Source: a virus. From it: DNA of 64,000 nucleotides. The DNA is taken from the IMG/VR virus record IMGVR_UViG_3300046328_000221, positions 30,046 to 94,045 of that record. One strand, written 5' to 3'. The translations under genes were made by a program, and so were the position numbers. The notes beneath the pieces were generated by a model, which saw nothing but the letters and a program-made list of their open reading frames with translations, was not told where the DNA came from and made no database searches. Within the stretch, counting starts at the first letter, position 1. Each line of letters starts with the position of its first letter. Positions 1 to 64,000 of this stretch are shown here, in pieces.

Positions 1-2
1 TT

Positions 3-1400
3 CAGTCATCAACTTCGGGGGACTCAAAGTCAAAGGCATTGAATCCAGGAACAATATACAGAAATGCCTATGGACTATTTGATGTAATTACTCCACCATA
101 TAACCTATATGAACTTGCAAGCTACTATGATACTTCATTTGCTAACCACGCAGCTATTGATGCAAAGGTAGAAAATACTGTTGGCCTAGGATATGATTTT
201 GTTGTATCTGACAGAACAACTCTAAAACTAGAATCTTCAGCAGATCCAGAAGCGGTAGGTCGTGCACGTAATCGTATTGAAAGACTAAAGATCCAGCTTC
301 GTGATTGGCTAGAAAATCTTAATCAGGATGAGAGCTTTACCAGTATTATGGAAAAGGTCTTCACTGATGTTCACTCAGTAGGAAATGGATATATTGAAAT
401 TGGTAGAACCTTAACTGGTGATATTGGTTACATTGGTCACATTCCTGCTACAACAATTCGTGTACGTCGTATGCGAGATGGGTTCGTTCAGATCATTGCG
501 AATAAGGTTGTTTACTTCCGCAATTTTGGAGCAAAGAATCCAAACCCTGTTACAACTGATAATCGCCCAAATGAAATTATCCACATTAAAGAATATTCAC
601 CTCTAAACACATTCTATGGAGTTCCAGATGTTATTGCTGCGATGCCATCATTACTCGGAGATGCTCTGGCATCACAGTATAACATTGACTATTTCACCAA
701 CAAGGCTGTTCCACGTTACATTGTAACTCTTAAGGGTGCACAACTTACATCAGAAGCAGAAGATAAACTATTTAGATTCTTGCAGACTGGACTAAAGGGT
801 CAAAATCACCGTACACTTTATATTCCACTTCCTGGTGATTCAGATACAAATAAGGTTGAGTTCAAGATGGACCCAATTGAAAGTGGAATCCAAGAAGGAT
901 CATTTAAGGAATATAGAAAGCAGAATCGTGACGACATCCTAGTTGCTCACCAGGTACCGCTTTCAAAGCTTGGTGGATCAGACTCTTCTCAGATTGCTGC
1001 TTCTCTTGCACAAGATCGTACATTTAAAGAGCAGGTTGCTAGACCAGCACAACGTAATCTTGAAAAGATTCTAAACAAGATCTTCCGTGAGAAGACAGAT
1101 GTTGTAGAGCTTAAGTTTAATGAGCTTACACTTACAGACGAACTTGCACAATCTCAGATTCTTACTAACTATGTTAAGAATCAGATTATGGTTCCTAATG
1201 AGGCTCGTGCTATTATTAATCTTCCAGAAAGAAGCGATGGGGATAGCCCAGTAGTCCCAACAGCTAGACAGGCTGCAGACTCAAATGCTAACAACCAACA
1301 GAACAGATCAAGAGATGCTCAACGCCAACAGGCTCAGGCTGACAATACTGCAACAGTTTCTGGTAGGAATCCAAAAGGAGAGGGTAGATCTTCAAACTAA
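3..1400 (+). CDS. Phage portal protein (5' partial)
   Basis: Portal protein of the HK97/PBSX-type family, forming the dodecameric ring at the capsid vertex through which DNA is packaged. The frame is open from base 3, so the true start lies left of the window; the TTG at 39 is only the first start-like codon inside it. Family features are the YYDTSFANHAAIDAKVENTV region near the N-terminus and the C-terminal helix region around HQVPLSKLGG and ARPAQRNLEKILNKIF. A Gln/Asn-rich tail ends the protein. The capsid protease follows 55 bases downstream, as expected of a head module. The terminase is not upstream here but about 32 kb downstream. Confidence 0.9.
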   Translation, partial: QSSTSGDSKSKALNPGTIYRNAYGLFDVITPPYNLYELASYYDTSFANHAAIDAKVENTVGLGYDFVVSDRTTLKLESSADPEAVGRARNRIERLKIQLRDWLENLNQDESFTSIMEKVFTDVHSVGNGYIEIGRTLTGDIGYIGHIPATTIRVRRMRDGFVQIIANKVVYFRNFGAKNPNPVTTDNRPNEIIHIKEYSPLNTFYGVPDVIAAMPSLLGDALASQYNIDYFTNKAVPRYIVTLKGAQLTSEAEDKLFRFLQTGLKGQNHRTLYIPLPGDSDTNKVEFKMDPIESGIQEGSFKEYRKQNRDDILVAHQVPLSKLGGSDSSQIAASLAQDRTFKEQVARPAQRNLEKILNKIFREKTDVVELKFNELTLTDELAQSQILTNYVKNQIMVPNEARAIINLPERSDGDSPVVPTARQAADSNANNQQNRSRDAQRQQAQADNTATVSGRNPKGEGRSSN

Positions 1401-1440
1401 CAATTTTACCACTAAATTGTAACATTTGTAAAAAAGGGTC

Positions 1441-1446
1441 TATAAT
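1441..1446 (+). promoter_or_regulatory. -10 element TATAAT before the protease gene
   Basis: TATAAT lies 9 nt before the ATG at 1456, and no Shine-Dalgarno is visible between them. Transcription from here would give an almost leaderless mRNA for the protease gene. Confidence 0.45.
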
Positions 1447-1455
1447 AATAATAGT

Positions 1456-2706
1456 ATGTCTATATCTAAAGCCCACTGGAATACGGAGGGAGACAATGTT
1501 CGTCTCTCTATGCCGTTTAGCAAGGTCGATGCGGAGCGTCGCATCGTCTCTGGTTTTGCCACACTTGACAACATAGATCGTCAAAAGGATATCGTTACAG
1601 CAGAAGCTTCTCTTGAGGCATTCTCAAAGTTTCGTGGTAACATTCGTGAAATGCACCAACCACTAGCAGTTGGCAAAATGGTTTCATTCAAAGAAGACAA
1701 GTACTTTGACCCTGAGACAAAGAAGTTCTATTCAGGTGTATACGTATCAGCATATGTTTCTAAGGGTGCTCAGGACACATGGGAAAAGGTTCTAGATGGA
1801 ACTCTATCAGGATTCTCTATTGGTGGCAAGATGAACACCTGGGATGACGCATATGACGAAAAGATGGATTGTGCAATTCGTGTTATTAAGGCATATGACC
1901 TCACAGAACTATCTTTGGTAGATAGCCCAGCAAATCAGTTTGCAAGTATTCTTTCTGTAGAAAAGGTAAACGGAGTTGATACCCTAAAGGGTGAAGCCGT
2001 TGATACTATTATTGAAAATGTTTTCTATGACAAAGACTCTGGTCTTGTAATGTTGTCAGAAAACGAAGTTGAGGTAAGCCCTACTTCTGGGATACCAATG
2101 ACTAACATAGGTTTCGTTGAGAAAAATGATAACGAAAAAACAGATATGATAAAGTTCTTAATTGATAGTGCTAAAGGCATTAACACAGTTGAGATTAATA
2201 AGGAGGCAAACACTATGACAGATGAAAACGTAAATGTTGACAATGTTGAAGTCGCTCCAGAGGCAGATGCCGTAGTTGAAGAAACTACTACAGATGTTGT
2301 TGAGAAGTCAGACACAGTCGAGACTTCAGATGCAGCTGAAGAAGTAGTTGTAGAAATTCCTGCAACTGAAGAGGTATCTCAGTCAGAAGAAGTAGAAGCT
2401 GAAAAAGCTGATGCAATTGCTGACTTAAAGAATACACTTACATCAGCCTTTAGCGATATTACTGCAGTAGTTAAATCACTTAGTGAAGAAGTTGCTGCAC
2501 TAAAGAAGTCAAACGAATTATCAGCTGCAAAACTTGCAGATGCTGAGGGAGACTTTGAAAATCTTGGAAAGCGTATCGATGCAGTTGAGGCTGATACTGC
2601 TTTCCGTAAGTCTGGCGATCTCGGAGAGATTGTACAGGAACCAGCAATGGTTGAAAAATCAGTATGGGGCGGACGTTTCCTCACAACATCCGATCTACTA
2701 AAGTAA
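1456..2706 (+). CDS. Prohead protease fused in frame to a scaffold-like C-terminus
   Basis: Capsid maturation protease of the XkdF/HK97 (U35-like) type. Residues 1-170 carry the protease signatures: REMHQPLAVGKM with the candidate catalytic His, the SGFSIGG serine motif and ELSLVDSPAN. Residues about 250-416 are acidic, then predicted coiled coil, then a short conserved tail, which is the usual composition of a scaffold (delta domain). A strong internal ribosome site and ATG at 2215 would release the scaffold separately (next entry). The function of the middle part (residues 170-250) is not clear. It sits between portal and major capsid genes. Confidence 0.85.
   Translation: MSISKAHWNTEGDNVRLSMPFSKVDAERRIVSGFATLDNIDRQKDIVTAEASLEAFSKFRGNIREMHQPLAVGKMVSFKEDKYFDPETKKFYSGVYVSAYVSKGAQDTWEKVLDGTLSGFSIGGKMNTWDDAYDEKMDCAIRVIKAYDLTELSLVDSPANQFASILSVEKVNGVDTLKGEAVDTIIENVFYDKDSGLVMLSENEVEVSPTSGIPMTNIGFVEKNDNEKTDMIKFLIDSAKGINTVEINKEANTMTDENVNVDNVEVAPEADAVVEETTTDVVEKSDTVETSDAAEEVVVEIPATEEVSQSEEVEAEKADAIADLKNTLTSAFSDITAVVKSLSEEVAALKKSNELSAAKLADAEGDFENLGKRIDAVEADTAFRKSGDLGEIVQEPAMVEKSVWGGRFLTTSDLLK
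2215..2706 (+). CDS. Nested in-frame scaffold protein (internal start)
   Basis: AAGGAGG ends 8 nt before an in-frame ATG at 2215 (residue 254 of the protease ORF), giving a 163-residue product: an acidic Glu/Val-rich segment, then a predicted coiled coil, then a Trp-Gly-Gly-containing tail. This matches the lambda C/Nu3 arrangement, in which the scaffold is translated from inside the protease gene. The start signal is seen directly; scaffold function is inferred from position and composition. Confidence 0.6.
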   Translation: MTDENVNVDNVEVAPEADAVVEETTTDVVEKSDTVETSDAAEEVVVEIPATEEVSQSEEVEAEKADAIADLKNTLTSAFSDITAVVKSLSEEVAALKKSNELSAAKLADAEGDFENLGKRIDAVEADTAFRKSGDLGEIVQEPAMVEKSVWGGRFLTTSDLLK

Positions 2707-2735
2707 ATCAAAAGAATCACTTGGAGGTGAAAATA

Positions 2736-3830
2736 ATGTCGGAAGAAATAATCAAAAACAATCCTGCTCCAACCAGCTATCCTAATGCGGATGGTGGTTT
2801 TGCTGCAGGTGGTATTGGGGGAGTTGACTCTCCAGCCTTTGCGTTCCTGGGAAATACAGCAACAGCAGAGTTCGGAGAAACTAGCGGTCCAAACGCAGTT
2901 AACCCATCATTTACCGAAAGCCCAAATTACCCAGGTGCTGGTATCCTACGTCCTGATCAAGCTCGTCGTTTTATCGACTATGTTTGGGATGCTACCACAC
3001 TTGCTAATGATGGTCGTCGTGTAACAATGCGAGCTAACACAATGGAACTTGAGAAAGTTAACGTTGGAGAGCGTGTTGTACGTGCTGCAAATCAGGGTGA
3101 TGCATCATTCACAAACGCTGGAGCAACTTTCAGCAAGGTAGAGCTTACCACAAAGAAGCTACGCCTTGACTGGGAAGTTTCAGCAGAAGCACTAGAAGAC
3201 AACATTGAAGGTGGTGCTCTTGAGGATCACATAGTACGTCTTATGACTACTGCTTTTGGTAATGACATCGAAGATCTAGCGATCAACGGTGACACCGATT
3301 CAGCAGATGCGTTCCTTGGCATCATGGACGGTTTCAACAAGAAGATTGCAGCAGATGGTTTCGGTAACGAAGCTGTTGTATCTGCAGGTTCAAACTGGAC
3401 CGTAGAAGACATGCAGAAGCTTATCCTTGCCTTGCCTCGCCGTTACCGTGCGATTCAGTCAGGACTTAAGTTCTATGCAGGATCAGACACATTTGCTAAC
3501 ATCGTAAAGAACAACGGTACCGTATTTGATTCAATTGGATCAACTGAGGCTGCTCGTGGATCATACCTTGGAGGAATCGATCAGACTTTCGGAAACGCTC
3601 GTCAGACTCGTGTTCTAGGTATTCCAGTTCTAGAGGTTCCTTACTACCCTGCGGATTATGTAGACCTTACATTCCCACAGAACCGCATCTGGGGCTTCCA
3701 GCGTGACATCACTGTAAACCGCTTCTATGTTCCTAAGAAGGACACAATTGAGTACACCGTATTCGTACGTTTTGGTATCAATTGGGAAGAGCAGGATGCA
3801 GTTGCATGGGCAGCAAAGCCAGCTTCATAA
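2736..3830 (+). CDS. Major capsid protein (HK97 fold)
   Basis: 364 residues, the main shell subunit. The start at 2736 is chosen because GGAGGTG lies 8 nt upstream; the longer frame from 2664 has no ribosome site and overlaps the protease. The C-terminal part, with FPQNRIWGFQRDITVNRFYV and the closing FVRFGINWEEQDAVAWA, is typical of HK97-fold capsid proteins. A Gly-rich N-terminus precedes the folded part. A terminator follows directly, so high expression as a short transcript is plausible. Confidence 0.9.
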   Translation: MSEEIIKNNPAPTSYPNADGGFAAGGIGGVDSPAFAFLGNTATAEFGETSGPNAVNPSFTESPNYPGAGILRPDQARRFIDYVWDATTLANDGRRVTMRANTMELEKVNVGERVVRAANQGDASFTNAGATFSKVELTTKKLRLDWEVSAEALEDNIEGGALEDHIVRLMTTAFGNDIEDLAINGDTDSADAFLGIMDGFNKKIAADGFGNEAVVSAGSNWTVEDMQKLILALPRRYRAIQSGLKFYAGSDTFANIVKNNGTVFDSIGSTEAARGSYLGGIDQTFGNARQTRVLGIPVLEVPYYPADYVDLTFPQNRIWGFQRDITVNRFYVPKKDTIEYTVFVRFGINWEEQDAVAWAAKPAS

Positions 3831-3854
3831 TTTGAAGTAGGTAACACCCTTTGA

Positions 3855-3886
3855 GGGGGGCAGGACTAACCTCCTGCTCCCCTTTA
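3855..3886 (+). terminator. Rho-independent terminator after the capsid gene
   Basis: Arms GGGGGGCAGGA and TCCTGCTCCCC pair over 11 bp (one G-U) around a 6-nt loop, followed by TTTATTAATT. Confidence 0.85.
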
Positions 3887-3896
3887 TTAATTAATC

Positions 3897-3905
3897 TGTT
3901 ATAAT
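3897..3905 (+). promoter_or_regulatory. Extended -10 promoter TGtTATAAT
   Basis: Perfect extended -10 immediately after the capsid terminator. It restarts transcription for the connector genes at 3927 onward, and the Shine-Dalgarno AAGGAGG lies downstream of the expected start site. Confidence 0.75.
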
Positions 3906-3926
3906 ATTACTTAAGGAGGCATAACT

Positions 3927-4373
3927 ATGTCAGAAAAAAATGAGATTGAAACATCATTAGATTTTCTACCAGAAGGAGAAGTCCTTGTCCCAGAAGAAGT
4001 TCTAGAAGAACTGTCTAAGATTGTAGAAAATACCGATAAGCCAGTTGAGGCTAAAGAATCAGAAGTTAATGAAAACGTTATTTCGCTAGAGAAGCCAGAA
4101 GTTACTGGCCCAGGTCTTGCTCCAGTGGCATCAGGTGCTATTGGAAGTACACAGGTAAAGGCACGTCCAAAGCCAGAGTCAAAGACAAAGGCAAAGAAAG
4201 CTGATGTAGAGAAGGTTGCTATTCATTCTAGTCGCAATGTGACTTGGGATGGCGTTGGTAAGGTAAACATTGGCTACAACATTGTTACTGAAGATCAAGC
4301 AGCAAAGTGGCTAGAAAGAAACCACATTAGACTTGCAACACCAGAAGAAGTTGCCAAGGAGTTTATCCAATAA
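3927..4373 (+). CDS. Hypothetical protein downstream of the capsid gene
   Basis: 148 residues with an AAGGAGG ribosome site. The N-terminal half is acidic (Glu/Val/Pro), the middle (about residues 70-95) is Pro/Lys/Ala-rich and probably disordered, and the C-terminal 50 residues look folded (NVTWDGVGKVNIGYNIVTED, then AAKWLERNHIRLATPEEV). The last part could be a small Rho-N-like or binding domain. The stop overlaps the next start (TAATG). Function unknown; a virion or head-joining role is suggested only by position. Confidence 0.75.
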   Translation: MSEKNEIETSLDFLPEGEVLVPEEVLEELSKIVENTDKPVEAKESEVNENVISLEKPEVTGPGLAPVASGAIGSTQVKARPKPESKTKAKKADVEKVAIHSSRNVTWDGVGKVNIGYNIVTEDQAAKWLERNHIRLATPEEVAKEFIQ

Positions 4374-5302
4374 TGGAAATCCTAAGAGTTCCACCATATC
4401 CAATTATAACAACCTGGGATGTCCCAGAGGCAAACCATGCATATACAATTTATATTGAAGATGTGGTGGATCACTCTTATGAAACACTAGACGTTATCTC
4501 ATCAGGCGGATCAACCGTTGACTATATTCTTCCACGAGCAAAGGTTCAGTTTGACCGTGATTTTGTTTTTAGAATTCACGATACAGATATTAATGGAGAA
4601 ATCGTTGTAGATTCAAACCTAACAGTTTATCGTCCATATGTAGATCCAAACACTCTTGGAACAACAGCTTCAGAAATAGCAGAATATAAAAAATTAGAGA
4701 TAGTCGCTAGATCAATTATTGACTCATATCTTGGAAATGACTCAGCCAATGGAGAGGGTTTCTATAACCACAAGCTGGTCCTTCAGACAGTTGGACAAGG
4801 AACTGACTATATTCCAATGTGGCATAATCCAAAGAAGATTCTAAAGGCGTATGAGAATAACGTTCTTGTGTATGACTCAGAAACTCCAGAAACAAACATC
4901 TATACATATGTAATCTCACCAGATAACTCTGCAATTATGCGATATGAGGCTGACCTTTATAATAGGCTTGAGCAAGCTCCAGCTAGAGTTCCTGCAGGGA
5001 CTGGAGATCTGGGGTATTATGGAAGAGCTGGAGCAACATTCCCAAGAGGAAATGACTATACTTTTGTCCTTGATGTAGGATACAAAGCAATTCCACCAGA
5101 TGTAGAAATAGCAACAACCATGCTAATTGATGATCTTAAGTGTGGAAGAAATGACTATTACAATAGATTTGTTACTCAATACAGCACAGACCAATTCGAT
5201 ATTAAGTTTAGTGCACAAATGTTAGAGGGTACGGGGAATATGGTAGTAGATAAGATTCTTAATGGATATAAGGGATCTGTTATCAAACCAGGATTGATCT
5301 AA
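4373..5302 (+). CDS. Probable head-tail connector/adaptor protein
   Basis: 309 residues, coupled by TAATG to the genes on both sides. It occupies the first connector position after the capsid gene. The N-terminus (WDVPEANHAYTIYIEDVVDH) looks like a beta-sandwich, while the central part (about residues 100-200) and C-terminus (DVEIATTMLIDDLKCGRNDY) look helical, as in adaptor proteins that dock on the portal. No diagnostic motif is visible; the role is inferred from order. Confidence 0.6.
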   Translation: MEILRVPPYPIITTWDVPEANHAYTIYIEDVVDHSYETLDVISSGGSTVDYILPRAKVQFDRDFVFRIHDTDINGEIVVDSNLTVYRPYVDPNTLGTTASEIAEYKKLEIVARSIIDSYLGNDSANGEGFYNHKLVLQTVGQGTDYIPMWHNPKKILKAYENNVLVYDSETPETNIYTYVISPDNSAIMRYEADLYNRLEQAPARVPAGTGDLGYYGRAGATFPRGNDYTFVLDVGYKAIPPDVEIATTMLIDDLKCGRNDYYNRFVTQYSTDQFDIKFSAQMLEGTGNMVVDKILNGYKGSVIKPGLI

Positions 5303-5748
5303 TGATATGCGAAACCACAGACTTTATGTACCCACTCCTTGCGGATATTTACTATCCAATAGTTGAGCAAGGTGGATTTGGCAATATCAAAAAGCAATGG
5401 ATTCTTGACAGAACCGTTGCCTGCTCATTTAATCCAGCTGGTAGAAAATTTAAGCAAGACCTTCAGATTAATCCAAATATTACACTAGACAATATCCTTG
5501 TTGGTAGAACAAGATCTGATATCCTATCTTCAAATCGTGAAGATCTAAATGCTATGACTAATGTTATTATTACAAATATTCGTGATAGATTTGGTAATAG
5601 GATCTATAATGAGTCATCTGGTATCCGTAAAGGAAAGTCCACAATCTTTGAAATTTCAACCTTTAGTCCAATTGTTGGAGCCTTTGGCTCAACAGAATAC
5701 TACAAGATTGTCCTAGCTCGTTCAGAAAACCAGGGTGCTGATATTTAA
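5302..5748 (+). CDS. Probable head-closure (stopper) protein
   Basis: 148 residues, translationally coupled on both sides (TAATG). Its length and its position second after the capsid gene fit the small beta-barrel stopper that plugs the connector channel. Visible sequence includes FGNIKKQWILDRTVACSF and a YYKIVLARSENQGADI end. Assignment rests on synteny. Confidence 0.5.
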   Translation: MICETTDFMYPLLADIYYPIVEQGGFGNIKKQWILDRTVACSFNPAGRKFKQDLQINPNITLDNILVGRTRSDILSSNREDLNAMTNVIITNIRDRFGNRIYNESSGIRKGKSTIFEISTFSPIVGAFGSTEYYKIVLARSENQGADI

Positions 5749-6419
5749 TGCTAAGACTTGACGATAAACAATTTTTTAGAGAGATGAATAATATCATGGA
5801 ATACTCTGTAGGGTATCTAGATGGAATTCATCAGGGTAAACAAAAGTTTCTTGGAAGCATTGGTAGCAGTGTGATTGAGACACTAAAGACATACATAGAC
5901 TCAAGTGCAAGAGTTGATCCCCAAATGTTGCACCATGTCTATGAATGGAATCAAACAGGCAGCCCCTCAGCAAGATTATTTGATATTGAATATACTATTA
6001 GTAATTTAGGATTATCTTTTAAATCAAGCTTTACCCAATCATCATCTGTCAAAGATGGATCAACTACCCCATTCTACAATAAGGCAATGATCATGGAAAA
6101 TGGTATCCCAGTTACCATTAAGCCAAAGAATGCTAGTATCCTATCCTTCAATGTTGATGGAGAACAGGTTTTTACAAAGGGACCAATTGAGGTTTCAAAT
6201 CCAGGTGGTGACATGGTTCAAGGAAGTTTTGAGAACGTCTTTGATGAATTCTTTAATAGATATTTCACACAGGCATTCCTTTCTTCAAGTGGAATATCTT
6301 CATATCTAAAGAGTCCAGTTTTATATAAAAAGAATTTAGTAGCAGGCAAGTCATTAGGCAAGTCTGCTGGAGTATCTACAGGATACCGCTGGATCGCTAA
6401 CGCAGGAGTTGTTATTTAA
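5748..6419 (+). CDS. Probable neck/tail-completion protein
   Basis: 223 residues, third in the connector series. An N-terminal helical region (residues 1-50) and a middle with MLHHVYEWNQTGSPSARLFD recall HK97-gp10-like tail-completion proteins. Stop and start overlap with both neighbours. Role inferred from position and weak resemblance. Confidence 0.5.
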   Translation: MLRLDDKQFFREMNNIMEYSVGYLDGIHQGKQKFLGSIGSSVIETLKTYIDSSARVDPQMLHHVYEWNQTGSPSARLFDIEYTISNLGLSFKSSFTQSSSVKDGSTTPFYNKAMIMENGIPVTIKPKNASILSFNVDGEQVFTKGPIEVSNPGGDMVQGSFENVFDEFFNRYFTQAFLSSSGISSYLKSPVLYKKNLVAGKSLGKSAGVSTGYRWIANAGVVI

Positions 6420-6979
6420 TGGCTATTTACTATCCACCAGCATTTATTAATGCATATCTTCAAGACAAGATAAACGAGCACTTCACTGAAAATCCAATAG
6501 CTGGATTTGACCCAAGTGTTCTAAATCCAAGCAAAACTTTCCCATTCTTTCCAACAACCCCAACGGATATAAACTCACTATTTGAGACATTCTCAACTGG
6601 AAATGGCCAGTTTGCGGTATTTGACAGAATGTTTAAAATGCGTAGATTACCATTCCCACACATAAAGTCAGAGCAGTTACTATACTACTTCTATGCTACT
6701 GGAACAAACCCAATCCCATTTATGGTTGAGATTGCTCAAAAGGTACAGGACCTACTTGATAGCGAAGATGAGTCTGCACAGGATCTAAATGACTGGGCAA
6801 AGGCCAAGCAGTCATCATCCACCCCACTTACTGATGACAACGGAGTAAAGCTTCCGCTGCCATTCTTCCACAGAATCAAGGTCTATCAATTACAGGAAAC
6901 TAGGGATGTAGTCAACTTTGGAACTGCCAGAACCTTTGCTGGTAATAAGATGATTATTGACTATGACTGGCATAAGTAA
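6419..6979 (+). CDS. Probable tail terminator protein
   Basis: 186 residues, the last gene before the major tail protein, the usual place of the tail terminator that caps the tube. Residues 85-120 (YYFYATGTNPIPFMVEIAQK) and the C-terminal beta strands (FFHRIKVYQLQETRDVVNFG) are compatible with that fold. It ends a tightly coupled run of four genes; the next gene has its own promoter. Confidence 0.5.
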   Translation: MAIYYPPAFINAYLQDKINEHFTENPIAGFDPSVLNPSKTFPFFPTTPTDINSLFETFSTGNGQFAVFDRMFKMRRLPFPHIKSEQLLYYFYATGTNPIPFMVEIAQKVQDLLDSEDESAQDLNDWAKAKQSSSTPLTDDNGVKLPLPFFHRIKVYQLQETRDVVNFGTARTFAGNKMIIDYDWHK

Positions 6980-6993
6980 TAGTTTAAAAAAGC

Positions 6994-7002
6994 TGTTATA
7001 CT
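6994..7002 (+). promoter_or_regulatory. Extended -10 promoter TGtTATACT
   Basis: Extended -10 about 50 nt before the major tail gene, whose Shine-Dalgarno (AGAGGTG) is further downstream. It gives the tail-tube gene a separate transcript. Confidence 0.65.
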
Positions 7003-7054
7003 TAGTTTGAGGAAACACGCCCATTATTTCTATAGAAAAAAGAGGTGAAAAAAT

Positions 7055-7699
7055 ATGCCATATACACGTGGTTCAAGTACCAACATTATAGTTGGTGCTG
7101 CAGCACTATTTACATACGAGGCAGGGACTCTAACAGAGGCTGACCTACCAGCGTATGCAAATGGTGTTTCATACAAGGATACTCTGACAGCAGATACAGA
7201 TTTCCGTAACGTTGGATATACAAGTAATGGTCTAGAGCTTATGTTCCAGCCTGACTTCGGAGAAGTTAGAGTTGATCAGGTTCTTGATGTTGCTAAGTTG
7301 TACAAGCAGGGTATGCAGGTTAACCTAAATACCACATTTGCTGAATCAACACTAGAAAACCTATTGTTTGCAATTGCAGGAAAAGATGAAGATCTTACTT
7401 CAGCAACTGGAACAGGTATTGGTGCAGGCTCAAGCCAGCTAAACCTATCAGCAGGAGACATCGGAGAATGTCCTGTTGAGCGTGGTCTAGTTGCAGTTGG
7501 TCCAGGTACAGGAGACTGTGCAGTTGGATCTTCTAAGGAACGAGTTTATGCTGCTTACCGTGCGTTGTCAATTGAGAGCGTAACAGTATCAGCCAAGCGT
7601 GACGAAGCAACTCAGTTTGCAGTGTCATTCCGCTTGCTACCAAATGACACAGCTTCATACGGTAAGATCGTTGATCGTACCATCCCAGCTGCATCATAA
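7055..7699 (+). CDS. Major tail (tube) protein
   Basis: 214 residues. The pattern of an N-terminal VGAAALFTYEAGTL, a central GFGEVRVDQVLDV-like strand (DFGEVRVDQVLDVAKLY) and a conserved C-terminal AVSFRLLPNDTASYGKIVDR is typical of siphovirus tube subunits. The gene has its own promoter and is followed by a strong terminator, consistent with high expression. It lies directly before the tail chaperone pair and tape measure, as in most siphophages. Confidence 0.8.
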   Translation: MPYTRGSSTNIIVGAAALFTYEAGTLTEADLPAYANGVSYKDTLTADTDFRNVGYTSNGLELMFQPDFGEVRVDQVLDVAKLYKQGMQVNLNTTFAESTLENLLFAIAGKDEDLTSATGTGIGAGSSQLNLSAGDIGECPVERGLVAVGPGTGDCAVGSSKERVYAAYRALSIESVTVSAKRDEATQFAVSFRLLPNDTASYGKIVDRTIPAAS

Positions 7700-7720
7700 T
7701 CTACAACTTAATACTGCAGA

Positions 7721-7755
7721 ACCGTCTAGTTTAACTACTAGGCGGTTTTGTTTTT
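7721..7755 (+). terminator. Rho-independent terminator after the tail tube gene
   Basis: Arms ACCGTCTAGT and ACTAGGCGGT (10 bp, one wobble), loop TTAACT, then TTTTGTTTTT. The end of the T-tract runs into the next promoter. Confidence 0.9.
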
Positions 7756-7763
7756 GGTATACT
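7755..7763 (+). promoter_or_regulatory. Extended -10 promoter TGgTATACT, leaderless start
   Basis: The TG of the promoter is the end of the preceding terminator's T-tract. Six nucleotides separate the -10 from the ATG at 7770, so transcription should begin at the start codon. Confidence 0.7.
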
Positions 7764-7769
7764 TATAGG

Positions 7770-8459
7770 ATGGCCACAGAAGTATACAAATCAGCAACGG
7801 TACATCTAATAGATGGTACTGAGCTATACATTACCCCATTAAAAATAAAATACTTACGTGAAGTCATGGACACCTTTGAAGCGGTAAAAAGATCAAAGAA
7901 TGATAACGAAGCTATTTCCTGGCTGTCTGAATGTACCAGAATAGCCATGAAGCAATACTACCCTAAGATAAAGACAATAGAGGATTTAGAAGATAGCGTT
8001 GATATTGAAACACTGTATAGGATATTGGATATTGCTGCAGGAATAAAGATAGACCAGGAAAAGACAGAAGAGACAGTACAAGAGCAAGCAGCAGAAAGCG
8101 GTCCTGGCTGGGAAAAGTTTGATCTAGCAAAGCTGGAGTCTGAGGTATTTTTGCTGGGTATCTGGAAAGATTACGAAGAACTAGAAGCATCTCTATCAAT
8201 GCCAGAGCTATCTGCTATTTTGGAATCAAAAAGAGATTTAGATTATAAAGAAAAGAGATTTCTAGCAAGTATCCAAGGAGTTGATCTTGATGAACAGACT
8301 GGAAATAACGAACCAAATGCCTGGGAAAAGATGAAGGCCAAAGTATTCAGCAATGGTAAAACAGAAAATCCAAATGATGTAGTATCTCTACAAGGACAGA
8401 ATGCAGTAAAAGCTGGTTTTGGTATTGGCATGGGATTAGACTACGAAGATCTTGGATAA
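7770..8459 (+). CDS. Tail assembly chaperone, long form
   Basis: 229 residues. The start at 7770 follows the promoter by 6 nt; the frame extends upstream to 7599 but that part overlaps the tube gene. Residues 1-105 match the next gene (shared pattern of hydrophobic N-terminus, PLKI..LRE, TFEA, KQY.P and a terminal A.G). Residues 105-229 are an extra acidic/helical domain with WEKFDLAKLESEVFLLGIWK and a C-terminal FGIGMGLDYEDLG. Position before the tape measure and short/long pairing match the gpG/gpGT chaperones, which in most phages come from frameshifting. Here they are separate genes. Confidence 0.75.
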   Translation: MATEVYKSATVHLIDGTELYITPLKIKYLREVMDTFEAVKRSKNDNEAISWLSECTRIAMKQYYPKIKTIEDLEDSVDIETLYRILDIAAGIKIDQEKTEETVQEQAAESGPGWEKFDLAKLESEVFLLGIWKDYEELEASLSMPELSAILESKRDLDYKEKRFLASIQGVDLDEQTGNNEPNAWEKMKAKVFSNGKTENPNDVVSLQGQNAVKAGFGIGMGLDYEDLG

Positions 8460-8472
8460 AATAAGTTATTTA

Positions 8473-8481
8473 TGCTATAAT
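8473..8481 (+). promoter_or_regulatory. Extended -10 promoter TGcTATAAT
   Basis: Perfect extended -10 in the 50-nt gap between the two chaperone genes. The downstream leader contains AGGAGG before the ATG at 8510. Confidence 0.75.
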
Positions 8482-8509
8482 TGATTAACCTAACAGGAGG
8501 AAAAATAAA

Positions 8510-8827
8510 ATGGCAACAACAACGCACCAAGAAAAAACAATCGTATTGTTTGATGGACAAGAAATCAAAATTAGACCACTAAAAATTTCACTTTTACGTG
8601 AATTCCTAAAGACATTTGAGGCTATCGAAGAAATTTCTGAAGATAACGACAAGTCTATGGATGAGCTTATTAAGTGTGTACAGATTGCTTTTAAGCAGTA
8701 CAAACCAGAATTGGCAGAAGATGCCAAGGCACTGGAAGATCTACTAGATCTACCAACTGTCTATGAGATTATTGGAGAAGCATCTGGAAACAGACTAGGT
8801 GATTCATCTCTATTGAATAATCTATAA
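8510..8827 (+). CDS. Tail assembly chaperone, short form
   Basis: 105 residues, homologous to the N-terminal domain of the preceding gene over almost its full length. It has a strong AGGAGG ribosome site and its own promoter, so it is likely made in excess of the long form, as gpG is over gpGT. The tape measure gene follows 22 nt downstream. No slippery sequence linking it to a downstream frame was noticed. Confidence 0.75.
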   Translation: MATTTHQEKTIVLFDGQEIKIRPLKISLLREFLKTFEAIEEISEDNDKSMDELIKCVQIAFKQYKPELAEDAKALEDLLDLPTVYEIIGEASGNRLGDSSLLNNL

Positions 8828-8849
8828 AATGTAAAGAGGGTGTATATGA

Positions 8850-11800
8850 ATGGCTGAAGATATTCAGTCCAACATTAGAGTCAATATTGACACTAATCAA
8901 GCTTTGGCAAACATTAAACTTTTGCAAAGAGAGCTTTCAGCCTTTCATACATCTTTTGCTAAGGGGTCAGCCACTGCCGTTGCTGCCTCAAGACAATTTC
9001 AGCAAGAGTTAATTAATGATGTTAACGCCACTGGAAAATTTAGTGCCCAATTCAAAACGGTAAAAACCTCTACAGAATCTTTCACTACAGCCCTTGAAAA
9101 GAACAAGCTCTCAATGGGAGAGTACTTCCGCTATGCTGGTGGAGCATCAAGATCATTTGGAAAGCTCTTCAAAACAGAGTTTGACACTATAAATAAGGTA
9201 GCTCGTGAACGTGTTAAAGACCTTCAAACCCAATATATCAAGATGGGTCGTGACGCAAACGGGGCAATGAAGGCTATTGCTATTCGTCCACTTACTCTAG
9301 ATATGGAGAGTCTAGGAACAAAAACAGCAATTGCAGCACAGAAACAGGCATTGCTGAATCAGCTTCTAAAACAAGGATCTACGAATCTTCTAAACTTCGG
9401 TAAGAATACCCAGTGGGCTGGTCGTCAGCTTATGATTGGTTTTACTATTCCACTAACAATGCTAGGTACTGCTGCTGCCAAAACCTTCATGGACATGGAA
9501 AAGCAAGCAATTGCGTTTAAGCGTGTTTATGGAGATATGCTTACAACATCTTCGGAAACAGAAAAGGCCCTAAAGGATGTTCAAAATCTTGCAGTTGAGT
9601 TTACAAAGTATGGAGTAGCAGTAGCAGATACCATGGAGCTTGCGGCAAAGGCAGCAGCGACAGGCAAGACTGGTGCAGACCTTATTGCTCAAGTAAGCCA
9701 GGCGACTAGGCTATCTGTTCTTGGTGGAGTAGATCAGCAGCAAGCACTTGAGGCAACTATATCTTTGACAGATGCATTTGGAACATCTGCAGATGCCTTA
9801 GCTGGAAAAATTAACTTCCTTAACGCAGTTGAAAACCAGACTGTAACATCTATTGAGGACCTAACAATAGCTATTCCAAAAGCTGGTCCAGTTGTAAAGC
9901 AGCTTGGTGGAAACGTTGAAGACCTAACCTTCTTCCTTACAGCAATGCGTGAGGGTGGGATTAACGCATCAGAAGGTGCTAACGCCCTTAAGTCTGGTCT
10001 TGCATCTATGATTAACCCAACAGCAAAGGCATCTGAATTCCTTGCTGGATTTGGGGTAAATCTAAAAGGTATTGTAGAGGCAAATAAGGGAGACGTCAAG
10101 TCAACAGTCATTGAGTTTGCAAAAGCTTTAGACACACTTGATCCACTAAATCGTGCTCGTGCTATTGAGCAACTATTTGGCAAGTTTCAATTTTCTCGTA
10201 TTTCTACATTGTTTAAGAATGTAATAGATGAGGGAACTCAGGCAGGCAGAGTTCTTGAATTAACAAATACATCAAACATTCAACTTGCAGCATTGTCACA
10301 AAAAGAGTTGCAGAGAATATCAGAGTCTCCAATGTTTAAATTTCAAAAGGCTGTAGAAGACCTAAAGAAGTCATTGGCCCCAGTTGGAGAAGAATTCCTG
10401 AAGGCAGTAACGCCACTGATTAATTTTGGAACAGATGTCTTAAAAAAGTTTAATGATCTTGACTCAGGAGCAAAAGCCTTCATTACGAATCTTATTGGAG
10501 GTCTGGGAGTTGTTGGTCCAGTAGCCCTGATGACGTTTGGTCTATTGGCTAACGGAATTGCAAACCTTATCAAAGGCTTTGTGTTTATTAAAAATGTATT
10601 CAATAGAGCTGGAACTGCATCAACAGAGCTAGGCCAACAAACAGCATACATGTCTGCTGCTCAGATTGAGGCTTCGGCAGTTGCAGCATCTTTAAATCAA
10701 ACACACAGCAAGCTTATACAGACATTTAACTTAGAAGCAGGAGCACTAAACTCACTAACAACAGCGTACAATCGCTCACTATCCTCAATGTCTGCCTTCA
10801 CTGGTGTTCCAAGAGGAACTGGAAAGTCAACAAAGAAGTTTGCTGCTGGAGGGATGGTTCCAGGGTCTGGCAGTGGAGACATTGTTCCATCATTGCTTAC
10901 CCCTGGCGAATTTGTTGTAAACAAAAAGGCTGCAAGTCAAAACATGCTGGCACTAAATGCTCTAAATTCTGGTAAAATTTCTAGGTTCGCAAGGGGTGGC
11001 AGAGTTGGCTCTGGACCATCTGGCCGTGTTGGAAAATCGCTAATAACTCTACCAATTGACTATAAGACAAATGTCTCGAATCAATCTGGTGCATTGAATA
11101 TGTCAGACATCACGCCAGATGCAGCATCACTATCATACATGTATGCAGATGAAATACTTAAGCAGTCTAAGACCTCTGCTGGAGCAGTTTCTAGAGAGAT
11201 AATCCAGTGGGAGCAAATAAATAAAAAAGCTATCGATGAGGCGACAAATGCAGTGAATGCTGGAACCCCTGCTGCAGAGGCCTTTAAAGATCTATCAGAC
11301 AAATTTGTTTCTGATATGGAATCTGCAAATGGTCCAGTAAAGAAGTTTTCAGATACTGCTAGATCAATGCTACCACAAATTGAGGCAGATTTTAGAGAGG
11401 CACAGGCAGCAGCAAACTCAATGGGCCTAAATCTTAGGTCTGGAGCAGATACCGCAAAACTAGCAGAAAAAATGCCGAACAATCTCCTAGCTCAGGGAAT
11501 GAATACCCCAGGAAACTTTGGAAGACTGTCTAGGGTTAGGGGGGCAGCAGCACAGATATTCGGAGGCGGTAGCAAGAACTTTGGAAAAACTGGCACTCCA
11601 GCATTTATGATGACAAAGGGTCTAGATACAAAGTCTATAGCCTATGGAACTATGATGACTCAAGAGCACATAGCTGTAACAAAGCTTCAGGAAGAAAACA
11701 GAAAAGCTCTAGCTGGAATAAGAACCCAAACAACCAAATTTGCCCAAGCAGTTCCAAAAGAAACCGTTTCCGCAATAGAAGAAGTCACTCGTCAGGCATC

Positions 11801-13985
11801 TCCATCTAAAGAAGCATATAATGCTGGAGCAAACATTGGTATTGGTGCAATAAATGGTATCAAGTCAACTCAAGGACAAGCAGTTACAGCTGGAGAATCT
11901 CTTGCAACAGCTACCCAATCTGGAGCTAGACGTGCATCTCAGGGACAGACAAACTATGATCTACTAAACCTTCCAATGCAGGGACCAGCAAAACCAACAT
12001 TTAGACAAAAGGTTGGATCAAAGATTAGTTCTGGCATAAGGTCAGCAGCCAACATGAAAGTCGGAGACTTGTCTGGTGGAAAGCTGGCTGGTCTTGGTGC
12101 AGCAGCATCTATGGCAACATTTGCTCTATCTGGAATGGGCGGCACAGTTGGACAAGTAGCAAACGCCATTCTTCCAGTCGTGAGCATTTTTAGCTTACTT
12201 GGCCCGCTGTTGACTGGTTTTGCAGCATCTCTAGGATTAGCCTCATTACCACTACTACCGATAATTGCTGGTCTTGCTGGCTTAGCAGCAGTTGTTGGGG
12301 TATCAGCATTTGCTATAAACCAAGCGAATGAAGCTAAGAAAAAAGAATTAGAACAAATTAATGCTTCAGCAGACGCATACAAGTATGCAACAAAGGCAGT
12401 ATCAGAATTTGCAACTTTGAGTGGTACGGCCACCAAGCCAACGCTAATGGATCTTTCCAAAGAAAGCTTTAAGTCTGATGTAACTGGAAAAAACCTAAAT
12501 GATATTCAAACACTTTTGGCAAGCGATGAGTTTACTAATCCAGAATCTCAAATATTTAAAATGATTACGGCTCTTAAAAAAACTACTGACGTTCAAGCAA
12601 AGGCTTTTGTTTCAGCATATGCTCAGCAACTAGTTGCTTCTGGAATAGGGGAAGCCGAAGTTGATGCTAGCATTAAGGCAATTCAATCAGCAGCAGGCAA
12701 AAAAGATTTAAATATAGATTTTGCATCAGTTAATATAAATACCAAGACTGGAAGAGAAAATCTTCTTAAATCTATTGAGGAAGCTACATCAAATATTACA
12801 AAAAACAAAAAGCTAAAAAGAAGAGATGGAACAACTGTTCTAGATCCTATAGCGACCGCAAAAAGAACAGCCGATGTAAAGTCAGCAGCATCTGCATTAT
12901 CATTCTCGTTTGCAAATATTAACTCTCAGTTCTCAACTGGTGCAATATCGGGCAATGTCTATAATTCAATGATATCGGGTATCACAAAAAGCCTCAAGGG
13001 AATGACGGACCAAGCCTTGGCTGGACGTATTCTAAAAACAATGTTTTCTGACATAAGCCCTGCAGCAGCTAGCTTTGCAGCTGGCTTTGATTCCATGACA
13101 GATAAAGTAAAAATCTTTACAATAGTCTCTCTTGCAGGTGCAGATGCTTTGGCAAGTCTGCAAGACTCTTTTGCTAGAATGGGTCCAATTGCAGATCCAA
13201 AGCAAAGGGCATCTTTGATAAAGTATACTCTAGACAAATCCTTAAAAGATGCAAAAGCATTTGGAAAAGCCTTTGATAAGATTACTGGCACAGGGAGCAC
13301 TGGCACTGGATCTGGAACTGGTGGGACAGTCGCAAATACCTCAGCCCTAGAAAAACAACTTGACACATTGAAGAAAAAGCTTGAATCTCTAAGGAGTATA
13401 AATGCAGAACTCAAGAGACAGCAAGATTTTGAAATGGCTCAGCAAAAGAGAATTCAGGATATGAAGCAAGACTTTATCTCTGGTAACTACCTAGCTGCAT
13501 CTATGAAGCGTCAAGAAATGGCCTATGCTCAACAGAATTATAACAAAGAGTCTGAAACCATATCTCTAGAAAAGAAGATTTCAGATCTTGAAGCACGAAT
13601 TGCTGCAAAAAAGAATACTGGAAGAGCTTCTGGTGGAATGGTTTATCCAGGAATGGCTATGGGAGGACTAATCTCTGGTCCAGGAACTGGAACCTCAGAC
13701 TCAATTACTGCAAAACTAAACTTTGCTAGTGGTGGTCAGATCAATGTTTCTAATGGAGAATATATCACTCGTGCTGCTTCTGTAAGACAGTATGGAACTG
13801 ACTTTATGAACTCTGTAAACAATGGATCATATAATCCAGGAGCATACTCTGGCGATTCAGTGTATAATGTTAATATGACAATTAATGGCGGTAATGCAAA
13901 TGCTGATCAAATTGCATCAGCAGTAATGAAGAAACTTGATGTTATTGCTACCAAGAATAATAAGACAAACAAGGTTAGAGTTTAA
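8850..13985 (+). CDS. Tape measure protein
   Basis: 1711 residues, setting tail length (about 250 nm if 0.15 nm per residue holds). The N-terminal 150 residues look like coiled coil. A TP901-like core around residues 180-450 contains TNLLNFGKNTQWAGRQLMIG and AKAAATGKTGADLIAQVSQA. Hydrophobic segments occur near residues 550-570 and 1090-1160. Two Gly-rich loops carry the repeated motif of this family (AAGGMVPGSGSGD..PSLLTPGEFVVN near residue 670, and SGGMVYPGMAMGG with SNGEYITRAASVRQYG near the end). It overlaps the next gene by one base. Confidence 0.92.
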   Translation: MAEDIQSNIRVNIDTNQALANIKLLQRELSAFHTSFAKGSATAVAASRQFQQELINDVNATGKFSAQFKTVKTSTESFTTALEKNKLSMGEYFRYAGGASRSFGKLFKTEFDTINKVARERVKDLQTQYIKMGRDANGAMKAIAIRPLTLDMESLGTKTAIAAQKQALLNQLLKQGSTNLLNFGKNTQWAGRQLMIGFTIPLTMLGTAAAKTFMDMEKQAIAFKRVYGDMLTTSSETEKALKDVQNLAVEFTKYGVAVADTMELAAKAAATGKTGADLIAQVSQATRLSVLGGVDQQQALEATISLTDAFGTSADALAGKINFLNAVENQTVTSIEDLTIAIPKAGPVVKQLGGNVEDLTFFLTAMREGGINASEGANALKSGLASMINPTAKASEFLAGFGVNLKGIVEANKGDVKSTVIEFAKALDTLDPLNRARAIEQLFGKFQFSRISTLFKNVIDEGTQAGRVLELTNTSNIQLAALSQKELQRISESPMFKFQKAVEDLKKSLAPVGEEFLKAVTPLINFGTDVLKKFNDLDSGAKAFITNLIGGLGVVGPVALMTFGLLANGIANLIKGFVFIKNVFNRAGTASTELGQQTAYMSAAQIEASAVAASLNQTHSKLIQTFNLEAGALNSLTTAYNRSLSSMSAFTGVPRGTGKSTKKFAAGGMVPGSGSGDIVPSLLTPGEFVVNKKAASQNMLALNALNSGKISRFARGGRVGSGPSGRVGKSLITLPIDYKTNVSNQSGALNMSDITPDAASLSYMYADEILKQSKTSAGAVSREIIQWEQINKKAIDEATNAVNAGTPAAEAFKDLSDKFVSDMESANGPVKKFSDTARSMLPQIEADFREAQAAANSMGLNLRSGADTAKLAEKMPNNLLAQGMNTPGNFGRLSRVRGAAAQIFGGGSKNFGKTGTPAFMMTKGLDTKSIAYGTMMTQEHIAVTKLQEENRKALAGIRTQTTKFAQAVPKETVSAIEEVTRQASPSKEAYNAGANIGIGAINGIKSTQGQAVTAGESLATATQSGARRASQGQTNYDLLNLPMQGPAKPTFRQKVGSKISSGIRSAANMKVGDLSGGKLAGLGAAASMATFALSGMGGTVGQVANAILPVVSIFSLLGPLLTGFAASLGLASLPLLPIIAGLAGLAAVVGVSAFAINQANEAKKKELEQINASADAYKYATKAVSEFATLSGTATKPTLMDLSKESFKSDVTGKNLNDIQTLLASDEFTNPESQIFKMITALKKTTDVQAKAFVSAYAQQLVASGIGEAEVDASIKAIQSAAGKKDLNIDFASVNINTKTGRENLLKSIEEATSNITKNKKLKRRDGTTVLDPIATAKRTADVKSAASALSFSFANINSQFSTGAISGNVYNSMISGITKSLKGMTDQALAGRILKTMFSDISPAAASFAAGFDSMTDKVKIFTIVSLAGADALASLQDSFARMGPIADPKQRASLIKYTLDKSLKDAKAFGKAFDKITGTGSTGTGSGTGGTVANTSALEKQLDTLKKKLESLRSINAELKRQQDFEMAQQKRIQDMKQDFISGNYLAASMKRQEMAYAQQNYNKESETISLEKKISDLEARIAAKKNTGRASGGMVYPGMAMGGLISGPGTGTSDSITAKLNFASGGQINVSNGEYITRAASVRQYGTDFMNSVNNGSYNPGAYSGDSVYNVNMTINGGNANADQIASAVMKKLDVIATKNNKTNKVRV

Positions 13986-14665
13986 TGGCATATCCAATAG
14001 AAGCTGGTATTCAGCTTGCCCTAAATAATACCCCTACAACGGCTACATATGCCTCTGATGGGGCTTTGGGTGCTACTTCTGTAGTTATTGGTGCGTCTAA
14101 CTCAAATATCGTTGTAGGCCAAACTGTGACTGGTACTGGCTTTGCTGCTAATACTCTAGTTACCAGCATTGATGGAACAACTATAAACTTTTCTCCAGCC
14201 ACAACTGCCCAAGTAGCTGGAACAATAACCTTTAGCACCACTTGGTATAAACTTACAGATCACAATAGATCAGAAATTAGTATCCAGCCAGAGCTAATTG
14301 AGAAATCTCAAAGAATGGCTAATGGAACTATGCGTAAATATGTTGTAGCAAAGAAGCACAATATCTCTACATCGTGGGACTTCCTACCAGCAAAAACTAT
14401 CCTAGCAGTTGATGGAAACTATGCAGCAGCATGGCTAGAAGCTTTTTATAATGCTAACTGTGGGATTCCAATTTTTGTAAAAGTTGTAAAGGCTAAAGAT
14501 ACTGCGGTAAGTCTAGGACAGTTGCCATTAGACTCTACATTTGCAACTGCTCAAAACTCAAGCACAATATACGAAGTGTTCATGACTGGATTCTCAAATA
14601 CAGTTAGATATAGAACAACTACATCAGACTATGTTAATATGAGCATAGAGTTTACAGAGGTATAA
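13985..14665 (+). CDS. Distal tail / minor tail protein
   Basis: 226 residues, directly after the tape measure, the usual place of the distal tail protein. Residues about 28-80 look like an inserted small beta domain (GQTVTGTGFAANTLVTSIDG) that recurs in phage structural proteins. The flanking parts (YKLTDHNRSEISIQPE and a YVNMSIEFTEV end) would form the core. Coupled by single-base overlaps on both sides. Confidence 0.65.
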   Translation: MAYPIEAGIQLALNNTPTTATYASDGALGATSVVIGASNSNIVVGQTVTGTGFAANTLVTSIDGTTINFSPATTAQVAGTITFSTTWYKLTDHNRSEISIQPELIEKSQRMANGTMRKYVVAKKHNISTSWDFLPAKTILAVDGNYAAAWLEAFYNANCGIPIFVKVVKAKDTAVSLGQLPLDSTFATAQNSSTIYEVFMTGFSNTVRYRTTTSDYVNMSIEFTEV

Positions 14666-17600
14666 TGTTAAATACAGTAGACTCCTCAGTATTCCTGAAT
14701 TCTAAATACATCAACATGAAGCCAGTAGTCTCTGCTGAGTGGAATAATAACCTATACAATTCTCCATACGTTGTTGTATCTGGAAATGCTGCTTTTAATC
14801 CATCAGATATTTCATATTATGGATCACTATCAACCAAAACACTTTCATCTGTAAGTTCTGGATCAGAGTATGCTAAAGAAAACTTTGTTACTAATAGTTT
14901 TCCTTTAGATGCTGGAGCTAGTACTTCTACTGTAGCTTTTAGATACTCTGGCACTTTAGCAGCAGGAGAAGCATATAAAATAGTAATGTATGTTAAAACT
15001 AACAGCATTTATCCAGTATTGCTAAATACTAATATTGCTGGGTACTCCGCAAAGTCAAAAGAAATTGATTCTTTAAATTGGACAAAAATAGAGACATATG
15101 CTTCCTGGGATTCAAATGTAACGCCAACATCCCTTGACTTTATAATAAACGCATCCAACATTGTGACATATAATACTAGTGCTAATATCTACATAACATT
15201 ACCAGAAGTTTATAAGATAACAAGATTTGATTATGAAAATGGATCATTGTGGTCAGCATATAGTCCATTCAAAATTTTTAGACCAGGAGAATCATATGTA
15301 TCTTCTGGAAATGCAGATATATCATATCCAGTTAATTTTAGAAGAGCTACTAAAGGACTTAAGAGTGGACAGACCTATCAAGATATGCCAATTAGTCCTC
15401 TAGTTAATAATCCAAAATTCTTTTTAGCATCACCTCCAGTGGGAATATATAAAACTGGGGTAGCTAATGATACAATGCCATATCAATATTTTGTATCATC
15501 TGATCAATCAGCTGAGAAGATTATCACTGCAAAATATGAAAAAACTGTATATTGTAATAAACTTGTTTTAAAATTTAACACACTAATGTCTACACCAACA
15601 GTAACAGTAAGCCTTGATGGATCAAGTATTGGGTCCTTTACTCCAGACTCAACAGGTCTTTTGGTTCTATACTATAGTGGTTCTAGTTGGAGCACTACAA
15701 AATGGGCATCTAGTATAACGCCTAGATTTTCGAAAACTGGAACAATGTCTCCAGCATATAAAGAGTTTAACAAGATTTCTATAAATCAGATATCCTCGTC
15801 TGTAAGCTCTTCATTCTCATCATATTCTTCATTAACCTCTGAAATGACAAGATTGCAGCTAATTGAAGTATCCCCTAGACTTGAAATAGATTTGACGGAT
15901 CTTGTTCTAAATGTCTCTATAAATAAGTCATTAGATAGCAAGAATAGCTATGTCCCAATATCTTCTATTAATTCAAATGATGCGTCAATTGAAATTTCAG
16001 CAATACCTCTAACAAGCTCTACTGGACCAATTCCATTATTTTCAAATGAATCTAATCTAACAAACACTGTATTAAAAAATATGTTAACCAAAAACGTTAA
16101 GTTTTATATTAGCTTCTTGTTGTCAGAAGCAAGCTCCCCAGCAATCTCTACACAAGACTACTATATTCCTGCAGGAGTTTTTTATTCAGAGTCCTGGTCA
16201 GAAAGCGATGTGTCGTCAGTCTCAGTTCAGGCATATGACATAACAAGATATTTGCAAACAACTCCAGTACCAGATTATGTAGCAAACAAGAAAAGTGTGT
16301 TTGATATAATCTCAAACATTTTAGACCTGTCTGGATTTACAGACTATGACTATGACTCACTATATAATGTCTGTAATGATCCTGTGCTACCACTAGATCT
16401 TGCATACTACTATTGCAACTCTAAAGATTCAACAATAGTAGAGGCTCTATCTGAAATATTCTTAGCCTATCAAATCGGGGCATATATTGATGAATATGGG
16501 ATAATGAAGTTCCTAAGTCTAAGTAATATTATGTCCAATACAGGAACAACCATAAGCATCAGTGATTCAAACATCATTGATGGTGGATATTCTATTCAAA
16601 CAAATGCAAAACCTGGGAAAATATCTTTAAGATATCAACCACCAAAAATTAAGCAGTCACTCTCACTACAAAATACTGCAAGTCCAGATATGAAAAACTC
16701 TCCATCTTTCATATATGCAACATCAAATGATGTTGTTTGGTCACAGCAAAACCTAGACTCTGTTGGATTTAACTATCTAAGTAAGTCTATGTCAGCAAAT
16801 AGCAATAGTTTTACTTTAGATAAACGTGACCTACTAGATATTTTTCACACATATTCATTAAATAGTAATGGGTATGCTGCAATTGAAAATGAAATAGTTT
16901 CTTTTGTTTATAAAGAATATAACATAAAGACCCATGATTATGTTGAAGGTGTATCTGGACATCAGGAAACTGTTTCTGTCAAGAGCGATATAGAGTTAGC
17001 TTATGAGATAAATAGGTTTATAAGAAAATATCCAATAACCATAAGAAAGATTGATAGTGTTATTACTGATGTTATTGGGACTGGAGATTTAGTGTCATAT
17101 GTGTCAGATAATGATTTTGTTATTGGAGACAGCGTTAGTATTGTTGGGGTTACTCCAGCAGTATATAATATCATTGGGACAATTGTAGATCGTGATCCAA
17201 CATATTTTTCTATTAAAAATACTGCAGTTGGAACCTTTAACTCAGCAGCATCACTAAATGCAATGGCTATTGCCAAAACTGATTATGACGTAACCATAGA
17301 GCCTACAGGAAACATTAACAATGTTCAAAGAGGCGTTTTCAATACAAAGGTGTCAGAACACAATATTCTTGAAACAACCATAGAAAGTAAGGGTCTTACT
17401 CAGGCAAGAGTATCTTCTTCTAACGTAATATCTACTGGAAATATCGATGCAACTGTTTTATCTGAAAGTTCTTACCCAGATATAGATAAAAATAGCTATT
17501 CTAAAATTGCTGTTAGATCTTCAACATTAATAGATAAGGTATTAATATACTCAGATACAGATAGAGATTCTGGAAATCAATTAGATACTATTACTGAAAA

Positions 17601-19290
17601 ATATCTAGGCTACCAGACATACATGACAAAATTTAATTTTAACTATGATGTAAAGCTTGGTTCAGCTGGGTTATTCTTTAATCTTGATTCAGACCTAACA
17701 ATGACTAATTCGTATTTTGTAGAAATTACACAATACTACAAATCTACAAAAACTACACTTGACGGCTATGGAAATCCAACAAAAGTATATGGATATTTGT
17801 GTACCGTTTATTACATTAATTCTTCAAATGAAAAAATTATTGTTGGCTATTCAGATATAAGTTCAATTGTGGCATCTATTGTATTTAATTTTCCAAAAGT
17901 TATGACAAAAACAACAGACTCCTATACTGGTATAGTTTCATATAAAAACGATTTAACTGTAGAGACTCCATTCATTCTAAAAGTAGCCCACAGCATAGAA
18001 GAAAACGTTCTTGGGAATGTAGCCACTGATGGAGATAGGGTTCTAAGAGTATTTTTAAATAATATAGAGATATCTGGCTGGCAGGTTCCAATAAACGGAA
18101 GCTCTGTAGCCATTACTGGAGCTACCGTTGACTACGAGTTTCACAAAACAACTTATTCATTTTCTGGAACCAAGCCATCAGATTTTATAGCTGGAAATTC
18201 CGTAACAATATCTGGAATAAATCCAACAGAGTTAAATGGAACTTTTGTAATTTATGCAACAACAAGCAGTTCCTTTACAATAAATCAAATAGTTTCTTCA
18301 AGTGCATACATTTCTGACGGTACCGCAGTAATTGTAGATACAATTAATGAAACAAGCTACAAGACAATAGATGTAAACTCAACATCTAAAATTAGAAAGA
18401 AGCTAGTCTTACCACACCAAATTTCAGAAAATACTATTTTTGGAATTTTTGCCAGTGCCAATCCATTAATGGATAATGGAGTCACAGCCGATAACTTAAA
18501 TATTTGCACATTTTCAGAGATATATGCAACCCAGTCTGATCTAAAAGAGCATTCCGTAAACTATTTCTTTCAGGATAGGAGATTCTTAAACGCATCTCTT
18601 CAGGGACAAAATTTAATGGAAAAAACATACTGTATGCAAACTAAGCCAGAAGTTATTGGAATAAACTACTATGATGTTCAATATACAACACCAGCAGCAG
18701 TCTCTGTCGATGTTCTTCCAATTGAATATTCTTGGTACTATTTCCCAGGAAATATGCCAGAAGATCAAAAATGGTATCAAAGACAGTTTGTTAGCGAAAC
18801 ATCTGTATCCTACTCAACACCAATTAATACTGGATTTAGAGCAAAAATGATAATTGTCAATAATGCACCACACATGGTTTTCTTGAATAAAGAATCTGAT
18901 GAACTTAATCAATTTACGGTTAGACTAAATCTATGGACACATGAAATCATAGCTCAATCTGATCAAGAAATTATCGAAAAGAGTGTCAGTGATTCTAATA
19001 GTTCTGAGGTTGCACAAATAGATTCAGAATGGATTCAGTCAAAACAGGCTGCAAACAGAATGCTCTCTACAATAAATTCTGGACTAGACGGATTTTCTAA
19101 AAATACAACAATTCAAATATTTGGAAATCCATTAATTCAGGTGGGAGATGTTGTTAGTCTAACATATACTCTAAACGGAATCAATCAGCAAAAATATACA
19201 GTACACTCTGTAAATCATTCATTTGATAATGGATTAAGCACAACCTTAGTACTAAATACCATTAAGAAGGGAATTAGCTATAGTGTCTAA
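14665..19290 (+). CDS. Large tail-tip protein
   Basis: 1541 residues, rich in Ser, Thr, Asn and Tyr, probably the tail hub/tip protein that contacts the cell. Two similar beta modules are visible near residues 800-850 (GTGDLVSYVSDNDFVIGDSV) and 1165-1230 (AGNSVTISGINPTELNGTFV), both built on GdsVsI.G. The last 150 residues (SKQAANRMLSTINSGLDGFS, then NPLIQVGDVVSLTY) resemble the end of phage hub proteins. Receptor binding is inferred from position only. Confidence 0.65.
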   Translation: MLNTVDSSVFLNSKYINMKPVVSAEWNNNLYNSPYVVVSGNAAFNPSDISYYGSLSTKTLSSVSSGSEYAKENFVTNSFPLDAGASTSTVAFRYSGTLAAGEAYKIVMYVKTNSIYPVLLNTNIAGYSAKSKEIDSLNWTKIETYASWDSNVTPTSLDFIINASNIVTYNTSANIYITLPEVYKITRFDYENGSLWSAYSPFKIFRPGESYVSSGNADISYPVNFRRATKGLKSGQTYQDMPISPLVNNPKFFLASPPVGIYKTGVANDTMPYQYFVSSDQSAEKIITAKYEKTVYCNKLVLKFNTLMSTPTVTVSLDGSSIGSFTPDSTGLLVLYYSGSSWSTTKWASSITPRFSKTGTMSPAYKEFNKISINQISSSVSSSFSSYSSLTSEMTRLQLIEVSPRLEIDLTDLVLNVSINKSLDSKNSYVPISSINSNDASIEISAIPLTSSTGPIPLFSNESNLTNTVLKNMLTKNVKFYISFLLSEASSPAISTQDYYIPAGVFYSESWSESDVSSVSVQAYDITRYLQTTPVPDYVANKKSVFDIISNILDLSGFTDYDYDSLYNVCNDPVLPLDLAYYYCNSKDSTIVEALSEIFLAYQIGAYIDEYGIMKFLSLSNIMSNTGTTISISDSNIIDGGYSIQTNAKPGKISLRYQPPKIKQSLSLQNTASPDMKNSPSFIYATSNDVVWSQQNLDSVGFNYLSKSMSANSNSFTLDKRDLLDIFHTYSLNSNGYAAIENEIVSFVYKEYNIKTHDYVEGVSGHQETVSVKSDIELAYEINRFIRKYPITIRKIDSVITDVIGTGDLVSYVSDNDFVIGDSVSIVGVTPAVYNIIGTIVDRDPTYFSIKNTAVGTFNSAASLNAMAIAKTDYDVTIEPTGNINNVQRGVFNTKVSEHNILETTIESKGLTQARVSSSNVISTGNIDATVLSESSYPDIDKNSYSKIAVRSSTLIDKVLIYSDTDRDSGNQLDTITEKYLGYQTYMTKFNFNYDVKLGSAGLFFNLDSDLTMTNSYFVEITQYYKSTKTTLDGYGNPTKVYGYLCTVYYINSSNEKIIVGYSDISSIVASIVFNFPKVMTKTTDSYTGIVSYKNDLTVETPFILKVAHSIEENVLGNVATDGDRVLRVFLNNIEISGWQVPINGSSVAITGATVDYEFHKTTYSFSGTKPSDFIAGNSVTISGINPTELNGTFVIYATTSSSFTINQIVSSSAYISDGTAVIVDTINETSYKTIDVNSTSKIRKKLVLPHQISENTIFGIFASANPLMDNGVTADNLNICTFSEIYATQSDLKEHSVNYFFQDRRFLNASLQGQNLMEKTYCMQTKPEVIGINYYDVQYTTPAAVSVDVLPIEYSWYYFPGNMPEDQKWYQRQFVSETSVSYSTPINTGFRAKMIIVNNAPHMVFLNKESDELNQFTVRLNLWTHEIIAQSDQEIIEKSVSDSNSSEVAQIDSEWIQSKQAANRMLSTINSGLDGFSKNTTIQIFGNPLIQVGDVVSLTYTLNGINQQKYTVHSVNHSFDNGLSTTLVLNTIKKGISYSV

Positions 19291-19831
19291 ATATAAATCA
19301 CCGTTTTCTGTCAGCCATAGACAGCCAATAATTATAGACCCAAAAGATCCTCGCAGCAATAACATTGATAGGTATAGATCTAGAATAGGATCAGAAGTTA
19401 TTCTGGCAAAGCCAAAAGATCAGCCAATAGGTATGGTCGACAGCCCAGGTAGAGCAATTCCAATAAATTATTATGCAAATGTGACAATTCACCAAACATA
19501 TAACAATTTACCACATCAACTTTTGCTTATTCGTAGATATTTGGAAAGCCCTTTATCAATAGAGGATCTAGCAGAAGAGACAACTACCTTCTGTGTATTA
19601 GATGAGGGAGGATTTGATATTGATTTTGATCCCATTTATCCAGATCAAAATGGAGGCAATTTAGTTATCTATGTTCCAAAAATACCAGGATTTTCGACAA
19701 GTCCAACATATAGCTATACAATATCTAATTCAGCAAATGCAGAATGGCTTGCTACATACAACGTAGGAAATAAGTGGGAATTTACCTTCCATGTACATGG
19801 AGATGTTGATATTTCTATGACTGTGATATAA
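19283..19831 (+). CDS. Tail protein of unknown role
   Basis: 182 residues, overlapping the tail-tip gene by 8 nt. A basic, Pro-rich N-terminus (residues 1-60) precedes a beta-rich C-terminus (YSYTISNSANAEWLATYNVG). Probably a tail-tip or fibre accessory protein by position; no family recognised. Confidence 0.6.
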   Translation: MSKYKSPFSVSHRQPIIIDPKDPRSNNIDRYRSRIGSEVILAKPKDQPIGMVDSPGRAIPINYYANVTIHQTYNNLPHQLLLIRRYLESPLSIEDLAEETTTFCVLDEGGFDIDFDPIYPDQNGGNLVIYVPKIPGFSTSPTYSYTISNSANAEWLATYNVGNKWEFTFHVHGDVDISMTVI

Positions 19832-19832
19832 T
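19824..19832 (+). promoter_or_regulatory. Extended -10 promoter TGaTATAAT
   Basis: Overlaps the stop codon of the preceding gene. The leader to the ATG at 19851 contains AAGGAG. Confidence 0.7.
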
Positions 19833-19850
19833 TAAACATTAAGGAGAAAA

Positions 19851-20297
19851 ATGCCATACGTACAAATATCTGATCCAAATATCATTGACCTAGCCTCATG
19901 GCATCAGGTTATTAATGTTGTTAATCAACATAGTGATGCTATTGCAGCATTAACAAATAATTTTGGACTATCTTGGAGTCCAGACTATGACGGAGACGAC
20001 TGGTCCTCAGCTTTTGACTTTGGATCACAGATTATTGTTTATGGTAGATCAAGAGTTAATGGTACTGTTGATAATACTACAACAATTAGTCAAACAATAA
20101 ACTTTACACAGCCATTTTCTGCTAAGCCAGTAGTTACTGCAACCGTATACACAGGAACAGAAAGTAGATATGATGCAGTTGCGACAACTATGGATCAGAC
20201 AACTTCAAGTTTTACATTGAGAGTAACTAATCTTCCTGCAACAGTAACTGTGGATACGTATGTGACCGTAAACTGGATTGCAATCGGTCCTAAGTAA
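19851..20297 (+). CDS. Tail protein with H-type-lectin-like C-terminus
   Basis: 148 residues. An N-terminal helix (residues 10-40) is followed by a beta domain (residues 55-148: INFTQPFSAKPVVTATVYTG, then FTLRVTNLPATVTVDTYVTV, then WIAIG). That pattern is seen in H-type lectin domains and in the C-terminal domains of phage fibres. It may bind sugars on the host surface. Own promoter and good ribosome site. Confidence 0.6.
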   Translation: MPYVQISDPNIIDLASWHQVINVVNQHSDAIAALTNNFGLSWSPDYDGDDWSSAFDFGSQIIVYGRSRVNGTVDNTTTISQTINFTQPFSAKPVVTATVYTGTESRYDAVATTMDQTTSSFTLRVTNLPATVTVDTYVTVNWIAIGPK

Positions 20298-20323
20298 TCC
20301 TATAACTTAAACTAGGCTTAATT

Positions 20324-20866
20324 ATGGCTAATAGAAAAGGCAGCATATCTGATGAAGGCTATAATGAGTCTACAATAATTCCTGGTAACAAAAAAGTATG
20401 GTTTTTAAATGGAGATTTAGTTCGTATTCATCACCTAAATAGATCTAATGGCATCATGTCTGTCTATAATATTATAAAAGATCAGATTGAAAGTTGCCTA
20501 ATTGCTGATTTTAAAAAGAATCGTGAACGTGCTTTTACAGTTGGAGAAACTGCACAACTGGTAAATCGTCACAAAAAATATATGCCTTCATTAGTAAAAA
20601 GAGGCATAATCCCAGAGCCTACTGGCTCACAAAAAGGTGGGGCACGAGGCTGGCAGGTAAGAAGCTATTACTCAGAATCTCAAGTAAGAGAAATTCGTGA
20701 TATACTTGCTTCCTACCATATTGGTCAACCAAGGAAAGATGGTCTTATTACTAACAATATGACACCATCAAAACAGGAGTTGACACGTCGTATGGGAGAT
20801 GGTATACTAACTTATACGAGAACAGAAGATGGAAGATTTATACCAGTTTGGTCTGAATCTATATAA
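20324..20866 (+). CDS. DNA-binding protein with MerR-like helix-turn-helix
   Basis: 180 residues. Residues 68-130 (FTVGETAQLVNRHKKYMPSL, then RGIIPEP and a basic hinge, YYSESQVREI) look like a MerR/excisionase-type winged helix. The N-terminal 65 residues include VWFLNGDLVRIHHLNRSNGI, which could be a second nucleic-acid-binding part. It begins the replication region and may regulate it. A conserved family, no specific function known to me. Confidence 0.65.
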   Translation: MANRKGSISDEGYNESTIIPGNKKVWFLNGDLVRIHHLNRSNGIMSVYNIIKDQIESCLIADFKKNRERAFTVGETAQLVNRHKKYMPSLVKRGIIPEPTGSQKGGARGWQVRSYYSESQVREIRDILASYHIGQPRKDGLITNNMTPSKQELTRRMGDGILTYTRTEDGRFIPVWSESI

Positions 20867-20884
20867 CCGTTGAAAGGGTTGAGA

Positions 20885-21082
20885 ATGTCAGAAGACAGTA
20901 CAAAAGTAAACGTAGCATTGGGCTACACGCTAAATCTAGGAAACTTTCAGTCATTGCGTATTGATCTAGGAGTCCAGGACTCTAAGCGAGATGGAGAGAC
21001 AACCGCAGAAGCGTTTGACCGTATCTATTCATTCGTTGAGGCAAAGCTACACGACAAGATTAAAGAGAATCAAGAAGACTAA
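20885..21082 (+). CDS. Small hypothetical protein
   Basis: 65 residues. The start at 20885 follows AAAGGG; the frame could begin at a TTG at 20870 but that lacks spacing. Sequence begins MSEDSTKVNVALGYTLNLG and ends in a charged helix. The TAATG overlap couples it to the next gene. Probably one beta hairpin plus a helix; function unknown. Confidence 0.6.
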   Translation: MSEDSTKVNVALGYTLNLGNFQSLRIDLGVQDSKRDGETTAEAFDRIYSFVEAKLHDKIKENQED

Positions 21083-21393
21083 TGGCTGTAGAACGCAAAG
21101 ACCGAATGGCTTTGCTTTCACGCTATAGCAAATTCCATACTGCTAAGTATGAACAAAAGCCGTTACTAAATCTAAATGTGGAACAATGGGCATCAGATGC
21201 TCTTATTGAATCCTATACTTTACCTTTTTGCTATGATCTGCTAGAATATTATTTCAAGGTAGCACAAAGTCCAACATGGAAATATTTTGCTAACTATGCT
21301 GACAAAATTATTGATGCAAGAGCAGAACAAGAACAAGATTCTAAGGAGAGAGCTGAGCGACGCAAGTTAGCTCAACAGTGGTTAAATGAATAA
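21082..21393 (+). CDS. Small helical protein upstream of the helicase
   Basis: 103 residues, mostly helical, with FCYDLLEYYFKVAQSPTWKY in the middle and a highly charged C-terminal helix. It overlaps the helicase gene by 8 nt. A helicase-loading or accessory role is possible from position and size; this is inference. Confidence 0.6.
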   Translation: MAVERKDRMALLSRYSKFHTAKYEQKPLLNLNVEQWASDALIESYTLPFCYDLLEYYFKVAQSPTWKYFANYADKIIDARAEQEQDSKERAERRKLAQQWLNE

Positions 21394-22606
21394 TACAGAA
21401 GCTAAACTAATATCCGCAGTACTACAGGATAAGCAGATCCATGTTTTGCTACAAGCAAATGTGGAAACCTTGTTGCGTACTCATAATGATATTTGGACCT
21501 TTATTCGAAACTACTCAGAAAATAATGGATCTCTCCCACCAACTAATCTTGTAGTAGAAAAGTTCCGTGACTTTTCCCCAGTCGATGGGGTAGGTGCAAC
21601 CAAACATCACCTAGAAGAGCTACAGGTAGAATACCTAAACGATAGCATGAAAGATATTCTTCGTAATGCTGCCTCAGAGGTTCAAGCTGGTCAGGGATCA
21701 AAGGCACTAGAAGAACTAATTACTAAAACCTCAGAGCTTAAGAAAAACACCTCAACCATCCGTGACATTGATGCTACTGATCTTGAAGATGCTGTTGCAT
21801 ACTACCAAAACGTTCAACGCCAAATGGAGATTGGATCTATTGGTATTAAGACTGGTCTTGCTGGATTTGACAACTACCTACCATCTGGTATTATGCCAGG
21901 GCAGCTGGGCGTGTTTCTAGCCTATCCAGGTATTGGTAAATCTTGGATGGCTCTATACTTTGCGGTACAGGCATGGAAACAGGGTAAGTCACCACTAATC
22001 ATCTCACTTGAAATGAGTGAGACAGAAGTTCGTAACCGTGTATTTACAATTATGGGTGCAGGTCTGTGGTCACACCGTAAGTTATCTAATGGACAGATTG
22101 AGATCGATGATCTAAAGCGTTGGCACGAAAAGGATCTTGCTGGTAAGCCAGAGTTCCACATTATCTCAAATGATTCAGGTGGTGAAGTTACACCATCAGT
22201 TATTCGTGGAAAGATTGATCAGTATAAGCCAGATCTAATTATTGTAGACTACCTACAGTTGATGAGTCCAAACCAGAAGTCTGAAAATGAGACTGTCCGT
22301 ATGAAGAACCTTTCTCGTGAGCTAAAGCTAATGGCGATTGGTGAAGAGATGCCTATCATTGCAATCTCCTCAGCGACACCAGATGATGTTAATAAGTTGG
22401 ATACCGTTCCTACTCTAGGCCAGACTGCCTGGAGCCGTCAGATCGCTTACGACGCTGACTGGGTTTTAGCTCTGGGTCGTGCCACAAACTCTGATATCAT
22501 TGAGTGTGTATTCCGTAAAAACCGTAATGGATTTATGGGAGAGTTCCTAGTGCAAGCAGACTTTGATAAAGGCTGGTACAAGTATAAAGACTTTGAAGAT
22601 AAGTAG
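21386..22606 (+). CDS. dnaB: Replicative DNA helicase (DnaB type)
   Basis: 406-residue hexameric replicative helicase. The RecA-like domain begins near residue 155. The Walker A motif is YPGIGKSW (about residues 182-189) and Walker B is DLIIVDYLQL (about 285-295). The SLEMSE motif and a C-terminal arginine-finger region (VFRKNRNG) follow. The N-terminal domain (residues 1-140) is shorter than in bacterial DnaB. It sits between helper genes and the primase. Confidence 0.92.
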   Translation: MNNTEAKLISAVLQDKQIHVLLQANVETLLRTHNDIWTFIRNYSENNGSLPPTNLVVEKFRDFSPVDGVGATKHHLEELQVEYLNDSMKDILRNAASEVQAGQGSKALEELITKTSELKKNTSTIRDIDATDLEDAVAYYQNVQRQMEIGSIGIKTGLAGFDNYLPSGIMPGQLGVFLAYPGIGKSWMALYFAVQAWKQGKSPLIISLEMSETEVRNRVFTIMGAGLWSHRKLSNGQIEIDDLKRWHEKDLAGKPEFHIISNDSGGEVTPSVIRGKIDQYKPDLIIVDYLQLMSPNQKSENETVRMKNLSRELKLMAIGEEMPIIAISSATPDDVNKLDTVPTLGQTAWSRQIAYDADWVLALGRATNSDIIECVFRKNRNGFMGEFLVQADFDKGWYKYKDFEDK

Positions 22607-22607
22607 T

Positions 22608-22613
22608 TATAAT
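22608..22613 (+). promoter_or_regulatory. -10 element TATAAT, leaderless start
   Basis: TATAAT begins 2 nt after the helicase stop. Five nucleotides separate it from the ATG at 22619 and no Shine-Dalgarno is present. Confidence 0.55.
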
Positions 22614-22618
22614 GGAGT

Positions 22619-22963
22619 ATGGCCAGCTATCACCATCGACCAATTAAAAAGTTTTATTTGGATGGAGTAATCAATGATGATTCAGTGCTTGGAAGATTAA
22701 AAATTGAATACATAAGATTGTTAATATCTGAAATGAAACTTTTGGGATATGTTCCAAGACTTGACATTGATCCAGACTTTACAATACAATATAATGATAC
22801 AAAAGAATATTTTGAATTTAAATTATCAATACATGGGGTTTACACAGGGAAGAAAAAGAGCGAATGCATAACGGGAATAGACGGAACAACAGCGGTATAT
22901 ACACAAAAGAGCAAATCAAGCGTGTCCTTGCAGGAGCAGGAATCACGATTGAATCAGAAATAG
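22619..22963 (+). CDS. Hypothetical protein overlapping the primase start
   Basis: 114 residues from a leaderless-type start. It begins MASYHHRPIKKFYLDGVIND and has an internal FTIQYNDTKEYFEFKLSIHG strand pattern. The last 100 nt overlap the primase gene in another frame, and that part (Ser/Lys/Gln-rich) looks unstructured, so only residues 1-80 may be constrained. Function unknown. Confidence 0.55.
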   Translation: MASYHHRPIKKFYLDGVINDDSVLGRLKIEYIRLLISEMKLLGYVPRLDIDPDFTIQYNDTKEYFEFKLSIHGVYTGKKKSECITGIDGTTAVYTQKSKSSVSLQEQESRLNQK

Positions 22964-23808
22964 ACTCTGACTATATCATTTTCTGCCCATTCCATAATAA
23001 CTATCGCACCCCAGCAGGTGAAGTTGATAAAACTAGTGGTATATTCTTTTGCTTTTCTTGTCAAAAAGCTACAGACCTAGTTGAACTAATTATGTTTACT
23101 TCAGCTAGAACTTACTTTGAATCAGTTCGTTTTATTAAAAGTAAGCAGCAAGAGGGTAATCTAGAGCAAGAAATTGTAAGCAAGTTAATTCAAAAGCCAG
23201 ACTATGTTCAATTTGATGAACTAACGATTAAGAGACTAAACAATCAGGCCCTAGAGTCTCCTCGTGCTATGAGATATTTTAGCGGAAGATTGATAACAGA
23301 AGACTCTGTAAAGAAGTTTGTACTGGGCTTTTCTGAAAAGCAGGACATGGTAACTATTCCAGTTCACTCTCCAGATGGTATGGAGATCGGCTTTGTTGGT
23401 AGATCTATTGAGGGTAAAGAGTTTAAGAATACCCCAGGACTACCAAAGAGCAAAACCCTATTTAATCTTAATAGAACTAAGGCATCAAGCAAGGTGTATG
23501 TAGTAGAATCATCCTTTGATGCTATTCGTTTAGATCAATGTGGATTCCCAGCGGTAGCAACCCTGGGAGCTAATGTATCAAATATACAAATAGAACTTCT
23601 TCAAAAATACTTTAATAACATTATAGTTATTGCAGATAATGATGAAGCTGGTGGTAACATGAAGGATAGGCTTATTGAAAGACTAGGATCTCGTGTAACT
23701 GTCATAAAACTAGATAAACAATATAAAGACATAGGAGATATGGAAGATGCAGATATTAAAAAGTTTGACTTTTCATTTGACAAATCTATATCATCTATGT
23801 TAAACTAA
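22864..23808 (+). CDS. DnaG-type DNA primase
   Basis: 314 residues. An N-terminal zinc-binding domain shows FCPFHNNYR and FFCFSC (about residues 40-72). A TOPRIM domain in the C-terminal half carries VYVVESSFDAIRL (catalytic Glu) and IVIADNDEAGG (DxD). It synthesises RNA primers for the phage replisome. It is short compared with bacterial DnaG and lacks the C-terminal helicase-binding domain. The start is uncertain: the 100-nt overlap with the preceding gene is long, and a later start near YTKEQIKRVLAGAGI is possible. Confidence 0.88.
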   Translation: MHNGNRRNNSGIYTKEQIKRVLAGAGITIESEIDSDYIIFCPFHNNYRTPAGEVDKTSGIFFCFSCQKATDLVELIMFTSARTYFESVRFIKSKQQEGNLEQEIVSKLIQKPDYVQFDELTIKRLNNQALESPRAMRYFSGRLITEDSVKKFVLGFSEKQDMVTIPVHSPDGMEIGFVGRSIEGKEFKNTPGLPKSKTLFNLNRTKASSKVYVVESSFDAIRLDQCGFPAVATLGANVSNIQIELLQKYFNNIIVIADNDEAGGNMKDRLIERLGSRVTVIKLDKQYKDIGDMEDADIKKFDFSFDKSISSMLN

Positions 23809-23833
23809 TATACCGCTAAATAAGGAGAAAAAC

Positions 23834-24487
23834 ATGAGCGTAATTAAAGGGCTAAAAGATATCAACGCACTACTTGATAAGCCAAAATATGAAAGCACAG
23901 GATCAAAGGTTCGCTGGGTAAAGCTAGTTGACGGACAATCTGCAAAGGTTCGTTTTGTTGAAGAACTAGATTCAGATTCAGCAAACTATTCAGAAGACCG
24001 TGGTCTATCTGTAGTAATTTCAGAACACACAAATCCAAAGGACTACAAGCGTAAGGCTGCCTGTACTATTGATTCAGAAGGCCGTTGCTACGGTTGTGAG
24101 ATGGCTCGCAAGGAGCCAAAGTCAGGATGGCGTTCACGCCTACGTTTCTACTGCAATGTTCTAGTAGACGATGGCACAGAAGATCCATACGTTGCTGTAT
24201 GGTCACAGGGTATTTCAAAGCAGTCTGCTTTTAATAATATTCGTGAGTATGCACTAGATACTGGATCTATCTCAAATCTTGAGTGGAAGCTAAAGCGTAA
24301 CGGGCAGGGAACTGAAACCAACTACACTCTACTACCTAGCAAGCCAGATTCAGAACCATTTGCTTGGACAGGTCACGAATTCTTTAACCTTGAGAAGGTT
24401 GTTCGTGAAGTCCCTTATGCAGAACAGGAACAGTTCTACTTTGGTTTTGACGCACCATCAATTACTTCAGGTAACACTGACTGGTAA
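23834..24487 (+). CDS. Single-stranded DNA-binding protein
   Basis: 217 residues with a good ribosome site (AAGGAG). The core (residues 24-180) resembles phage OB-fold ssDNA-binding proteins, with a putative metal site C-x10-C-x2-C around GRCYGCEMARKEP. The C-terminus is aromatic and acidic, suited to partner binding. It lies between primase and polymerase genes and is followed by a hairpin terminator. T4 gp32 is the functional analogue. Confidence 0.75.
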   Translation: MSVIKGLKDINALLDKPKYESTGSKVRWVKLVDGQSAKVRFVEELDSDSANYSEDRGLSVVISEHTNPKDYKRKAACTIDSEGRCYGCEMARKEPKSGWRSRLRFYCNVLVDDGTEDPYVAVWSQGISKQSAFNNIREYALDTGSISNLEWKLKRNGQGTETNYTLLPSKPDSEPFAWTGHEFFNLEKVVREVPYAEQEQFYFGFDAPSITSGNTDW

Positions 24488-24500
24488 TCGCTGAGTGAGT

Positions 24501-24530
24501 GGGGGTAGCTATAATGGCTACCCTCATTTG
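24501..24530 (+). terminator. Terminator-like hairpin before dnaE
   Basis: GGGGGTAGC pairs with GCTACCCTC (9 bp, one wobble) around the 7-nt loop TATAATG. The U-tract is weak (CATTTG), so termination may be partial. Confidence 0.6.
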
Positions 24531-24541
24531 CCTTACAGGTA

Positions 24542-24570
24542 TTGACAACCTATAGAAAATATGTCATAAT
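24542..24570 (+). promoter_or_regulatory. Promoter TTGACA-N17-CATAAT for dnaE
   Basis: Consensus -35 with a 17-bp spacer and a 5/6 -10. The leader to the ATG at 24604 contains AAGGA. Confidence 0.75.
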
Positions 24571-24603
24571 TTTATATATTATAAAAATAACATTAAGGAA
24601 AAT

Positions 24604-27600
24604 ATGAGTTACGCAGGGCTTCACGTTCACACGCATTACAGTTTGTTTGACGGAATCGCCACCCCACAGGAATATGTGGATCGTGCAGTAGCGTTGGGTA
24701 TGCCAGCTATTGCAATTACTGACCATGGATCTCTATCTGGTCACCGTGAAATGTATCGTGCTGCCAAAGAAGCAGGCATTAAGCCTATCCTTGGCCTTGA
24801 GGGGTATATTACTAAAGATCGCCTACATCACGAAGATAAAAAGGCTAACAATGACCCACTAGATCTTAACTATAATCACCTTATTATTCTTGCTAAGAAT
24901 GCCCAGGGATTAGAAAACCTAAATAGACTTAATGAAATTGGTTGGACAGAGGGCTTTTACAAAAAGCCACGTATTGACTGGAAAGTCCTAGAGCAATACA
25001 AAGAAGGTCTAATTATTACATCAGGATGTCTATCTGGTGTCCTAGCTAAGGCTATTGAGGCAAATGAGTTTGCATATGCAAAAGACCATATCAAGTGGTG
25101 TAAAGAAACTTTCGGTGATGACTACTACATTGAGGTAATGCCACACAATCCTCCAGAGATTAACAAGGCTCTTCTTGAACTTGCAGATGAATTTGGGGTA
25201 TCTCCAGTAGTAACACCAGACTGTCACCACTCAGACCCATCTCAGAAAGAAATTCAAGAGCTAAAACTAATTCTTAATACCTATTCTAATCAGGTACAAA
25301 AGGATGCCAGCTATGATGGCTCTAAGAAGTATGAAAACTTGATGGATAAGCTTGACTACCTATATGGTGCAGATCGTCAAATGTCATTTAATAAGTTTGA
25401 GATTCACCTATTGTCAGATGCAGAGATGCGTAGTGCCATGGAAGCCCAGGGTATTGACCGTGAAGACATGTACCAGGCCACTCTTGATATCGTAGCTAAA
25501 ATTGAAGACTACGACATTAAAGACCATGCAGATCTCTTGCCTGTTCAGTATAAAGATCCAGACAAAGAGTTGTATGAACTAGCTATAGTTGGATTGGCTG
25601 ATCGTGGTCTTGAAGGTAAGCAGGAATATCTAGATCGTCTAGATGAAGAACTTAAGGTAATCAAAGATAAGAACTTTGGGCCATATTTCCTTGTTGTACG
25701 AAGCATGATTGCTTGGGCTAAAAAGGAAGACATTATGGTTGGTCCAGGTCGTGGTTCTGCTGCAGGTTCGCTGCTTTGCTATGCCCTAGGAATTACAGAT
25801 ATTGATCCAATTCAACATGGACTTTTGTTCTTCCGTTTTATTAACCCAGAACGTAATGACTTCCCAGATATCGATACAGATATCCAGGATTCACGTCGTG
25901 AAGAAGTAAAGGATTACCTTGTTCGTCAGTATCGCCACGTTGCTTCTATTGCAACATTTCTTGAATTTAAGGGCAAGGGTATGGTTCGTGATATTGCTCG
26001 TACACTTAATATTCCGCTACCAGATGTCAACAAAGTTCTAAAGCTAGTTGATGATTGGGATGATTACTGTAACTCAAAATCAACTGCTGAGTTCCGTGAA
26101 AAGTATCCAGAGATTGAGCTATATGGCGAACAGCTACGTGGTCGTATTCGTGGAACTGGTATTCACGCTGCAGGTGTTGTTACATCTAAGGAGCCTATCT
26201 TTAGATTTGCACCTATGGAAACTCGCACGGCACCAGGAACTAAGGAACGCATTCCAGTAGTAGCAGTAGACATGGCAGAGGCAGAGCGTATTGGTCTAAT
26301 TAAAATCGATGCTCTTGGTCTAAAGACTCTATCAGTTCTTCAAGATACTCTAAAGATTATCGAAGAGCGAGATGGCAAAAAGATTGAGCTTCTAAAGATT
26401 GATATGGAAGACAAGAATGTATACTCTATGCTATCTGACGGATATACAAAGGGTGTGTTCCAATGTGAAGCTACTCCATATACTAACTTGCTAGTTAAGA
26501 TGGGTGTCAAGAACTTTGCAGAACTTGCTGCATCTAATGCTCTAGTTCGTCCAGGTGCTGCTAATACTATTGGTAAAGACTACATTGCTCGTAAGCATGG
26601 CAAGCAGAATATCTCATATCACCACCAAGTAATGAAAGCATTTACTGCTGAAACTTATGGATGTATCCTATACCAGGAACAGGTTATGCAGGCTTGTACC
26701 GAACTTGGTGGGATGACTATGGCAGAGGCCGATAAGGTTCGTAAGATCATTGGTAAGAAGAAGGATGCCCGTGAATTTGACGCATATCGTGATCAATTTG
26801 TTACTGGGGCATCTAGATTCCTACGCCCAGAGGTCGCAGAAGAGCTGTGGACGGACTTTGAGGCCCACGCTGGGTACTCTTTCAACAAGTCTCACGCTGT
26901 GGCTTATTCGACGCTCTCATACTGGACCGCTTGGTTGAAGTACTATTACCCAATTGAGTTTATGTATTCATTGCTTAAGAATGAGAAGGATAAGGATGCT
27001 CGTACAGAGTATCTAATTGAAGCAAAGCGTATGGGTATTCCAGTTCGTCTACCACACATCAATGAGTCAGACATTGACTTTAAGATTGAGGGTAAGGGAA
27101 TTCGTTTCGGACTATCAGCTATTAAGTTTATTAGTGATAACATTGCTAGTAAGTATATTGCAGCCCGTCCATTTGCTTCTTATAAAGAGGTTGAAGACTT
27201 TACTTTTGGCAAGGGCAATGGAGTTAACAGTCGTGCTCTAAATGCTATGCGTGTTGTTGGTGCAGTTACTTTTGAGGATCAGCCACGTAATGATGAAGAG
27301 ATTAAAGAAAATCTATACGAATACCTAAACCTACCAGAATTTAATATGTCTGTTCCTGCTCACTATCATGCATTTATTAATGATGTTGAAGAGTTTGAAG
27401 AAAAGGGAGCATACGTTATTATGGGTATGGTCAAGGGAATTAAGCGTGGTAAAGGTTGGTCACGTGTAGAAATTCTAGACAAGACTGGTAGCGTGGGTAT
27501 CTTTGATGAAGAGGAAAGTTCAATTGAGGCAGGTAGAACATACATAGTCTTAGCTAGTGATAACAGAATTGTCTCAGCAGTTCCAGTAGATGAGATTAAA

Positions 27601-27876
27601 GGATCAGAATCTGGTCTAGTTAAAATTCTAAATTATCGCATGTTGCCTTTCAAAGAGGATGAACTGTTTGTGGTATCATTTAAACCTAGAATTACAAAAG
27701 CAGGAAAGAAAATGGCAGCACTAGTTTTGGCAGACGTTAGTCGTGAACTACACAGTGTCACTGTATTTCCTACAGCATTCCCTCAAGCGTACATGAGGAT
27801 TCAAGAGGGAAGTGCATACAAGTTTAAGCTTGGTAAAACTAAAGATGGAACAACTATTATGGAAGAAGTAAAATAA
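24604..27876 (+). CDS. dnaE: DNA polymerase III alpha subunit (DnaE)
   Basis: 1090-residue replicative polymerase of the C family. The N-terminal PHP domain carries GLHVHTHYSLFDG (residues 5-17) and ITDHGSLSGH. The palm has GPGRGSAAGSLLCY (about residues 380-393) and PDIDTDIQDSRR (about 419-430) with two catalytic Asp; the third is expected downstream near the LIKIDALGLKTL segment (about 566). The C-terminus has an OB fold (VIMGMVKGIKRGKGWSRVEI). Full length for a phage DnaE. The stop overlaps nrdH by one base. No sliding clamp gene is seen in the window. Confidence 0.95.
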   Translation: MSYAGLHVHTHYSLFDGIATPQEYVDRAVALGMPAIAITDHGSLSGHREMYRAAKEAGIKPILGLEGYITKDRLHHEDKKANNDPLDLNYNHLIILAKNAQGLENLNRLNEIGWTEGFYKKPRIDWKVLEQYKEGLIITSGCLSGVLAKAIEANEFAYAKDHIKWCKETFGDDYYIEVMPHNPPEINKALLELADEFGVSPVVTPDCHHSDPSQKEIQELKLILNTYSNQVQKDASYDGSKKYENLMDKLDYLYGADRQMSFNKFEIHLLSDAEMRSAMEAQGIDREDMYQATLDIVAKIEDYDIKDHADLLPVQYKDPDKELYELAIVGLADRGLEGKQEYLDRLDEELKVIKDKNFGPYFLVVRSMIAWAKKEDIMVGPGRGSAAGSLLCYALGITDIDPIQHGLLFFRFINPERNDFPDIDTDIQDSRREEVKDYLVRQYRHVASIATFLEFKGKGMVRDIARTLNIPLPDVNKVLKLVDDWDDYCNSKSTAEFREKYPEIELYGEQLRGRIRGTGIHAAGVVTSKEPIFRFAPMETRTAPGTKERIPVVAVDMAEAERIGLIKIDALGLKTLSVLQDTLKIIEERDGKKIELLKIDMEDKNVYSMLSDGYTKGVFQCEATPYTNLLVKMGVKNFAELAASNALVRPGAANTIGKDYIARKHGKQNISYHHQVMKAFTAETYGCILYQEQVMQACTELGGMTMAEADKVRKIIGKKKDAREFDAYRDQFVTGASRFLRPEVAEELWTDFEAHAGYSFNKSHAVAYSTLSYWTAWLKYYYPIEFMYSLLKNEKDKDARTEYLIEAKRMGIPVRLPHINESDIDFKIEGKGIRFGLSAIKFISDNIASKYIAARPFASYKEVEDFTFGKGNGVNSRALNAMRVVGAVTFEDQPRNDEEIKENLYEYLNLPEFNMSVPAHYHAFINDVEEFEEKGAYVIMGMVKGIKRGKGWSRVEILDKTGSVGIFDEEESSIEAGRTYIVLASDNRIVSAVPVDEIKGSESGLVKILNYRMLPFKEDELFVVSFKPRITKAGKKMAALVLADVSRELHSVTVFPTAFPQAYMRIQEGSAYKFKLGKTKDGTTIMEEVK

Positions 27877-28097
27877 TGATTACAGTATATTCAAAACCAG
27901 CCTGCGTCCAATGTGAACAGACAAAGAAACTACTAACTAAGAATGGTCTTGAGTTTGAGACTATCGATATCACAGAAGATCAATCTGCATACGATAAGAT
28001 CGTAGCAATGGGCTTTCAGGCAGCCCCTGTGGTCATTACAGATGATGATGCATGGGCAGGATTTAATCCTGTTAAAATTAATGGATTGGTGGCATAA
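27876..28097 (+). CDS. nrdH: NrdH-type glutaredoxin
   Basis: 73 residues with the redox motif CVQC (residues 10-13) and the usual NrdH end (APVVITDDD..AGFNPVKING). It supplies electrons to the class Ib ribonucleotide reductase encoded 8 kb downstream, whose NrdE has the matching C-terminal CxxC. Its placement between dnaE and the recombinase, away from nrdIEF, is unusual compared with bacterial operons. Confidence 0.9.
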   Translation: MITVYSKPACVQCEQTKKLLTKNGLEFETIDITEDQSAYDKIVAMGFQAAPVVITDDDAWAGFNPVKINGLVA

Positions 28098-28099
28098 GA

Positions 28100-29104
28100 A
28101 TGACTACTATGGAAGAAGCTCTTGCAGCTCTAGATCCACGTATCCGCAAGCGTTTGTCAAATGGGGTAGGATTTAAGACTGAGTATCAGGCAACGCCTAG
28201 CTATGGCTTGAACCGTGCACTAAATGGCGGATTGCCTATGGGTAGACAAGTTCTGATTTGGGGATCAAAGTCATCAGCTAAGTCATCTCTATGTCTTCAA
28301 ATGATTGCTATTGCCCAGCAAGAAGGAAAGCTTTGTGCTTGGATTGATGCAGAGATGTCATATTCTGAAGAGTGGGCAAAAGCTCTTGGGGTAGATACAG
28401 AACAACTCATTGTGTCTCAGGCACGTACTATTAATGAAATGGTAGATGTGGGAACTAACCTGATGAATGCAGGTGTAGACCTAATTGTAGTAGACTCTAT
28501 TACATCTCTTCTGCCTGCAATTTATTTTGAAAAGGATTCAGATGAACTTAAACAATTGGAAAACACTAAGCAAATTGGTGCTGAGTCAAGAGACTTTAGT
28601 AACGCTTGGAAAATGCTTAATTACGCAAACAACAAAGTTAAGCCAACGCTTTTTGTACTTATCAGCCAATCTCGCAATAACATTAGTGCTATGTATACTA
28701 GTCAACAGCCTTCTGGTGGTCAAGCTACTAAGTTCTATTCTTCAACTGTTATTAAACTCTTCTCGTCTGAATCAGACAACCAGGCTATTAAGGGTAAGAT
28801 TGCTGTCGGAGATAAGCTTATTGAGGAAAAGGTTGGACGTAAAGTTCGCTGGGAGGTTCAGTTTTCAAAAACTTCTCCAGCTTTCCAGTCTGGTGAATAC
28901 GACTTTTATTTCAGGGGCGATGTTGGCATTGATAGCGTTGGTGACCTTGTGGACACTGCAGAACTTATGGGTATTGTTAGTCGCACTGGGGCTTGGTATA
29001 TTCTCCCAGACGGCTCTAAGGTCCAGGGTAGAGAAGCTTTTGTCAACCGTGTTCGTGAAGATTTAGATCTACAGGATTCAATCAAGGCACAGGTAAATGG
29101 CTAA
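28100..29104 (+). CDS. RecA-like recombinase
   Basis: 334 residues. Walker A region GSKSSAKSSL (about residues 53-62), Walker B VDLIVVDSITSLLP (about 130-143) and a conserved LISQSRNNIS that matches RecA motif 4 with its Gln. It promotes strand exchange in recombination-dependent replication and repair. It lacks the long C-terminal domain of RecA and is nearer UvsX or Sak4-like proteins. An alternative ATG lies three codons downstream. Confidence 0.85.
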   Translation: MTTMEEALAALDPRIRKRLSNGVGFKTEYQATPSYGLNRALNGGLPMGRQVLIWGSKSSAKSSLCLQMIAIAQQEGKLCAWIDAEMSYSEEWAKALGVDTEQLIVSQARTINEMVDVGTNLMNAGVDLIVVDSITSLLPAIYFEKDSDELKQLENTKQIGAESRDFSNAWKMLNYANNKVKPTLFVLISQSRNNISAMYTSQQPSGGQATKFYSSTVIKLFSSESDNQAIKGKIAVGDKLIEEKVGRKVRWEVQFSKTSPAFQSGEYDFYFRGDVGIDSVGDLVDTAELMGIVSRTGAWYILPDGSKVQGREAFVNRVREDLDLQDSIKAQVNG

Positions 29105-29276
29105 GTATACAGTATTTCACGGTCAGTTTACTTGCCACGTCTGTAAGACAGAGGTTAGCTCATTGAGATCATATCCAGATACTAAAGAATTAACCTGGAT
29201 GTGCTCAGAAAAGCATCTAAGCAAAGTAAATCTGTCATATAAAAAGATTAAGAAGGACTATGAGCGAGAAAAATGA
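29097..29276 (+). CDS. Small zinc-binding protein
   Basis: 59 residues, overlapping the recombinase stop by 8 nt and the next gene by 17 nt. CHVC at residues 13-16 and C-x3-H at 36-40 form a treble-clef-like metal site; the C-terminus is Lys-rich. Likely a nucleic-acid-binding accessory protein in the recombination operon. Confidence 0.65.
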   Translation: MAKYTVFHGQFTCHVCKTEVSSLRSYPDTKELTWMCSEKHLSKVNLSYKKIKKDYEREK

Positions 29277-29553
29277 GAGTAAGAGAATAGGTGCTAAACA
29301 GCACAAAAACTCTGGTAGAGGGACTCATAAGGGCGATGCTACATGGGAAAACTTTACAGTAGACTTCAAAGAGGTTGGTAAATCATTTACCATCAATAAG
29401 GAAGTCTGGGCAAAGGCAACAACAGATGCAATTAGAAATGGTAATGATCCAGCCATCGTTGTTGTCATAGGATCTGAGGGTATAAAGACAAGACTTGCTT
29501 TAATAGAACTATCCTTGCTAGAACAGCTGATTAATGGTATAATAGAAGAATAA
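29260..29553 (+). CDS. PD-(D/E)XK-like resolvase candidate
   Basis: 97 residues. The N-terminus NSGRGTHKGDATWENFTVDF-KE resembles the Hjc-like pattern (basic Gly-rich loop, then GD, then a D.K strand) of compact Holliday-junction nucleases. The rest is beta-alpha-beta with a hydrophobic C-terminal helix. It lies among recombination genes. A RuvC-like nuclease is encoded 1.4 kb on, so the two may have different substrates. Assignment is tentative. Confidence 0.5.
   Translation: MSEKNESKRIGAKQHKNSGRGTHKGDATWENFTVDFKEVGKSFTINKEVWAKATTDAIRNGNDPAIVVVIGSEGIKTRLALIELSLLEQLINGIIEE
29535..29543 (+). promoter_or_regulatory. Extended -10 promoter TGgTATAAT
   Basis: Lies in the last codons of the preceding gene; the 25-nt leader contains GGAG before the ATG at 29569. 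Confidence 0.65.
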
Positions 29554-29568
29554 CACTGGAGACAATAA

Positions 29569-29874
29569 ATGGAACATGAAACAACAACAATAGATAAAGT
29601 AAATGGTCTAACAGAAATTGCAGACTTTATGAATGACGAAGAGCTAACTCAAGCTCTTACTTTCATAGCTAAGATCATCATTAAACCAGATATTCCACTT
29701 AATGTCGCCACACTAGAAATCGTTAGACTTCAGGCAATTGCTGCAAAGATGTCTTTTAAAGCAACTTGGATGACTAACGTAGACAAAGGAGATAGAGCGA
29801 AGAAGAATATCTACTATACAGCTGCTGAGGCCATCAATGACCTAGTATCTGCATTGAAGTATATTACTCGCTAA
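29569..29874 (+). CDS. Hypothetical helical protein
   Basis: 101 residues, all-helical in appearance (EIADFMNDEELTQALTFIAK, later AAEAINDLVSALKYITR). It precedes the Cas4-like exonuclease by 7 nt and has its own promoter. Conserved-looking hydrophobic spacing, no known family. A partner of the exonuclease is a possibility only. Confidence 0.6.
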   Translation: MEHETTTIDKVNGLTEIADFMNDEELTQALTFIAKIIIKPDIPLNVATLEIVRLQAIAAKMSFKATWMTNVDKGDRAKKNIYYTAAEAINDLVSALKYITR

Positions 29875-29881
29875 TCACATC

Positions 29882-30691
29882 ATGGCAAAAAGTTTACTAC
29901 AGCAGGTTATGCTAAAGAAGATCGACAACAGTGGTCCATCTTTTATTGACAAGCAAGCACTAATTGATAAGATTCAATCTGGATACACAGTAAATCGTGT
30001 AGACAAGTTTACAACCAAAAAGACATTTGCACCTAGTACTATTGCATATTCTCATGGAGAATGTCCTCGTTACTGGTACCTTGCTTTTACTGGTGCTAAC
30101 TTTACTGATAATGCTGATGCATACGGTGGTGCTAATATGACTGCTGGTACTAAATCACATGAGCGTATTCAGGAAGCAATGGGTAATGTCCCTGGCTTCT
30201 TAGTCGATTCAGAATTTAAGATTACTTATAATGATCCTCCAATCTTTGGATTTGGTGATGTCATGCTTAACTGGGAAGGCGAAGAACTTCTTGGTGAAAT
30301 CAAGACTATGCCAAACGAAGGATTTGAATATCGTAAGCAAGCAGGGAAGCCAAAGACTGGCCACCTTGTACAGCTACTTATTTATATGAAGATCAAGAAT
30401 AAGAATAAAGCCGTATTGATTTATGAAAACAAGAATAATCACGAACTGTTGATTTTCCCTGTTGAACTTAGTCAGTACTATTTTGAGTGGGTTGAAAATG
30501 CATTTGAATGGATGCGAACAGTTCGAAAAGCTTGGGAGAATAAAGAACTTCCAACAAAGAACTATCGCTCTAATTCTAAAATCTGTAAGACATGTCCAAT
30601 TAAGGAAGCATGTGACGCAGCTGGCATTGGGGAGATCAAGATTAAATCTCTGGAGCCTATAGATGAAAACCAAGCATTGCCAGTGGTGTGA
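29882..30691 (+). CDS. Cas4-like PD-(D/E)XK exonuclease with Fe-S cluster
   Basis: 269 residues. Metal-cluster cysteines are Cys61 (ECPRYWYL) and the C-terminal CKTCPIKEAC (three Cys). The nuclease core shows GFGDVMLN (Asp) and LLGEIKTM (E-x-K). This is the Cas4/RecB-family 5'-3' exonuclease common in phages, producing ssDNA ends for the adjacent recombinase. No CRISPR array or cas gene is nearby, so a CRISPR role is not suggested. Confidence 0.85.
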   Translation: MAKSLLQQVMLKKIDNSGPSFIDKQALIDKIQSGYTVNRVDKFTTKKTFAPSTIAYSHGECPRYWYLAFTGANFTDNADAYGGANMTAGTKSHERIQEAMGNVPGFLVDSEFKITYNDPPIFGFGDVMLNWEGEELLGEIKTMPNEGFEYRKQAGKPKTGHLVQLLIYMKIKNKNKAVLIYENKNNHELLIFPVELSQYYFEWVENAFEWMRTVRKAWENKELPTKNYRSNSKICKTCPIKEACDAAGIGEIKIKSLEPIDENQALPVV

Positions 30692-30953
30692 TCACACCTT
30701 TGAGACTAATATCTCATATCAAATATATTGTTCTTCTGAATGTAGAGAGTCTGCAACCAAAGAAAAAATTGCAGCACGGTATCTACAGACTAGAAGGACT
30801 AGGCGTAGTGGGAAAAACAGGGTATGTAAATCTTGTGAGCAAAGCTTGTCTATCTATAATGATAATGATCTGTGCTTAAACTGTGATGTAAATCCGAAAG
30901 ATGTTTTAAAAGCATTGAAGGATATTAAAGGATTAGCAAATGGTAAAAATTAG
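30663..30953 (+). CDS. Zinc-ribbon protein
   Basis: 96 residues. Two metal sites: CQWC..CSSEC (residues 6-28) and CKSC..CLNC (about 55-74), separated by a basic Arg-rich helix. Overlaps both neighbours (29 nt and 14 nt). Probably binds nucleic acid; position suggests recombination or replication. Confidence 0.65.
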   Translation: MKTKHCQWCDHTFETNISYQIYCSSECRESATKEKIAARYLQTRRTRRSGKNRVCKSCEQSLSIYNDNDLCLNCDVNPKDVLKALKDIKGLANGKN

Positions 30954-31515
30954 TGCTGTTAATGAAAAGCCAAAAGTAGTATGTAGTATTGATGCTAGTA
31001 CTAACAGTCTGGCATTTGCCATATTCTCCGACCTTTCATTAATAAGCATTGGCAAGATCAATTTCCAGGGTACTAATACATACGCTAAAGTTGCAGATGC
31101 TGCTAAGAAAACGGTATCATTCTTTAAAGAGTTTGAAATTGATGCCATTGTGATTGAACATACAGTCTTTATGAATAGTCCTAAGACTCAGGCTGATCTA
31201 GCATTGGTTCAGGGTGCACTTTTAGGGGCAGCAAGTATCAATAATATTAAAATTGCTGGTTCAATCAATCCAATTACTTGGCAATCATATATTGGAAATA
31301 ACAAGCTTACTTCTGCTGAAAAACAGGAGCTTATGAAACAGTACCCAGATAAGTCAAAAGCCTGGTATACAACCAGAGCTAGAGATATTAGGAAAATAAG
31401 AACTATAGATTTCGTAAATACATATTATGACAAAGATATATCTGATAATGATGTTGCTGATGCTGTTGGTATTGGGCATTGGGCAATTCATAATTGGGGA
31501 AAGTTGACAAAGTAG
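30940..31515 (+). CDS. RuvC-like Holliday-junction resolvase
   Basis: 191 residues with an RNase H fold pattern: VVCSIDASTNSLAF (first Asp, about residue 16), DAIVIEHTVF (Glu) and DNDVADAVGIGHWA (C-terminal acidic residues). It would cleave branched intermediates before packaging by the terminase encoded just downstream. The next gene's promoter overlaps its stop. Confidence 0.78.
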   Translation: MVKISAVNEKPKVVCSIDASTNSLAFAIFSDLSLISIGKINFQGTNTYAKVADAAKKTVSFFKEFEIDAIVIEHTVFMNSPKTQADLALVQGALLGAASINNIKIAGSINPITWQSYIGNNKLTSAEKQELMKQYPDKSKAWYTTRARDIRKIRTIDFVNTYYDKDISDNDVADAVGIGHWAIHNWGKLTK

Positions 31516-31517
31516 TA

Positions 31518-31526
31518 TGATATAAT
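31518..31526 (+). promoter_or_regulatory. Extended -10 promoter TGaTATAAT, leaderless start
   Basis: Six nucleotides from the -10 to the ATG at 31533; no Shine-Dalgarno. It gives the HNH gene its own transcript. Confidence 0.7.
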
Positions 31527-31532
31527 TTTCTT

Positions 31533-32018
31533 ATGGGAAGAAAATTTTATAATGGATATAAACAAGGGCTATGGACCATAGTTAACTATCCAGCAAAAAG
31601 CAAAAAGGCATTGATGAGATGCAGTTGTGGTTACGAAACTTGGAACTTTTTATCTAACCTATCTTCTCACAATTCTCAAGGTTGCAGAAAATGCATGTTG
31701 CAAACTCCAGCACATAGAACCTATCTTTTAGTTCTTAGAACTGCAAGCAGGAGATCAATTAAGTGGAATATTTCAGAAGAGGCCTGGGTCACAATCTCAC
31801 AACAGGACTGCTTTTACTGTGGAGCTAAGCCGTCTAATATGATTACAGAATATGGATACCCATATAATGGATTAGACCGAATTGATTCAAATGGAATCTA
31901 TGAGTTGACAAATGTAGTTTCCTGCTGTAAGATTTGCAATAGATCAAAAAGTGATATTACACAAGAAGAGTTTTATAGCTGGATAAGGAAAGCCTATGAG
32001 CAAATTATATCAAAGTGA
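31533..32018 (+). CDS. HNH endonuclease, probably free-standing homing type
   Basis: 161 residues. N-terminal zinc site CSCGYETW and CRKC (residues 30-52), then an HNH core: CFYCGAKPSN, GLDRIDSNGIYELTNVVSCC and CKICNRSKSD. The catalytic first position is Asp-Arg (DRID), common in this family. The private leaderless promoter inside an otherwise coupled operon suggests an inserted element. Confidence 0.82.
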   Translation: MGRKFYNGYKQGLWTIVNYPAKSKKALMRCSCGYETWNFLSNLSSHNSQGCRKCMLQTPAHRTYLLVLRTASRRSIKWNISEEAWVTISQQDCFYCGAKPSNMITEYGYPYNGLDRIDSNGIYELTNVVSCCKICNRSKSDITQEEFYSWIRKAYEQIISK

Positions 32019-32148
32019 AAATTGGCTTCGTAAACGCTATTGGCTAGACAAGAAAAGTCCAGAAGATATTGCAAAAGAGTGTGGGACAAGCGTAGAGACT
32101 ATCTATGTTTATCTTGCTAAATTTAAACTTAGGAGATCAAAACGATGA
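31996..32148 (+). CDS. Small helix-turn-helix protein
   Basis: 50 residues, overlapping the HNH gene by 23 nt and the next gene by 4 nt (ATGA). It is essentially a single helix-turn-helix (SPEDIAKECGTSVETIYVYL) with a basic tail. It could be a small DNA-binding factor, or the remains of the recognition domain of the HNH protein, as this motif often ends homing endonucleases. Confidence 0.55.
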   Translation: MSKLYQSENWLRKRYWLDKKSPEDIAKECGTSVETIYVYLAKFKLRRSKR

Positions 32149-32399
32149 CTATATTTTTAAGAGAACCACAGGTGACTCTAGAAAATGGAAAAATTATTCA
32201 AAATGGGGATCTTATTAAGATTCGTGGAGAGTATGGACTTAGCTTTAAGTTCCAGAATCTAACTACCAATCCTAATACTGGTGCTCAATGGATTGACTGT
32301 TTTGAGATGTTTCGTGGACATGCTGGGGTACTTAGATCATTTAGATCTGATAGAATTAAACGTATACCAAAGAGAAGAGTAAAGAAGAATGTCAACTGA
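32145..32399 (+). CDS. Small beta-rich hypothetical protein
   Basis: 84 residues with strands GKIIQNGDLIKIRGEYGLSF and a basic Arg/Lys end. Possibly a small SH3- or Tudor-like barrel. Coupled to both neighbours (ATGA, 11-nt overlap with the terminase small-subunit gene). Function unknown. Confidence 0.55.
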   Translation: MTIFLREPQVTLENGKIIQNGDLIKIRGEYGLSFKFQNLTTNPNTGAQWIDCFEMFRGHAGVLRSFRSDRIKRIPKRRVKKNVN

Positions 32400-32922
32400 A
32401 GCAGATTTAATTGCACATCTAGATGAAGTAAATAAGGTAGTAGAGAAATATCTACAGGGAGCTGAACCTACACAAATATCTAAAGAGCTTGCCCTACCAA
32501 GACAAAAGGTAGTCGCTCATCTGAATGAGTGGAAGATGATGGCATCTGATAATGCTATTATTCGTGCACGTGCCAAGGAAGCTTTAGCAGGAGCAGATAC
32601 TCACTACAACAAGCTAATACAAAAAGCCTATGAGGTTATGGATGATGCAACTACTACTGCTAATCTTGGTGCTAAGAATGGTGCCATCAAACTTGTAATG
32701 GATATTGAGAAGACTCGCATCGACATGCTTCAGAAGGCTGGTCTGCTGGAGAATAAAGAACTTGCAGAAGAGATGCTAGAGATTGAACGTAAGCAAGATG
32801 TCCTTGTTGGTATCCTACGTGATATTGCATCTGAATACCCACAGATCCGTGATGAAATTATGCGTAGACTCTCTAACGTATCTAGAGAGCAGGAAGTGAT
32901 CACAATTGTCAACAATGTTTAA
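32389..32922 (+). CDS. Terminase small subunit
   Basis: 177 residues. The N-terminal helix-turn-helix (residues 15-50, ISKELALPRQKVVAHLNEWK) would recognise the packaging site, and the long helical remainder would oligomerise. It overlaps the large-subunit gene by 17 nt. Confidence 0.75.
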   Translation: MSTEADLIAHLDEVNKVVEKYLQGAEPTQISKELALPRQKVVAHLNEWKMMASDNAIIRARAKEALAGADTHYNKLIQKAYEVMDDATTTANLGAKNGAIKLVMDIEKTRIDMLQKAGLLENKELAEEMLEIERKQDVLVGILRDIASEYPQIRDEIMRRLSNVSREQEVITIVNNV

Positions 32923-34690
32923 TGAGTTCTTAGAGGTTCTCAAAAATAATAATTTCGATGAGACTCCAGTAGATGCTAAAACATTTGTTGAGGGTGAGAA
33001 TTATCTTGCTCAACCACCACTATCTCAAATTCAATATGACATCGTTGAGGCAATGAGTCAGATTTATAGACTTGAAGACTTGATTGATATCATGGGTGAA
33101 GAAGAGGGTAGACGTTACTATAAAAAGTATACAAAGAATGAAGTAATTCTACAGCTTGGTAAGGGTAGTGGAAAAGACTTTGTTTCTACTGTTGCTTGTG
33201 CATATATTGTTTACAAACTGCTATGCCTTAAAGACCCTGCAAGATATTTTGGTAAGCCATCTGGGGATGCTATTGATATTATCAATATTGCTATCAATGC
33301 TCAGCAGGCTAAGAATGTTTTCTTTAAAGGCTTTAAGACCAAGATTGAAAAATCTGAATGGTTTGGTGGGAAGTATAATCCAAAGGCTGAATCTATTGAA
33401 TTTGATAAAGGCATTACAGTTTATTCAGGACACTCTGAACGTGAATCCCATGAAGGTCTTAACCTGATCCTTGCCGTGCTAGATGAGATCTCTGGTTTTG
33501 CTACTGAAGTTGGAACTGGAAACGAACAGGGTAAGACTGCAGACAATATCTACAAGGCTTTCCGTGCTTCTGTAGACTCTCGTTTCCCAGATCTTGGAAA
33601 AGTTGCACTACTATCTTTCCCTCGTTATCCAGGTGACTTTATTTCCCAGAGATACGATGCTGTAATTGCAGAGAAAGAAGTTATTACAAAGCATCATAAG
33701 TTTATTATGAATGAAGATCTGCCAGCGGATGCAGAAGGTAACTCATTGGAAATTAGTTGGGATGAAGATACCATTCTTTCTTATAAGTTTCCAGGAATGT
33801 TTGCTATCAAGCGTCCTACTTGGATCGTAAATCCAACTCGTAAGATTGATGACTTTAAGCTTGCATTCTATACAGACCTTGGCGATGCAATGATGCGTTT
33901 TGCATGTGTTCCAACCTATTCATCAGATGCATTTTTTAAGCAGATAGATAAGGTTAGAGCAACTATGTCTTTGAGAAATCCTCTAGATTCAAATAGAAGA
34001 TTTGATGAAACATTTACTCCAGATCCAGATAAAAAATATTTTATTCATGCTGACCTTGCACAGCGTCACGACAAGTGTGCTGTTGCTATTGCCCACGTAG
34101 AAAAGTGGGTAAATATTCAGGTAATTAAAGACTACCAACAAGTAGCACCTGTAGTCGTAGTAGATGCTGTAGCATGGTGGGAGCCAAAGATTGAAGGTCC
34201 TGTAAACCTTTCAGAGGTAAAGCAGTGGATTCAAAACTTGCGAAGACTAGGATTCGATATTGGTATGGTGTCTTTTGACCGTTGGCAGTCATTTGATATT
34301 CAGAATGAGCTAAAGCAGGTAGGAATTAGAACTGAAACTGTCTCAGTTGCAAAGAAGCATTATGAGGATATGGCAATGTTGGTATACGAGGAAAGACTTG
34401 CCATGCCAGCAATTGACCTTCTATTTGAAGAGCTTACAGAGCTTAAGATTATGAAGGGTAACAGGGTAGACCACCCTAGAAAGTCCTCTAAGGACCTTGC
34501 AGACGCTGTCTGTGGGGCTATCTTTGGAGCAATATCACATACACCAAAAGACACTAATCAGATGGTTGAGATTCATGAGTTTAGGGATAGACCTAAAAAA
34601 ATACTTGACAACGATAAGGACAATGTGATAAGATTGAAGCCTATGCCAGATGACGTTAAGAAATATTTGGGTAGATTCGATCTAATCTAA
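32906..34690 (+). CDS. Terminase large subunit
   Basis: 594-residue packaging motor. ATPase: Walker A QLGKGSGKDF (about residues 83-92), Walker B LILAVLDEIS (about 188-197). Nuclease: YFIHADLAQRHDKCAVAIAH (first Asp, about residue 380), VSFDRWQSFD, and a C-terminal KDLADAVCGAIFGA (last Asp). It ends the replication-recombination operon and is about 32 kb downstream of the portal gene. Confidence 0.93.
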   Translation: MSTMFNEFLEVLKNNNFDETPVDAKTFVEGENYLAQPPLSQIQYDIVEAMSQIYRLEDLIDIMGEEEGRRYYKKYTKNEVILQLGKGSGKDFVSTVACAYIVYKLLCLKDPARYFGKPSGDAIDIINIAINAQQAKNVFFKGFKTKIEKSEWFGGKYNPKAESIEFDKGITVYSGHSERESHEGLNLILAVLDEISGFATEVGTGNEQGKTADNIYKAFRASVDSRFPDLGKVALLSFPRYPGDFISQRYDAVIAEKEVITKHHKFIMNEDLPADAEGNSLEISWDEDTILSYKFPGMFAIKRPTWIVNPTRKIDDFKLAFYTDLGDAMMRFACVPTYSSDAFFKQIDKVRATMSLRNPLDSNRRFDETFTPDPDKKYFIHADLAQRHDKCAVAIAHVEKWVNIQVIKDYQQVAPVVVVDAVAWWEPKIEGPVNLSEVKQWIQNLRRLGFDIGMVSFDRWQSFDIQNELKQVGIRTETVSVAKKHYEDMAMLVYEERLAMPAIDLLFEELTELKIMKGNRVDHPRKSSKDLADAVCGAIFGAISHTPKDTNQMVEIHEFRDRPKKILDNDKDNVIRLKPMPDDVKKYLGRFDLI

Positions 34691-34718
34691 CAAAAATAAA
34701 GAAAAGGAAAATAAAACT

Positions 34719-35636
34719 ATGACTTCATTAAAGAAGCCACTTATTGCTATTGCCACTGCACTAGCTATCGCCACAACTGCTCTAACTGCACCAGCTTCTG
34801 CTGCTACTGCTGGACTCACTGTAAATGCCGCTGAGCCTGCTACTACTGGAAGCACATCAGCAACTGCAATCGTATTGCCAGTACCTTCAAATAATGTTGT
34901 TGGTGTAAACAATGCACTAAAGATTGCTCTAACTGGTATAACTGCTGGATCAACAGTAACTGCTGTTGCTACTAATGCTACACTGCTAACATCACTAACT
35001 TCAGCTACCGCATCTTCAGGTTCAGCTAGCCTAAGCATTGCTACTGGAACTGGAACTGTTGCAAACATTTTTGTATATACGAAGACCACATCAGTTGGAA
35101 CAGTTGTTGTTACTGCAGATAATGTTGTTACAACTTATTACGTTAAGGGTTTAGCTGGACCAGCCTACAATGTTTCTGCTGACGTAGTTCCTACCGCAGA
35201 TCTGTCTAGCGTAAACACTTTGACAGCAAAAGTAACTGATGTATTTGGAAATGCTGTCGCTACATCTCCATCCGTTGTGATTATTGGAGGTACTGCTGGG
35301 CCTATTACTCTTACTGCTACAGTTGGAAGTTACACTTCTGCAATTACTACACCTGCAGTTGCTGGTGAAATTATAATTGAGACAAGTATTTCTCCTACTG
35401 CAGTTGATGGTTTTGCTGCTCCAGTAAAGGCTATTGTATCAAAGGTTTCTGTTGGTGACCTACGTGCACAGATTAAGTCTTTGTCTGCAGATCTTGCATC
35501 AGAAAAGACTGCTCGTATCACAGATAAGACAGCTGCCGATGCTGCATACGTTGCTTTGAGGGCAAAGTTTAATGCTCTCGCCAAGAAATATAACAGCAAA
35601 ACTGCTAAAAAGTACCAGGTTGCTTTGTTAAAGTAA
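34719..35636 (+). CDS. Secreted Ala/Thr-rich protein with signal peptide
   Basis: 305 residues. A clear Sec signal peptide (residues 1-28: MTSLKKPLIAIATALAIATT, then AxA sites at APASA). It is followed by beta-rich, Ig-like sequence and a C-terminal coiled coil (RAQIKSLSADLASEKTARIT). The composition resembles actinobacterial surface proteins. Expression just before the nrd operon suggests early or middle infection; modification of the host surface or superinfection exclusion are possibilities, not shown. Confidence 0.72.
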   Translation: MTSLKKPLIAIATALAIATTALTAPASAATAGLTVNAAEPATTGSTSATAIVLPVPSNNVVGVNNALKIALTGITAGSTVTAVATNATLLTSLTSATASSGSASLSIATGTGTVANIFVYTKTTSVGTVVVTADNVVTTYYVKGLAGPAYNVSADVVPTADLSSVNTLTAKVTDVFGNAVATSPSVVIIGGTAGPITLTATVGSYTSAITTPAVAGEIIIETSISPTAVDGFAAPVKAIVSKVSVGDLRAQIKSLSADLASEKTARITDKTAADAAYVALRAKFNALAKKYNSKTAKKYQVALLK

Positions 35637-35638
35637 TA

Positions 35639-35647
35639 TGTTATAAT
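35639..35647 (+). promoter_or_regulatory. Extended -10 promoter TGtTATAAT
   Basis: Begins 3 nt after the stop of the secreted protein. The expected start site (about 35654) is only a few bases before a hairpin, so the first product could be a short RNA unless the hairpin is read through into nrdI. Confidence 0.65.
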
Positions 35648-35658
35648 TGTATAACTTA

Positions 35659-35685
35659 GGGGAGGGCTTTTCATAGGTCCTCCCC
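35659..35685 (+). terminator. Hairpin between promoter and nrdI (terminator/attenuator)
   Basis: GGGGAGGG pairs with TCCTCCCC (8 bp, one wobble) over an 11-nt loop. The downstream tract TTAATTAT is only moderately U-rich. It may terminate the upstream gene and attenuate the nrd transcript. Confidence 0.6.
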
Positions 35686-35718
35686 TTAATTATCCCCATT
35701 TTAGAGAGAGGCTTAAAG

Positions 35719-36113
35719 TTGTCATTGAAGGTTGTGTACTTTTCAAATTATTCAGGCAACACAAAGCGTTTTGTAGAGAAGTTGGAAGTAGATGCCATCC
35801 GTATTCCTATTGACTGGGATCCAATAGATCCAGTCTATATAGACGAGGAATACGTTCTGATGGTTCCAACATATGGTGGAGGCTCTGATAAAACTGCCAT
35901 CCCAAGGCAGTTAGGAAAGTTTTTAAACATTCCTAGCAATAGGTTATGGCTACGTGGAGTAGTTGGTTTAGGCAATACAAACTTTGGAGAACATTTTTGC
36001 AAGGCTGCAGAGATGATCTCACAAAAGACTGGGGTACCAGTAATCGCCAAGGTAGAAATCTTTGGCACAATCGATGATGTAATCAAGGTAAAGGAAAGGT
36101 TGGCATTAATACA

Positions 36114-36117
<4 letters not shown>
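35719..36117 (+). CDS. nrdI: NrdI flavodoxin for class Ib ribonucleotide reductase
   Basis: 132 residues. The FMN-binding loop is [15 protein letters not shown] (residues 8-22), with the family motifs VPTYGGG and [15 protein letters not shown]. NrdI supplies the oxidant that assembles the Mn cofactor of NrdF. A TTG start at 35719 fits the AGAGAGG site upstream. The stop overlaps nrdE (ATGA). Confidence 0.92.
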
Positions 36118-39196
<3,079 letters not shown>

Positions 39197-39209
39197 TCTA
39201 TCTTTTGTT

Positions 39210-39240
39210 GGGGCTGGGACTTATGTCCTGGCCCCTTTTC
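39210..39240 (+). terminator. Rho-independent terminator of the nrd operon
   Basis: GGGGCTGGGAC pairs with GTCCTGGCCCC (11 bp, two wobbles), loop TTAT, then TTTT. Confidence 0.88.
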
Positions 39241-39254
39241 TAATATTTAAATAA

Positions 39255-39263
39255 TGATATAAT
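39255..39263 (+). promoter_or_regulatory. Extended -10 promoter TGaTATAAT
   Basis: Perfect extended -10 about 40 nt before the apparent ATT start at 39303; AGGAG is included in the leader. Confidence 0.75.
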
Positions 39264-39302
39264 TATCTTGTTAGCAACACCCCACTAACAGGAGAACCCC
39301 AA

Positions 39303-40655
39303 ATTAAAAAACTTTACAACTCATTACTAGTTTTAGGACTAGCTTTTAGTTCACTATTTTTTATTACCCCAGCATCTGCTGCTATAAATATTTCTGGTGA
39401 AGTATATGAAGGTGGACAACTAGTCTTAACAGCTCCTCAAGGTACTACCTTTGACGGAGTAATTTCTGCATTCTATGGTAATCCTAATGATCCTACGCAG
39501 GGTGCAGATGTAAGCCAGATTATTTTGCCAATGGTATTAGGACAATCTGTAGTAACCATTGATGCCAATAATGGAGTATTTGGTGACCCTATTTCAGGTG
39601 TATACAAAATACTTAGAGTAACTTTATCATATAAAGATCTAGAATTACCATCAAAACCAACATCAATTCTAACTGATCCAACCAGCCCTAACATTGTTAT
39701 AAATGGAGATAGCCTTGATGTGTCTTGGACTCACCCAGATGGAAGCACAATTCCAGTTGAAAGATATGCAATTATGTGGTTTACAAATACGTCAAATGGC
39801 TGGGGTATTGCAACTGGTAACGTAGGAGATTCACAATCTTTAAATACTCATATCTCTATTCCAATAAGTATAGTAGTAAATGATGGATATGGTAAAGATT
39901 ATTTCTTTATGATTAGAGCAGACAATGACACACTGCCATTTTATTCTAACTACTCTGGCCCAACTTCAATATTTTTGATGGACCCAACACCTATGCCTAG
40001 CCCATCACCAAAGCCTGACCCTCAGCCAAGCCCTGAGCCATCTCCTTTACCAGCACCAGCCCCTCAGCCTGAGCCTACTCCTGAACCTATTCCAGTACCA
40101 GATCCTACACCAACTGCTACTCCTGAACCTATTCCAGTACCAGATCCTATAGTAATTCCAGATCCTATAGTAATTCCAGATCCTATTCCAGAGCCAACGG
40201 TAGATCCAACACCTGCTCCAGAACCAGTCATGCCAGCTGAAGAAGTTGTTAATAATCTTATTGCCATCCCAGTAGAGGAGCTAACGGATGCTCAAGTGGA
40301 GCAATTAGTATCAGCTGCAGAGCAAACCCTATTAACTGCAGAAGATGGTTCACCAGCTTATGAGCAAGCCCTAGATGCTTTGGCAGTAGCAGCTGAAGCA
40401 GATGACGTAGAATTACCACAAGAGCTTGCAGCTATTCCAGGTGCAGTAGCAGTGCTTGAAGCATTTAATGCTCTTGGAAATATGGGTGCAGACATGTCTC
40501 CTGCAACTCGTGAAGAAGCAAAAAAGATCGTTGTAGCAGGAGTTGTAGCAGTTAATGCAGCCCTTGGTGCAATAACAATACCATCAGCTCCAGCAGCCCC
40601 TGCATCTGGTGGAATGTCATCAGGTTCAGGCTCAACAGCCAGAAGAAAGGAATAG
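39303..40655 (+). CDS. Secreted Pro-rich protein with apparent ATT start
   Basis: 450 residues if translation begins at the ATT at 39303, 8 nt after GGAG. No ATG, GTG or TTG occurs in frame between the upstream TGA (39255) and the TTG at 39525. The ATT start alone gives a full signal peptide (KKLYNSLLVLGLAFSSLFFI, then TPASAA). Then come a beta domain, a fibronectin-like segment (residues 115-215), a Pro-rich linker with PIPVPDP and IVIPDP repeats (about 220-310), a helical region and a hydrophobic segment ending in basic ARRKE. It may be a cell-wall-spanning surface protein; it stands directly before the holin candidates. Confidence 0.7.
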   Translation: MKKLYNSLLVLGLAFSSLFFITPASAAINISGEVYEGGQLVLTAPQGTTFDGVISAFYGNPNDPTQGADVSQIILPMVLGQSVVTIDANNGVFGDPISGVYKILRVTLSYKDLELPSKPTSILTDPTSPNIVINGDSLDVSWTHPDGSTIPVERYAIMWFTNTSNGWGIATGNVGDSQSLNTHISIPISIVVNDGYGKDYFFMIRADNDTLPFYSNYSGPTSIFLMDPTPMPSPSPKPDPQPSPEPSPLPAPAPQPEPTPEPIPVPDPTPTATPEPIPVPDPIVIPDPIVIPDPIPEPTVDPTPAPEPVMPAEEVVNNLIAIPVEELTDAQVEQLVSAAEQTLLTAEDGSPAYEQALDALAVAAEADDVELPQELAAIPGAVAVLEAFNALGNMGADMSPATREEAKKIVVAGVVAVNAALGAITIPSAPAAPASGGMSSGSGSTARRKE

Positions 40656-40657
40656 TA

Positions 40658-40834
40658 ATGAAAGAAAAGATTAGAAAGTTTTTCAACGATATTCTAGGTC
40701 AGCTATGGACGCTGCTTGGTATGTTCGTTGCATATGGTGTTCTTGAAGGAGACTTTAAGACGATTGTTGGCAATGCAATTATTGCCTGTATCGCTATCTG
40801 GATTATTACATATAGCATTAGAAACAAAGAATAG
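40658..40834 (+). CDS. Small membrane protein, holin candidate
   Basis: 58 residues with two hydrophobic segments (LGQLWTLLGMFVAYGVL at about 13-29, and NAIIACIAIWIITYSI at about 39-54) and charged ends, the layout of a small class II holin. It begins 2 nt after the previous stop and is followed 23 nt later by a second small membrane protein. Confidence 0.6.
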   Translation: MKEKIRKFFNDILGQLWTLLGMFVAYGVLEGDFKTIVGNAIIACIAIWIITYSIRNKE

Positions 40835-40857
40835 ACTAAATTCGAAAGGAATTTAAA

Positions 40858-41124
40858 ATGAAAAAAGAAGCAGTAGTAGGTGGATTAGCCACTATTAAGA
40901 ACGTTATCTGGAGAATTCTAGCAGTATTTGCAGCATCAGGTCTATCAGTTCTAGGAGCAGGAGCTATAGTAGGAGTTGATCTATTGTCAGCTGTATTGAT
41001 GGCAGGTATCCTAGGAGTAGCTACGGTAGTAGAGAAGCTAGCTAGAGCCTTCCTAGAGGATGGCGTATTGACTTTAAGTGAGATTAATGCAGCCTTTGCT
41101 AAGGTTGACAAGAACGCAAAATAA
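40858..41124 (+). CDS. Small membrane protein, holin or holin partner
   Basis: 88 residues. Two membrane segments (WRILAVFAASGLSVLGAGAI and SAVLMAGILGVATVVEKLA), then a soluble helical tail. Good ribosome site (AAAGGA). The pair with the gene before suggests a holin/antiholin arrangement, with the M23 endolysin 2 kb downstream. Inference from topology. Confidence 0.62.
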   Translation: MKKEAVVGGLATIKNVIWRILAVFAASGLSVLGAGAIVGVDLLSAVLMAGILGVATVVEKLARAFLEDGVLTLSEINAAFAKVDKNAK

Positions 41125-41148
41125 TAAGACTATTATCAGGCAACCCCC

Positions 41149-41178
41149 TTGACAACCCCCTTCTGGATGGTGTATACT
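41149..41178 (+). promoter_or_regulatory. Promoter TTGACA-N18-TATACT with overlapping direct repeat
   Basis: Consensus -35 and near-consensus -10. The -35 is embedded in two copies of CAACCCCCTT (41141-41150 and 41153-41162), which look like an operator. Confidence 0.7.
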
Positions 41179-41210
41179 AGACGTAAACATCATTTAGGAG
41201 GGGTTTTCTT

Positions 41211-41600
41211 ATGTCAGCAGCTAAGGCTATTCGATATCCAAAAGTGCCTACCAAGATTAAAATTGGAGCACAGGACTGGACTATCGTTGAGCGTACTCGT
41301 GATGACGATGGCTTAATTAATGATGACACTTATGGATATACTCTCCAGAAGAGCAATCTAATTGTTTTAGACAAACACTGCCCTCCATCACGTAAACGTC
41401 AAACTCTATTCCATGAACTATTTCATGCAATCCGTTTTTCAAATGGATCAAGTGGGATTAAACCAAATGTAGAGGATGTTCAGTCAGATGAGTTAATTTC
41501 TATTTGGGAACATTATTTTATTGCTATGTATGAAGACACAATGCTGTTAGTATTGCGTGAAAATCCAACGGTATCAGATTATTTACTAAGTCAAGAATAA
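41211..41600 (+). CDS. HExxH putative zinc metallopeptidase
   Basis: 129 residues. HELFH (residues about 69-73) is the HExxH zinc-protease motif, preceded by KRQTLF as in ImmA/IrrE or SprT-like phage proteins. A downstream acidic residue in DVQSDELISI may be the third ligand. The N-terminus (KVPTKIKIGAQDWTIVE) is a typical beta region of this family. Strong AGGAGGGG ribosome site. No repressor gene is adjacent, so the substrate is unknown. Confidence 0.7.
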   Translation: MSAAKAIRYPKVPTKIKIGAQDWTIVERTRDDDGLINDDTYGYTLQKSNLIVLDKHCPPSRKRQTLFHELFHAIRFSNGSSGIKPNVEDVQSDELISIWEHYFIAMYEDTMLLVLRENPTVSDYLLSQE

Positions 41601-41602
41601 GC

Positions 41603-41631
41603 TTGACAAACTACTAGGTTGAGAGTACAAT
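41603..41631 (+). promoter_or_regulatory. Promoter TTGACA-N17-TACAAT, leaderless start
   Basis: Consensus -35 and 5/6 -10 at consensus spacing. Six nucleotides from the -10 to the ATG at 41638. Confidence 0.75.
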
Positions 41632-41637
41632 ATACAC

Positions 41638-41817
41638 ATGAATGAAATTGACAAAGAAGAAGTCTGGGAATGGCTTCAAATTGGAATTGACAAGGGATGG
41701 GTCACAGAACCATTCTGCTATACCCACGATGGGGATCCTTACATGACAGAAGAAGAGTCTCAAGAGTGGGAAGAAGGCGGAGATCCATGCTCACCAGTAC
41801 TCAAGATCCTAGCCTAG
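41638..41817 (+). CDS. Small acidic protein, leaderless
   Basis: 59 residues, beginning MNEIDKEEVWEWLQIGIDKG, with many Glu/Trp and one pair of Cys (positions 27 and 51). Start fixed by the promoter 6 nt upstream. It overlaps the HNH-like gene by 31 nt. Function unknown; similar short proteins occur in phage middle operons. Confidence 0.65.
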   Translation: MNEIDKEEVWEWLQIGIDKGWVTEPFCYTHDGDPYMTEEESQEWEEGGDPCSPVLKILA

Positions 41818-42218
41818 ATAAATATTGGAAGAAGCTTTGGCGTAATGTCAATATGTCTTCTACCCATGGTGCTGCAGGAGCACGTACAGATAATAATCCT
41901 AAGTTGCAAGGTCGTATCCGCAAGGGTAACCAATCAACTAGCTATCATGAAGTTAGCATTACCCTAGATGATCTAAAAGAACAATGGAACAAACAAAATG
42001 GCAAGTGCTACTGGCTTGGCATTGATATGAGTCTTGAAGATCTTATGATCAGTCGTTCACCATTTGCACCATCAGTTGATCGCCTAGATTCATCTGGACA
42101 TTATACAAAAGATAATATTGTACTAACATCACGATTTGCTAATCTTGGTAGAGGTGCATATGCTGGAGAAGATTTCAAGGAAAGACTTGACAAACTTTTA
42201 TCAGTCGTGTATAATTAA
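41787..42218 (+). CDS. HNH-like endonuclease
   Basis: 143 residues. The start at 41787 has GGAG 7 nt upstream; the longer frame to 41697 overlaps the small gene fully and is rejected. The core WNKQNGKCYWLGIDMS, then PSVDRLDSSGHYTKDNIVLT and SRFANLGRG, follows the HNH pattern of homing-type nucleases with Asp-Arg in place of the first His. The 3' end contains the promoter of the tRNA region. Confidence 0.7.
   Translation: MLTSTQDPSLDKYWKKLWRNVNMSSTHGAAGARTDNNPKLQGRIRKGNQSTSYHEVSITLDDLKEQWNKQNGKCYWLGIDMSLEDLMISRSPFAPSVDRLDSSGHYTKDNIVLTSRFANLGRGAYAGEDFKERLDKLLSVVYN
42187..42215 (+). promoter_or_regulatory. Consensus promoter TTGACA-N17-TATAAT for the tRNA region
   Basis: Both hexamers are perfect and the spacer is 17 bp. 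It lies inside the end of the HNH-like gene, 20 nt before tRNA-Asn. This is one of the two full consensus promoters noticed. Confidence 0.88.
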
Positions 42219-42235
42219 AACTCACAATTAAATAT

Positions 42236-42308
42236 TGCCCTATAACTCAATTGGCAGAGTGACGAGCTGTTAACTCGTAAGTTCCTGGTTCGAGTCCAGG
42301 TGGGGCAG
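42236..42308 (+). tRNA. tRNA-Asn (GTT)
   Basis: 73 nt without encoded CCA. Acceptor TGCCCTA/TGGGGCA; anticodon stem ACGAG/CTCGT with loop CTGTTAA, giving GTT; T-arm CCTGG/CCAGG with TTCGAGT. Confidence 0.92.
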
Positions 42309-42319
42309 CTAATGGTTCA

Positions 42320-42358
42320 GCCAGCACCACTCTCAGAGAGACAGAGATAAAAGCTGGC
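42320..42358 (+). other. Self-complementary spacer between tRNA-Asn and tRNA-Gly
   Basis: GCCAGC at the left pairs with GCTGGC at the right, with CTCTC/GAGAG inside. It may be a processing signal or a small RNA. Confidence 0.5.
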
Positions 42359-42361
42359 AAT

Positions 42362-42432
42362 GCGTGTGTTGCATAATGGTAGTGCCTCATCCTTCCAAGT
42401 TGAAGGTGCCAGTTCGATTCTGGTCACACGCT
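42362..42432 (+). tRNA. tRNA-Gly (TCC)
   Basis: 71 nt. Acceptor GCGTGTG/CACACGC is perfect; D-stem GCAT/GTGC; anticodon loop CTTCCAA (stem TCATC/GTTGA with one U-U mismatch); T-arm GCCAG/CTGGT with TTCGATT. No CCA encoded. Confidence 0.85.
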
Positions 42433-42433
42433 C

Positions 42434-42602
42434 TATAGGTTAATCACCTATACGTGTACAAGTGCACGTAAAATTGTCAACGCTTGTTGCTGTCCAGGCA
42501 GTAATTAATCTGGCGTGTAAGCACCTCACGACATAGGTTCGGAGTTGGTCACTCGTCTTAGGAAACGACTCAGGGATATAGATCTGATTAATCTGATATC
42601 CC
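42434..42602 (+). other. Non-coding stretch with several hairpins
   Basis: No ORF of note. Perfect or near-perfect hairpins: TATAGGT/ACCTATA (42434-42452), TACGTG/CACGTA (42451-42470) and GGGATAT/ATATCCC (42573-42602). Around 42540-42570 a D-arm-like GAG-TTGGTCA-CTC is followed by an anticodon-arm-like TCGT-CTTAGGAA-ACGA, which could be a decayed tRNA-Leu(TAG). No full cloverleaf could be built. Confidence 0.5.
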
Positions 42603-42606
42603 ACTA

Positions 42607-42675
42607 GGATAGATAGTTTAATAGGCAAAACGGCGTTGATCAGCCAGATTGGGAGTTCGACTCTCCCTCTATCCA
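42607..42675 (+). tRNA. tRNA-like fold with shortened anticodon arm, isotype unclear
   Basis: 69 nt. Acceptor GGATAGA/TCTATCC, D-arm GTTT/AAAC with GG in the loop, and T-arm GGGAG/CTCCC with TTCGACT are all canonical. The anticodon arm is only GGC-GTTGATCA-GCC (3 bp, 8-nt loop), about 4 nt short, so no anticodon can be read safely (TGA or GAT are options). It may be a decaying or specialised tRNA. Confidence 0.55.
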
Positions 42676-42678
42676 CGA

Positions 42679-42732
42679 CTTACACCTGCAGTTCGTAATT
42701 GTTCGGCACCTCGCAAGAGATTAAGTTGTAAG
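42679..42732 (+). other. Self-complementary spacer
   Basis: CTTACA at 42679 pairs with TGTAAG at 42727. It separates the two tRNA-like folds, as do the other spacers in this region. Confidence 0.45.
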
Positions 42733-42767
42733 CAAAAAGGTTGGTCCACCCTCGTACGAGAACGGCT

Positions 42768-42847
42768 AGGACTCGCTCTCAGGGCATCGTCGAATGAGAG
42801 TAGCCAGCTCCGTATGGTGCGTGGAGGTGCAAATCCTCAGAGTCCAC
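42768..42847 (+). tRNA. Degenerate tRNA-like fold, isotype unclear
   Basis: GGACTC/GAGTCC acceptor core (6 bp), D-stem TCTC/GAGA with an oversized 15-nt loop, T-arm GAGG/CCTC with loop TGCAAAT. The anticodon arm is GCCA-GCTCCGTA-TGGT, again with an 8-nt loop and no U33 in register. Probably a pseudo-tRNA or a tRNA-derived structural RNA. Confidence 0.4.
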
Positions 42848-42850
42848 AAA

Positions 42851-42919
42851 CAGAATTACTTCACTTATAGTCCGCACTATAAGCTATTAGGATTCTGGGC
42901 TATGGCTGATCACCATAGC
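42851..42919 (+). other. Two hairpins before tRNA-Asp
   Basis: CAGAAT/ATTCTG (42851-42897) encloses CTTATAGT-CCGC-ACTATAAG, a perfect 8-bp hairpin. GCTATGG-CTGATCA-CCATAGC (42899-42919) is a perfect 7-bp hairpin with a 7-nt loop. No gene. Confidence 0.55.
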
Positions 42920-42925
42920 TATTTT

Positions 42926-42999
42926 GTTTCTGTAACTCAGTTGGTTAGAGTGCCACCCTGTCACGGTGGAAGTCGTGGGTTCAAGTCCCATCAGAGACG
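42926..42999 (+). tRNA. tRNA-Asp (GTC)
   Basis: 74 nt. Acceptor GTTTCTG/CAGAGAC (one G-U), anticodon stem CCACC/GGTGG with loop CTGTCAC, T-arm GTGGG/CCCAT with TTCAAGT. No CCA encoded. Confidence 0.92.
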
Positions 43000-43000
43000 C

Positions 43001-43075
43001 AAAAAGTGGTGAAGTGGAGTATGTTGCAACTAAACTCTTCGTAAGAAATCCAGTGATGCTGGACATCCACTTTTT
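43001..43075 (+). other. Structured spacer between tRNA-Asp and tRNA-Thr
   Basis: Perfect 9-bp closing stem AAAAAGTGG/CCACTTTTT, enclosing GAGT/ACTC and the hairpin TCCAG-TGATG-CTGGA: a three-way junction. It exactly fills the gap between the two tRNAs. Confidence 0.6.
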
Positions 43076-43077
43076 AT

Positions 43078-43151
43078 GCTACCTTAGCTCAGTTGGCCAG
43101 AGTTCCTCACTTGTAATGAGGGTGTCATCAGTTCGAATCTGATAGGTAGCT
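43078..43151 (+). tRNA. tRNA-Thr (TGT)
   Basis: 74 nt. Acceptor GCTACCT/AGGTAGC, anticodon stem CCTCA/TGAGG with loop CTTGTAA, T-arm ATCAG/CTGAT with TTCGAAT. No CCA encoded. Confidence 0.93.
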
Positions 43152-43205
43152 CCAATTAGTGGTAAAATTGATGTGTAGATAAAGTCTACGTATTAGGAGG
43201 AAATA

Positions 43206-43685
43206 ATGGCAGTTAAACCAGCACAATACTTTGATCCATTCCCAGGAAATCGTGGGGATGAATTAGGCAACATGGCATCATATCGCAAGCACCCACATCG
43301 TGGTAGCGACTGGGGATCCAAGGCAGCAATTGAAAATAAACCTATTAAGGCTATTACCAGTGGTGTAGTTAAGAAAATATTTTGGTCAGATGTTCTTGGA
43401 CATTGTCTAGTTCAGGGTTCAGCAGATGGATTCTACTGGCTATACGCACACCTTGCTGCAGAACCAACGGTTGCAGTTGGAAATAAGCTTGAGGGTGGAA
43501 AAACTGTTATTGGTAAAGTTGGTGGTGGCAAGAAAACTCCATCAGGATCAGCATCAACTGGTGCTCACCTTCATATGGCTGGTGGACCAATGGCTACAGG
43601 CCAGGATGTTCACACTATTGCTTATGAAAAACTAGTTGACGTACACAAGCACATTGACAAAAATAAGAATCCAGTAGCAGCTTAA
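43206..43685 (+). CDS. M23 (LytM-type) peptidoglycan endopeptidase, endolysin
   Basis: 159 residues. Zinc ligands: HRGSDW (His and Asp, about residues 32-37) and STGAHLHM (HxH, about 120-126); WLYAHL is the middle motif of the family. It would cleave peptide cross-links for lysis. No signal peptide, so it needs a holin (candidates at 40658, 40858 and 46107). AGGAGG ribosome site. Confidence 0.88.
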   Translation: MAVKPAQYFDPFPGNRGDELGNMASYRKHPHRGSDWGSKAAIENKPIKAITSGVVKKIFWSDVLGHCLVQGSADGFYWLYAHLAAEPTVAVGNKLEGGKTVIGKVGGGKKTPSGSASTGAHLHMAGGPMATGQDVHTIAYEKLVDVHKHIDKNKNPVAA

Positions 43686-43692
43686 GGAAAAG

Positions 43693-43872
43693 ATGCCAAC
43701 ATATGAATATAAATGTCCTGAATGTGCAGAGAAATCTGTTTTTATCAGAACTATTTCAGAAAAAGAGCCAGAATATATGTGCAAGACTTGCAATTTAAAG
43801 CTTGCTCGTGTATACTTGTCTAATGTAAACATTGCCTTTAAAGGTAGTGGATTTTATTCAACAGACAAATAA
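43693..43872 (+). CDS. FmdB-like zinc-ribbon protein
   Basis: 59 residues. MPTYEYKCPEC at the N-terminus, CKTC near residues 30-33 and the terminal FKGSGFYSTD are the FmdB/CxxC family signature. The family is widespread in Actinobacteria; exact function unknown, probably regulatory or nucleic-acid binding. Confidence 0.8.
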   Translation: MPTYEYKCPECAEKSVFIRTISEKEPEYMCKTCNLKLARVYLSNVNIAFKGSGFYSTDK

Positions 43873-43884
43873 AGGAGAAGTTGT

Positions 43885-44130
43885 ATGGTAGAGACTACTA
43901 AAAAAGTAGAGTGGGTCCTTACAGCTTTGGATAGATGTGATGCAAAAGATTGCAGTGCTCAGGCATATGTTAAGGCAGTTGGGGTAGCTGGAGAGTTACT
44001 ATTTTGTAATCATCACTATGAAAGATCTGTAAACAATGCAGTCGGATATGATAAAATGATGAAATTTGCATATGAAATTGTCGACGAGCGTGAACGCCTT
44101 GTAGAAAATAGACTACAGGGCGAAGACTAA
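43885..44130 (+). CDS. Small DRCD-type zinc protein
   Basis: 81 residues. LDRCDAKDCSAQAYVKA followed by GELLFCNHHYE gives a C-x4-C...C-x2-H site. Similar small proteins are common in actinobacteria and their phages. AAAGGAG ribosome site. Function unknown. Confidence 0.72.
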   Translation: MVETTKKVEWVLTALDRCDAKDCSAQAYVKAVGVAGELLFCNHHYERSVNNAVGYDKMMKFAYEIVDERERLVENRLQGED

Positions 44131-44162
44131 TTTTTATACAATTAGTATAACAATCAAGGTAG

Positions 44163-44168
44163 TATAAT
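44163..44168 (+). promoter_or_regulatory. -10 element TATAAT, leaderless start
   Basis: Five nucleotides from TATAAT to the ATG at 44174, with no Shine-Dalgarno. Confidence 0.5.
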
Positions 44169-44173
44169 TAACT

Positions 44174-44608
44174 ATGCAATATTTTTTGGGATCAATAATA
44201 ACTCTAATTGTACTATTTGTATTGACTAGAATATATAAAGATAGGACTGATGAGTCTATCATGTCTAGTATTGCCTACAGTCAAAGCAGTGTTCACGAAA
44301 TCTTAAAGCCTGTTTTGCCAACAAATAAAGCTCTTAAAGCTATGAAACCTCTGATTTCTCAAGCCCAGAAGTACTATGATGAGCAGTTTACTCGTGTAAT
44401 CCTAGTAGAAAATATGGCATATTGGATCAAAGATAATGCCTTCTATAGTGCTGAAACCGATAATGGAACTATTTTACAAGAAACTGCAAAAACAGTTGAC
44501 ACAATTGCCATGGATAAGGTACAATTGGATAAGATGATTTTTATTGTAGAGAAGCTAACGGAAGGACTTACAGATGATCGTGGGAATACAGGGCAGTCGA
44601 AATTTTGA
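44174..44608 (+). CDS. Membrane-anchored helical protein
   Basis: 144 residues. One N-terminal membrane segment (YFLGSIITLIVLFVLTRIY, residues 3-21), then a helical soluble domain with YYDEQFTRVILVENMAYWIK. Leaderless-type start. Overlaps the SLOG gene by 35 nt. Function unknown. Confidence 0.6.
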   Translation: MQYFLGSIITLIVLFVLTRIYKDRTDESIMSSIAYSQSSVHEILKPVLPTNKALKAMKPLISQAQKYYDEQFTRVILVENMAYWIKDNAFYSAETDNGTILQETAKTVDTIAMDKVQLDKMIFIVEKLTEGLTDDRGNTGQSKF

Positions 44609-44924
44609 AGACTACGCTATCTTTCTTAGAGCAATGGGTACAGCTCTTTCTATGCTTCCAGAAGATGATAATGAATTTTTAATATTTTCTTGTGGTCCAG
44701 TAAAGATCAATGCTTTTGCAATGGAGTTTTCAAACATCACAGAACGTAGTTTGAAAGCTCGTGGCAAGAAGATTAAACTCATTAAGGTTCCACCAAGTTG
44801 GTTTAGCAACAATATGAAAGACGTAAACTATTTTATATACTTGGGTAAACCAAAAGAAACAGTTTCTCCGATCGTCAAATTAGCAGAAGCTAAGGATGTC
44901 GAAGTCGGAATCTACAGATACTAA
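44574..44924 (+). CDS. SLOG-fold (DUF2493/YspA-like) protein
   Basis: 116 residues. The N-terminal strand and loop VGIQGSRNFEDYAIFLRAMG match the G-S-R-x-F nucleotide-binding loop of YspA-like SLOG proteins, with Rossmann alternation and KIKLIKVPP in the middle. SLOG domains bind or cleave nucleotide-derived ligands and occur in phage-host conflict systems. The ligand here is unknown. Confidence 0.6.
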   Translation: MIVGIQGSRNFEDYAIFLRAMGTALSMLPEDDNEFLIFSCGPVKINAFAMEFSNITERSLKARGKKIKLIKVPPSWFSNNMKDVNYFIYLGKPKETVSPIVKLAEAKDVEVGIYRY

Positions 44925-44963
44925 AAATAGTATCTTATCAAATAAATAGTAATAGGAGTGATT

Positions 44964-45173
44964 ATGTTAATTAACTCACTTGAAAAAATGGAGCAGATTG
45001 TAGAAAACAATAAAGCTCTTTCATGGGACGGTTGGACAGTAATTGAAAATCGTTTTAAGGAAAACGGAAGAATTGCAACTGATGGAGTTTACTTAAATGG
45101 TAAATGGATCGTGCAGAAGCGTTTTGAATTGTCGACCAATGGCTGGGAAATTCCTTCCAAGTTTGTAGGATAG
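44964..45173 (+). CDS. Small hypothetical protein
   Basis: 69 residues. The ATG at 44964 is 5 nt after AGGAG. LSWDGWTVIENRFKENGRIA and YLNGKWIVQKRF suggest a small beta sheet. It lies directly before the WhiB-like gene (1-nt gap), so the two are probably co-expressed. Confidence 0.62.
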   Translation: MLINSLEKMEQIVENNKALSWDGWTVIENRFKENGRIATDGVYLNGKWIVQKRFELSTNGWEIPSKFVG

Positions 45174-45174
45174 T

Positions 45175-45459
45175 ATGGATAAGAACGTCTGGAAAGATGA
45201 TGGACTTTGTGTAGGATATGATCATGATTTATTCTTTGACAAGTACGAAGAAGATGAAAAGTTAAGGCCTGCAATAGATAAGTTATGTTCAGGATGTCCT
45301 ATGGCAAGACAATGTTTTGCTGTTGGAGTATCTCAAAAAGAATGGGGAGTTTGGGGAGGCATCTATTTAGAAAATGGAAATATCTCTAGAGAGTTCGGGA
45401 AACATAGAACAAAGCAGGACTGGTCAGACACTTGGCAAAATCTAACAAATGATAAGTAG
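45175..45459 (+). CDS. WhiB-like [4Fe-4S] transcription factor
   Basis: 94 residues. Four cluster cysteines (DGLC at residue 12, then CSGCPMARQC), followed by the family turn GVSQKEWGVWGG. WhiB proteins bind the principal sigma factor and redirect transcription, and are restricted to Actinobacteria and their phages. A phage copy could switch host promoters or block superinfection. The basic C-terminal DNA-binding tail is short. Confidence 0.9.
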   Translation: MDKNVWKDDGLCVGYDHDLFFDKYEEDEKLRPAIDKLCSGCPMARQCFAVGVSQKEWGVWGGIYLENGNISREFGKHRTKQDWSDTWQNLTNDK

Positions 45460-45464
45460 GAATT

Positions 45465-45701
45465 ATGTATACTGACGCAATGAAAATGGCATTCCATTCT
45501 ATTACTCCACCAAATAATTTTGGTGTGCAGATAATTGATAATGAGCATTTCTTGACGGTAAAAGCAAAAGAAGAAATCTTTATGCGATTGCTGGATGAAG
45601 AAAAGCGTAGTGCCGTAGAGTATATGGTAAGAGTAAAGAAAGCTTTAGAAGACAAAGGGGCAATAGTATTGCTTGTACGAGATGGTGGAGAAGATCTATA
45701 A
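45465..45701 (+). CDS. Hypothetical protein
   Basis: 78 residues, alpha/beta, with LLDEEKRSAVEYMVRVKKAL and a VLLVRDGGEDL end. Single-base overlap with the next gene. No family recognised. Confidence 0.6.
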   Translation: MYTDAMKMAFHSITPPNNFGVQIIDNEHFLTVKAKEEIFMRLLDEEKRSAVEYMVRVKKALEDKGAIVLLVRDGGEDL

Positions 45702-46114
45702 TGATAGAATTAGTAGCGTTTATTGTTTTTATATCACTATTTATTCTTGTTTGTATTGACAATGTTTTATTAAGAAACAAAACAAAAAGAATATCTATGA
45801 GTCTTGTTCAGCTATATATTGAGAAGAACGTCTTATCAGAGCACTTGTCTCAAGTATTAGTTGAAAATGAATCAAAGAGTGTTGAGCAAACAGATGGATT
45901 TTTAAAGTTTGTTTCTCAATCTCGTGATTGGGCATATTCATATATTGAAGATGCACAGGACAAGATTCAGAAATTTGATAAGGTTGTAGACAGTGTCTCT
46001 GGCTCAACATCGAAAGAATCGCTAAAAAGAATTCTGGAAGCATACAAAGAATTAAAAACTTTGCTACCAGATAATCAAGAAAATATAATAGTTCAAGGAG
46101 AACCAAATGAATAA
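45701..46114 (+). CDS. Membrane-anchored coiled-coil protein, spanin-like position
   Basis: 137 residues. An N-terminal membrane helix (ELVAFIVFISLFILVCIDNV), then a long charged helical region. It overlaps the next small membrane protein by 8 nt. The topology recalls an inner-membrane spanin, but actinobacterial hosts usually lack the outer membrane such proteins act on. Confidence 0.58.
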   Translation: MIELVAFIVFISLFILVCIDNVLLRNKTKRISMSLVQLYIEKNVLSEHLSQVLVENESKSVEQTDGFLKFVSQSRDWAYSYIEDAQDKIQKFDKVVDSVSGSTSKESLKRILEAYKELKTLLPDNQENIIVQGEPNE

Positions 46115-46364
46115 AGCTGCAAAGGCAATGCTTGCCTCATATGCACGATCAGTACTTGGTGCTGCATCTACACTATATCTAGCTGGAGTAACAGATCCAG
46201 CAGACCTAGTCTGGTCACTAGTTGGTGCCATCGCACCTGTGGTGCTTCGCTACATTAATCCAAATGATGCTGCTTTTGGTGTTGTGCCAAAGGAAGCTGA
46301 CATTAAGGAAGCTCTATCTAAGGCTACGCCAAAGAAGGCACCAGTAGTAAAAAAGAAGAAGTAG
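46107..46364 (+). CDS. Small membrane protein, holin candidate
   Basis: 85 residues. Two hydrophobic segments (RSVLGAASTLYLAGV and LVWSLVGAIAPVVLRYI) joined by a short acidic loop, with a strongly basic Lys-rich C-terminus: a class II holin layout. It ends the late operon at a strong terminator. Confidence 0.62.
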   Translation: MNKAAKAMLASYARSVLGAASTLYLAGVTDPADLVWSLVGAIAPVVLRYINPNDAAFGVVPKEADIKEALSKATPKKAPVVKKKK

Positions 46365-46380
46365 TTCTAAATAAAAAGAT

Positions 46381-46412
46381 AGCCAGGGTAATTAGCCCTG
46401 GCTTTTCTTTTA
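46381..46412. terminator. Bidirectional terminator between convergent genes
   Basis: AGCCAGGG pairs with CCCTGGCT (8 bp, loop TAATTAG), with T-rich tracts on both strands (TTTTCTTTT on +, ATCTTTTTATTT on -). It serves the holin candidate on + and the glycosyltransferase on -. Confidence 0.9.
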
Positions 46413-48332
46413 ATGAAAAGATAATGCTTTATAGTTTATATAAATATTGTTATATCCAGCATCATGGAAGTTCTGACATACAACTACCATCTCACAATCA
46501 AATTCATTAGTTACATTATTGATCCAGCCATGTCGTATGCCCTCCTGGAATGGTTTGGCACGGTATAAGCATAGTCCATTAGATGTGGAATAGTATTTAC
46601 CATATTCTTTAGTCTTATACAATGGATCAAGCTCAGACTTATTTGGATTAAAAATAGCGGTAGTTCTAGTAGCCCACCAGTCATAGTGAGTACCAGTAGG
46701 ACGTATAGATACAGAAGATACTATATCAAAGTCTGGCTCTTTATCTCTAAAAGTAAGAAGGTGTCTAGCTGCATCAACTTTAAATTTATTATCTCCCTCA
46801 ACCATAAGAACATAATCAACCCTATCTAAGAATCCTCCAGCCTCTATTGCCTTATTTCTAGCCTTAGCAAGATTTTCAACTCTGGTGGCATCCTTTACTG
46901 ACCCATAAAACTTAGTGTTAATATTCTCAGTTATGATTGAAATGCCTTGGAAGAATGACCAGTCCTTTGAGTATAACAATGACTTGGTTTTATCATTAGA
47001 ATCATTTTCATAAATAGATAAGTAAAAGTCATACTCAGGAGATTGCTGTACAATAGATCTAAGCTGGTCATGGTATCTATCTATATTATTTTCAATATTT
47101 CTAACAATAGAATATATTAATACACTTTTCTTTTCAACATTATCCGAAACAACTGGGATAGTCTTAGAACAGTTTTCCTCAATAACTTCATCAAGAATAT
47201 TTAAAAATCTTTTCTCAATGTTTTTCCAATCGTATTCTTCAAAAATACTTTTAGATCCTTCAATCAAGCCTGAGTATTTAGATCTATCACTTAATGATTC
47301 TATTGCCAAAGCCATATCCTCAACTGTTTCTGCGATTAGCATGGATTTATTAATGTCTGATTCTCTAAATCCTCTAGCACCAACAGATGAACTAATTATA
47401 GGAATTCCATAACTAAGGGCTTCCATCATCTTTAAGTGCGTTCCAGATCCAGACTTCATTGGATTAATAAAAGCTAGAGAATCTCTAAATATAATATCTA
47501 ACTCTTCATTACTAACTTTGCCAAGAACATTAAGATTGTTTGGAATAAGCTCTTTCTTAATACCAAGACCATTACTTGCAGAACCACAAAGATTGAAGGT
47601 GTATTCAGGCATCAGACGTGCTAGGGGAACAATAGCTTTTGCTGCTTCTACGTTTGGTGGATGACCACTTCCCACAAAGAATAGACTCTTTGATTTAGCT
47701 CTTAGCTCAGGACTTGTTACTGTTTTTTTATTAGCACCATTTGGAACATAGTATGCAGGGCAGCCAAGGCCATAAAATTCTTCTAGATGTGTTAAGTCTT
47801 CATTGGAACAGTATAGAACTGCATTAGCCTTTGAGAGGGCAAAAGCTTCCATCTTTTTGGTTGTCTTGGCAGCTTCTGAATTTTCACCAAAAATTTGATT
47901 TGCCATAAAGATCTCACAGTTTTGTGAGCTATAGACTATTGGTATTCCCTCAACTTCATTTAGAAAAGGTGCTCCAGAATAGTGCTCAAGAATAACCAAA
48001 TCAGTATTCTTCAATAACTCTTTTATTTTATTTTGTGTAGAGGTTAGATATTTATATACGAGATCTATGCACAAATCTGGATTCCTAGACACCTGTTCCC
48101 AGGCCCTAGACTTCATCTGAATGGCTCTATGTTCTGCTCCAGAGTAAATATATGTTAAGTTATCTTTTATCTTTTCTTCTTTTGCACCTGGCTCCCAGCC
48201 AAATGATAAGAAAGTTACATTGTGCTTTTCAGTTAAAGCATCTATTAGGGCCATTGTTCTAATGGCTCCACCACTATCTCTATGGATCTCGGATCTACCC
48301 ATATTAGCGTTTATAAAAAGTATATTTACCAC
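46410..48332 (-). CDS. Two-domain glycosyltransferase (GT4-like plus CAP59-like)
   Basis: 640 residues, GTG start. Residues 1-370 are a GT-B glycosyltransferase: N-terminal NILFINANMGRSEIHRDSGG, then LFFVGSGHPPNVEAAK and the donor-site region FINPMKSGSGTHLKMMEAL. Residues about 395-640 resemble the CAP59/alpha-1,3-mannosyltransferase family: LSIYENDSNDKTKSLL, LAKARNKAIE, VLMVEGDNKF and the late STSNGLCLYRA. The fusion suggests sequential addition of two sugars. It may modify virion or host glycans together with the neighbouring gmd and Stealth-like genes. Confidence 0.8.
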   Translation of the reverse strand: MVNILFINANMGRSEIHRDSGGAIRTMALIDALTEKHNVTFLSFGWEPGAKEEKIKDNLTYIYSGAEHRAIQMKSRAWEQVSRNPDLCIDLVYKYLTSTQNKIKELLKNTDLVILEHYSGAPFLNEVEGIPIVYSSQNCEIFMANQIFGENSEAAKTTKKMEAFALSKANAVLYCSNEDLTHLEEFYGLGCPAYYVPNGANKKTVTSPELRAKSKSLFFVGSGHPPNVEAAKAIVPLARLMPEYTFNLCGSASNGLGIKKELIPNNLNVLGKVSNEELDIIFRDSLAFINPMKSGSGTHLKMMEALSYGIPIISSSVGARGFRESDINKSMLIAETVEDMALAIESLSDRSKYSGLIEGSKSIFEEYDWKNIEKRFLNILDEVIEENCSKTIPVVSDNVEKKSVLIYSIVRNIENNIDRYHDQLRSIVQQSPEYDFYLSIYENDSNDKTKSLLYSKDWSFFQGISIITENINTKFYGSVKDATRVENLAKARNKAIEAGGFLDRVDYVLMVEGDNKFKVDAARHLLTFRDKEPDFDIVSSVSIRPTGTHYDWWATRTTAIFNPNKSELDPLYKTKEYGKYYSTSNGLCLYRAKPFQEGIRHGWINNVTNEFDCEMVVVCQNFHDAGYNNIYINYKALSFH

Positions 48333-48354
48333 AGTTACCTATCTATTTACTTCT

Positions 48355-48374
48355 ATTCTATCATATGCTATAAT
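48355..48374. promoter_or_regulatory. Back-to-back extended -10 promoters
   Basis: On - : TGaTAGAAT (48363 to 48355), for the glycosyltransferase. On + : TGcTATAAT (48366 to 48374), for HSP20. The two TG elements are 2 bp apart, so the polymerases cannot bind both at once. Confidence 0.65.
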
Positions 48375-48429
48375 GTTTATGCCTGCCAATTGGGGGCAAT
48401 TAACTCGCTTAACAAAAGGAGATGATAGA

Positions 48430-48813
48430 ATGGTTACATTCACATATGGAGGCTTTGCTCAGGAATTTGAGAGAGCTTTTGGAAACACAGGAAACAATAC
48501 CTACCCACCATACAATGTCGTTAAGGTTGATGACGACAAAATTGTTATGGAATTTGCGGTAGCTGGATTCAAGAAGAACGATATCAGTATTACTACTGAG
48601 AAGAATGTTCTAACAATCAAGGCAGAACAGCCAGAGACAGATGAGAAGGCATATCTACACAAGGGTATCGCTGCTCGCAAGTTTACTCGTGCTTTCACAC
48701 TACCAGAGTATTTTGAGGTAGAGTCTGCTGAATTTGAATACGGTATTTTGTATATCGATCTAATTCGTAATATCCCAGAAGAGAAGAAACCAAAGAAGAT
48801 CACTATTAACTAG
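48430..48813 (+). CDS. Small heat shock protein (HSP20/alpha-crystallin)
   Basis: 127 residues. The start at 48430 follows AAAGGAG; the long upstream frame overlaps the opposite-strand gene and is rejected. The alpha-crystallin domain (residues 25-125) shows VVKVDDDKIVMEFAVAGFKK, NVLTIKAEQPE and FTLPEYFEVESAEFEYGILY. The end carries the I-x-I motif (KKITIN). ATP-independent holdase, probably protecting phage or host proteins during infection. Confidence 0.9.
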   Translation: MVTFTYGGFAQEFERAFGNTGNNTYPPYNVVKVDDDKIVMEFAVAGFKKNDISITTEKNVLTIKAEQPETDEKAYLHKGIAARKFTRAFTLPEYFEVESAEFEYGILYIDLIRNIPEEKKPKKITIN

Positions 48814-48822
48814 TGATATAAT
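48814..48822 (+). promoter_or_regulatory. Extended -10 promoter TGaTATAAT for a candidate RNA
   Basis: Begins at the base after the HSP20 stop. The expected start site coincides with the first base of the closing stem at 48830. Confidence 0.7.
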
Positions 48823-48829
48823 GGGATTG

Positions 48830-48914
48830 TCCCCTACATAGGACTACGCTTAGGATGGATTAGTTACCTATTTTATGACCGTGGCCTTCGTGCTTGAATA
48901 GCCTGTGTAGGGGA
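48830..48914 (+). ncRNA. Candidate structured small RNA
   Basis: About 85 nt closed by a 13-bp stem, TCCCCTACATAGG with CCTGTGTAGGGGA (one G-U). A weak internal hairpin TAGG/CCTA is possible. It has its own promoter and no ORF. The next gene has a separate leaderless promoter, so this is not its leader. No tRNA features; no known RNA family recognised. Confidence 0.6.
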
Positions 48915-48930
48915 TTCCTCATAACAACTG

Positions 48931-48939
48931 TGCTATAAT
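48931..48939 (+). promoter_or_regulatory. Extended -10 promoter TGcTATAAT, leaderless start
   Basis: Six nucleotides from the -10 to the ATG at 48946; no Shine-Dalgarno. Confidence 0.75.
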
Positions 48940-48945
48940 ATACTT

Positions 48946-49428
48946 ATGAATGAACAATTGGTTAATGCACTAAAGGTGCTTCTTGCAGATACAATAGCTT
49001 TAAAATTTAAGGCTCACGGCTTTCACTGGAACGTTGAAACAGATGACTTCCCACAGTACCACGCCTTCTTTGGATCAATCTATGAAGACTTTAATGAGGC
49101 CGTAGATCCATTTGCAGAGTGGATTCGTATGCTAGACAATAACCAGTATGCTCCTTTCTCTTTGTCTCGTCTTGCTAGCCTAACAACTGTTCCAGACGCT
49201 CAGGTAACTCCTGACCACGAATCTATGGCTGCAGATCTACTAGCATCTATTGAACTTATTACTCCTAAGATTGTTGAAGCTGCTGTAGTTGCTACTGCTG
49301 CTAATCAATTTGGATTGGCTAACTTCCTTGGAGATCGTCAAACTGCTCACCAAAAATGGATTTGGCAACTAAAGACTGTCGTTAAGCCTGAACCAATGGA
49401 TGTTCAGGAAACAGAACAAGGAGCATAA
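48946..49428 (+). CDS. Dps/ferritin-like protein
   Basis: 160 residues. A four-helix ferritin-like protein with Dps signatures: LKFKAHGFHWNVETDDFPQY (ferroxidase His residues) and IYEDFNEAVDPFAEWIRML (Asp/Glu ligands). It would store iron, detoxify peroxide and possibly bind DNA. The C-terminus is acidic. TAATG overlap couples it to the next gene. Confidence 0.85.
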   Translation: MNEQLVNALKVLLADTIALKFKAHGFHWNVETDDFPQYHAFFGSIYEDFNEAVDPFAEWIRMLDNNQYAPFSLSRLASLTTVPDAQVTPDHESMAADLLASIELITPKIVEAAVVATAANQFGLANFLGDRQTAHQKWIWQLKTVVKPEPMDVQETEQGA

Positions 49429-50600
49429 TGCCTTATTCGGTTGGGGCTAAAGGAACATACGGTTGCAGTGGTTATCCTGTAATCAAAACTAAAACTGGTG
49501 AAGTTATGGGTTGTCACCCATCTGTAGAAAATGCTAATAAACAATTAGCTGCTCTTCACATTAATGAGCCAGAGGCTAGTAAGGTTGATCAAACTATGAC
49601 TCCCACAAAAACACATTCATCAACAGATGCTCTGTATCCAAGTATTGGAATTAAAAATCCTACACAAGGACGTGCAGGAACAACTACTGGAAGCAAGATT
49701 AAAAGCAAGTATGCAAAGAAACCAAAGATCAATAATGGTCGTTCTGGAGATGCACAAAACAGTGATGGTGCAATTGCATCTGGAGGATCTGGTGGTTCTA
49801 TGGGAACAAAGTCATTAGATTGTTGCCCTGATGAATCTGTTGCAAAGGCCGAACCGTGTTGGGATGGTTATGTTCAGCGTGGAATGAAGCCAGGATCTGG
49901 TGGAAGAATGGTTCCTAATTGCGTTCCTATAAAGAAGTCAGATGATAGGATTGTCGAAGGTGACTTTGTAATGGCAATGACTACAGAGGGATCAATCGTT
50001 GGACAAGTTGAGCATGTAATGCTTGAGGGTGGCACTTACGGACAGCCAGGCAATCCTTATGCTGTTGAGTCAACTCCAGAAAATCCAGCGGTAGCTATTA
50101 GAATGCTTGAAGAAGAAGATGGTGTATACTTCTACACCCCATACTCAATAGGTACATTGATGTCAAACATTAAAAGAATTGATATGCCAAACATTAGTTT
50201 AGAAGACTATGAAGATGAAGAAAAAGTATCTAAAGCTGAGGGATATTCTCCACCATCAGGTGCAAGGTCTGCTGCTCGTAGAGCTATTAAGTTTAAGCAA
50301 GATGGCAAGGCCACTGGTGCTGGAACAATGGTTGGATGGACTCGTGCAGGACAACTTGCTAGAGGAGAAACCTTGTCTCTCAGTACAGTAAAGCGTATGT
50401 ATTCTTATTTCTCACGTCACGAGGTAGACAAGAAGGGTAAAGACTGGGGAAACCAGGCTAATCCATCTAATGGCTATATCATGTGGCTTGCATGGGGTGG
50501 CGATGCTGGGTATTCTTGGTCCAGGGGCGTAGTTCAAAGAGAAAAAAACAAAATGGATAACAGCATTTGGGCTGGGTCTGCATTTGAAAAACGAAAATAA
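49428..50600 (+). CDS. Mosaic protein of phage-structural-type domains
   Basis: 390 residues in pieces seen in virion-associated proteins. Residues 1-50 include SVGAKGTYGCSGYPVIKTKT. A Gly/Ser/Lys-rich linker (about 60-135) and PCWDGYVQRGMKPGSGGRMV-PNCVP follow. Residues 175-255 form a beta domain (GDFVMAMTTEGSIVGQVEHV). A C-terminal helical module (about 275-375) has SARRAIKFKQDGKATGAGTM and MWLAWGGDAGYSWSRG. The last module is frequent in phage proteins of unknown function. Position beside a Dps gene is unusual for a structural protein. Confidence 0.6.
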   Translation: MPYSVGAKGTYGCSGYPVIKTKTGEVMGCHPSVENANKQLAALHINEPEASKVDQTMTPTKTHSSTDALYPSIGIKNPTQGRAGTTTGSKIKSKYAKKPKINNGRSGDAQNSDGAIASGGSGGSMGTKSLDCCPDESVAKAEPCWDGYVQRGMKPGSGGRMVPNCVPIKKSDDRIVEGDFVMAMTTEGSIVGQVEHVMLEGGTYGQPGNPYAVESTPENPAVAIRMLEEEDGVYFYTPYSIGTLMSNIKRIDMPNISLEDYEDEEKVSKAEGYSPPSGARSAARRAIKFKQDGKATGAGTMVGWTRAGQLARGETLSLSTVKRMYSYFSRHEVDKKGKDWGNQANPSNGYIMWLAWGGDAGYSWSRGVVQREKNKMDNSIWAGSAFEKRK

Positions 50601-50603
50601 ATA

Positions 50604-51638
50604 ATGAAAAAGGCATTAATTACAGGAATCACTGGACAAGACGGTTCCTACCTAGCAGAGCTATTGCTCAATCTTGGTTACGAAGTTCACGGTATTGTTC
50701 GTAGATCCTCTACAGACACCTATGACCGTATTAAGAGTATCCTTGATAATGATAATCTATTTCTTCACCGTGGAGAGCTAACTGATTCCTCATCACTTAA
50801 TAATATAGTTAAGCTTGTTCAGCCAGATGAGGTGTATAACCTAGGTGCCCAAAGCCATGTTCAGATATCTTTTGATACTCCTATGTTCACTGCTGACGCA
50901 GACGCTATGGGGGTTCTACGCCTCCTAGAAGCCATTAGACAAGCAGGGCTAGAGAAACACACACGCTTTTATCAAGCAAGCACCTCAGAGATGTTTGGGC
51001 TTGTTCAGGAGGTTCCTCAAAAGGAGACTACCCCATTCTATCCACGCTCACCATATGGCGTAGCCAAGCTTTATGGTCACTGGATCACCAAGAATTATCG
51101 TGAATCATATGGAATGTTTGCTACCAGTGGGATCCTATTTAACCACGAATCACCTAGACGTGGTGAAAATTTTGTTACAAGCAAGATAGTTTTATCATTG
51201 AGCAACATCATGCAAGGTAAGCAGGACTTACTAGAGCTTGGTAATTTAGATTCTCTTCGTGACTGGGGACATGCAAAGGATTTTGTATATGCCATGTATC
51301 TAATGCTACAACAGGATCAGCCAGATGACTATGTAATTTCTACAGGAGAACAGCACTCTGTTCGTGAATTTGTAGAGTTAGCTGCTAACTATTTTGGTAT
51401 GAATATTACTTGGCAGGGTACTGGAGTGGATGAAGTTGGTATTGATACTATTACTGGTAACACTGTTATTAAGATTAATCCTAAATTCTATCGTCCAGCA
51501 GAGGTAGAAACCCTACTGGGAGACTCTACAAAGGCTATACAAGCTCTAGGGTGGGTTCGTAAACGTTCGTTTAAGGATCTTGTAGAAGATATGTGTGAGA
51601 ATGCTCCTAGCATGTTCCCTAACTATAAAGGTGAATAG
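50604..51638 (+). CDS. gmd: GDP-mannose 4,6-dehydratase
   Basis: 344 residues, an extended short-chain dehydratase. NAD(P) loop [14 protein letters not shown] (residues 7-20), active-site Thr/Glu in STSEMFG, and Y-x3-K in [25 protein letters not shown] is specific to Gmd. Product: GDP-4-keto-6-deoxymannose, a precursor of fucose, rhamnose or perosamine. No reductase or aminotransferase is seen nearby, so the host must finish the sugar. Confidence 0.93.
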
Positions 51639-51920
51639 TTAAGCAGCCTGATCGTGTTCTCTAGTATAGGTTCTTACTTTGTGGCAGTTTGAACAAACAA
51701 CGTCACACTTAGCAACTTCTTTCCAGGCCATCTCTGTTCCATAATTTTTTAAAACACGAGTGACGTTATCTATTTTGATTTCACCAGGTCTGTGGTCAAA
51801 CTCTAAAACGTAGTGTGGGAATTTATTTCTACAGTCAAAACATCCACGCTTCTCTTTGAGGAGATGAAGCTCCTGCAGCACTTTTGCTGCCTCTTGACGA
51901 TGCTTTTTACTTTTTACCAT
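51639..51920 (-). CDS. Small HNH endonuclease, leaderless
   Basis: 93 residues. The start at 51920 is chosen because an extended -10 lies 7 nt upstream; the longer frame overlaps the divergent promoter. HNH core: CFDCRNKFPHYVLEFDHRPG and CDVVCSNCHKVRT, with two CxxC pairs. Located between gmd and a Stealth-like gene on the opposite strand; probably a free-standing mobile nuclease. Confidence 0.8.
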   Translation of the reverse strand: MVKSKKHRQEAAKVLQELHLLKEKRGCFDCRNKFPHYVLEFDHRPGEIKIDNVTRVLKNYGTEMAWKEVAKCDVVCSNCHKVRTYTREHDQAA

Positions 51921-51926
51921 CCATAT

Positions 51927-51949
51927 AATTATACCACTAAGGTATAATT
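51927..51949. promoter_or_regulatory. Palindromic divergent promoter
   Basis: AATTATACC-ACTAA-GGTATAATT is a perfect inverted repeat with 9-bp arms. Each arm contains a TATAAT facing outward: for the HNH gene on - (with a TGg extension) and for the Stealth-like gene on +. Only 9 bp separate the -10 hexamers. Confidence 0.72.
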
Positions 51950-51970
51950 GTTTTAATAGAAGAAAGAAAA

Positions 51971-52687
51971 ATGGACTTAGTTTATATCTGTAGAGATGGC
52001 GAAAATGAGGAATTACGCTACTCAATTAGATCTGCTGTAAAGAACCTAAAGCATAAAAATATATGGATAGTTGGGGCTAAGCCAGACTGGTACACTGGTA
52101 ATTTTATTCCAGTAGCAGATGTTGGATCTAAGTTTACTAATCTTAAGAACTGTATGGACGTTATAGCAAGTTCACATAAAATTTCCAAAGAGTTCATCTT
52201 AATGAATGACGACTTTTTTATAATAAAACCGATCAAGAGGATTTCGACGGTATACGATGGGTACCTTATAGATAAATTAAATCAGTATAGAGAATTAACA
52301 CCAGTATCACAATACACAACATTGATGAATAATGCATATAAGTTTTTGGTTAGATATGGAATAGATAATCCAATTAATTATGATCTACATGTTCCTATGA
52401 AAATGAATAGAGACTTACTGTTAGCTATTCAGAAGTACCCTGGACTATCAAGAACAGTCTACGGAAATCTATACGGTATTGGTGGGAAGCAATTTAATGA
52501 TGTAAAAGTTTATACATCTACACTAAGCTTAATTAGTAGATCTTATGACTTTAAAGATAAAGATATTACATATATCTCTACTGAGGATGAGTCCTTTGAT
52601 GTTGTATATGAAAATGTTTTAAAAGATTTGTTTCCAGACCCATCAAAATATGAATCGAACCCCTACGCAGAGTCGAACTGCGGTTAG
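51971..52687 (+). CDS. Stealth-like sugar-phosphate transferase
   Basis: 238 residues. LVYICRDGENEELRYSIRSA at the start and KEFILMNDDFFIIKPI in the middle resemble Stealth CR1/CR2 motifs of hexose-1-phosphate transferases that build cell-surface polymers. The last ten codons overlap the tRNA-Arg gene on the other strand, so the native C-terminus may have been replaced by antisense tRNA sequence. Confidence 0.72.
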   Translation: MDLVYICRDGENEELRYSIRSAVKNLKHKNIWIVGAKPDWYTGNFIPVADVGSKFTNLKNCMDVIASSHKISKEFILMNDDFFIIKPIKRISTVYDGYLIDKLNQYRELTPVSQYTTLMNNAYKFLVRYGIDNPINYDLHVPMKMNRDLLLAIQKYPGLSRTVYGNLYGIGGKQFNDVKVYTSTLSLISRSYDFKDKDITYISTEDESFDVVYENVLKDLFPDPSKYESNPYAESNCG

Positions 52688-52726
52688 AAGGGTAGAAACC
52701 TCCTACGTAAATCCGTTACTAGGGGC
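52658..52726 (-). tRNA. tRNA-Arg (TCT)
   Basis: 69 nt. Acceptor GCCCCTA/TAGGGGT (G1-U72), anticodon stem GGAGG/CCTTC with loop TTTCTAC, T-arm CGCAG/CTGCG with TTCGACT. The D-arm is small (ACG-GATTTA-CGT). No CCA encoded. The 3' part overlaps the end of the Stealth-like gene. Confidence 0.82.
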
Positions 52727-52727
52727 A

Positions 52728-52804
52728 TGGTACTCCCAGTGAGACTTGAACTCACACTGAATTGATTTTAAGTCAACTTCCTCTGCCGATTGGGATATGG
52801 GAGC
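52728..52804 (-). tRNA. tRNA with TAA anticodon (Leu), class I shape
   Basis: 77 nt including an encoded CCA. Acceptor GCTCCCA/TGGGAGT (G1-U72), anticodon stem GTTGA/TCAAT with loop CTTAAAA, T-arm GTGAG/CTCAC with TTCAAGT. The variable region is only TCAGT, whereas bacterial tRNA-Leu normally has a long variable arm. Confidence 0.82.
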
Positions 52805-52805
52805 G

Positions 52806-52879
52806 TAGTGCGAGAGGGATTTGAACCCTCATAGGCCACCTTATAAGAGTGGTTCATTGACCTGTTATGATATCGCACC
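52806..52879 (-). tRNA. tRNA-Ile (TAT)
   Basis: 74 nt. Acceptor GGTGCGA/TCGCACT (G1-U72), anticodon stem CCACT/GGTGG with loop CTTATAA, T-arm GAGGG/CCCTC with TTCAAAT. It reads AUA directly; most bacteria use a lysidine-modified CAU tRNA. It starts 7 nt after the dNMP kinase stop. Confidence 0.85.
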
Positions 52880-52886
52880 AAACGAA

Positions 52887-53426
52887 TTAAGCTTCTATTA
52901 AAGCCTTAATTCCTCTATACAAGTCATCAACACGCAGATCGTTAGAAATACTATGGTCAAACTTATACTCATCTAATGCCACTTCAGATGGATGGTTATT
53001 AACTGGTCCATGGTTTTGTTTTGAGATACGCCATACTTTTCCACCATGCTTCTTAATAGCATTAGCTTCATTTCTATAGCGTGTATCAGCAAAGACTACA
53101 TTCTCGTGTTGGCTAGCTTTTAGTAATCCCTGGTTAACCCAGAAGTCTTCTCCAAACATATCTCTACCAACTTCTGTGCCCATACGCTGTAGAAGCTTTC
53201 TTGTATCTTCGCTATCTACCTTAACATCTTCCCAGCCAAGTCCATCTACGGCAGAAGCAAGGGATACCCCACGCATATCTGCAATATCAACTTTTGGGTT
53301 GAGGCGGTATAAAGCTTCACGAATTGGATCAGCAAAAGATACCTTTACAAAACCATAGTTATTAACTAAATAATTAGCTACAGTATCCTTACCAACTTGA
53401 GCATAGCCACTAAGACCAATAATCAT
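52887..53426 (-). CDS. Deoxynucleoside monophosphate kinase
   Basis: 179 residues. P-loop GLSGYAQVGKDTVANYL (residues 4-20), LID/NMP-binding region with RKLLQRMGTEVGRDMFGEDF, and NVVFADTRYRNEANAI as the Walker B-like strand. It phosphorylates dNMPs (T4 gp1-like), acting after ThyX in dTTP supply. Single-base overlap with thyX. Confidence 0.88.
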   Translation of the reverse strand: MIIGLSGYAQVGKDTVANYLVNNYGFVKVSFADPIREALYRLNPKVDIADMRGVSLASAVDGLGWEDVKVDSEDTRKLLQRMGTEVGRDMFGEDFWVNQGLLKASQHENVVFADTRYRNEANAIKKHGGKVWRISKQNHGPVNNHPSEVALDEYKFDHSISNDLRVDDLYRGIKALIEA

Positions 53427-54118
53427 TAAATCTCCTTTATAGCTTCCATTGTACGTGGAAAGACTGTGTTTGTCAACTCTTCAACTGCCTTTGCATATTC
53501 CTGAATCTCTACCTGTGCATCATGCGGTAAACGCTGTTCAAGGAATGTCATAACAGATTGTAAAGAAGCTGTCCAACGCCAACGAACATACATTCCATAT
53601 GCTGGCAAGAATAGACGTGCAAGTTCTGGAGCAATTCCATCATCCATTGCATCATGGTATGCCTGTGTGCTTTCAGCAATAATCTTAATTAACTTATTAG
53701 TATAAACCATACCAAGTGAGTCACTTACTGGATCACCACTACCCTGCTTAGAATTCTCAGGAGCACTTCTCCACTCGTCATGCAGAGGAACATAGAATTG
53801 TTCATCTTCTGTAATATAACGACGTGAAGACTCATTCCAACCATTCTGATCATCAACGTGCGACGATGCAACCGCATACTTCCACCACTGACGTGCAACA
53901 AATAGAGGTGCATAGACCTCAAAAGTTAGAGCTGCGTGTCTGAATGGACTTGTGTGTCCTTCTCTAGCAAGGAACCTAACGAGCTTTGAATCTCTTTCAG
54001 CGAATTCATTAGATTCTTTATCATAACTAACCCTAGCAGCATTGACAACAGATAGATCGTCGCCAAGAGTGTCCACAAGTCGTACATATCCCTCATCTAA
54101 TACCTCAATCTTATTCAT
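53426..54118 (-). CDS. thyX: Flavin-dependent thymidylate synthase ThyX
   Basis: 230 residues. TSPFRHAALTFEVYAPLFVA at residues 50-70 is the conserved first part. The signature segment is RQWWKYAVASSH..GWNESSRRY, in which the usual RHR is replaced by WKYA while the final S-x-R-R-Y is kept. It methylates dUMP using methylene-tetrahydrofolate, FAD and NADPH. Coupled to dNMP kinase and to the small gene upstream (overlaps). Confidence 0.9.
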   Translation of the reverse strand: MNKIEVLDEGYVRLVDTLGDDLSVVNAARVSYDKESNEFAERDSKLVRFLAREGHTSPFRHAALTFEVYAPLFVARQWWKYAVASSHVDDQNGWNESSRRYITEDEQFYVPLHDEWRSAPENSKQGSGDPVSDSLGMVYTNKLIKIIAESTQAYHDAMDDGIAPELARLFLPAYGMYVRWRWTASLQSVMTFLEQRLPHDAQVEIQEYAKAVEELTNTVFPRTMEAIKEI

Positions 54119-54282
54119 TTTAATTCCTCAACTATCTTAATTGCAAGGGCAAGGCCTTCTTCTGTAAAGGTCATAGTCCTAGTTGTGTTATGGTCTAATT
54201 GTTTTTGTAAAGCATTAAGAATTTTTGTTCGCTCATCTTTACGAATTTTTTCTTCTTTAAGAAGTGCATGGATACTAATCAT
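54115..54282 (-). CDS. Small helical protein
   Basis: 55 residues, highly charged helices (LLKEEKIRKDERTKILNALQ, then EEGLALAIKIVEELK). ATGA overlap with thyX and single-base overlap with the gene upstream. Function unknown. Confidence 0.62.
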   Translation of the reverse strand: MISIHALLKEEKIRKDERTKILNALQKQLDHNTTRTMTFTEEGLALAIKIVEELK

Positions 54283-54458
54283 TAGTACTCACCATTATCA
54301 TGCTTAATGCCATGCTTGTTATCAATATATTTATGTAGACTACGCTTTGCCTTAGCTTTTGAAACAACAAAGATTACTACAGCGAATACAGCATTCCAAA
54401 AGAATTCTGCAATAATATGATCAATGCCAAAAACTACGTCTAAAATATTCTCGTGCAT
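54282..54458 (-). CDS. Small membrane protein
   Basis: 58 residues with one membrane segment (EFFWNAVFAVVIFVVSKA) and a basic, His-rich C-terminus. Part of the groES-thyX operon. Function unknown. Confidence 0.62.
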   Translation of the reverse strand: MHENILDVVFGIDHIIAEFFWNAVFAVVIFVVSKAKAKRSLHKYIDNKHGIKHDNGEY

Positions 54459-54576
54459 TACTTATCTTTCTAGTTAATTTTGGTTTGGTAAAGAAATACC
54501 AGTTATTCAAAAACCAATGTTTGTATACTGATAATGGGTATTTTAATAGTTTAATTTGTTTGCGATGTTTTGTCAT
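54421..54576 (-). CDS. Small basic protein coupled to GroES
   Basis: 51 residues, starting at the TAATG overlap with the groES stop and overlapping the next gene by 38 nt. Aromatic and basic (VYKHWFLNNWYFFTKPKLTR). Without it, 117 bases inside a tight operon would be unused, which supports it; function unknown. Confidence 0.5.
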   Translation of the reverse strand: MTKHRKQIKLLKYPLSVYKHWFLNNWYFFTKPKLTRKISNAREYFRRSFWH

Positions 54577-54863
54577 TAGCCAAGAACTGCAAAGATGTCA
54601 CGGTATGCAAGAATAATATAGTCTTCTCCATCGTGAGTAATCTCTGTACCTTGATACTTAGAGAAGACAACCTTGTCTCCAACCTTTAGATCTGGGACAA
54701 CTAGGTCGCCATCATTGAGCCTGATTCCTGGACCAACAGCAACAACTATTGCTTCGTTTGGCTTTTCTTCCTGCATACCTGCAAGAACTAATCCAGAGGC
54801 AGAAGTCTTTTCAGCTTCTTTTTCTACTTTTACAATTACTTTATCTTCTAGTGGTTTAAGCAT
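54576..54863 (-). CDS. groES: GroES co-chaperonin
   Basis: 95 residues, the normal length. LKPLEDKVIVKVEKEAEKTS begins the fold. The mobile loop SASGLVLAGMQEEKP carries the hydrophobic Leu-Val-Leu that docks on GroEL, and the GPGIRLNDG roof and DKVVFSKYQGTEI follow. No groEL gene is in the window, so it must cap the host chaperonin, like T4 gp31. Confidence 0.95.
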   Translation of the reverse strand: MLKPLEDKVIVKVEKEAEKTSASGLVLAGMQEEKPNEAIVVAVGPGIRLNDGDLVVPDLKVGDKVVFSKYQGTEITHDGEDYIILAYRDIFAVLG

Positions 54864-54896
54864 TTATCGCTTCCTTAATGTTTTTCATATGAATAT

Positions 54897-54923
54897 TTTA
54901 TACCATTATAACCTGTTTGTCAA
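54897..54923 (-). promoter_or_regulatory. Promoter TTGACA-N15-TATAAA (TGg-extended) for groES
   Basis: The -35 is at 54923-54918 and the -10 at 54902-54897. The spacer is short, but a TG extension is present. The leader contains AAGGAAG before the ATG. Confidence 0.65.
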
Positions 54924-54934
54924 GTAATACTTGG

Positions 54935-55011
54935 TGGCATGTCAGGGAATCGAACCCTTCTAACCTATGGTACAGGATTTACAGTCCCGTGTCTGTCCCA
55001 GCAGCCATGCC
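54935..55011 (-). tRNA. tRNA-Tyr (GTA)
   Basis: 77 nt. Acceptor core GGCATG/CATGCC, anticodon stem CGGGA/TCCTG with loop CTGTAAA, an extra arm ACC-ATA-GGT (class II, short), T-arm AGGG/CCCT with TTCGATT. No CCA encoded. Confidence 0.85.
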
Positions 55012-55012
55012 C

Positions 55013-55086
55013 TGGCACCCCCTCAAGGAGTCGAACCTTGGCCCTCAGTTTTGGAGACTGATGTGCTACCGTAACACTTAGGAGAT
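55013..55086 (-). tRNA. tRNA-Trp (CCA)
   Basis: 74 nt with encoded CCA. Acceptor ATCTCCT/AGGGGGT (two wobbles), D-stem GTGT/GCAC, anticodon stem TCAGT/ACTGA with loop CTCCAAA, T-arm CAAGG/CCTTG with TTCGACT. One base separates it from tRNA-Tyr. Confidence 0.88.
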
Positions 55087-55093
55087 ATCTGTA

Positions 55094-55243
55094 TTATTGT
55101 ATCAGAGTTGCAATGATATCGCAATAGCAATTTAAGTTGGGTTTATCATACTTAATTATATTAAGTTGTTTATAAACACTCCAGTATATGTCGTGATATT
55201 TACCACATGGACATTTGTAGGCAAGCAAAATGTCTTTAGGCAT
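55094..55243 (-). CDS. Small zinc-binding protein
   Basis: 49 residues with CPCGKYHD (residues 11-18) and NCYCD (38-42), a likely four-Cys metal site. The start overlaps the stop of the fibre gene. tRNA-Trp begins 7 nt after its stop, so the tRNAs are probably co-transcribed. Confidence 0.6.
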   Translation of the reverse strand: MPKDILLAYKCPCGKYHDIYWSVYKQLNIIKYDKPNLNCYCDIIATLIQ

Positions 55244-55754
55244 TTGCTATATATGTTCCATTCACATAAATTTTGCTGATTGTTGTTAAGGTTTCAGGAG
55301 TACCTTGTACAAATAAGCCTTCTCTAATTGGAGAGTTAGCTCCGCCAGATTGCTTTAGATAGTGCAAATCTAAAGTAGTAGTAATCCCTGCGGTATCACA
55401 GTTAAGGATTGTGTGCCCAGTTCCATTATCAGGACTAATACTAGGATCAGGCCAACACCAGCCAGAAAAATGGTTATATCCAACAGCAGGAGTAAAAGGG
55501 AGGTCTAGCTTATATTGACCAGTACCAAAATTAGTTACGGTAGTAAGGTCAACCTCAATAACAAAACTAACTAATCTACCAGATTTAAGATAATAAGAAT
55601 TATAAGTTGGATATGTTCCATTTGCTCCAGTGAATGTCAAACCAGTAGCAGAAAATGTTGGAGAATATCTTGTCCAAGTTTCTAGTCCAGAAGTTCCGCT
55701 TGATCCTGTATCTCCTTTTGGACCCTGTGGCCCAGGATTAGTAAACCTAGCCAT
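55236..55754 (-). CDS. Fibre-like protein with collagen-type repeat
   Basis: 172 residues. NPGPQGPKGDTGSSGTSG (residues 6-23) is a Gly-X-Y collagen-like stalk for trimerisation. The rest is a beta domain with YSPTFSATGLTFTGANGTYP and a KIYVNGTYIANA end. Probably a receptor-binding or decorating fibre. Coupled to the next structural gene (55754 overlap). Confidence 0.72.
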   Translation of the reverse strand: MARFTNPGPQGPKGDTGSSGTSGLETWTRYSPTFSATGLTFTGANGTYPTYNSYYLKSGRLVSFVIEVDLTTVTNFGTGQYKLDLPFTPAVGYNHFSGWCWPDPSISPDNGTGHTILNCDTAGITTTLDLHYLKQSGGANSPIREGLFVQGTPETLTTISKIYVNGTYIANA

Positions 55755-56032
55755 TATTTACCAGCCTCAAGGTTTAGTCTTAATACAGCAACATTGATTG
55801 CTTCAGATCCAACAATGTATAGGTCATTATTACCAGAAAGCTCTACAGAAAAAGCTTGTCCAGCAGAAAGACGGTAGCCATAGTTAGAACTGGTAACACC
55901 AACTCCACCAATATAAACATATCCAGTGGTACCAACATGCTGAATTGTAATGTCATAGCCAGCATCAAGGCCTGGAGTTATCTTTAGGGACCCTGTGCCA
56001 ATTGTAAATTTTTCGTGAATCGGAGCTGTCAT
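55754..56032 (-). CDS. Small beta-rich virion protein candidate
   Basis: 92 residues, strand-rich (TIGTGSLKITPGLDAGYDIT, then AFSVELSGNNDLYIVGSEAI). Similar small proteins accompany fibres or decorate capsids in phages. Overlaps the fibre gene start by one base. Confidence 0.58.
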   Translation of the reverse strand: MTAPIHEKFTIGTGSLKITPGLDAGYDITIQHVGTTGYVYIGGVGVTSSNYGYRLSAGQAFSVELSGNNDLYIVGSEAINVAVLRLNLEAGK

Positions 56033-56054
56033 AATTTAGATTTCCTTCTAATTG

Positions 56055-56426
56055 TTAAAAGATGTTCCAGACATCCCAGTTTTTACCAATTGTAGCAGGA
56101 TCCATAGTCTTGATCCCATGCTCAGAATACGCACGACGCATAGTAGCGTTATTATCAATTGCTAATGACACAGACCCCTTTAGGCGTTGAGCAACTTGTG
56201 CTTTAAACTTAGCAGCATTGGCAGAAGAATATGGATTCATAATAAGTCTAGAATACTTTACTCCAGCTGCTCTTAGTGCTCTAATGGTTTCTGGTCTTTG
56301 AGATTGTGGTCTACCAGTGACAATTATTTTATCTCCAGGAAGGGAGTTAACGTAATCAATAGTACGCTTAATTGGTTGTGTACCGTTGCGAAGCAGGGTA
56401 TCATCAATATCTACAATAATTGCCAT
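56055..56426 (-). CDS. HAD-superfamily phosphatase
   Basis: 123 residues. Motif I VDIDDTLL (residues 4-11), motif II IIVTGRP (Thr), and motif III region with LAIDNNATMRRAYSEHGIKT. Similar to the phosphatase half of T4 polynucleotide kinase, so nucleic-acid 3' ends or nucleotides are possible substrates. Leaderless-type start, 6 nt after an extended -10. Confidence 0.75.
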   Translation of the reverse strand: MAIIVDIDDTLLRNGTQPIKRTIDYVNSLPGDKIIVTGRPQSQRPETIRALRAAGVKYSRLIMNPYSSANAAKFKAQVAQRLKGSVSLAIDNNATMRRAYSEHGIKTMDPATIGKNWDVWNIF

Positions 56427-56432
56427 AGAGTA

Positions 56433-56456
56433 AGTATATCATGGATATGCTATACT
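56433..56456. promoter_or_regulatory. Back-to-back extended -10 promoters, both leaderless
   Basis: On - : TGaTATACT (56441 to 56433), 6 nt before the ATG at 56426. On + : TGcTATACT (56448 to 56456), 7 nt before the ATG at 56464. The -10 hexamers are 12 bp apart. Confidence 0.75.
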
Positions 56457-56463
56457 AGAAGGT

Positions 56464-56652
56464 ATGAATTGTCCTATTTGTAATACTGCCATGGTAGAGA
56501 TCTGGTATGGTCTACCAACTTCAGCTAAGATTGAGAAAGCCAGGAATGACGAAATCGTTCTTGGTGGCACCAATCGTAAGCCATATACTCACTACTGCAA
56601 TGTCTGTCAGGAAACGTATCCTCAGACTAATGTGTCATTTTCTAATGAGTAG
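56464..56652 (+). CDS. Zinc-ribbon protein, leaderless
   Basis: 62 residues. CPIC at 3-6 and CNVC about 40 residues later form a ribbon. The promoter lies 7 nt upstream. Resembles the MqsA-like N-terminal zinc domain found in small phage proteins. Function unknown. Confidence 0.68.
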   Translation: MNCPICNTAMVEIWYGLPTSAKIEKARNDEIVLGGTNRKPYTHYCNVCQETYPQTNVSFSNE

Positions 56653-56749
56653 CGTGACAGCTACAAGAACATAAAACTACTGGATCTTTAATTGTTTTAA
56701 TACATTGCTCATGGTGTCCAGTAGTACACCAACCAAACAGATTACTCAT
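56642..56749 (-). CDS. Very small Cys/His-rich protein
   Basis: 35 residues with four Cys and five His (CTTGHHEQC, then CSCSCHATH). Its start overlaps the stop of the gene before, and its end overlaps the zinc-ribbon gene on the other strand. Plausible metal-binding microprotein; low certainty because of size. Confidence 0.4.
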   Translation of the reverse strand: MSNLFGWCTTGHHEQCIKTIKDPVVLCSCSCHATH

Positions 56750-56927
56750 TTATAGATGAAGCATTAACCCTATTAATACCAGCAATGTATCCAGCTTTCC
56801 AAGCCTTCATTTCTTCAACTGTTGGGTTAGAAGCTAAAGCATCTAGCCAGATGCCCATATCTTTTTTAGCCTTAATAGCTACGTTATCAAGCATACGCTT
56901 AGTCTTACGCTTCTCATATCTATTCAT
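56742..56927 (-). CDS. Small helical protein
   Basis: 61 residues, basic N-terminus (MNRYEKRKTKRMLDNVAIKA) followed by a helix with EEMKAWKAGYIAGINRVN. Overlaps the upstream gene by 8 nt. Function unknown. Confidence 0.58.
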   Translation of the reverse strand: MNRYEKRKTKRMLDNVAIKAKKDMGIWLDALASNPTVEEMKAWKAGYIAGINRVNASSINE

Positions 56928-57057
56928 CTATTGACTCTTCTTCCTGTTCAGGAACAGAGTTTTGCTCTGCATGTATGCCAGCCATTTTTGCCATGTCAGC
57001 CTCCCAGCTAGTTACAGTCGCAACGTAGTCACGAAACAGTTCTGTAAATTTTTCCAT
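56920..57057 (-). CDS. Small acidic helical protein, leaderless
   Basis: 45 residues. Start chosen at 57057: TTGACA-N17-TACACT on this strand ends 6 nt upstream, as at other leaderless genes here. An in-frame ATG at 57063 touches the -10. EKFTELFRDYVATVTSWEAD, then an acidic tail. Function unknown. Confidence 0.55.
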   Translation of the reverse strand: MEKFTELFRDYVATVTSWEADMAKMAGIHAEQNSVPEQEEESIDE

Positions 57058-57069
57058 GTTCATAGTGTA

Positions 57070-57228
57070 TCATTCCTCAGTAGTATTGTCAAGGTCTTGG
57101 ACAAATTTGTCTAACTCTGCACGGTACATAAACATCTTCAGAATCTCAGATCCAAGAACCTTATATTCTATACCATCATACTTAAGGGTATACTCTCTAT
57201 CTGGAAAGATGGGATAGTTAAACTTCAT
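57070..57228 (-). CDS. Small hypothetical protein, leaderless
   Basis: 52 residues (MKFNYPIFPDREYTLKYDGI, then a helix). An extended -10 TGaTATAAT (57242 to 57234) lies 5 nt before the start. Beta hairpin plus helix; function unknown. Confidence 0.62.
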   Translation of the reverse strand: MKFNYPIFPDREYTLKYDGIEYKVLGSEILKMFMYRAELDKFVQDLDNTTEE

Positions 57229-57233
57229 ACCCA

Positions 57234-57284
57234 ATTATATCATTAAGACTAATGCTTGACAAATGGTTCTGACCTCTGTATACT
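57234..57284. promoter_or_regulatory. Divergent promoters with overlapping -35 hexamers
   Basis: On + : TTGACA (57256) N17 TATACT (57279-57284), 6 nt before the ATG at 57291. On - : TGaTATAAT at 57242-57234 with TTGTCA (57262 to 57257) 17 bp upstream. The two -35 elements are the same bases read on opposite strands. Confidence 0.75.
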
Positions 57285-57290
57285 TGTTAT

Positions 57291-57461
57291 ATGATCTGTT
57301 GGTATTGTAATAAAGAGCTAGGGGATACTCCTAGTGTAACCTATTCTAAAAGAAAAGGCAACAAGACCCAACAGTTAACTGTTCATGGAAACTGCTATAG
57401 ATCCATGCGTAAACAAAAGATAGGGTATAAAGTAATTGCCCCAGGAAGTGTATCACAATGA
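57291..57461 (+). CDS. Small zinc-binding protein, leaderless
   Basis: 56 residues. MICWYCNKELGDTP gives a CxxC pair, with HGNCY downstream as further ligands; the C-terminal half is basic. The promoter lies 6 nt upstream. It opens the rightward microgene operon; the stop overlaps the next start (ATGA). Confidence 0.68.
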   Translation: MICWYCNKELGDTPSVTYSKRKGNKTQQLTVHGNCYRSMRKQKIGYKVIAPGSVSQ

Positions 57462-57694
57462 AACTACCTAAGATATTTAGCTGGCGATTACGCCTTGTTC
57501 AGTCAGGTTACGATATGGGCTGGAACCATGGTTATGAAGCTGGGAAGATTGAAAGACAGAATGAAATTGTAGACCTATTGTCATACAAGATTGAGTCAGT
57601 TGACTGGCTACGAGAAGAGCCTATCAACATTAATGATGTTGTCCCATTAGTAAAGAATCACAAGATTAATCAAGAACCTATTGGATGGAAGTAA
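57458..57694 (+). CDS. Microgene-array protein
   Basis: 78 residues. A short basic N-terminus, then GYDMGWNHGYEAGKIERQNE, a pattern (G.n.GyeaG..eR..i...L) shared with several proteins of this array. Function unknown. Confidence 0.6.
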   Translation: MKLPKIFSWRLRLVQSGYDMGWNHGYEAGKIERQNEIVDLLSYKIESVDWLREEPININDVVPLVKNHKINQEPIGWK

Positions 57695-57945
57695 TGCAAC
57701 TACTACAGCGTAATAAACCTACCACTCTCGTATGTACAGCTAATACTGAATATGAGATGGAGTGGGATAGTGAAGAGCCACTATTTCTAATAGAGCACAA
57801 TGATAAGATAATCAAGGAGCTTGAGGGTCAGGGGTATCAAATGCATCCCTTAGTACCAGAAATCATAGTATGGAGCAAGTCCTTAGACTTTAAAACTACA
57901 TACGTAGCACGTAAAGAAGACTTTGACGAAATGGAGATGTTTTAA
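57694..57945 (+). CDS. Hypothetical protein
   Basis: 83 residues. The TAATG overlap with the previous stop supports the start at 57694 (an ATG at 57685 is also possible). Alpha/beta with LLQRNKPTTLVCTANTEYEM and a VARKEDFDEMEMF end. Function unknown. Confidence 0.58.
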   Translation: MQLLQRNKPTTLVCTANTEYEMEWDSEEPLFLIEHNDKIIKELEGQGYQMHPLVPEIIVWSKSLDFKTTYVARKEDFDEMEMF

Positions 57946-58196
57946 TGTTTTATAGTTATAAACCTATTACCGTGGCAGAATTAATTGCCAAACTAAGTGA
58001 TCTGCCACAAGACGCTCACGTTGTTGTATCTAATGGTGATAGCGAATGGGGCGGAACACACCATAGCCATGTTTACGATATTGGTCTTGGTAGTCGTAAT
58101 GACAAGCCATTGGTATTTATTCACGATGGCCTGTGCAAAGATGACTGGTATGAAGAAGATAGCTGGGATGATGAAGGGGATGAAGATGAAGAATAA
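57945..58196 (+). CDS. Acidic small protein
   Basis: 83 residues. YKPITVAELIAKLSDLPQDA followed by VVVSNGDSEWGG resembles a small conserved phage family with a beta core. The C-terminal 20 residues are almost all Asp/Glu, as in DNA mimics or protein-interaction tails. Overlaps both neighbours. Confidence 0.6.
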   Translation: MFYSYKPITVAELIAKLSDLPQDAHVVVSNGDSEWGGTHHSHVYDIGLGSRNDKPLVFIHDGLCKDDWYEEDSWDDEGDEDEE

Positions 58197-58458
58197 TATT
58201 TCTATTAAGACAGTTAATGTTTCAGCATATGAACTTAGATATCCACCATATACAGACAACCTTGGCTTTCCTCCACTACAATTAGAATATATCTTAGTCG
58301 TAAATGGTGAAGAGATTCCAATCTCAAAGGATATGGCTTTTGGTATCGCTGGAGCACTTGACGAGTACAGGGAGCAGGTTCGTAATGAATTTGAAGAAAA
58401 GAGATTCCCCTATACTTTTCACAAAACTTTTGGGGCACACGAAGGAACAGACAAATGA
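58186..58458 (+). CDS. Hypothetical protein
   Basis: 90 residues from 58186 (an ATG at 58180 is also possible). The long upstream frame is a shadow of the acidic gene. Residues 10-40 SAYELRYPPYTDNLGFPPLQ look folded; the end is a charged helix. Coupled by ATGA to the next gene. Confidence 0.58.
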   Translation: MKNNISIKTVNVSAYELRYPPYTDNLGFPPLQLEYILVVNGEEIPISKDMAFGIAGALDEYREQVRNEFEEKRFPYTFHKTFGAHEGTDK

Positions 58459-58634
58459 AAACACAATTTGACATTGAAGACTATCTAGACTATCTAACTA
58501 ACCACCTACGCAAGACCCTTACCAAAGATTTCGGGGCAGATGGTGGACACATAGTAGATCTACTATCTAATACAACTACACAAATAGATGCTATCTTTTA
58601 CTGGATGGCTGATTATCCTGGGGAAGTTAAATGA
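58455..58634 (+). CDS. Small helical protein
   Basis: 59 residues, helical (FDIEDYLDYLTNHLRKTLTK, then DLLSNTTTQIDAIFYWMADY). ATGA overlaps on both sides. Function unknown. Confidence 0.6.
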   Translation: MKTQFDIEDYLDYLTNHLRKTLTKDFGADGGHIVDLLSNTTTQIDAIFYWMADYPGEVK

Positions 58635-58879
58635 GCGGATTTCAAAAAAGAGTAGCATTGCTTGAAAAGTGGGCACCAAGTCTATTGCCAAAGCTAAGGG
58701 ATATTGACGACATGGCTGAAATTATCCTAGACGTTTGGGATGAAGCAGAGGCACATACTGAGGAACGCATTATTAAGTTGCTAGACGAGTTTATTGAAAA
58801 CAGCGATTTACCAGAAGTTGTAGACCGTTTGGAATGGCTTAAAGGCAGTATCAAAGGAAAAACAAATGAGCCTGACTGA
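58631..58879 (+). CDS. Microgene-array protein
   Basis: 82 residues. Contains EERIIKLLDEF and ends in IKGKTNEPD, both shared patterns of this array. The end codons provide a purine-rich site for the next gene. Function unknown. Confidence 0.6.
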   Translation: MSGFQKRVALLEKWAPSLLPKLRDIDDMAEIILDVWDEAEAHTEERIIKLLDEFIENSDLPEVVDRLEWLKGSIKGKTNEPD

Positions 58880-59045
58880 ATACAGGGTTGGCGATAAGGC
58901 TATTTGGAATGCTGGGCGTGAGTATGAACAGGAACGCATTATCAAGTTGCTAAAGCGACTATGGGAAAAGACTCAAGGAACAGATTTGCCAGCAGTAGTT
59001 GTTTTGCCTGAAGCAATCGAACTTATCAAGGGAGAAAACAAATGA
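58866..59045 (+). CDS. Microgene-array protein
   Basis: 59 residues. YEQERIIKLLKRLWEK and a terminal AIELIKGENK. The DNA for IKGE (ATCAAGGGAGAA) is the Shine-Dalgarno of the next gene, with an ATGA overlap. Confidence 0.6.
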   Translation: MSLTEYRVGDKAIWNAGREYEQERIIKLLKRLWEKTQGTDLPAVVVLPEAIELIKGENK

Positions 59046-59272
59046 GTGAAAAATGGAACATTGATTATGATAGCGGTTTTAACTCTGGTGCGGAGCATGA
59101 GCATAAAAAAATTATCAATATTTTAAAAGATAACTTTTCTTTTGCTATGGACTGCGAAACTCAAGAGTGCTTACAAAATGCGGCTAATTCAATTACTTGG
59201 AGCGAACGTTGGCAGTTATCTTTCAATCAACTTATCGAACTTATCAAGGGAGAAACTAATGAGCTTAGATAA
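59042..59272 (+). CDS. Microgene-array protein
   Basis: 76 residues. DSGFNSGAEHEHKKIINILK, a central CETQEC and a terminal LIELIKGETNELR. Again the terminal codons contain AAGGGAG for the next start. Confidence 0.6.
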   Translation: MSEKWNIDYDSGFNSGAEHEHKKIINILKDNFSFAMDCETQECLQNAANSITWSERWQLSFNQLIELIKGETNELR

Positions 59273-59441
59273 TTTCCAAGAGGCTATGGATAGATTGACT
59301 GAAAAGGTTGAGATGCAGGATACTACGCTTAAAGTTCTCTCTGAGGCAGCAGATCGTATTGAGGATAAGCTCAATATTGTGGATATACCATATGGACAAC
59401 ATCCACCACAGAGGTTTCGGGATATCTCTAACGGAGAATAA
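59259..59441 (+). CDS. Small coiled-coil protein
   Basis: 60 residues from 59259; the longer frame from 59142 is a shadow. Mostly one coiled coil (MDRLTEKVEMQDTTLKVLSE), then a Pro-rich end. Last gene of the coupled array. Confidence 0.58.
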   Translation: MSLDNFQEAMDRLTEKVEMQDTTLKVLSEAADRIEDKLNIVDIPYGQHPPQRFRDISNGE

Positions 59442-59490
59442 GTTCGGCGTAAAATTCGGCGGTAAATAAGAGTTTCTACAAGCCACAGGC

Positions 59491-59519
59491 TTGACATTCT
59501 CTAGTATCCCTAGTATAAT
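59491..59519 (+). promoter_or_regulatory. Consensus promoter TTGACA-N17-TATAAT
   Basis: Both hexamers are perfect and the spacing optimal. It drives the single gene at 59563; the leader carries AAGGAAA. Confidence 0.85.
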
Positions 59520-59562
59520 TAATAAACAAAGCCAATATTAAATACATTTAAGGAAAATACAC

Positions 59563-59805
59563 ATGGCAACTGAAGCACAACTAAAAGCAATTAATACTGA
59601 TTATGAAGTTGAATTTCAACACACAGTAAACATGATTCAAGAGAAGATCAATTTCTTGCTTGATCTATATAACAAAGACAATCTATCACCTTTTGATATG
59701 TATCGTAATCTATCAGCAGTAAAATGGCTTGATAGTGCATTAGAGGGTAATGTTGAGGTTATTCAGTTAACCCTAGAAAGAAAGAAACAAAAGGCTAACG
59801 CCTAA
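59563..59805 (+). CDS. Small helical protein with a strong private promoter
   Basis: 80 residues, all helical (EVEFQHTVNMIQEKINFLLD, then NLSAVKWLDSALEGNVEVIQ) with a Lys-rich end. It is the last + strand gene before the origin-like region and is transcribed from a consensus promoter, so it is probably abundant. Function unknown; a DNA- or origin-binding role is only suggested by position. Confidence 0.6.
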   Translation: MATEAQLKAINTDYEVEFQHTVNMIQEKINFLLDLYNKDNLSPFDMYRNLSAVKWLDSALEGNVEVIQLTLERKKQKANA

Positions 59806-59861
59806 AACTTTCGGGGAATCAAGAGGAAGCTTCATAATCCCTAGTATAAGATATAAGAATT

Positions 59862-59897
59862 AACCCTAGTCATAATACACTTTGATTGGGGTTTTTT
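59862..59897 (+). terminator. Rho-independent terminator of the rightward array
   Basis: AACCCTAGTC pairs with GATTGGGGTT (10 bp, two wobbles) around a 12-nt loop, followed by TTTT. Confidence 0.82.
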
Positions 59898-60009
59898 CAT
59901 AGGTCTTTGTCACAGGTTAGACAGAATGCTTTTCTATCAAAGCCATCTACTATATATGCTATAAAGTGATAACCCATAGCACATTTGATCTTATATTTGA
60001 TATAGCTGA

Positions 60010-60160
60010 ATATCCACATATACCAAGTATACAGCATCAGAGCTGATCTAAATACCCTGAAAAGTTATACACATATAGCTAAAAGTTATCCACAAGTTTA
60101 TCTTACTGAATAATTATCTAGATAGACGTAAAGTGGAGATATATGGGAGATAGTGGATAA
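60010..60160. promoter_or_regulatory. Cluster of DnaA boxes
   Basis: TTATCCACA (60087-60095, exact consensus) and TTATACACA (60066-60074), both preceded by AAAAG and 21 bp apart. ATATCCACA (60010-60018) and, on the - strand, TTATCCACT (60160 to 60152) each differ by one base. Confidence 0.7.
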
Positions 60161-60183
60161 TAATACATTATACTATAGGCCGA

Positions 60184-60665
60184 TCGTAATGTCAAGCTTT
60201 TTATACCCATATCCATAAATACTTTTATCCCCAAATCCCCTATCACATTTATCCTGATTTGTCAAGTTTTTATTATATTTATCTACAAATTATCCTATTA
60301 TCTATACAAATCTAGGGAAAAATAGATCATATCGTAATGTTTTTATATCAGACATATCTACCTATGTGTTATTACTTATACTAGGGGGAAGTGTATAGAT
60401 TGTTTGTATACCCTGCCTTCGGCAGCTGGCTATGCCAGGTATATGTTTATCTTAGTATGCTCTATCAAATTGGCATATCAAAAATTGGGGGTATTTAATG
60501 TATGATCGTAATGTCTCTAGTAGTATATACACCATAGTAAAGTATAAGCTTATATGTTTATATAGGGGATATTTGTATATGATCGTAATACCCTGGAGAT
60601 CTGGGAAAAATACTTGACTTTCGTAATGTCTGAGAATCTGGGAAAAATACTTGACTTTCGTAATG
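60184..60665 (+). repeat. Six iterons of TCGTAATG
   Basis: Copies at 60184, 60332, 60506, 60583 (TCGTAATA), 60621 and 60658, all in the same orientation. Four are followed by T. Spacing shrinks from about 150 to 37 bp toward the right. The last two lie in a perfect 30-bp direct repeat (60599-60628 and 60636-60665). Confidence 0.75.
60407..60443. other. Three-way-junction cruciform
   Basis: Outer stem TATAC/GTATA encloses two adjacent perfect hairpins, CTGCC-TTC-GGCAG and CTGGC-TAT-GCCAG. Can form in DNA or RNA. Confidence 0.72.
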
Positions 60666-60679
60666 ATGTTTGGTATAAT
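60651..60679 (+). promoter_or_regulatory. Promoter TTGACT-N17-TATAAT (TGg-extended) with iteron in the spacer
   Basis: A strong promoter whose spacer contains the last iteron. It would make an RNA from about 60686, antisense to the leftward gene ending at 60737. Two small hairpins (CGGC/GCCG and CGCTT/AAGCG) are possible in the first 50 nt. Confidence 0.7.
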
Positions 60680-60736
60680 TCAATTTGGGTCGGCCACAGC
60701 TAGCCGCTTTTGTCAAGCGACTCTCTGCGGATCCCT

Positions 60737-61024
60737 TTACTCTTCTTCTGTGATAGCGGAAAGACCTAGCAATTCATCTAGGTTATCGAAACCATTATCC
60801 TCAACATCTAATGCTGTGATAAGCAAATCGAAAGTTTCACCTATGAACGCAGTTGCTTTTGGTGAAGTATCTACAATGTCATTCGCAATAGCATAGGCAA
60901 GTGGCAAACCTAAGTCGTTGTATTCAATGAAGTCAATGAAGTCCTCATCTTGACGATAGTTGAGCCATAGTTCTGCTAGGATACTAACCTGATTAGCAAA
61001 AGGTGTCGTGGCTGATTCTGTCAT
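60737..61024 (-). CDS. Acidic helical protein
   Basis: 95 residues. The start at 61024 has GGAAAG upstream; the frame continues to 61057 without a site. Acidic (FIDFIEYNDLGLPLAYAIAN, then a Glu/Asp-rich end), likely all helical. Similar acidic small proteins occur across actinophages. Last gene of the leftward array. Function unknown. Confidence 0.62.
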   Translation of the reverse strand: MTESATTPFANQVSILAELWLNYRQDEDFIDFIEYNDLGLPLAYAIANDIVDTSPKATAFIGETFDLLITALDVEDNGFDNLDELLGLSAITEEE

Positions 61025-61202
61025 AGTTGCTTTCCTTTTCTTGTTCTGCTGATTCAATGATAATGGATAAACGCCTGTAAGTCAAATTAGGGTGATTACG
61101 AGCCAGATAGATTCCAACCTTATCCAAATCTAATCTTACATCTGATACAATGTGCGATAACTTTTCTGCTATCTTTTCTGCTTCTGTTTTTACTTTACGC
61201 AT
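60993..61202 (-). CDS. Small basic helical protein
   Basis: 69 residues, beginning MRKVKTEAEKIAEKLSHIVS, with AAGGGAAA upstream. Helical with YLARNHPNLTYRRLSIIIES. Overlaps the acidic gene by 32 nt. Function unknown. Confidence 0.58.
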   Translation of the reverse strand: MRKVKTEAEKIAEKLSHIVSDVRLDLDKVGIYLARNHPNLTYRRLSIIIESAEQEKESNYDRISHDTFC

Positions 61203-61238
61203 TTGTTTCCCTTATTCAGTTATGGACATCTATTGTAT

Positions 61239-61292
61239 CAAAAGTGGAAGGAGAAGTCAAGACCTGCGAGAATCTTGACCTCCCCCACTTTG
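61239..61292 (-). terminator. Long hairpin between leftward genes
   Basis: On the - strand, GTCAAGA/TCTTGAC (7 bp) is extended outward by GGAG/CTCC and AGTGG/CCACT, then TTTTG. Probably terminates or attenuates transcription from 61568. A second weaker hairpin (GCACA.../...TGTGC) lies at about 61296-61322. Confidence 0.6.
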
Positions 61293-61358
61293 CACACAGG
61301 CAACCCCTTACCTTGTGCGATTGACAGGGAGCGAACTCAACCCATCAAGTTTATTTAG

Positions 61359-61568
61359 TTATGCTACTTTCTGTCCCTTACGCAATGTAGCAAGACTAAT
61401 AGAATCAATAAACTTTCCATTACGACGATATACGATTCGCTCTGAAGTTCCATAGCGTGTGTTCCATACTTCTAGATACGGTACCACTGGTCCCATGGCC
61501 TTGCCCTTTTTGGTCAACTTGGTTAGACGCTTTGGTTGTGCTTTACGTGCCTTTGGAAATACTGCCAT
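61359..61568 (-). CDS. Small basic protein
   Basis: 69 residues, strongly basic N-terminal half (FPKARKAQPKRLTKLTKKGK), then a beta part (YGTSERIVYRRNGKFIDSIS). AAGGAG ribosome site. Could bind DNA or RNA; function unknown. Confidence 0.62.
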   Translation of the reverse strand: MAVFPKARKAQPKRLTKLTKKGKAMGPVVPYLEVWNTRYGTSERIVYRRNGKFIDSISLATLRKGQKVA

Positions 61569-61613
61569 TTTATGTCTCCTTATAAATTATTGGGTTATAG
61601 TTGTTGCTATTCT

Positions 61614-61642
61614 ATTATTTCATATTTAGTTGTGTTTGTCAA
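61614..61642 (-). promoter_or_regulatory. Promoter TTGACA-N17-AATAAT
   Basis: Perfect -35 (61642 to 61637) and a 5/6 -10 (61619 to 61614) upstream of the basic protein gene. Confidence 0.65.
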
Positions 61643-61645
61643 TAC

Positions 61646-61981
61646 CTAAAATAAAACTTCTTCGTGATAGACAGGTAACCCATAAAAGATACTCTTCAGT
61701 CTATCGCTAAGCAATGTGTCTTTATCAGCTAAGAAACCATTCAGGCCATACCATAGGTCTGGTTCATGGTTCTGGAAGTATGGGTCATTGTTGATAAGAT
61801 TATTAGACTCAGTAGGAGTTAGTTCAATTGGTGCCCCTAGTTCTTCGTGCGTCGTTGCTCCTTGGTATGAGTTCACCTGATAGATGTGAATGTACCATGG
61901 GCCTCCGTACTCATACTCATCTTCAGCATTCAGTAGTTCACGTTGGAAGATATTGAGATCGTAGTCAAATTCAGTACCCAT
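61646..61981 (-). CDS. Acidic hypothetical protein
   Basis: 111 residues, acidic and aromatic (EDEYEYGGPWYIHIYQVNSY). Central AKDT-like turn absent; the end YGLPVYHEEVLF is strand-like. Overlaps the small upstream gene by one base. Possibly an anti-host or DNA-mimic protein given composition; no evidence beyond that. Confidence 0.58.
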   Translation of the reverse strand: MGTEFDYDLNIFQRELLNAEDEYEYGGPWYIHIYQVNSYQGATTHEELGAPIELTPTESNNLINNDPYFQNHEPDLWYGLNGFLADKDTLLSDRLKSIFYGLPVYHEEVLF

Positions 61982-62103
61982 TAGTCTTGCTCCTCAATCT
62001 CTAGCCATTGAAACGTTTCGCCATCTTCAGTATACTGCGACATGTTTGTTAGTTCTTGCAACCACCCTTGGTCAACAAGTAGTATTACTTTATACTTTTT
62101 CAT
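61981..62103 (-). CDS. Very small protein
   Basis: 40 residues (MKKYKVILLVDQGWLQELTN, then an acidic end). Starts 1 nt after the stop of the gene before and overlaps the next. Position in a tight operon supports it. Confidence 0.5.
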   Translation of the reverse strand: MKKYKVILLVDQGWLQELTNMSQYTEDGETFQWLEIEEQD

Positions 62104-62104
62104 A

Positions 62105-62530
62105 TTAGTACCAAGCCTCTCCTGTGTGGTCTTCACAGCCACAGCAGTTCAAACAATACCCATTCTGCTTATCACAGCGGAATACATCCATAATTAGTTC
62201 ACCGTCTAGAGTCTCTGCTTCACCACATGCTTCACAGCATTCTGGAGACATCTCTAAGTCAATCTCATAGGAGGTTGAATCTATCCACGGTACTTCAGTA
62301 ATAAAATAACCAATACGATTCACATAGTGGAATCCTTCGACAGTCACAGTTCCACCGTCAGTATTTAGATAAGTCCAGATGTTATTAGGCTTGGCTTTCA
62401 TAACAAACTCTAGTTCTTCCCCATACGTCTCAAACATTTGTTGGTCAGGGTCATTACTAAACTTATTAGGCTCAGGCTTGAATTGCTCTACAAACTCTGA
62501 CCAAGTTAGCGATAGTTCGTTAGTAGTCAT
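62105..62530 (-). CDS. Cys-rich protein
   Basis: 141 residues. The C-terminal third has CCEACGEAE, FRCDKQNGYCLNCCGCEDH, a probable double zinc site. The N-terminal part is acidic/aromatic. Transcribed from a clear promoter at 62602-62574. Function unknown. Confidence 0.62.
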   Translation of the reverse strand: MTTNELSLTWSEFVEQFKPEPNKFSNDPDQQMFETYGEELEFVMKAKPNNIWTYLNTDGGTVTVEGFHYVNRIGYFITEVPWIDSTSYEIDLEMSPECCEACGEAETLDGELIMDVFRCDKQNGYCLNCCGCEDHTGEAWY

Positions 62531-62573
62531 TGGGTTCCTATCTTAGAAGTGGAAGTCTTTGGGTTATAAAAGT

Positions 62574-62602
62574 AGTCTACAGGTTATTTCTCTTTTTGTC
62601 AA
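62574..62602 (-). promoter_or_regulatory. Promoter TTGACA-N17-TAGACT
   Basis: Perfect -35 (62602 to 62597), which overlaps the stop codon of the HNH gene, and a 4/6 -10 (62579 to 62574). Confidence 0.68.
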
Positions 62603-62997
62603 GACTTATTTCTAAATTTAATTAGGGCTTCCTTCTTGCATACCTTGCAATCCAGCTGTCCAGTTTTCTTATTTATATAATCTCTCTTATGTCCTCTTTT
62701 GCAATACTCTTTACGCTTATACTCATACTCATATAGGTTGCGTCTTCTAGAGTTCTCACCCTTAGTGACTGCTTCTAAATGTTTTGGATTAACGCAAAGG
62801 GTATTATTACAGAGATGATCAATAGTTAAATCATTTAGTACTTGTCCTGTATAGTATTCATAAGAGAATCTGTGTGCTTTATTACCATGTTCATGCCTAA
62901 ACATTCCATACCCTGCCCAGGTGCTGGCTATCCAATTCCAACATCCAGACACTGGGTCTACGGTATACTTAGATGTAAATCTGTCTATTATTTCCAT
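62599..62997 (-). CDS. HNH endonuclease, leaderless, probably homing type
   Basis: 132 residues. GCWNWIASTWAGYGMFRHEH and AHRFSYEYYTG, then LTIDHLCNNTLCVNPKHLEA carry the HNH_3 core (DHLC...C.NP.HLE). The C-terminus has a zinc pair (YCKRGH, CKVC). It has its own promoter (63012-63004) 6 nt upstream. Confidence 0.85.
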   Translation of the reverse strand: MEIIDRFTSKYTVDPVSGCWNWIASTWAGYGMFRHEHGNKAHRFSYEYYTGQVLNDLTIDHLCNNTLCVNPKHLEAVTKGENSRRRNLYEYEYKRKEYCKRGHKRDYINKKTGQLDCKVCKKEALIKFRNKS

Positions 62998-63003
62998 AAG
63001 TAT

Positions 63004-63012
63004 ATTGTACCA
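63004..63012 (-). promoter_or_regulatory. Extended -10 promoter TGgTACAAT, leaderless start
   Basis: On the - strand, six nucleotides from the -10 to the ATG at 62997. Confidence 0.68.
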
Positions 63013-63025
63013 TAACTATTCATTT

Positions 63026-63133
63026 CTAAAAGTGCATATCACAAGGCACTAGATACCATGAATCGTCAAGCGTGTCAAGAACCCATTTAGGATTTGTTGA
63101 CCAGTTGCTTAGGTCATAGAAGTATGAGTTCAT
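63026..63133 (-). CDS. Very small hypothetical protein
   Basis: 35 residues (MNSYFYDLSNWSTNPKWVLD, then an acidic/aromatic end). AGGG lies upstream. It follows a truncated microgene and may itself be a remnant. Confidence 0.38.
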   Translation of the reverse strand: MNSYFYDLSNWSTNPKWVLDTLDDSWYLVPCDMHF

Positions 63134-63140
63134 ATCCCAT

Positions 63141-63173
63141 TTACCCTGCAACCATTCCCCATAGAAACATCAT
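63141..63173 (-). pseudogene. Truncated copy of a small membrane protein gene
   Basis: Ten codons (MMFLWGMVAG) then TAA. They match the start of the 33-residue membrane protein at 63898-63999 (MTFLWGMVAG), including 24 identical bases. It keeps the coupled ATGA start, so it is a gene remnant. Confidence 0.6.
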
Positions 63174-63442
63174 TTGTTCTCTCCCTTGATAAGAGCAATC
63201 AGATGTTCTCCGTACCAGTTTTCAAAGTCTCCACAGGTGCAGCCAACAAAACCACCTTCAATACCTGCTTCTGGCTCATGCGACTCCATCAGTCCAAAAA
63301 TGCGTTCACGCTCATTGGTAATTGTCTTAGCTTTATATTTTGCTAACCAAAGGTCAAACATTCGGTTTGCGTAAGTGCTATCTACTCTTTCGGCTGAGTA
63401 TGCGTCACGCACATCTGCTGTTTTTGGTATAAGGTCACTCAT
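63170..63442 (-). CDS. Microgene-array protein
   Basis: 90 residues. NERERIFGLMESHEPEAGIE, GCTCGDFENWYGEHLIAL and the terminal IKGENK repeat patterns of the rightward array. Two Cys in CTC. Function unknown. Confidence 0.6.
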   Translation of the reverse strand: MSDLIPKTADVRDAYSAERVDSTYANRMFDLWLAKYKAKTITNERERIFGLMESHEPEAGIEGGFVGCTCGDFENWYGEHLIALIKGENK

Positions 63443-63687
63443 TTTGTTTCTCCCTTGATAAGTTCAAGTGCTAGGTTGATGCCGTCTTTAAGCGACCAAG
63501 CACCATCTTCTTCATAGTAGGCACCCTCAATGCTTTCTAAAAGTTTGATAATCCGCTCCTCGGCGTGTTTCACACCTAACTGAAACTCTGATACCCCACA
63601 ACATTCGCAAGGTTCGGTGAACTCTTTTGGTGGGTTATTGATGATGTTGTAAATGTGTGTGTCTTTGTTGTTGTTATTTATACTCAT
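63439..63687 (-). CDS. Microgene-array protein with Cys cluster
   Basis: 82 residues. EPCECCGVSEFQLGVKHAEE gives three Cys, then EERIIKLLESIEG and the terminal LELIKGETK. ATGA overlaps on both sides. Function unknown. Confidence 0.6.
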   Translation of the reverse strand: MSINNNNKDTHIYNIINNPPKEFTEPCECCGVSEFQLGVKHAEERIIKLLESIEGAYYEEDGAWSLKDGINLALELIKGETK

Positions 63688-63905
63688 TTCTTTTCCTCCG
63701 CTTTCCAGGTATCAATAAGGTCAATTGCCTCACAAAAACAAAAACCCTTTGTGTTGTGAGTTCCAATTGTGCATTTGTTATTTTCTCGTAGCATTGCCAT
63801 CAATTCCTCCTTGGCATACTCTGTGCCATTGAAAAACCCTGTATTGTATTCAGCCTCAATTGCTTTGCCAATTACTTTGTTTTGTTCTTTTGTAAACTCA
63901 GACAT
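63684..63905 (-). CDS. Microgene-array protein
   Basis: 73 residues. AIEAEYNTGFFNGTEYAKEE is the G..nG.eyakeel pattern of the array, and FCFCEAIDLIDTWKAEEKK ends it. The last codons hold GGAGG for the next gene. Confidence 0.6.
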   Translation of the reverse strand: MSEFTKEQNKVIGKAIEAEYNTGFFNGTEYAKEELMAMLRENNKCTIGTHNTKGFCFCEAIDLIDTWKAEEKK

Positions 63906-63999
63906 TTGTTTTCTCCTTACGGTAATCCATCCACTTGAAAAGCAGAATCAGCGGTGAAGCAAGGTATAGCCCTGCAACCATTCCCCATAGAAATGTCAT
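63898..63999 (-). CDS. Small membrane protein
   Basis: 33 residues with one membrane helix (MTFLWGMVAGLYLASPLILL) and a basic end. The start codon is at the very edge of the window. Overlaps the next gene by 8 nt, whose Shine-Dalgarno (AAGGAG) lies in its coding sequence. Confidence 0.55.
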   Translation of the reverse strand: MTFLWGMVAGLYLASPLILLFKWMDYRKEKTNV

Positions 64000-64000
64000 T

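Follow-up and report, generated by a model that had tools for sequence, protein, structure and literature searches.

With a probability of roughly two in three, the tRNA array of the virus analysed here is an RNA operon whose polycistronic transcript is cut at its tRNAs and tRNA-like units, so that independent structured small RNAs are set free. The array is located in a stretch of 64,000 nucleotides (hereafter, the window), which is part of the 94-kb record of an uncultured virus. Its units are arranged in strict alternation (Asn, F1, Gly, FA, TL1, W2, TL2, F9b, Asp, F4, and Thr; Table 1), the tRNAs and the two tRNA-like units TL1 and TL2 being interspersed with RNA elements belonging to families that recur in related viruses. 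In the region 42236–43154, ARAGORN recognized tRNA-Asn, tRNA-Gly, one unassignable tRNA, tRNA-Asp, and tRNA-Thr.

Table 1. Features of the tRNA array and of its promoter (positions in the window).
Feature	Position	Strand	Description
Consensus promoter TTGACA-17-TATAAT	42187–42215	+	12/12 match; 20 nt 5' of the first tRNA (tRNA-Asn)
tRNA-Asn(gtt)	42236–42309	+	ARAGORN and Rfam, 64.3 bits
F1 RNA	42310–42361	+	H-type pseudoknot, inner hairpin, A-rich ATAAAA loop; 35-sequence alignment
tRNA-Gly(tcc)	42362–42433	+	ARAGORN and Rfam
FA RNA, ~170 nt	42434–42606	+	Conserved core GGTTCGG-GTTGGTCACTCGTCTTAGGAAACGA; 5' hairpin, 3' 11-bp hairpin; 16-sequence alignment
TL1 tRNA-like unit	42607–42676	+	Truncated anticodon arm; Rfam tRNA 46.7 bits; unassignable by ARAGORN
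W2 RNA	42677–42768	+	CTTACA/TGTAAG stem; homologs in L114, L022, L018
TL2 minimal tRNA-like unit	42769–42848	+	Acceptor GGACTC/GAGTCC, T-arm GAGG-TGCAAAT-CCTC; 6 loci
F9b RNA	42849–42925	+	CAGAAT/ATTCTG stem with inner hairpin, then GCTATGG-CTGATCA-CCATAGC hairpin
tRNA-Asp(gtc)	42926–43000	+	ARAGORN and Rfam
F4 RNA	43001–43077	+	Three-way fold closed by AAAAAGTGG/CCACTTTTT; near-identical copies in relatives
tRNA-Thr(tgt)	43078–43154	+	ARAGORN and Rfam

Genomic Context of the Array

The beta subunit of the viral ribonucleotide reductase is 76–79% identical to its Mycobacterium and Gordonia phage counterparts and, on the basis of this resemblance, an actinobacterial host is likely. The promoter that the first-pass annotation had placed at 42187 is indeed a perfect one, and promoter-like sites with at least 11 of 12 matches are enriched upstream of tRNA-Asn in relatives (20% of 82 vs. 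2.7% of random stretches). The same annotation had proposed that one long precursor is transcribed from this promoter; this idea agrees with the promoter as well as with the strict succession of the units, so that the genes of the array might be co-transcribed. An HNH-type endonuclease ORF (41697–42218) is located beside the array, with the promoter embedded in its 3' end, and other ORFs of this type are located next to or within the arrays of L003 (4436–4880), L182 (1161–1630), and L193 (568–1008; L numbers designate the loci compared). The minus strand carries three further tRNAs (Leu, Ile, and Trp) outside the array (52728–52879 and 55013–55086).

The possibility that the spacers are ordinary terminators or attenuators was rejected, since terminator-like sites (one was found) are no more common than in shuffled sequence. 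The Rfam scan of the window retrieved no known ribozyme or riboswitch, and the spacers were accordingly rejected as members of these classes. As for GOLLD, ROOL, known ribozymes, and Y RNA, no match in the window exceeded the gathering score and none was credible up to an E-value of 5, nor did Rfam match them in the arrays of the relatives. A weak YrlA match in L015 (26.2 vs. a cut-off of 69) overlaps tRNAs.

Related Arrays and RNA Families

Two conserved neighbour genes, one on each side of the array, brought about 160 further loci into the comparison. The same Asn-Gly-Asp-Thr array is present in about 80 related viral contigs, where its genes are separated either by bare spacers of 3–5 nt or by modular structured RNAs, and the order Asn-(Met)-Gly-Asp-(Glu)-Thr is syntenic among the relatives. 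In L002, most of the spacers consist of a few bases (5 nt between Gly and Asp, 3 nt between Asp and Thr), and the junctions that are bare in this contig hold recurrent elements in other ones. The existence of bare arrays implies that the inserted RNAs are not needed for the maturation of these tRNAs. In L060 and L063, 15-nt spacers form simple hairpins.

Ten families, whose boundaries were set by nucleotide HMMs, were named (F1, F2, FA, F4, F5, F6, F7, F8, F9, and W2). Five of them (F1, FA, W2, F9b, and F4) are represented in the window, while F2, F5, F6, F7, and F8 were found in relatives; nine out of ten have no Rfam match, F8 being the known manA motif. The first-pass annotation had described an alternation of tRNAs or tRNA-like units and hairpins; it had missed that some units are degenerate tRNAs and that the spacers represent recurrent RNA families, one of which, in relatives, is a described motif. 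Of the 72 distinct arrays that represent the lineage, 56 contain at least one family element, and every element lies on the strand of the tRNAs; many of these contigs are close relatives, and the counts of arrays and families do not represent independent events.

The elements fit tightly between their neighbours. Measured over 120 elements, the distance to the neighbouring tRNA or tRNA-like unit is in most cases 0–2 nt on the 5' side and 0–5 nt on the 3' side, some 3' gaps being longer (22 and 45–159 nt). Elements of the same family follow different tRNAs: F1 is located after Asn, Met, Gly, and Asp; FA after Asn, Gly, and Asp; F6 after Asp, Gly, Asn, Trp, and TL1; and F7 after Asn and Asp. Since each of the larger families occupies several slots, the element and the tRNA must have been exchanged independently. 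The combinations of families also vary from array to array. Direct junctions between two such RNAs are rare, the one clear case being L018, where manA and W2 are 6 nt apart; in L051, 111 unassigned bases exist between manA and F2. Where two RNAs have no decoding tRNA between them, a degenerate tRNA-like unit is usually present.

Structure and Covariation of the RNA Families

It had been claimed that every spacer checked is bounded by inverted repeats. The four pairs that had been named are exactly present (GCCAGC at 42320 and GCTGGC at 42353; CTTACA at 42679 and TGTAAG at 42727; CAGAAT at 42851 and ATTCTG at 42892; AAAAAGTGG at 43001 and CCACTTTTT at 43067), whereas the spacer 42434–42606 is a multi-helix RNA with no terminal inverted repeat, and F1 is a pseudoknot rather than a simple hairpin, its TGGT/ACCA helix crossing the GCCAGC/GCTGGC stem. 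Compared with dinucleotide shuffles, the predicted folding is stronger for F1 (z = −2.9), F9b (z = −5.0), and F4 (z = −2.2), but not for 42434–42606 (z = −1.35) or W2 (z = +1.5); nested folding of the whole array gave z = −3.0. Minimum free energy (MFE) alone is thus insufficient as a proof of structure, as FA and W2 do not pass, and it is the comparative evidence, i.e., the changes observed in F1, FA, and W2, that settles the question of whether the structures are real. The expected covariation across relatives was indeed found, with abundant compensatory changes in F1 and FA and paired changes among the four W2 sequences; F4 displays none because its copies are near-identical.

F1 comprises 45 distinct sequences, each about 52 nt long. 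In an alignment with 35 members, its three helices (TGGT/ACCA, GCCAGC/GCTGGC, and TCTC/GAGA, of which the first crosses the second) are paired in 97.1% of the cells, with both-sided changes in 11 of 14 pairs, vs. 32–48% pairing with slid partners. Searching with a regular expression that also demanded pairing retrieved 36 distinct matches, vs. five in shuffled sequence. Nearly all of them start 3 nt past the end of a tRNA; the copy of L013 is located instead behind a tRNA-like unit, and the match at L114:4746 is an isolated exception, probably due to chance. When 20 whole records were scanned with the F1 covariance model (R1), a home-made model whose E-values are rough, 12 of them yielded one or two copies; no copy was detected in the four named phages that were searched. 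Five exact-pattern matches in bacterial genomes were discarded as chance occurrences, the model giving them 9.5–10.8 bits or no score.

Across the 16 FA sequences, three helices with 22 pairs in total are paired in 97.7% of the cells, and 12 of the pairs changed on both sides; no Rfam match was found for this family, and no copy in the named phages and bacterial genomes searched. In F6 (13 sequences), 32 pairs are paired in 92.8% of the cells and 17 changed on both sides; they include a candidate pseudoknot, CTGAAC/GTTCAG, whose sequence is nearly invariant. The helices of FA and F6 were taken from the same sequences on which they were scored, which favours them over slid versions; the shuffle control agrees (0/500). 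On the whole, the covariation of F1, F6, FA, and TL1 lies well above both slid and shuffled controls. The search of the named phages retrieved no F7 and one weak F6 match, located inside a coding gene and rejected.

The homologs of W2 in L114, L022, and L018 show the paired changes CTTATG/CATAAG and CTTATA/TATAAG, so that its support consists of four sequences, with a nested MFE no better than that of shuffles. F9b is supported by two sequences, the homolog L038:8247–8324 carrying compensatory changes. Near-identical copies of F4 are present in L022, L177, L182, and L191, always at the Asp-Thr junction, and the folds of F2, F5, and F7 come from consensus only.

tRNA-like Units

TL1 exceeds the threshold of the tRNA covariance model (46.7 vs. 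29 bits) and recurs in 13 aligned sequences, adjoining inserted RNAs. All of them have fully paired (100%) acceptor, D, and T arms, in which paired substitutions occur, and their anticodon arm, instead of the normal 5 bp and 7-nt loop, has 2–3 bp and an 8-nt loop (17–19 nt vs. 22). The loop is not conserved in L049 and L053, and a decoding role of TL1 is unlikely. TL2 (42769–42848 and five relatives) has retained only the acceptor stem and the T-arm, with the T-loop TGCAA[AC]T; the sequences of its acceptor stems differ among the six loci and yet remain paired, i.e., they covary. It is known that RNase P and RNase Z recognise the acceptor/T-arm stack, and for this reason both units appear to be equipped for cutting. 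Devoid of a working anticodon arm, they probably owe their existence to the need for a place to cut between one small RNA and the next.

The manA Motif in tRNA Arrays

F8 corresponds to the orphan RNA manA of Rfam (RF01745), with 61.8–75.8 bits vs. a cut-off of 55.2 in nine relatives (L015, L018, L042, L047, L050, L051, L182, L184, and L190); the covariance model gave no match in the window or in its 94-kb record. The motif was described from 5' UTRs and rated as a possible riboswitch (PMC2864571). In the arrays of the relatives, its position is not that of a 5' UTR or cis-regulatory element, manA being located between tRNAs, and the same is true of the isolated Rhodococcus phage Francesca, where it lies between tRNA-Met and tRNA-Lys (72.9 bits). 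In Streptomyces phage Alone3, a full-length match below threshold (47.8 bits) is located between two tRNA-Lys genes, and in cyanophage S-SSM7 manA ends at the base directly 5' of tRNA-Gly. In P-SSM2, it is located away from tRNAs, 15 nt before the purL coding sequence, that is, in a 5' UTR; therefore, manA at least can live in an mRNA leader. The closeness of manA to tRNAs is frequent, not universal.

Other gaps of these phages deserve mention. Five unannotated inter-tRNA gaps of 120–230 nt in Francesca (L193; 1081–1259, 2954–3096, 3181–3406, 4242–4406, and 4482–4603) probably hold more structured RNAs, and gave no match to the families found here. In Alone3 (L197; 4643–6229 and array gaps), the tRNA array is accompanied by a gene for a Ro-like RNA-binding protein and by several long unannotated gaps. 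In Synechococcus phage MA10 (L198), a wcaG RNA (73 bits; 5628–5730) is located between protein genes, with no adjoining tRNA.

Proposed Mechanism and Alternative Explanations

On the basis of the sequence features described above, it is possible to propose that transcription from the host-type sigma-70 promoter would produce a precursor starting just 5' of tRNA-Asn. RNase P would make the 5' cut at every tRNA or tRNA-like fold; past the discriminator base, the cut would be made by the 3'-tRNA enzyme (RNase Z or an equivalent). The two cuts would free the intervening small RNA with almost no trimming; the abutment of 0–5 nt is consistent with such a release. The freed RNAs (F1, FA, W2, F9b, and F4, and in relatives F2, F5, F6, F7, and manA) might be stable and act independently, in trans, in the infected cell.

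Roles in the takeover of the host or in counter-defence are thought likely only because the set of RNAs swaps rapidly between relatives, as cargo genes do. A more specific version, which we advance tentatively, is that the array is an exchangeable cassette of small-RNA cargo, in which TL1 and TL2 are kept purely as sites for RNase P and 3'-tRNase, and that the freed RNAs, manA included, are directed in trans at the host or its defences instead of functioning as riboswitches.

It had also been suggested that the hairpins may direct processing or, alternatively, be stable by-products with their own role. According to the first idea, in its broader form, the spacers would help processing or folding, by insulating the tRNAs, recruiting RNase III, or protecting 3' ends, and would then be discarded. 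The elements are indeed structured and located exactly between tRNAs, and some are simple hairpins, such as the 15-nt ones of L060 and L063; nevertheless, relatives such as L002 mature the same tRNAs with bare spacers of 3–5 nt, the same element is found behind different tRNAs, and what has been conserved (unpaired motifs, invariant loops, elaborate pseudoknots, and multi-helix folds of 170–190 nt) would be superfluous for an insulator. Moreover, a manA-like RNA is found outside tRNA arrays. Overall, processing aids appear improbable, and by-products with their own role fit the data better.

Even less probable is a mobile or hitch-hiking nature of the elements, in which the HNH endonucleases near the array would have spread them as insertions that spare the tRNAs by landing between them. 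The presence or absence of elements in otherwise syntenic arrays, the occurrence of one family in different slots, and the HNH-type ORFs beside or inside arrays (41697–42218 in the window, L003, and gene 94 of L193) might suggest it; on the other hand, the covariation reveals selection on RNA structure across a large divergence, Rfam retrieved no ribozyme or known mobile RNA, and no repeats flanking the elements were seen by eye. Lastly, it is very doubtful that TL1 and TL2 are pseudogenes, i.e., decaying tRNA genes whose alternation with the RNAs is a by-product of tRNA loss, since decay is expected to break stems, whereas TL1, even though it retains a tRNA sequence with a shortened anticodon arm, keeps its paired arms and a constant short anticodon arm in 13 sequences, and TL2, a second form that is reduced in a different way, has acceptor stems that covary.

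Comparison with Known Systems

The release of small RNAs at tRNA borders, as proposed above, resembles the punctuation of mitochondrial transcripts, where tRNAs flank other RNAs and release them from a polycistronic transcript. Mostly mRNAs and rRNAs are freed there; here, the RNAs bordered by tRNAs, and presumably released, are structured noncoding RNAs of a phage, and non-decoding tRNA-like units take part. In phage T4, two small RNAs of unknown role (RNAC and RNAD) are made from the tRNA region (PMC3014915). T4 has two such RNAs, in contrast with the ten families described here, which are swapped between sites and separated by degenerate tRNA-like units. GOLLD and ROOL are structured phage RNAs of unknown function encoded near tRNA islands (PMC12286853); they share with our elements the proximity to tRNAs, but are far larger and cage-forming, and Rfam matched them in none of the arrays scanned. 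Similarly, manA is shared as one of the inserted families, with the difference that the motif is known as a candidate riboswitch of 5' UTRs and is here located between tRNAs.

Given the T4 small RNAs and GOLLD/ROOL, RNAs in phage tRNA arrays are of a known kind. The novelty lies in how many families there are and in their exchange, in an alternation that is close to strict, and in the presence of non-decoding tRNA-like units; a search of the open-access literature, which leaves aside most subscription journals, found no report of this arrangement. A single genomic locus has yielded nine structured RNA families without Rfam matches and a simple rule for discovery, i.e., reading the gaps in phage tRNA arrays. 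It also offers a natural case of tRNA-like units apparently kept for a non-decoding purpose, and shows manA, a riboswitch candidate, in a setting that is new for it. These data suggest that phage tRNA arrays may double as delivery vehicles for small RNAs, an idea that is testable in isolated phages, e.g., Rhodococcus phage Francesca.

Strongly folding inserts with no second family member so far are present in the arrays of L018 (7865–8029), L102 (2791–2919), L004 (4722–4795), L012 (11087–11163 and 11239–11334), and L042 (5918–6085). In L003 (4015–4101), L044 (7623–7709), and L102 (2704–2790), the tRNA-Asn is unusually long (87 nt), with an extended arm, and the 85-nt spacer between tRNA-Glu and tRNA-Gln of L053 (8245–8329) resembles a tRNA-Tyr overlooked by ARAGORN.

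Follow-up and report, generated by a model that had tools for sequence, protein, structure and literature searches.

The small RNA and its locus

The window analysed here, a 64,000-nucleotide stretch of a 94,045-base IMG/VR virus record, carries a predicted small RNA between an HSP20 gene and a Dps-like ferritin gene (Table 1). The extended -10 promoter begins right behind the HSP20 stop codon (TAG, 48811-48813), and the RNA (~85 nt) would start 6-8 nt past it, both ends being placed from the closing stem and the promoter spacing. A second promoter ends 6 nt upstream of the ATG of the Dps-like gene; this gene, like several others of the window phage, appears to have a leaderless start. Both the RNA's own extended -10 promoter behind the HSP20 stop and the separate leaderless promoter of the next gene had been claimed in the preliminary description, and both were found. 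The HSP20 start at 48430 has a Shine-Dalgarno sequence, and a second possible start at 48379 would be leaderless (TATAAT shortly upstream of an in-frame ATG). Elsewhere in the window, 35640-35690 holds an extended -10 (TGTTATAAT) followed by a strong hairpin (AGGGGAGGGC...GUCCUCCCCU), possibly a second short RNA or a terminator; in 60671-60770, another (TGGTATAAT) precedes a structured stretch of no unusual stability (z -0.7); and 42607-42676 is called a tRNA by ARAGORN, with an odd 2-nt anticodon, and likewise by Rfam.

Table 1. Features of the small-RNA locus, in window coordinates
Feature	Position	Strand	Evidence
HSP20 gene, upstream neighbour	48430..48813	+	Pfam PF00011, E 8.8e-21
Small-RNA promoter, extended -10 TGATATAAT	48814..48822	+	Sequence; -10 box at the same place in 61/62 homologous RNAs
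Small RNA, predicted extent	48829..48915	+	Fold z -4.7; CM R1 91.4 bits (the window copy belongs to the training set)
Closing stem P1, 5' arm TCCCCTACATAGG	48830..48842	+	Two-sided compensatory changes, 13/13 pairs
Element A, CTTAGGATGG-AT-TAGTTACC	48849..48868	+	Complement of helix 69 and its 3' junction
Element B, GGCCTTCGTGC	48883..48893	+	Near-complement of 23S 1964-1975
Closing stem P1, 3' arm CCTGTGTAGGGGA	48902..48914	+	Same covariation (13/13 pairs)
Promoter of the next gene, TGCTATAAT	48931..48939	+	Sequence
Dps-like ferritin gene, leaderless start	48946..49428	+	Pfam PF00210 (Ferritin), E 5.9e-14

The two arms of P1 form the 13-bp self-pairing across ~85 nt that had been described (14 bp if G48829.U48915 is counted). 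None of 200 shuffled sequences was equally stable, and the longest uninterrupted helix (14 bp) exceeded the maximum of 13 bp seen in 500 shuffles. Clear copies of the RNA were already present among loci retrieved by HSP20 and Dps proteins, behind HSP20 and elsewhere, and its best-conserved part (TTAGGATGN{1,4}TAGTTACC) matched at least 120 stretches when viral contigs were scanned; the 62 RNAs with the window's plan are termed type I (subtypes Ia and Ib). In an alignment of 36 type Ia RNAs, compensatory changes occurred on both sides in all 13 P1 pairs, the covariation among homologues by which the preliminary description had proposed to judge the stem, while the interior had no conserved pairing. 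When the window RNA was considered in isolation, elements A and B partly paired together, a pairing not kept in the relatives' consensus. Type I RNAs had 54 different 5' arms among the 62, in helices of 10-19 bp, and G.U pairs filled 44 of 662 stem cells. Since these 44 cells are valid only on the + strand, the + strand is the RNA. A -10 box preceded the stem in 61 of the 62 type I copies (26 of 62 on the opposite strand), and its distance to the stem was 6-8 nt in 58. On comparative grounds, then, this is a genuine small RNA that is encoded on the + strand and, as first described, stands free with its own promoter.

Its class was examined next to known families. Neither ARAGORN nor Rfam found a tRNA at the locus. 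Searches of Rfam release 15 with the window and representatives of the other types gave only tRNA/tmRNA matches at the gathering score, and permissive mode gave nothing beyond a chance lncRNA match; the scan thus returned no family for the small RNA, in keeping with the earlier statement that it is neither a tRNA nor a known riboswitch. A different small element occupies the slot behind HSP20 in related phages (L001, L003, L004, L018-L040, L042, L044 and others). This element (e.g., ACUCCUGGGGCAUGAGUUAAAACUGCCUCA or CAACCUGGGCAUGUUGAUAAAAGGCCCA) is an apparent H-type pseudoknot with paired changes in both stems, and it too had no Rfam match. The exact motif of the small RNA occurred in only 7 of 50 records selected by HSP20/Dps; therefore the RNA is not essential for these phages.

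Complementarity to helix 69 of 23S rRNA

Only one segment of the RNA is nearly invariant, CUUAGGAUGGnnUAGUUACC, and it complements exactly the actinobacterial 23S helix 69 (H69; E. coli 1909-1929), which forms a central bridge between the ribosomal subunits (PMC7038079, PMC13189344). In E. coli numbering, CUUAGGAUGG pairs with 1920-1929 and UAGUUACC with 1909-1916, leaving 1917-1919 unpaired. H69 was the best site for element A of the window copy in the entire 23S rRNA (duplex -26.2 kcal/mol); with opening of the H69 stem counted, the net duplex estimate was ~-6 kcal/mol for this copy and ~-10 to -22 kcal/mol for others. A motif derived from the phage RNAs alone (CTTAGGATGGN{0,3}TAGTTACC) was then used to scan bacterial genomes and matched many actinobacteria; among the matches listed, 80 of 80 fell on the antisense strand of 23S rRNA, with GGTGGTAACTATAACCATCCTAAGGTAGCGAAATTCC... 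present in all 80 loci and the sarcin-ricin loop on the same strand in 74. The preliminary description had tied a regulatory or protein-sequestering function to the stress-gene neighbours. This is not supported for the family, as HSP20 lies directly upstream in only 20 of 62 copies and other architectures adjoin tRNA genes or lie elsewhere; since the conserved core is antisense to 23S H69, the ribosome is indicated as the target instead.

The H69 complement recurs in at least four other architectures in actinophage contigs, all with different surroundings; the architectures are named Ia, Ib, II, III and IV. The closing stem of type II is a distinct one (e.g., CCCAUAUGCCAGC/GCUGGCAUAUGGG) in which contigs differ by paired changes, and RNAs of this type mostly precede tRNA genes. 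Most members of type III have a terminator behind them, and type IV has a long stem and stands directly behind a tRNA-Ile gene in several contigs. A second segment tends to fit 23S ~1954-1980. It is weak in the window copy, where TTCGTGC (48887-48893, within element B) matches 23S 1964-1970 exactly. Since duplex predictions of whole RNAs against the entire 23S rRNA were uninformative, being dominated by long bulged duplexes, element-wise tests were used; in one of these, flanks were compared with 317 23S windows by gapped local alignment. The 23S region just downstream of H69 ranked first of 317 for the flanks of types II (z 4.1), IV (z 5.5) and Ia (a modest z of 3.2). For type III its rank was first or second (z 7.1), and L125 of this type carries GTTACGCCATTCGT, a 14-nt exact complement of 23S 1966-1979. 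For subtype Ib the second element was unsupported (rank 36 of 317 windows). Types II and III have this second complement ahead of element A, types I and IV have it behind.

This permuted order bears on whether the element acts at the level of DNA, as an attachment or homing-endonuclease site identical to part of the 23S rDNA, the RNA having no role. The matched rDNA region is a classical homing-endonuclease site (I-CeuI-type sites lie there), which would favour such an element. Besides the permutation, however, the record contains no tyrosine or serine integrase (PF00589, PF00239), the match is interrupted with a middle of variable length, the G.U pairs in the covarying P1 fit just one strand and promoter spacing is conserved, so that we regard a DNA-level site as extremely improbable.

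The unpaired centre raises the alternative of a guide for rRNA modification, a phage counterpart of snoRNAs, in which 1917-1919 would be the modified site. H69 is a hot spot of modification in bacteria, and most actinophage copies leave this centre unpaired between paired flanks, the arrangement that likens them to snoRNAs and archaeal sRNAs (C/D, H/ACA), which also pair with rRNA. The phage RNAs differ from these in being phage-encoded, in the order of their segments, which varies between architectures, and in lacking the defining boxes: the C box RUGAUGA and the D box CUGA near the ends were each found in 0 of 62 type I RNAs, as was ACA three nt from the (inferred) 3' end. The H/ACA layout, with guide strands split by a hairpin, is likewise absent, the pairing halves being contiguous or only a few nt apart; Vibrio phage and some other copies pair through the centre, and no partner enzyme has been identified. 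A guide is accordingly given only a slim chance.

To view variation without the bias of the search motif, we used 26 copies retrieved via another part of the RNA, with element A unused. UAGUUACC was intact in all 26. The first half of the complement was exact in 12, a G.U variant in one and truncated in one, and in the other 12 had an extra base that sits exactly at the end of the H69 stem, between the partners of 1924|1925. In the CM-found variants L044, L082 and L084, an A-U pair was changed to G.U. One copy, L422, has lost the promoter, the 5' arm and the first half of the H69 complement and is apparently broken; its HSP20-like frame seems to continue into the remaining UAGUUACC.

Several controls were run. 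The archaeal/eukaryal H69 complement gave 13 matches, all of them in coding DNA with open frames no shorter than 103 codons, compared with a median open stretch of ~62 codons for bacterial-type matches, of which the minority in long open frames probably arose by chance. The reversed motif gave no match in 115 records, and no record held more than one copy. A mixed motif, which joined the first half of the E. coli type to the second half of the actinobacterial one, matched 13 stretches and was rejected as a clean background: six stretches are coding (related or unrelated) and several are apparent slipped family members.

Host-matched complements in other phages

H69 sequence differs among hosts. 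The 3' strands of H69 of sampled Actinomycetota came in three versions, CCATCC, CGGTCC and CCGTCC, and CCATCC was found in only 15 of the 93 sampled genomes with matched H69, the rest having CGGTCC or CCGTCC. Since the actinobacterial form is not phylum-wide, a match indicates part of the phylum, probably the class Actinomycetes. A WhiB gene and the actinobacterial form of the complement together point to an actinobacterium as host of the window phage. From CCGTCC-type hosts, a third host-matched version, TTAGGACGG..TAGTTACC, is predicted.

In many other bacteria (E. coli and Salmonella were checked here), the H69 region contains GGCCGUAACUAUAACGGUCCUAAGG. The E. coli-type complement, TTAGGACCGN{0,3}TAGTTACG, matched 37 stretches of viral sequence, many of them from contigs 100-430 kb long, and the host-matched form UUAGGACCG..UAGUUACG occurs in jumbo-size phages and cultured Vibrio phages. 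Typically, a short hairpin is followed by the H69 complement and a terminator-like hairpin with loop GGAATTCGCTAC. In the flanks of 31 E. coli-type loci, mixed-pattern ones included, a complement of 23S 1930-1937 occurred at 16 of 31 loci after removal of the search motif (0.1 expected). In one group of these RNAs (L338, L340, L349, L359 and L381), GCGGCTGCTG or CGGCTGCTGGC additionally complements the 530 loop of 16S rRNA (517-528) over 10-11 nt.

Searches of cultured phages by blastn with the window copy and types II-IV gave no useful match; a 35-nt antisense query was needed, and the contaminating 23S records that it also matched were set aside. The RNA is present in Vibrio phages PWH3a-P1 (at about 80871-80996 of NC_020863), qdvp001, R16F, IBT_VpB-34, 10AMN and P018-4, and diverged copies occur in VnaP, 11895-B1 and VmeM-32. 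Most of these copies fall in gaps of the annotation, and tRNA or Hsp20 genes are often close by. In PWH3a-P1, CCUUGGGACCGUUAUAGUUAUGGC forms 24 contiguous pairs with 23S 1907-1930 (-41.7 kcal/mol), and GUGUCGCUACC is complementary to the next 23S strand.

These data bear on the possibility of an ordinary regulatory or protein-binding RNA, with a match to 23S rRNA that is incidental or inherited. Its strong stem and promoter would fit any small RNA; the host-matched complement across unrelated architectures and phyla, the enrichment of adjacent segments and the controls argue against this reading, which we consider highly improbable. Two properties of trans-acting antisense RNAs were found: a promoter of its own at the 5' end (61 of 62 copies, 58 with 6-8 nt spacing) and complementarity to a defined target that agrees with the type of host (the actinobacterial or the E. 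coli form of H69). Judged from sequence, the RNA very probably pairs with 23S rRNA.

A proposed action on host ribosomes

Overall, the reading that we favour, with somewhat better than even confidence, is that of a structured antisense RNA acting in trans on the 23S rRNA of the host. The small RNA would be transcribed from its own promoter and held by the covarying closing stem, its loop presenting the complement of H69 and of the junction strand behind it (E. coli 1909-1929). Often the loop would offer another such segment for a strand close by (1930-1942 or ~1954-1980). In the 50S subunit, the targeted strands are part of the surface to which the 30S is joined. Pairing with H69 in free or assembling 50S would keep these subunits out of 70S ribosomes, and their exclusion could give the phage control of host translation. 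We infer these in-cell steps, i.e., production of the RNA, its pairing with 23S rRNA and a resulting block of subunit joining or 50S assembly. We thus propose a family of phage antisense RNAs that would bind the subunit-joining face of the 50S and control host ribosomes, in which the pairing is well supported and the effect is one that we infer; for an effect on subunit joining in particular, our confidence falls slightly short of even. Counted against the proposal are that the H69 stem must open first and that element B is weak in the window copy. A block on all ribosomes would also harm the phage, so that timing or selectivity would be needed.

Shine-Dalgarno-led initiation requires free subunits, and intact 70S ribosomes can read leaderless messages; since they can, a block on subunit joining might, speculatively, spare such messages. 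In its fullest form, the proposal would be that host-matched antisense RNAs evolved repeatedly in phages of several phyla as RNA anti-association factors, which sit on H69 of the free 50S, shut down Shine-Dalgarno-led initiation and give an advantage to messages that intact 70S ribosomes read, among them the leaderless ones that the window phage appears to make; this version we hold to be rather unlikely.

Pairing with 23S rRNA could have other consequences. During abortive infection, the duplex might shield H69-H71 from host toxins that cut there, for example nucleases like MazF-mt6 (site UU^CCU, E. coli 1939-1943). MazF-mt6 reaches its site, on the strand neighbouring H69, and cuts it in the 50S only, not in the 70S (PMC5408214); the UUCCU at 1939 lies inside the targeted region, and 1935-1942 is covered by some of the RNAs. 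However, 1939-1943 is not consistently covered by types Ia and Ib whereas H69 is covered in all, and no known nuclease cuts bacterial H69 (PMC13189344), which makes a shield decidedly unlikely. Alternatively, the duplex could be a substrate of RNase III or of some other nuclease, from host or phage, so that 23S rRNA is processed or destroyed and host ribosomes are removed late in infection. The up to 24 contiguous pairs would suit RNase III, and many copies adjoin tRNA genes, which RNases process. In most actinophage copies, however, the duplexes are interrupted, and their 8 and 10 bp are short for RNase III; moreover, phages need ribosomes until lysis. Cleavage of this kind is, in our estimation, very unlikely.

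An antisense action at H69 has a synthetic precedent. An anti-H69 PNA pairs sequence-specifically with the same 23S helix and inhibits growth of E. coli, according to the citation of Kulik et al. (2017) in PMC7038079; it is man-made, short and unstructured, whereas the phage RNA is encoded and structured and has its own promoter. Phages also encode ribosomal proteins such as bS21, in which a protein replaces a component and no RNA pairs with rRNA (PMC6375957, PMC9723584). With such proteins known, it is established that phages act on the ribosomes of their hosts; a strategy that relies on base-pairing with rRNA appears to be new. The open full-text literature yielded no bacterial or phage RNA of the rRNA-antisense kind, subscription papers and preprints being largely outside this coverage.

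Trans-acting antisense small RNAs of bacteria and phages are likewise small, have their own promoters and use short complementary stretches protected by stems. Those known to us target mRNAs or other small RNAs, and we know of no bacterial or phage RNA that targets the ribosome's own rRNA; the phage RNA differs from them in its complement to rRNA and in having at least two segments for neighbouring strands. The T4 species 2 RNA (rnaD) is likewise a stable phage RNA, encoded in a tRNA cluster, and its conserved hairpin loop contains TCGCTACC, the complement of 23S 1929-1936; it lacks an H69 complement, and an 8-mer can arise by chance. When T4 rnaC and rnaD were examined, rnaD had two 8-nt complements of adjacent 23S segments, only one of which is conserved in relatives, so that we treat rnaD as no more than a lead. 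The rnaD hairpin loop GGGTCGCTACCGG (L399, T4 71053-71171) was identical in 7 of 7 Tevenvirinae sequences aligned.

Since the phage RNA is antisense to H69 and unrelated-looking, host-matched RNAs occur in phages of other bacteria, phages probably use RNA to seize host ribosomes. If this is true, they would do so by base-pairing at the main subunit bridge, a site validated by synthetic antisense, which would account for unannotated RNAs beside tRNA genes in cultured Vibrio phages and uncultured large phages. The complement would also offer a route to inferring host class, in which the three H69 versions within a single phylum could help. Lastly, it would raise the question of whether other orphan phage RNAs, such as T4 species 1 and 2, act on ribosomes.

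Follow-up and report, generated by a model that had tools for sequence, protein, structure and literature searches.

A putative host-DnaA-dependent replication origin with a bacterial oriC-type layout in an actinophage and its relatives

How do large virulent phages that encode a bacterial-type replisome and no known initiator begin their replication? The locus described here bears on this question. The window, the whole stretch of 64,000 nucleotides that was analysed, comprised bases 30046-94045 of a 94,045-bp IMG/VR virus record, and in it 782 bp of non-coding, low-stability DNA was found between a plus-strand operon ending at 59805 and a minus-strand operon starting at about 61024. These ORF limits agree with an earlier note on this DNA, which had described about 0.8 kb of non-coding, AT-rich DNA between converging operons. 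We propose, with a probability of roughly 0.6, that the region is a host-DnaA-dependent phage replication origin with the layout of the DnaA-box and DnaA-trio unwinding module (BUS) of bacterial oriC; the virus and over a hundred of its relatives would then probably borrow the host initiator to start copying their genomes. Of the papers listed in a literature search, none dealt with DnaA-trios in a phage. If the proposal is true, the oriC unwinding mechanism extends to viruses.

The phage and its non-coding locus

The final 831 bp of the record were identical to its first 831 bp (window 63170-64000 against L083 1-831), an exact overlap through which the map closes on itself at 93,214 bp, although the record carries a linear classification. 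A protein profile scan found genes for WhiB, DnaB, DnaG, DnaE, RecA and ribonucleotide reductase, and the phage is an actinophage because a WhiB gene is present. Its DnaE was about 55% identical to the DnaE of Streptomyces phages, e.g., BillNye, and a freshwater actinobacterium of low GC content is the probable host of the phage. The helicase, primase and DnaE named in the earlier note were confirmed as DnaB, DnaG and DnaE, but the supposed SSB (23834) had no Pfam match. As that note had also stated, no Rep-type initiator was recognised among the proteins scanned, and no DnaA domain (PF00308, PF08299) was detected in 15 phage records, the controls being positive. A lysogenic or plasmid lifestyle was rejected, since the same 15 records contained no integrase, ParA or serine recombinase.

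The region itself gave no match in an Rfam search or in a blastn search against 50,697 phage records, and the neighbouring small proteins gave almost no matches to PHROGs and Pfam. The last gene of the left operon (59563-59805, plus strand) encodes 80 aa and has an 85% identical homologue in L002; a perfect TTGACA-17-TATAAT promoter was present just upstream of it, at 59491-59519 in the window. On the right, the region is followed first by a gene (60737-61024, minus strand) for a protein of 95 aa, which was predicted to be all-helical (pLDDT 89) and whose model had no PDB match with E <0.001 in a structure search. Several small proteins of both operons contained a similar C-terminal tail (LIKGENK / ELIKGETK; window 58631-63687).

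DnaA boxes and the adjoining melting element

The region contained two plus-strand DnaA boxes, TTATACACA (60065-60073) and the consensus TTATCCACA (60086-60094, zero mismatches), exactly 21 bp apart, as had been described in the earlier note. The two near-matches of that note were too few, as four single-mismatch boxes were found. The weak box ATATCCACA (60010-60018, plus strand) lies 55 bp upstream of the box at 60065 and is helically in phase with it; the others were TTATCCACT (60152, minus strand), TTATCCCCA (60225) and TTATCTACA (60279). When the region was shuffled 2000 times with its dinucleotides preserved, at least two TTATMCACA sites on one strand arose in 0.05% of the shuffles, and two such sites within 25 bp in none. 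The motif was not enriched across the whole window (3 seen, 4.35 expected); the box signal lies in clustering, not in count.

The consensus box was followed after 5 nt by the conserved melting element ATCTTACTG (60100-60108, plus strand), which comprises three DnaA-trio triplets, ATC TTA CTG, with the central A on the other strand. Published rules for finding a BUS require a box followed at 0-16 bp by (.A.){3,}, and they admit modules with a single box (PMC8287927). Where a box with up to two mismatches to TTATCCACA is allowed, that at 60086-60094 has none; the 5 nt to the first trio falls within the permitted range, and the window contains exactly the three consecutive NAN triplets that are the minimum, relatives having up to ten. 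A second tandem box at a gap of at most 3 bp is common in the BUS, not obligatory; the gap in the window is 12 bp, and a gap of 3 nt is common in relatives. As read from the sequence, the layout is the pattern of the oriC BUS (PMC6669920, PMC8287927), with which it shares a consensus box, a short spacer before three or more NAN triplets of the complementary strand, upstream boxes in phase and low-stability DNA alongside. The phage module differs in that its genome lacks dnaA, its spacer is nearly always 5 nt, a GTGGAG array and phage-specific bipartite repeats follow, and many relatives are without boxes. The segment ranks as the second least stable stretch of the 93-kb genome at 100, 300 and 700 bp, and within the region duplex stability was lowest over the 100 bp at 60265-60364, also second in the whole genome.

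Under the proposed reading of this virulent-looking phage, host DnaA would bind the phased boxes, and from the last box a DnaA filament would extend onto ATC-TTA-CTG... on one strand and melt the adjoining AT-rich DNA, as in the bacterial oriC BUS. The DnaB-type helicase, DnaG-type primase and DnaE polymerase encoded by the phage would be loaded there. The GTGGAG array and the bipartite GGG-TCGTAAT repeats probably bind further factors, through weak DnaA contacts or a phage protein, and these might, more speculatively, trigger or regulate firing. In AT-rich DNA it is not unusual to find three triplets in register within 16 bp of a box, and the window has no more than the minimum trio; the weight of the proposal therefore rests on conservation among related, non-independent sequences.

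For this comparison the neighbouring gene at 60737-61024 was used as the lead; of at least 92 viral loci found with a relative of it, 80 were kept, and 54 remained after dereplication. Unbiased counting of 8- and 9-mers over 1.8 kb past this gene in the 54 loci recovered TCGTAAT, ATCTTACTGA, TTATCCACA and AAAGTGGAG, with TCGTAAT and ATCTTACTG essentially one-stranded. The core consensus was (TTATCCACA-GGT-)TTATCCACA-GATAA-ATCTTACTGAT-AT-rich-AAGTGGAGNN x3-4. The arrangement TTATCCACA-N5-ATCTTACTG was present in at least 119 viral contigs, whereas 257 Gb of bacterial genomes gave only three matches, including a phage-like contig in a Chitinophagaceae MAG. L205 (CANGYR010000020.1), binned as a Chitinophagaceae MAG, holds the full phage core and is therefore probably a misbinned phage contig.

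The element lay 2-6 nt past a box in 20 of the 22 loci with clustered boxes, and the spacer between box and element was 5 nt in 20 cases, 3 nt in three and 14-16 nt in four. Loci gathered without requiring ATCTTACTG contained ATATTACTG or ATGTTACTG at the same spacing (ATA TTA CTG / ATG TTA CTG), which differ from ATCTTACTG only at the outer base of a triplet. In the free triplets 3-6 (counting from 0), the T fraction of the middle base was 0.81, 0.81, 0.71 and 0.52 (mean 0.71), and the means of the two outer positions were 0.44 and 0.36. Box spacings clustered at 11/12, 21, 33/34, 43-45 and 55 bp, and box-to-box helical phasing was strongest at about 10.75 bp (vector strength 0.86). Because of the kinship between these sequences, the counts do not represent independent events. 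The search of related phages that the earlier note had called for thus found the box-element layout at a fixed spacing and at the same locus in many of them. That note had proposed host DnaA together with a phage iteron-binding protein, and the host-DnaA half is much strengthened by the fixed spacing, the phasing, the trio register, the conservation of the locus and the lack of a DnaA gene in the 15 records. The conservation of a DnaA-box/DnaA-trio module across more than a hundred phage contigs also makes the start of replication directly testable.

Repeats, box-less relatives and the choice of initiator

Boxes in the slot beside the element were either exact or absent among the 33 dereplicated loci with [AG]TCTTACTG, and 16 of these had no box in or near it. 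About half of the element-bearing relatives thus lack a box in the slot, and DnaA therefore cannot be universal. Twelve loci contained the element and the GTGGAG array with no box at the element; the initiator may accordingly be exchangeable, as box-less relatives retain the melting element. We suggest, tentatively, that a large actinophage group carries a portable strand-opening module of the oriC type for which the initiator can be exchanged: some members would use host DnaA through rigidly placed boxes, and sister phages would have kept the element and the array, lost the boxes and be opened otherwise. The conserved module would also supply natural variants, with and without boxes, in which the needs of a trio element can be dissected.

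The box-less relatives also favour another, on balance unlikely, explanation, namely that the origin is fired by a phage initiator acting on the GTGGAG array or on the TCGTAAT bipartite repeats, with DnaA auxiliary or dispensable. In the window only a remnant of the array was found (AAAGTGGAG ... AGTGGATAA, 60130-60160, plus strand), relatives having three or four copies with a 10-bp period; AGTGGATAA matches a DnaA box in reverse orientation at all but one position. The TCGTAAT repeats had been described as six same-direction copies of TCGTAATG. They are indeed one-stranded, but five were exact (60184, 60332, 60506, 60621, 60658) and the sixth was TCGTAATA (60583). None of the 2000 dinucleotide-shuffled versions of the region contained six TCGTAATR sites. 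The supposed iterons are part of a 25-bp bipartite repeat, GGG(G/A)W4...TCGTAAT, in which a GGG half is followed by TCGTAAT as the 3' half and the half-site starts are 17-19 nt apart. The copy at 60184-60191 lacks the GGG half-site; the five bipartite copies, all on the plus strand, were found at 60315-60339 (GGGAAAAATA...TCGTAATG), 60488-60513, 60565-60590 (with TCGTAATA), 60603-60628 and 60640-60665, the last overlapping a promoter. The repeat is locus-specific and one-stranded, because all five copies in the genome lie at 60315-60665 on the plus strand and because, across the 54 loci, 121 sites were within the region against 25 elsewhere.

This restriction to one locus of the genome would suit a phage initiator. 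No initiator gene was recognised among the proteins scanned, however, and the exactness and rigid placing of the boxes, when present, suggest that they are really used. In iteron origins such as P1 oriR and pSC101, DnaA boxes adjoin repeats and a melting segment rich in AT, an arrangement that the phage region shares. It differs from them in its irregular, bipartite repeats, which lie 37-174 bp apart in place of regular tandem iterons, in the missing ParA, integrase and serine recombinase, and in having no recognised Rep gene among the proteins scanned. The iteron-binding half of the earlier proposal is accordingly upheld as to the specificity and conservation of the TCGTAATG repeats and weakened by their irregular spacing and bipartite form; they are putative binding sites and could be operators. 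An assignment of the TCGTAAT repeats to ordinary sigma-70 promoters was rejected, as 17-19 nt from start to start is too short and no -10 hexamer is present.

Terminal repeats, promoters and other box pairs

A serious rival to the host-DnaA origin, which we nevertheless consider rather improbable, is injection-stop or entry control of the T5 type, in which a long terminal repeat enters first and non-coding hairpins, repeats and DnaA boxes pause the transfer until early proteins are made. It arises from the end repeat of the relative G002 (124,540 bp) and from the DnaA-box-like sites in the 10.2-kb terminal repeat of T5 and in its injection stop signal (ISS). In G002 the region lies within an 8517-bp repeat that is identical at both contig ends and may be an assembly self-overlap. 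In 6 of 15 records the contig stopped about 4-6 kb from the module, always on the same side, which would fit a physical end there; two copies would enter with every virion wherever the module is part of the terminal repeats. Terminal repeats of about 11 kb are known in the cluster BE1 Streptomyces phages (PMC5764925).

The T5 left terminal repeat resembles the phage region in its non-coding, repeat-bearing DNA and in its DnaA-box-like pairs at 12-bp spacing: two such pairs are in the iss (9137-10146), and further boxes are at 6118 and 6191 of the terminal repeat. The ISS is described as carrying repeats, inverted repeats and DnaA boxes (2026 paper, PMC13250531). The region also contains the three-way cruciform reported earlier, with two hairpins on an outer stem (60407-60443, -8.9 kcal/mol, z -3.3). 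An injection stop, however, needs neither a fixed box-to-triplet spacing nor a triplet register, and the T5 boxes precede a LexA-like palindrome instead of an element of the ATCTTACTG type, in a phage of a gammaproteobacterial host in which their role is ascribed to DNA entry and not to replication. In T5 (L208; 6095-6300 and 9301-9560) the LexA-box-like palindromes (TACTGTATATTTATACAGTA) were found 4-5 nt after the DnaA-box-like sites; the likeness of the T5 post-box sequence to ATCTTACTG was rejected as homology, being explained by this palindrome.

Two strong sigma-70-like promoters flank the repeats. The TTGACT-17-TATAAT promoter at 60651-60679 (plus strand) had been noted before, and a perfect TTGACA-17-TATAAT promoter at 60167-60195 (minus strand), overlapping the first TCGTAATG copy, was absent from the earlier note. 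A small RNA from the plus-strand promoter was rejected, as its fold was no better than those of shuffles. These promoters, the two TCGTAATG copies that overlap them and the intergenic position of DnaA-box pairs elsewhere would suit a DnaA-responsive promoter region governing early transcription, but this is very unlikely because the boxes (60065-60094) lie away from both promoters, the plus-strand promoter reads antisense into the right operon and the triplet register is left unexplained.

Tandem or inverted box pairs without a melting element, mostly 12 bp apart, were found in intergenic DNA of the right arm in G000 (8109/8121, spanning 8109-8129, and 9165/9177) and also in G001, G003, G005, G008 and L209-L224; DnaA may therefore have other roles. 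The right-arm pairs of the five G genomes could point to a sink in which clustered boxes titrate host DnaA and halt new rounds of host replication, a highly doubtful reading, since titration could do without the melting element, which accompanies the cluster at this locus alone, and this locus has only two strong boxes in this genome. The GC-skew plot suggested in the earlier note gave no origin signature for the region. Cumulative skew follows the gene strand; on the record it peaks at 72-92 kb and reaches its minimum at about 9.1 kb, and the region lies at 90.1 kb. A bacterial chromosome origin would be at the skew minimum of a cellular chromosome, and this is a phage genome with its minimum elsewhere. 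The inverted box pair 9165/9177 (9165-9185, outside the window) coincides with that minimum and with the point of divergent transcription.

Among cultured phages, the Streptomyces phages Faust (Stanwilliamsviridae), Moab, Sham and Patelgo belong broadly to the same kind as the closest DnaE relatives and share an exact TTATCCACAGGTTTATCCACAG near the right end, which in Faust lies in about 1.5 kb of non-coding DNA. Faust differs in having no ATCTTACTG after the boxes, in its TTGAA/TTCAA-type repeats and in the single copy in its GenBank record. In Microbacterium phages of about 62 kb (Hyperion, Rudy and others; H112-H116, H136, H139), tandem DnaA boxes were present at a distance of about 345 bp from the left record end.
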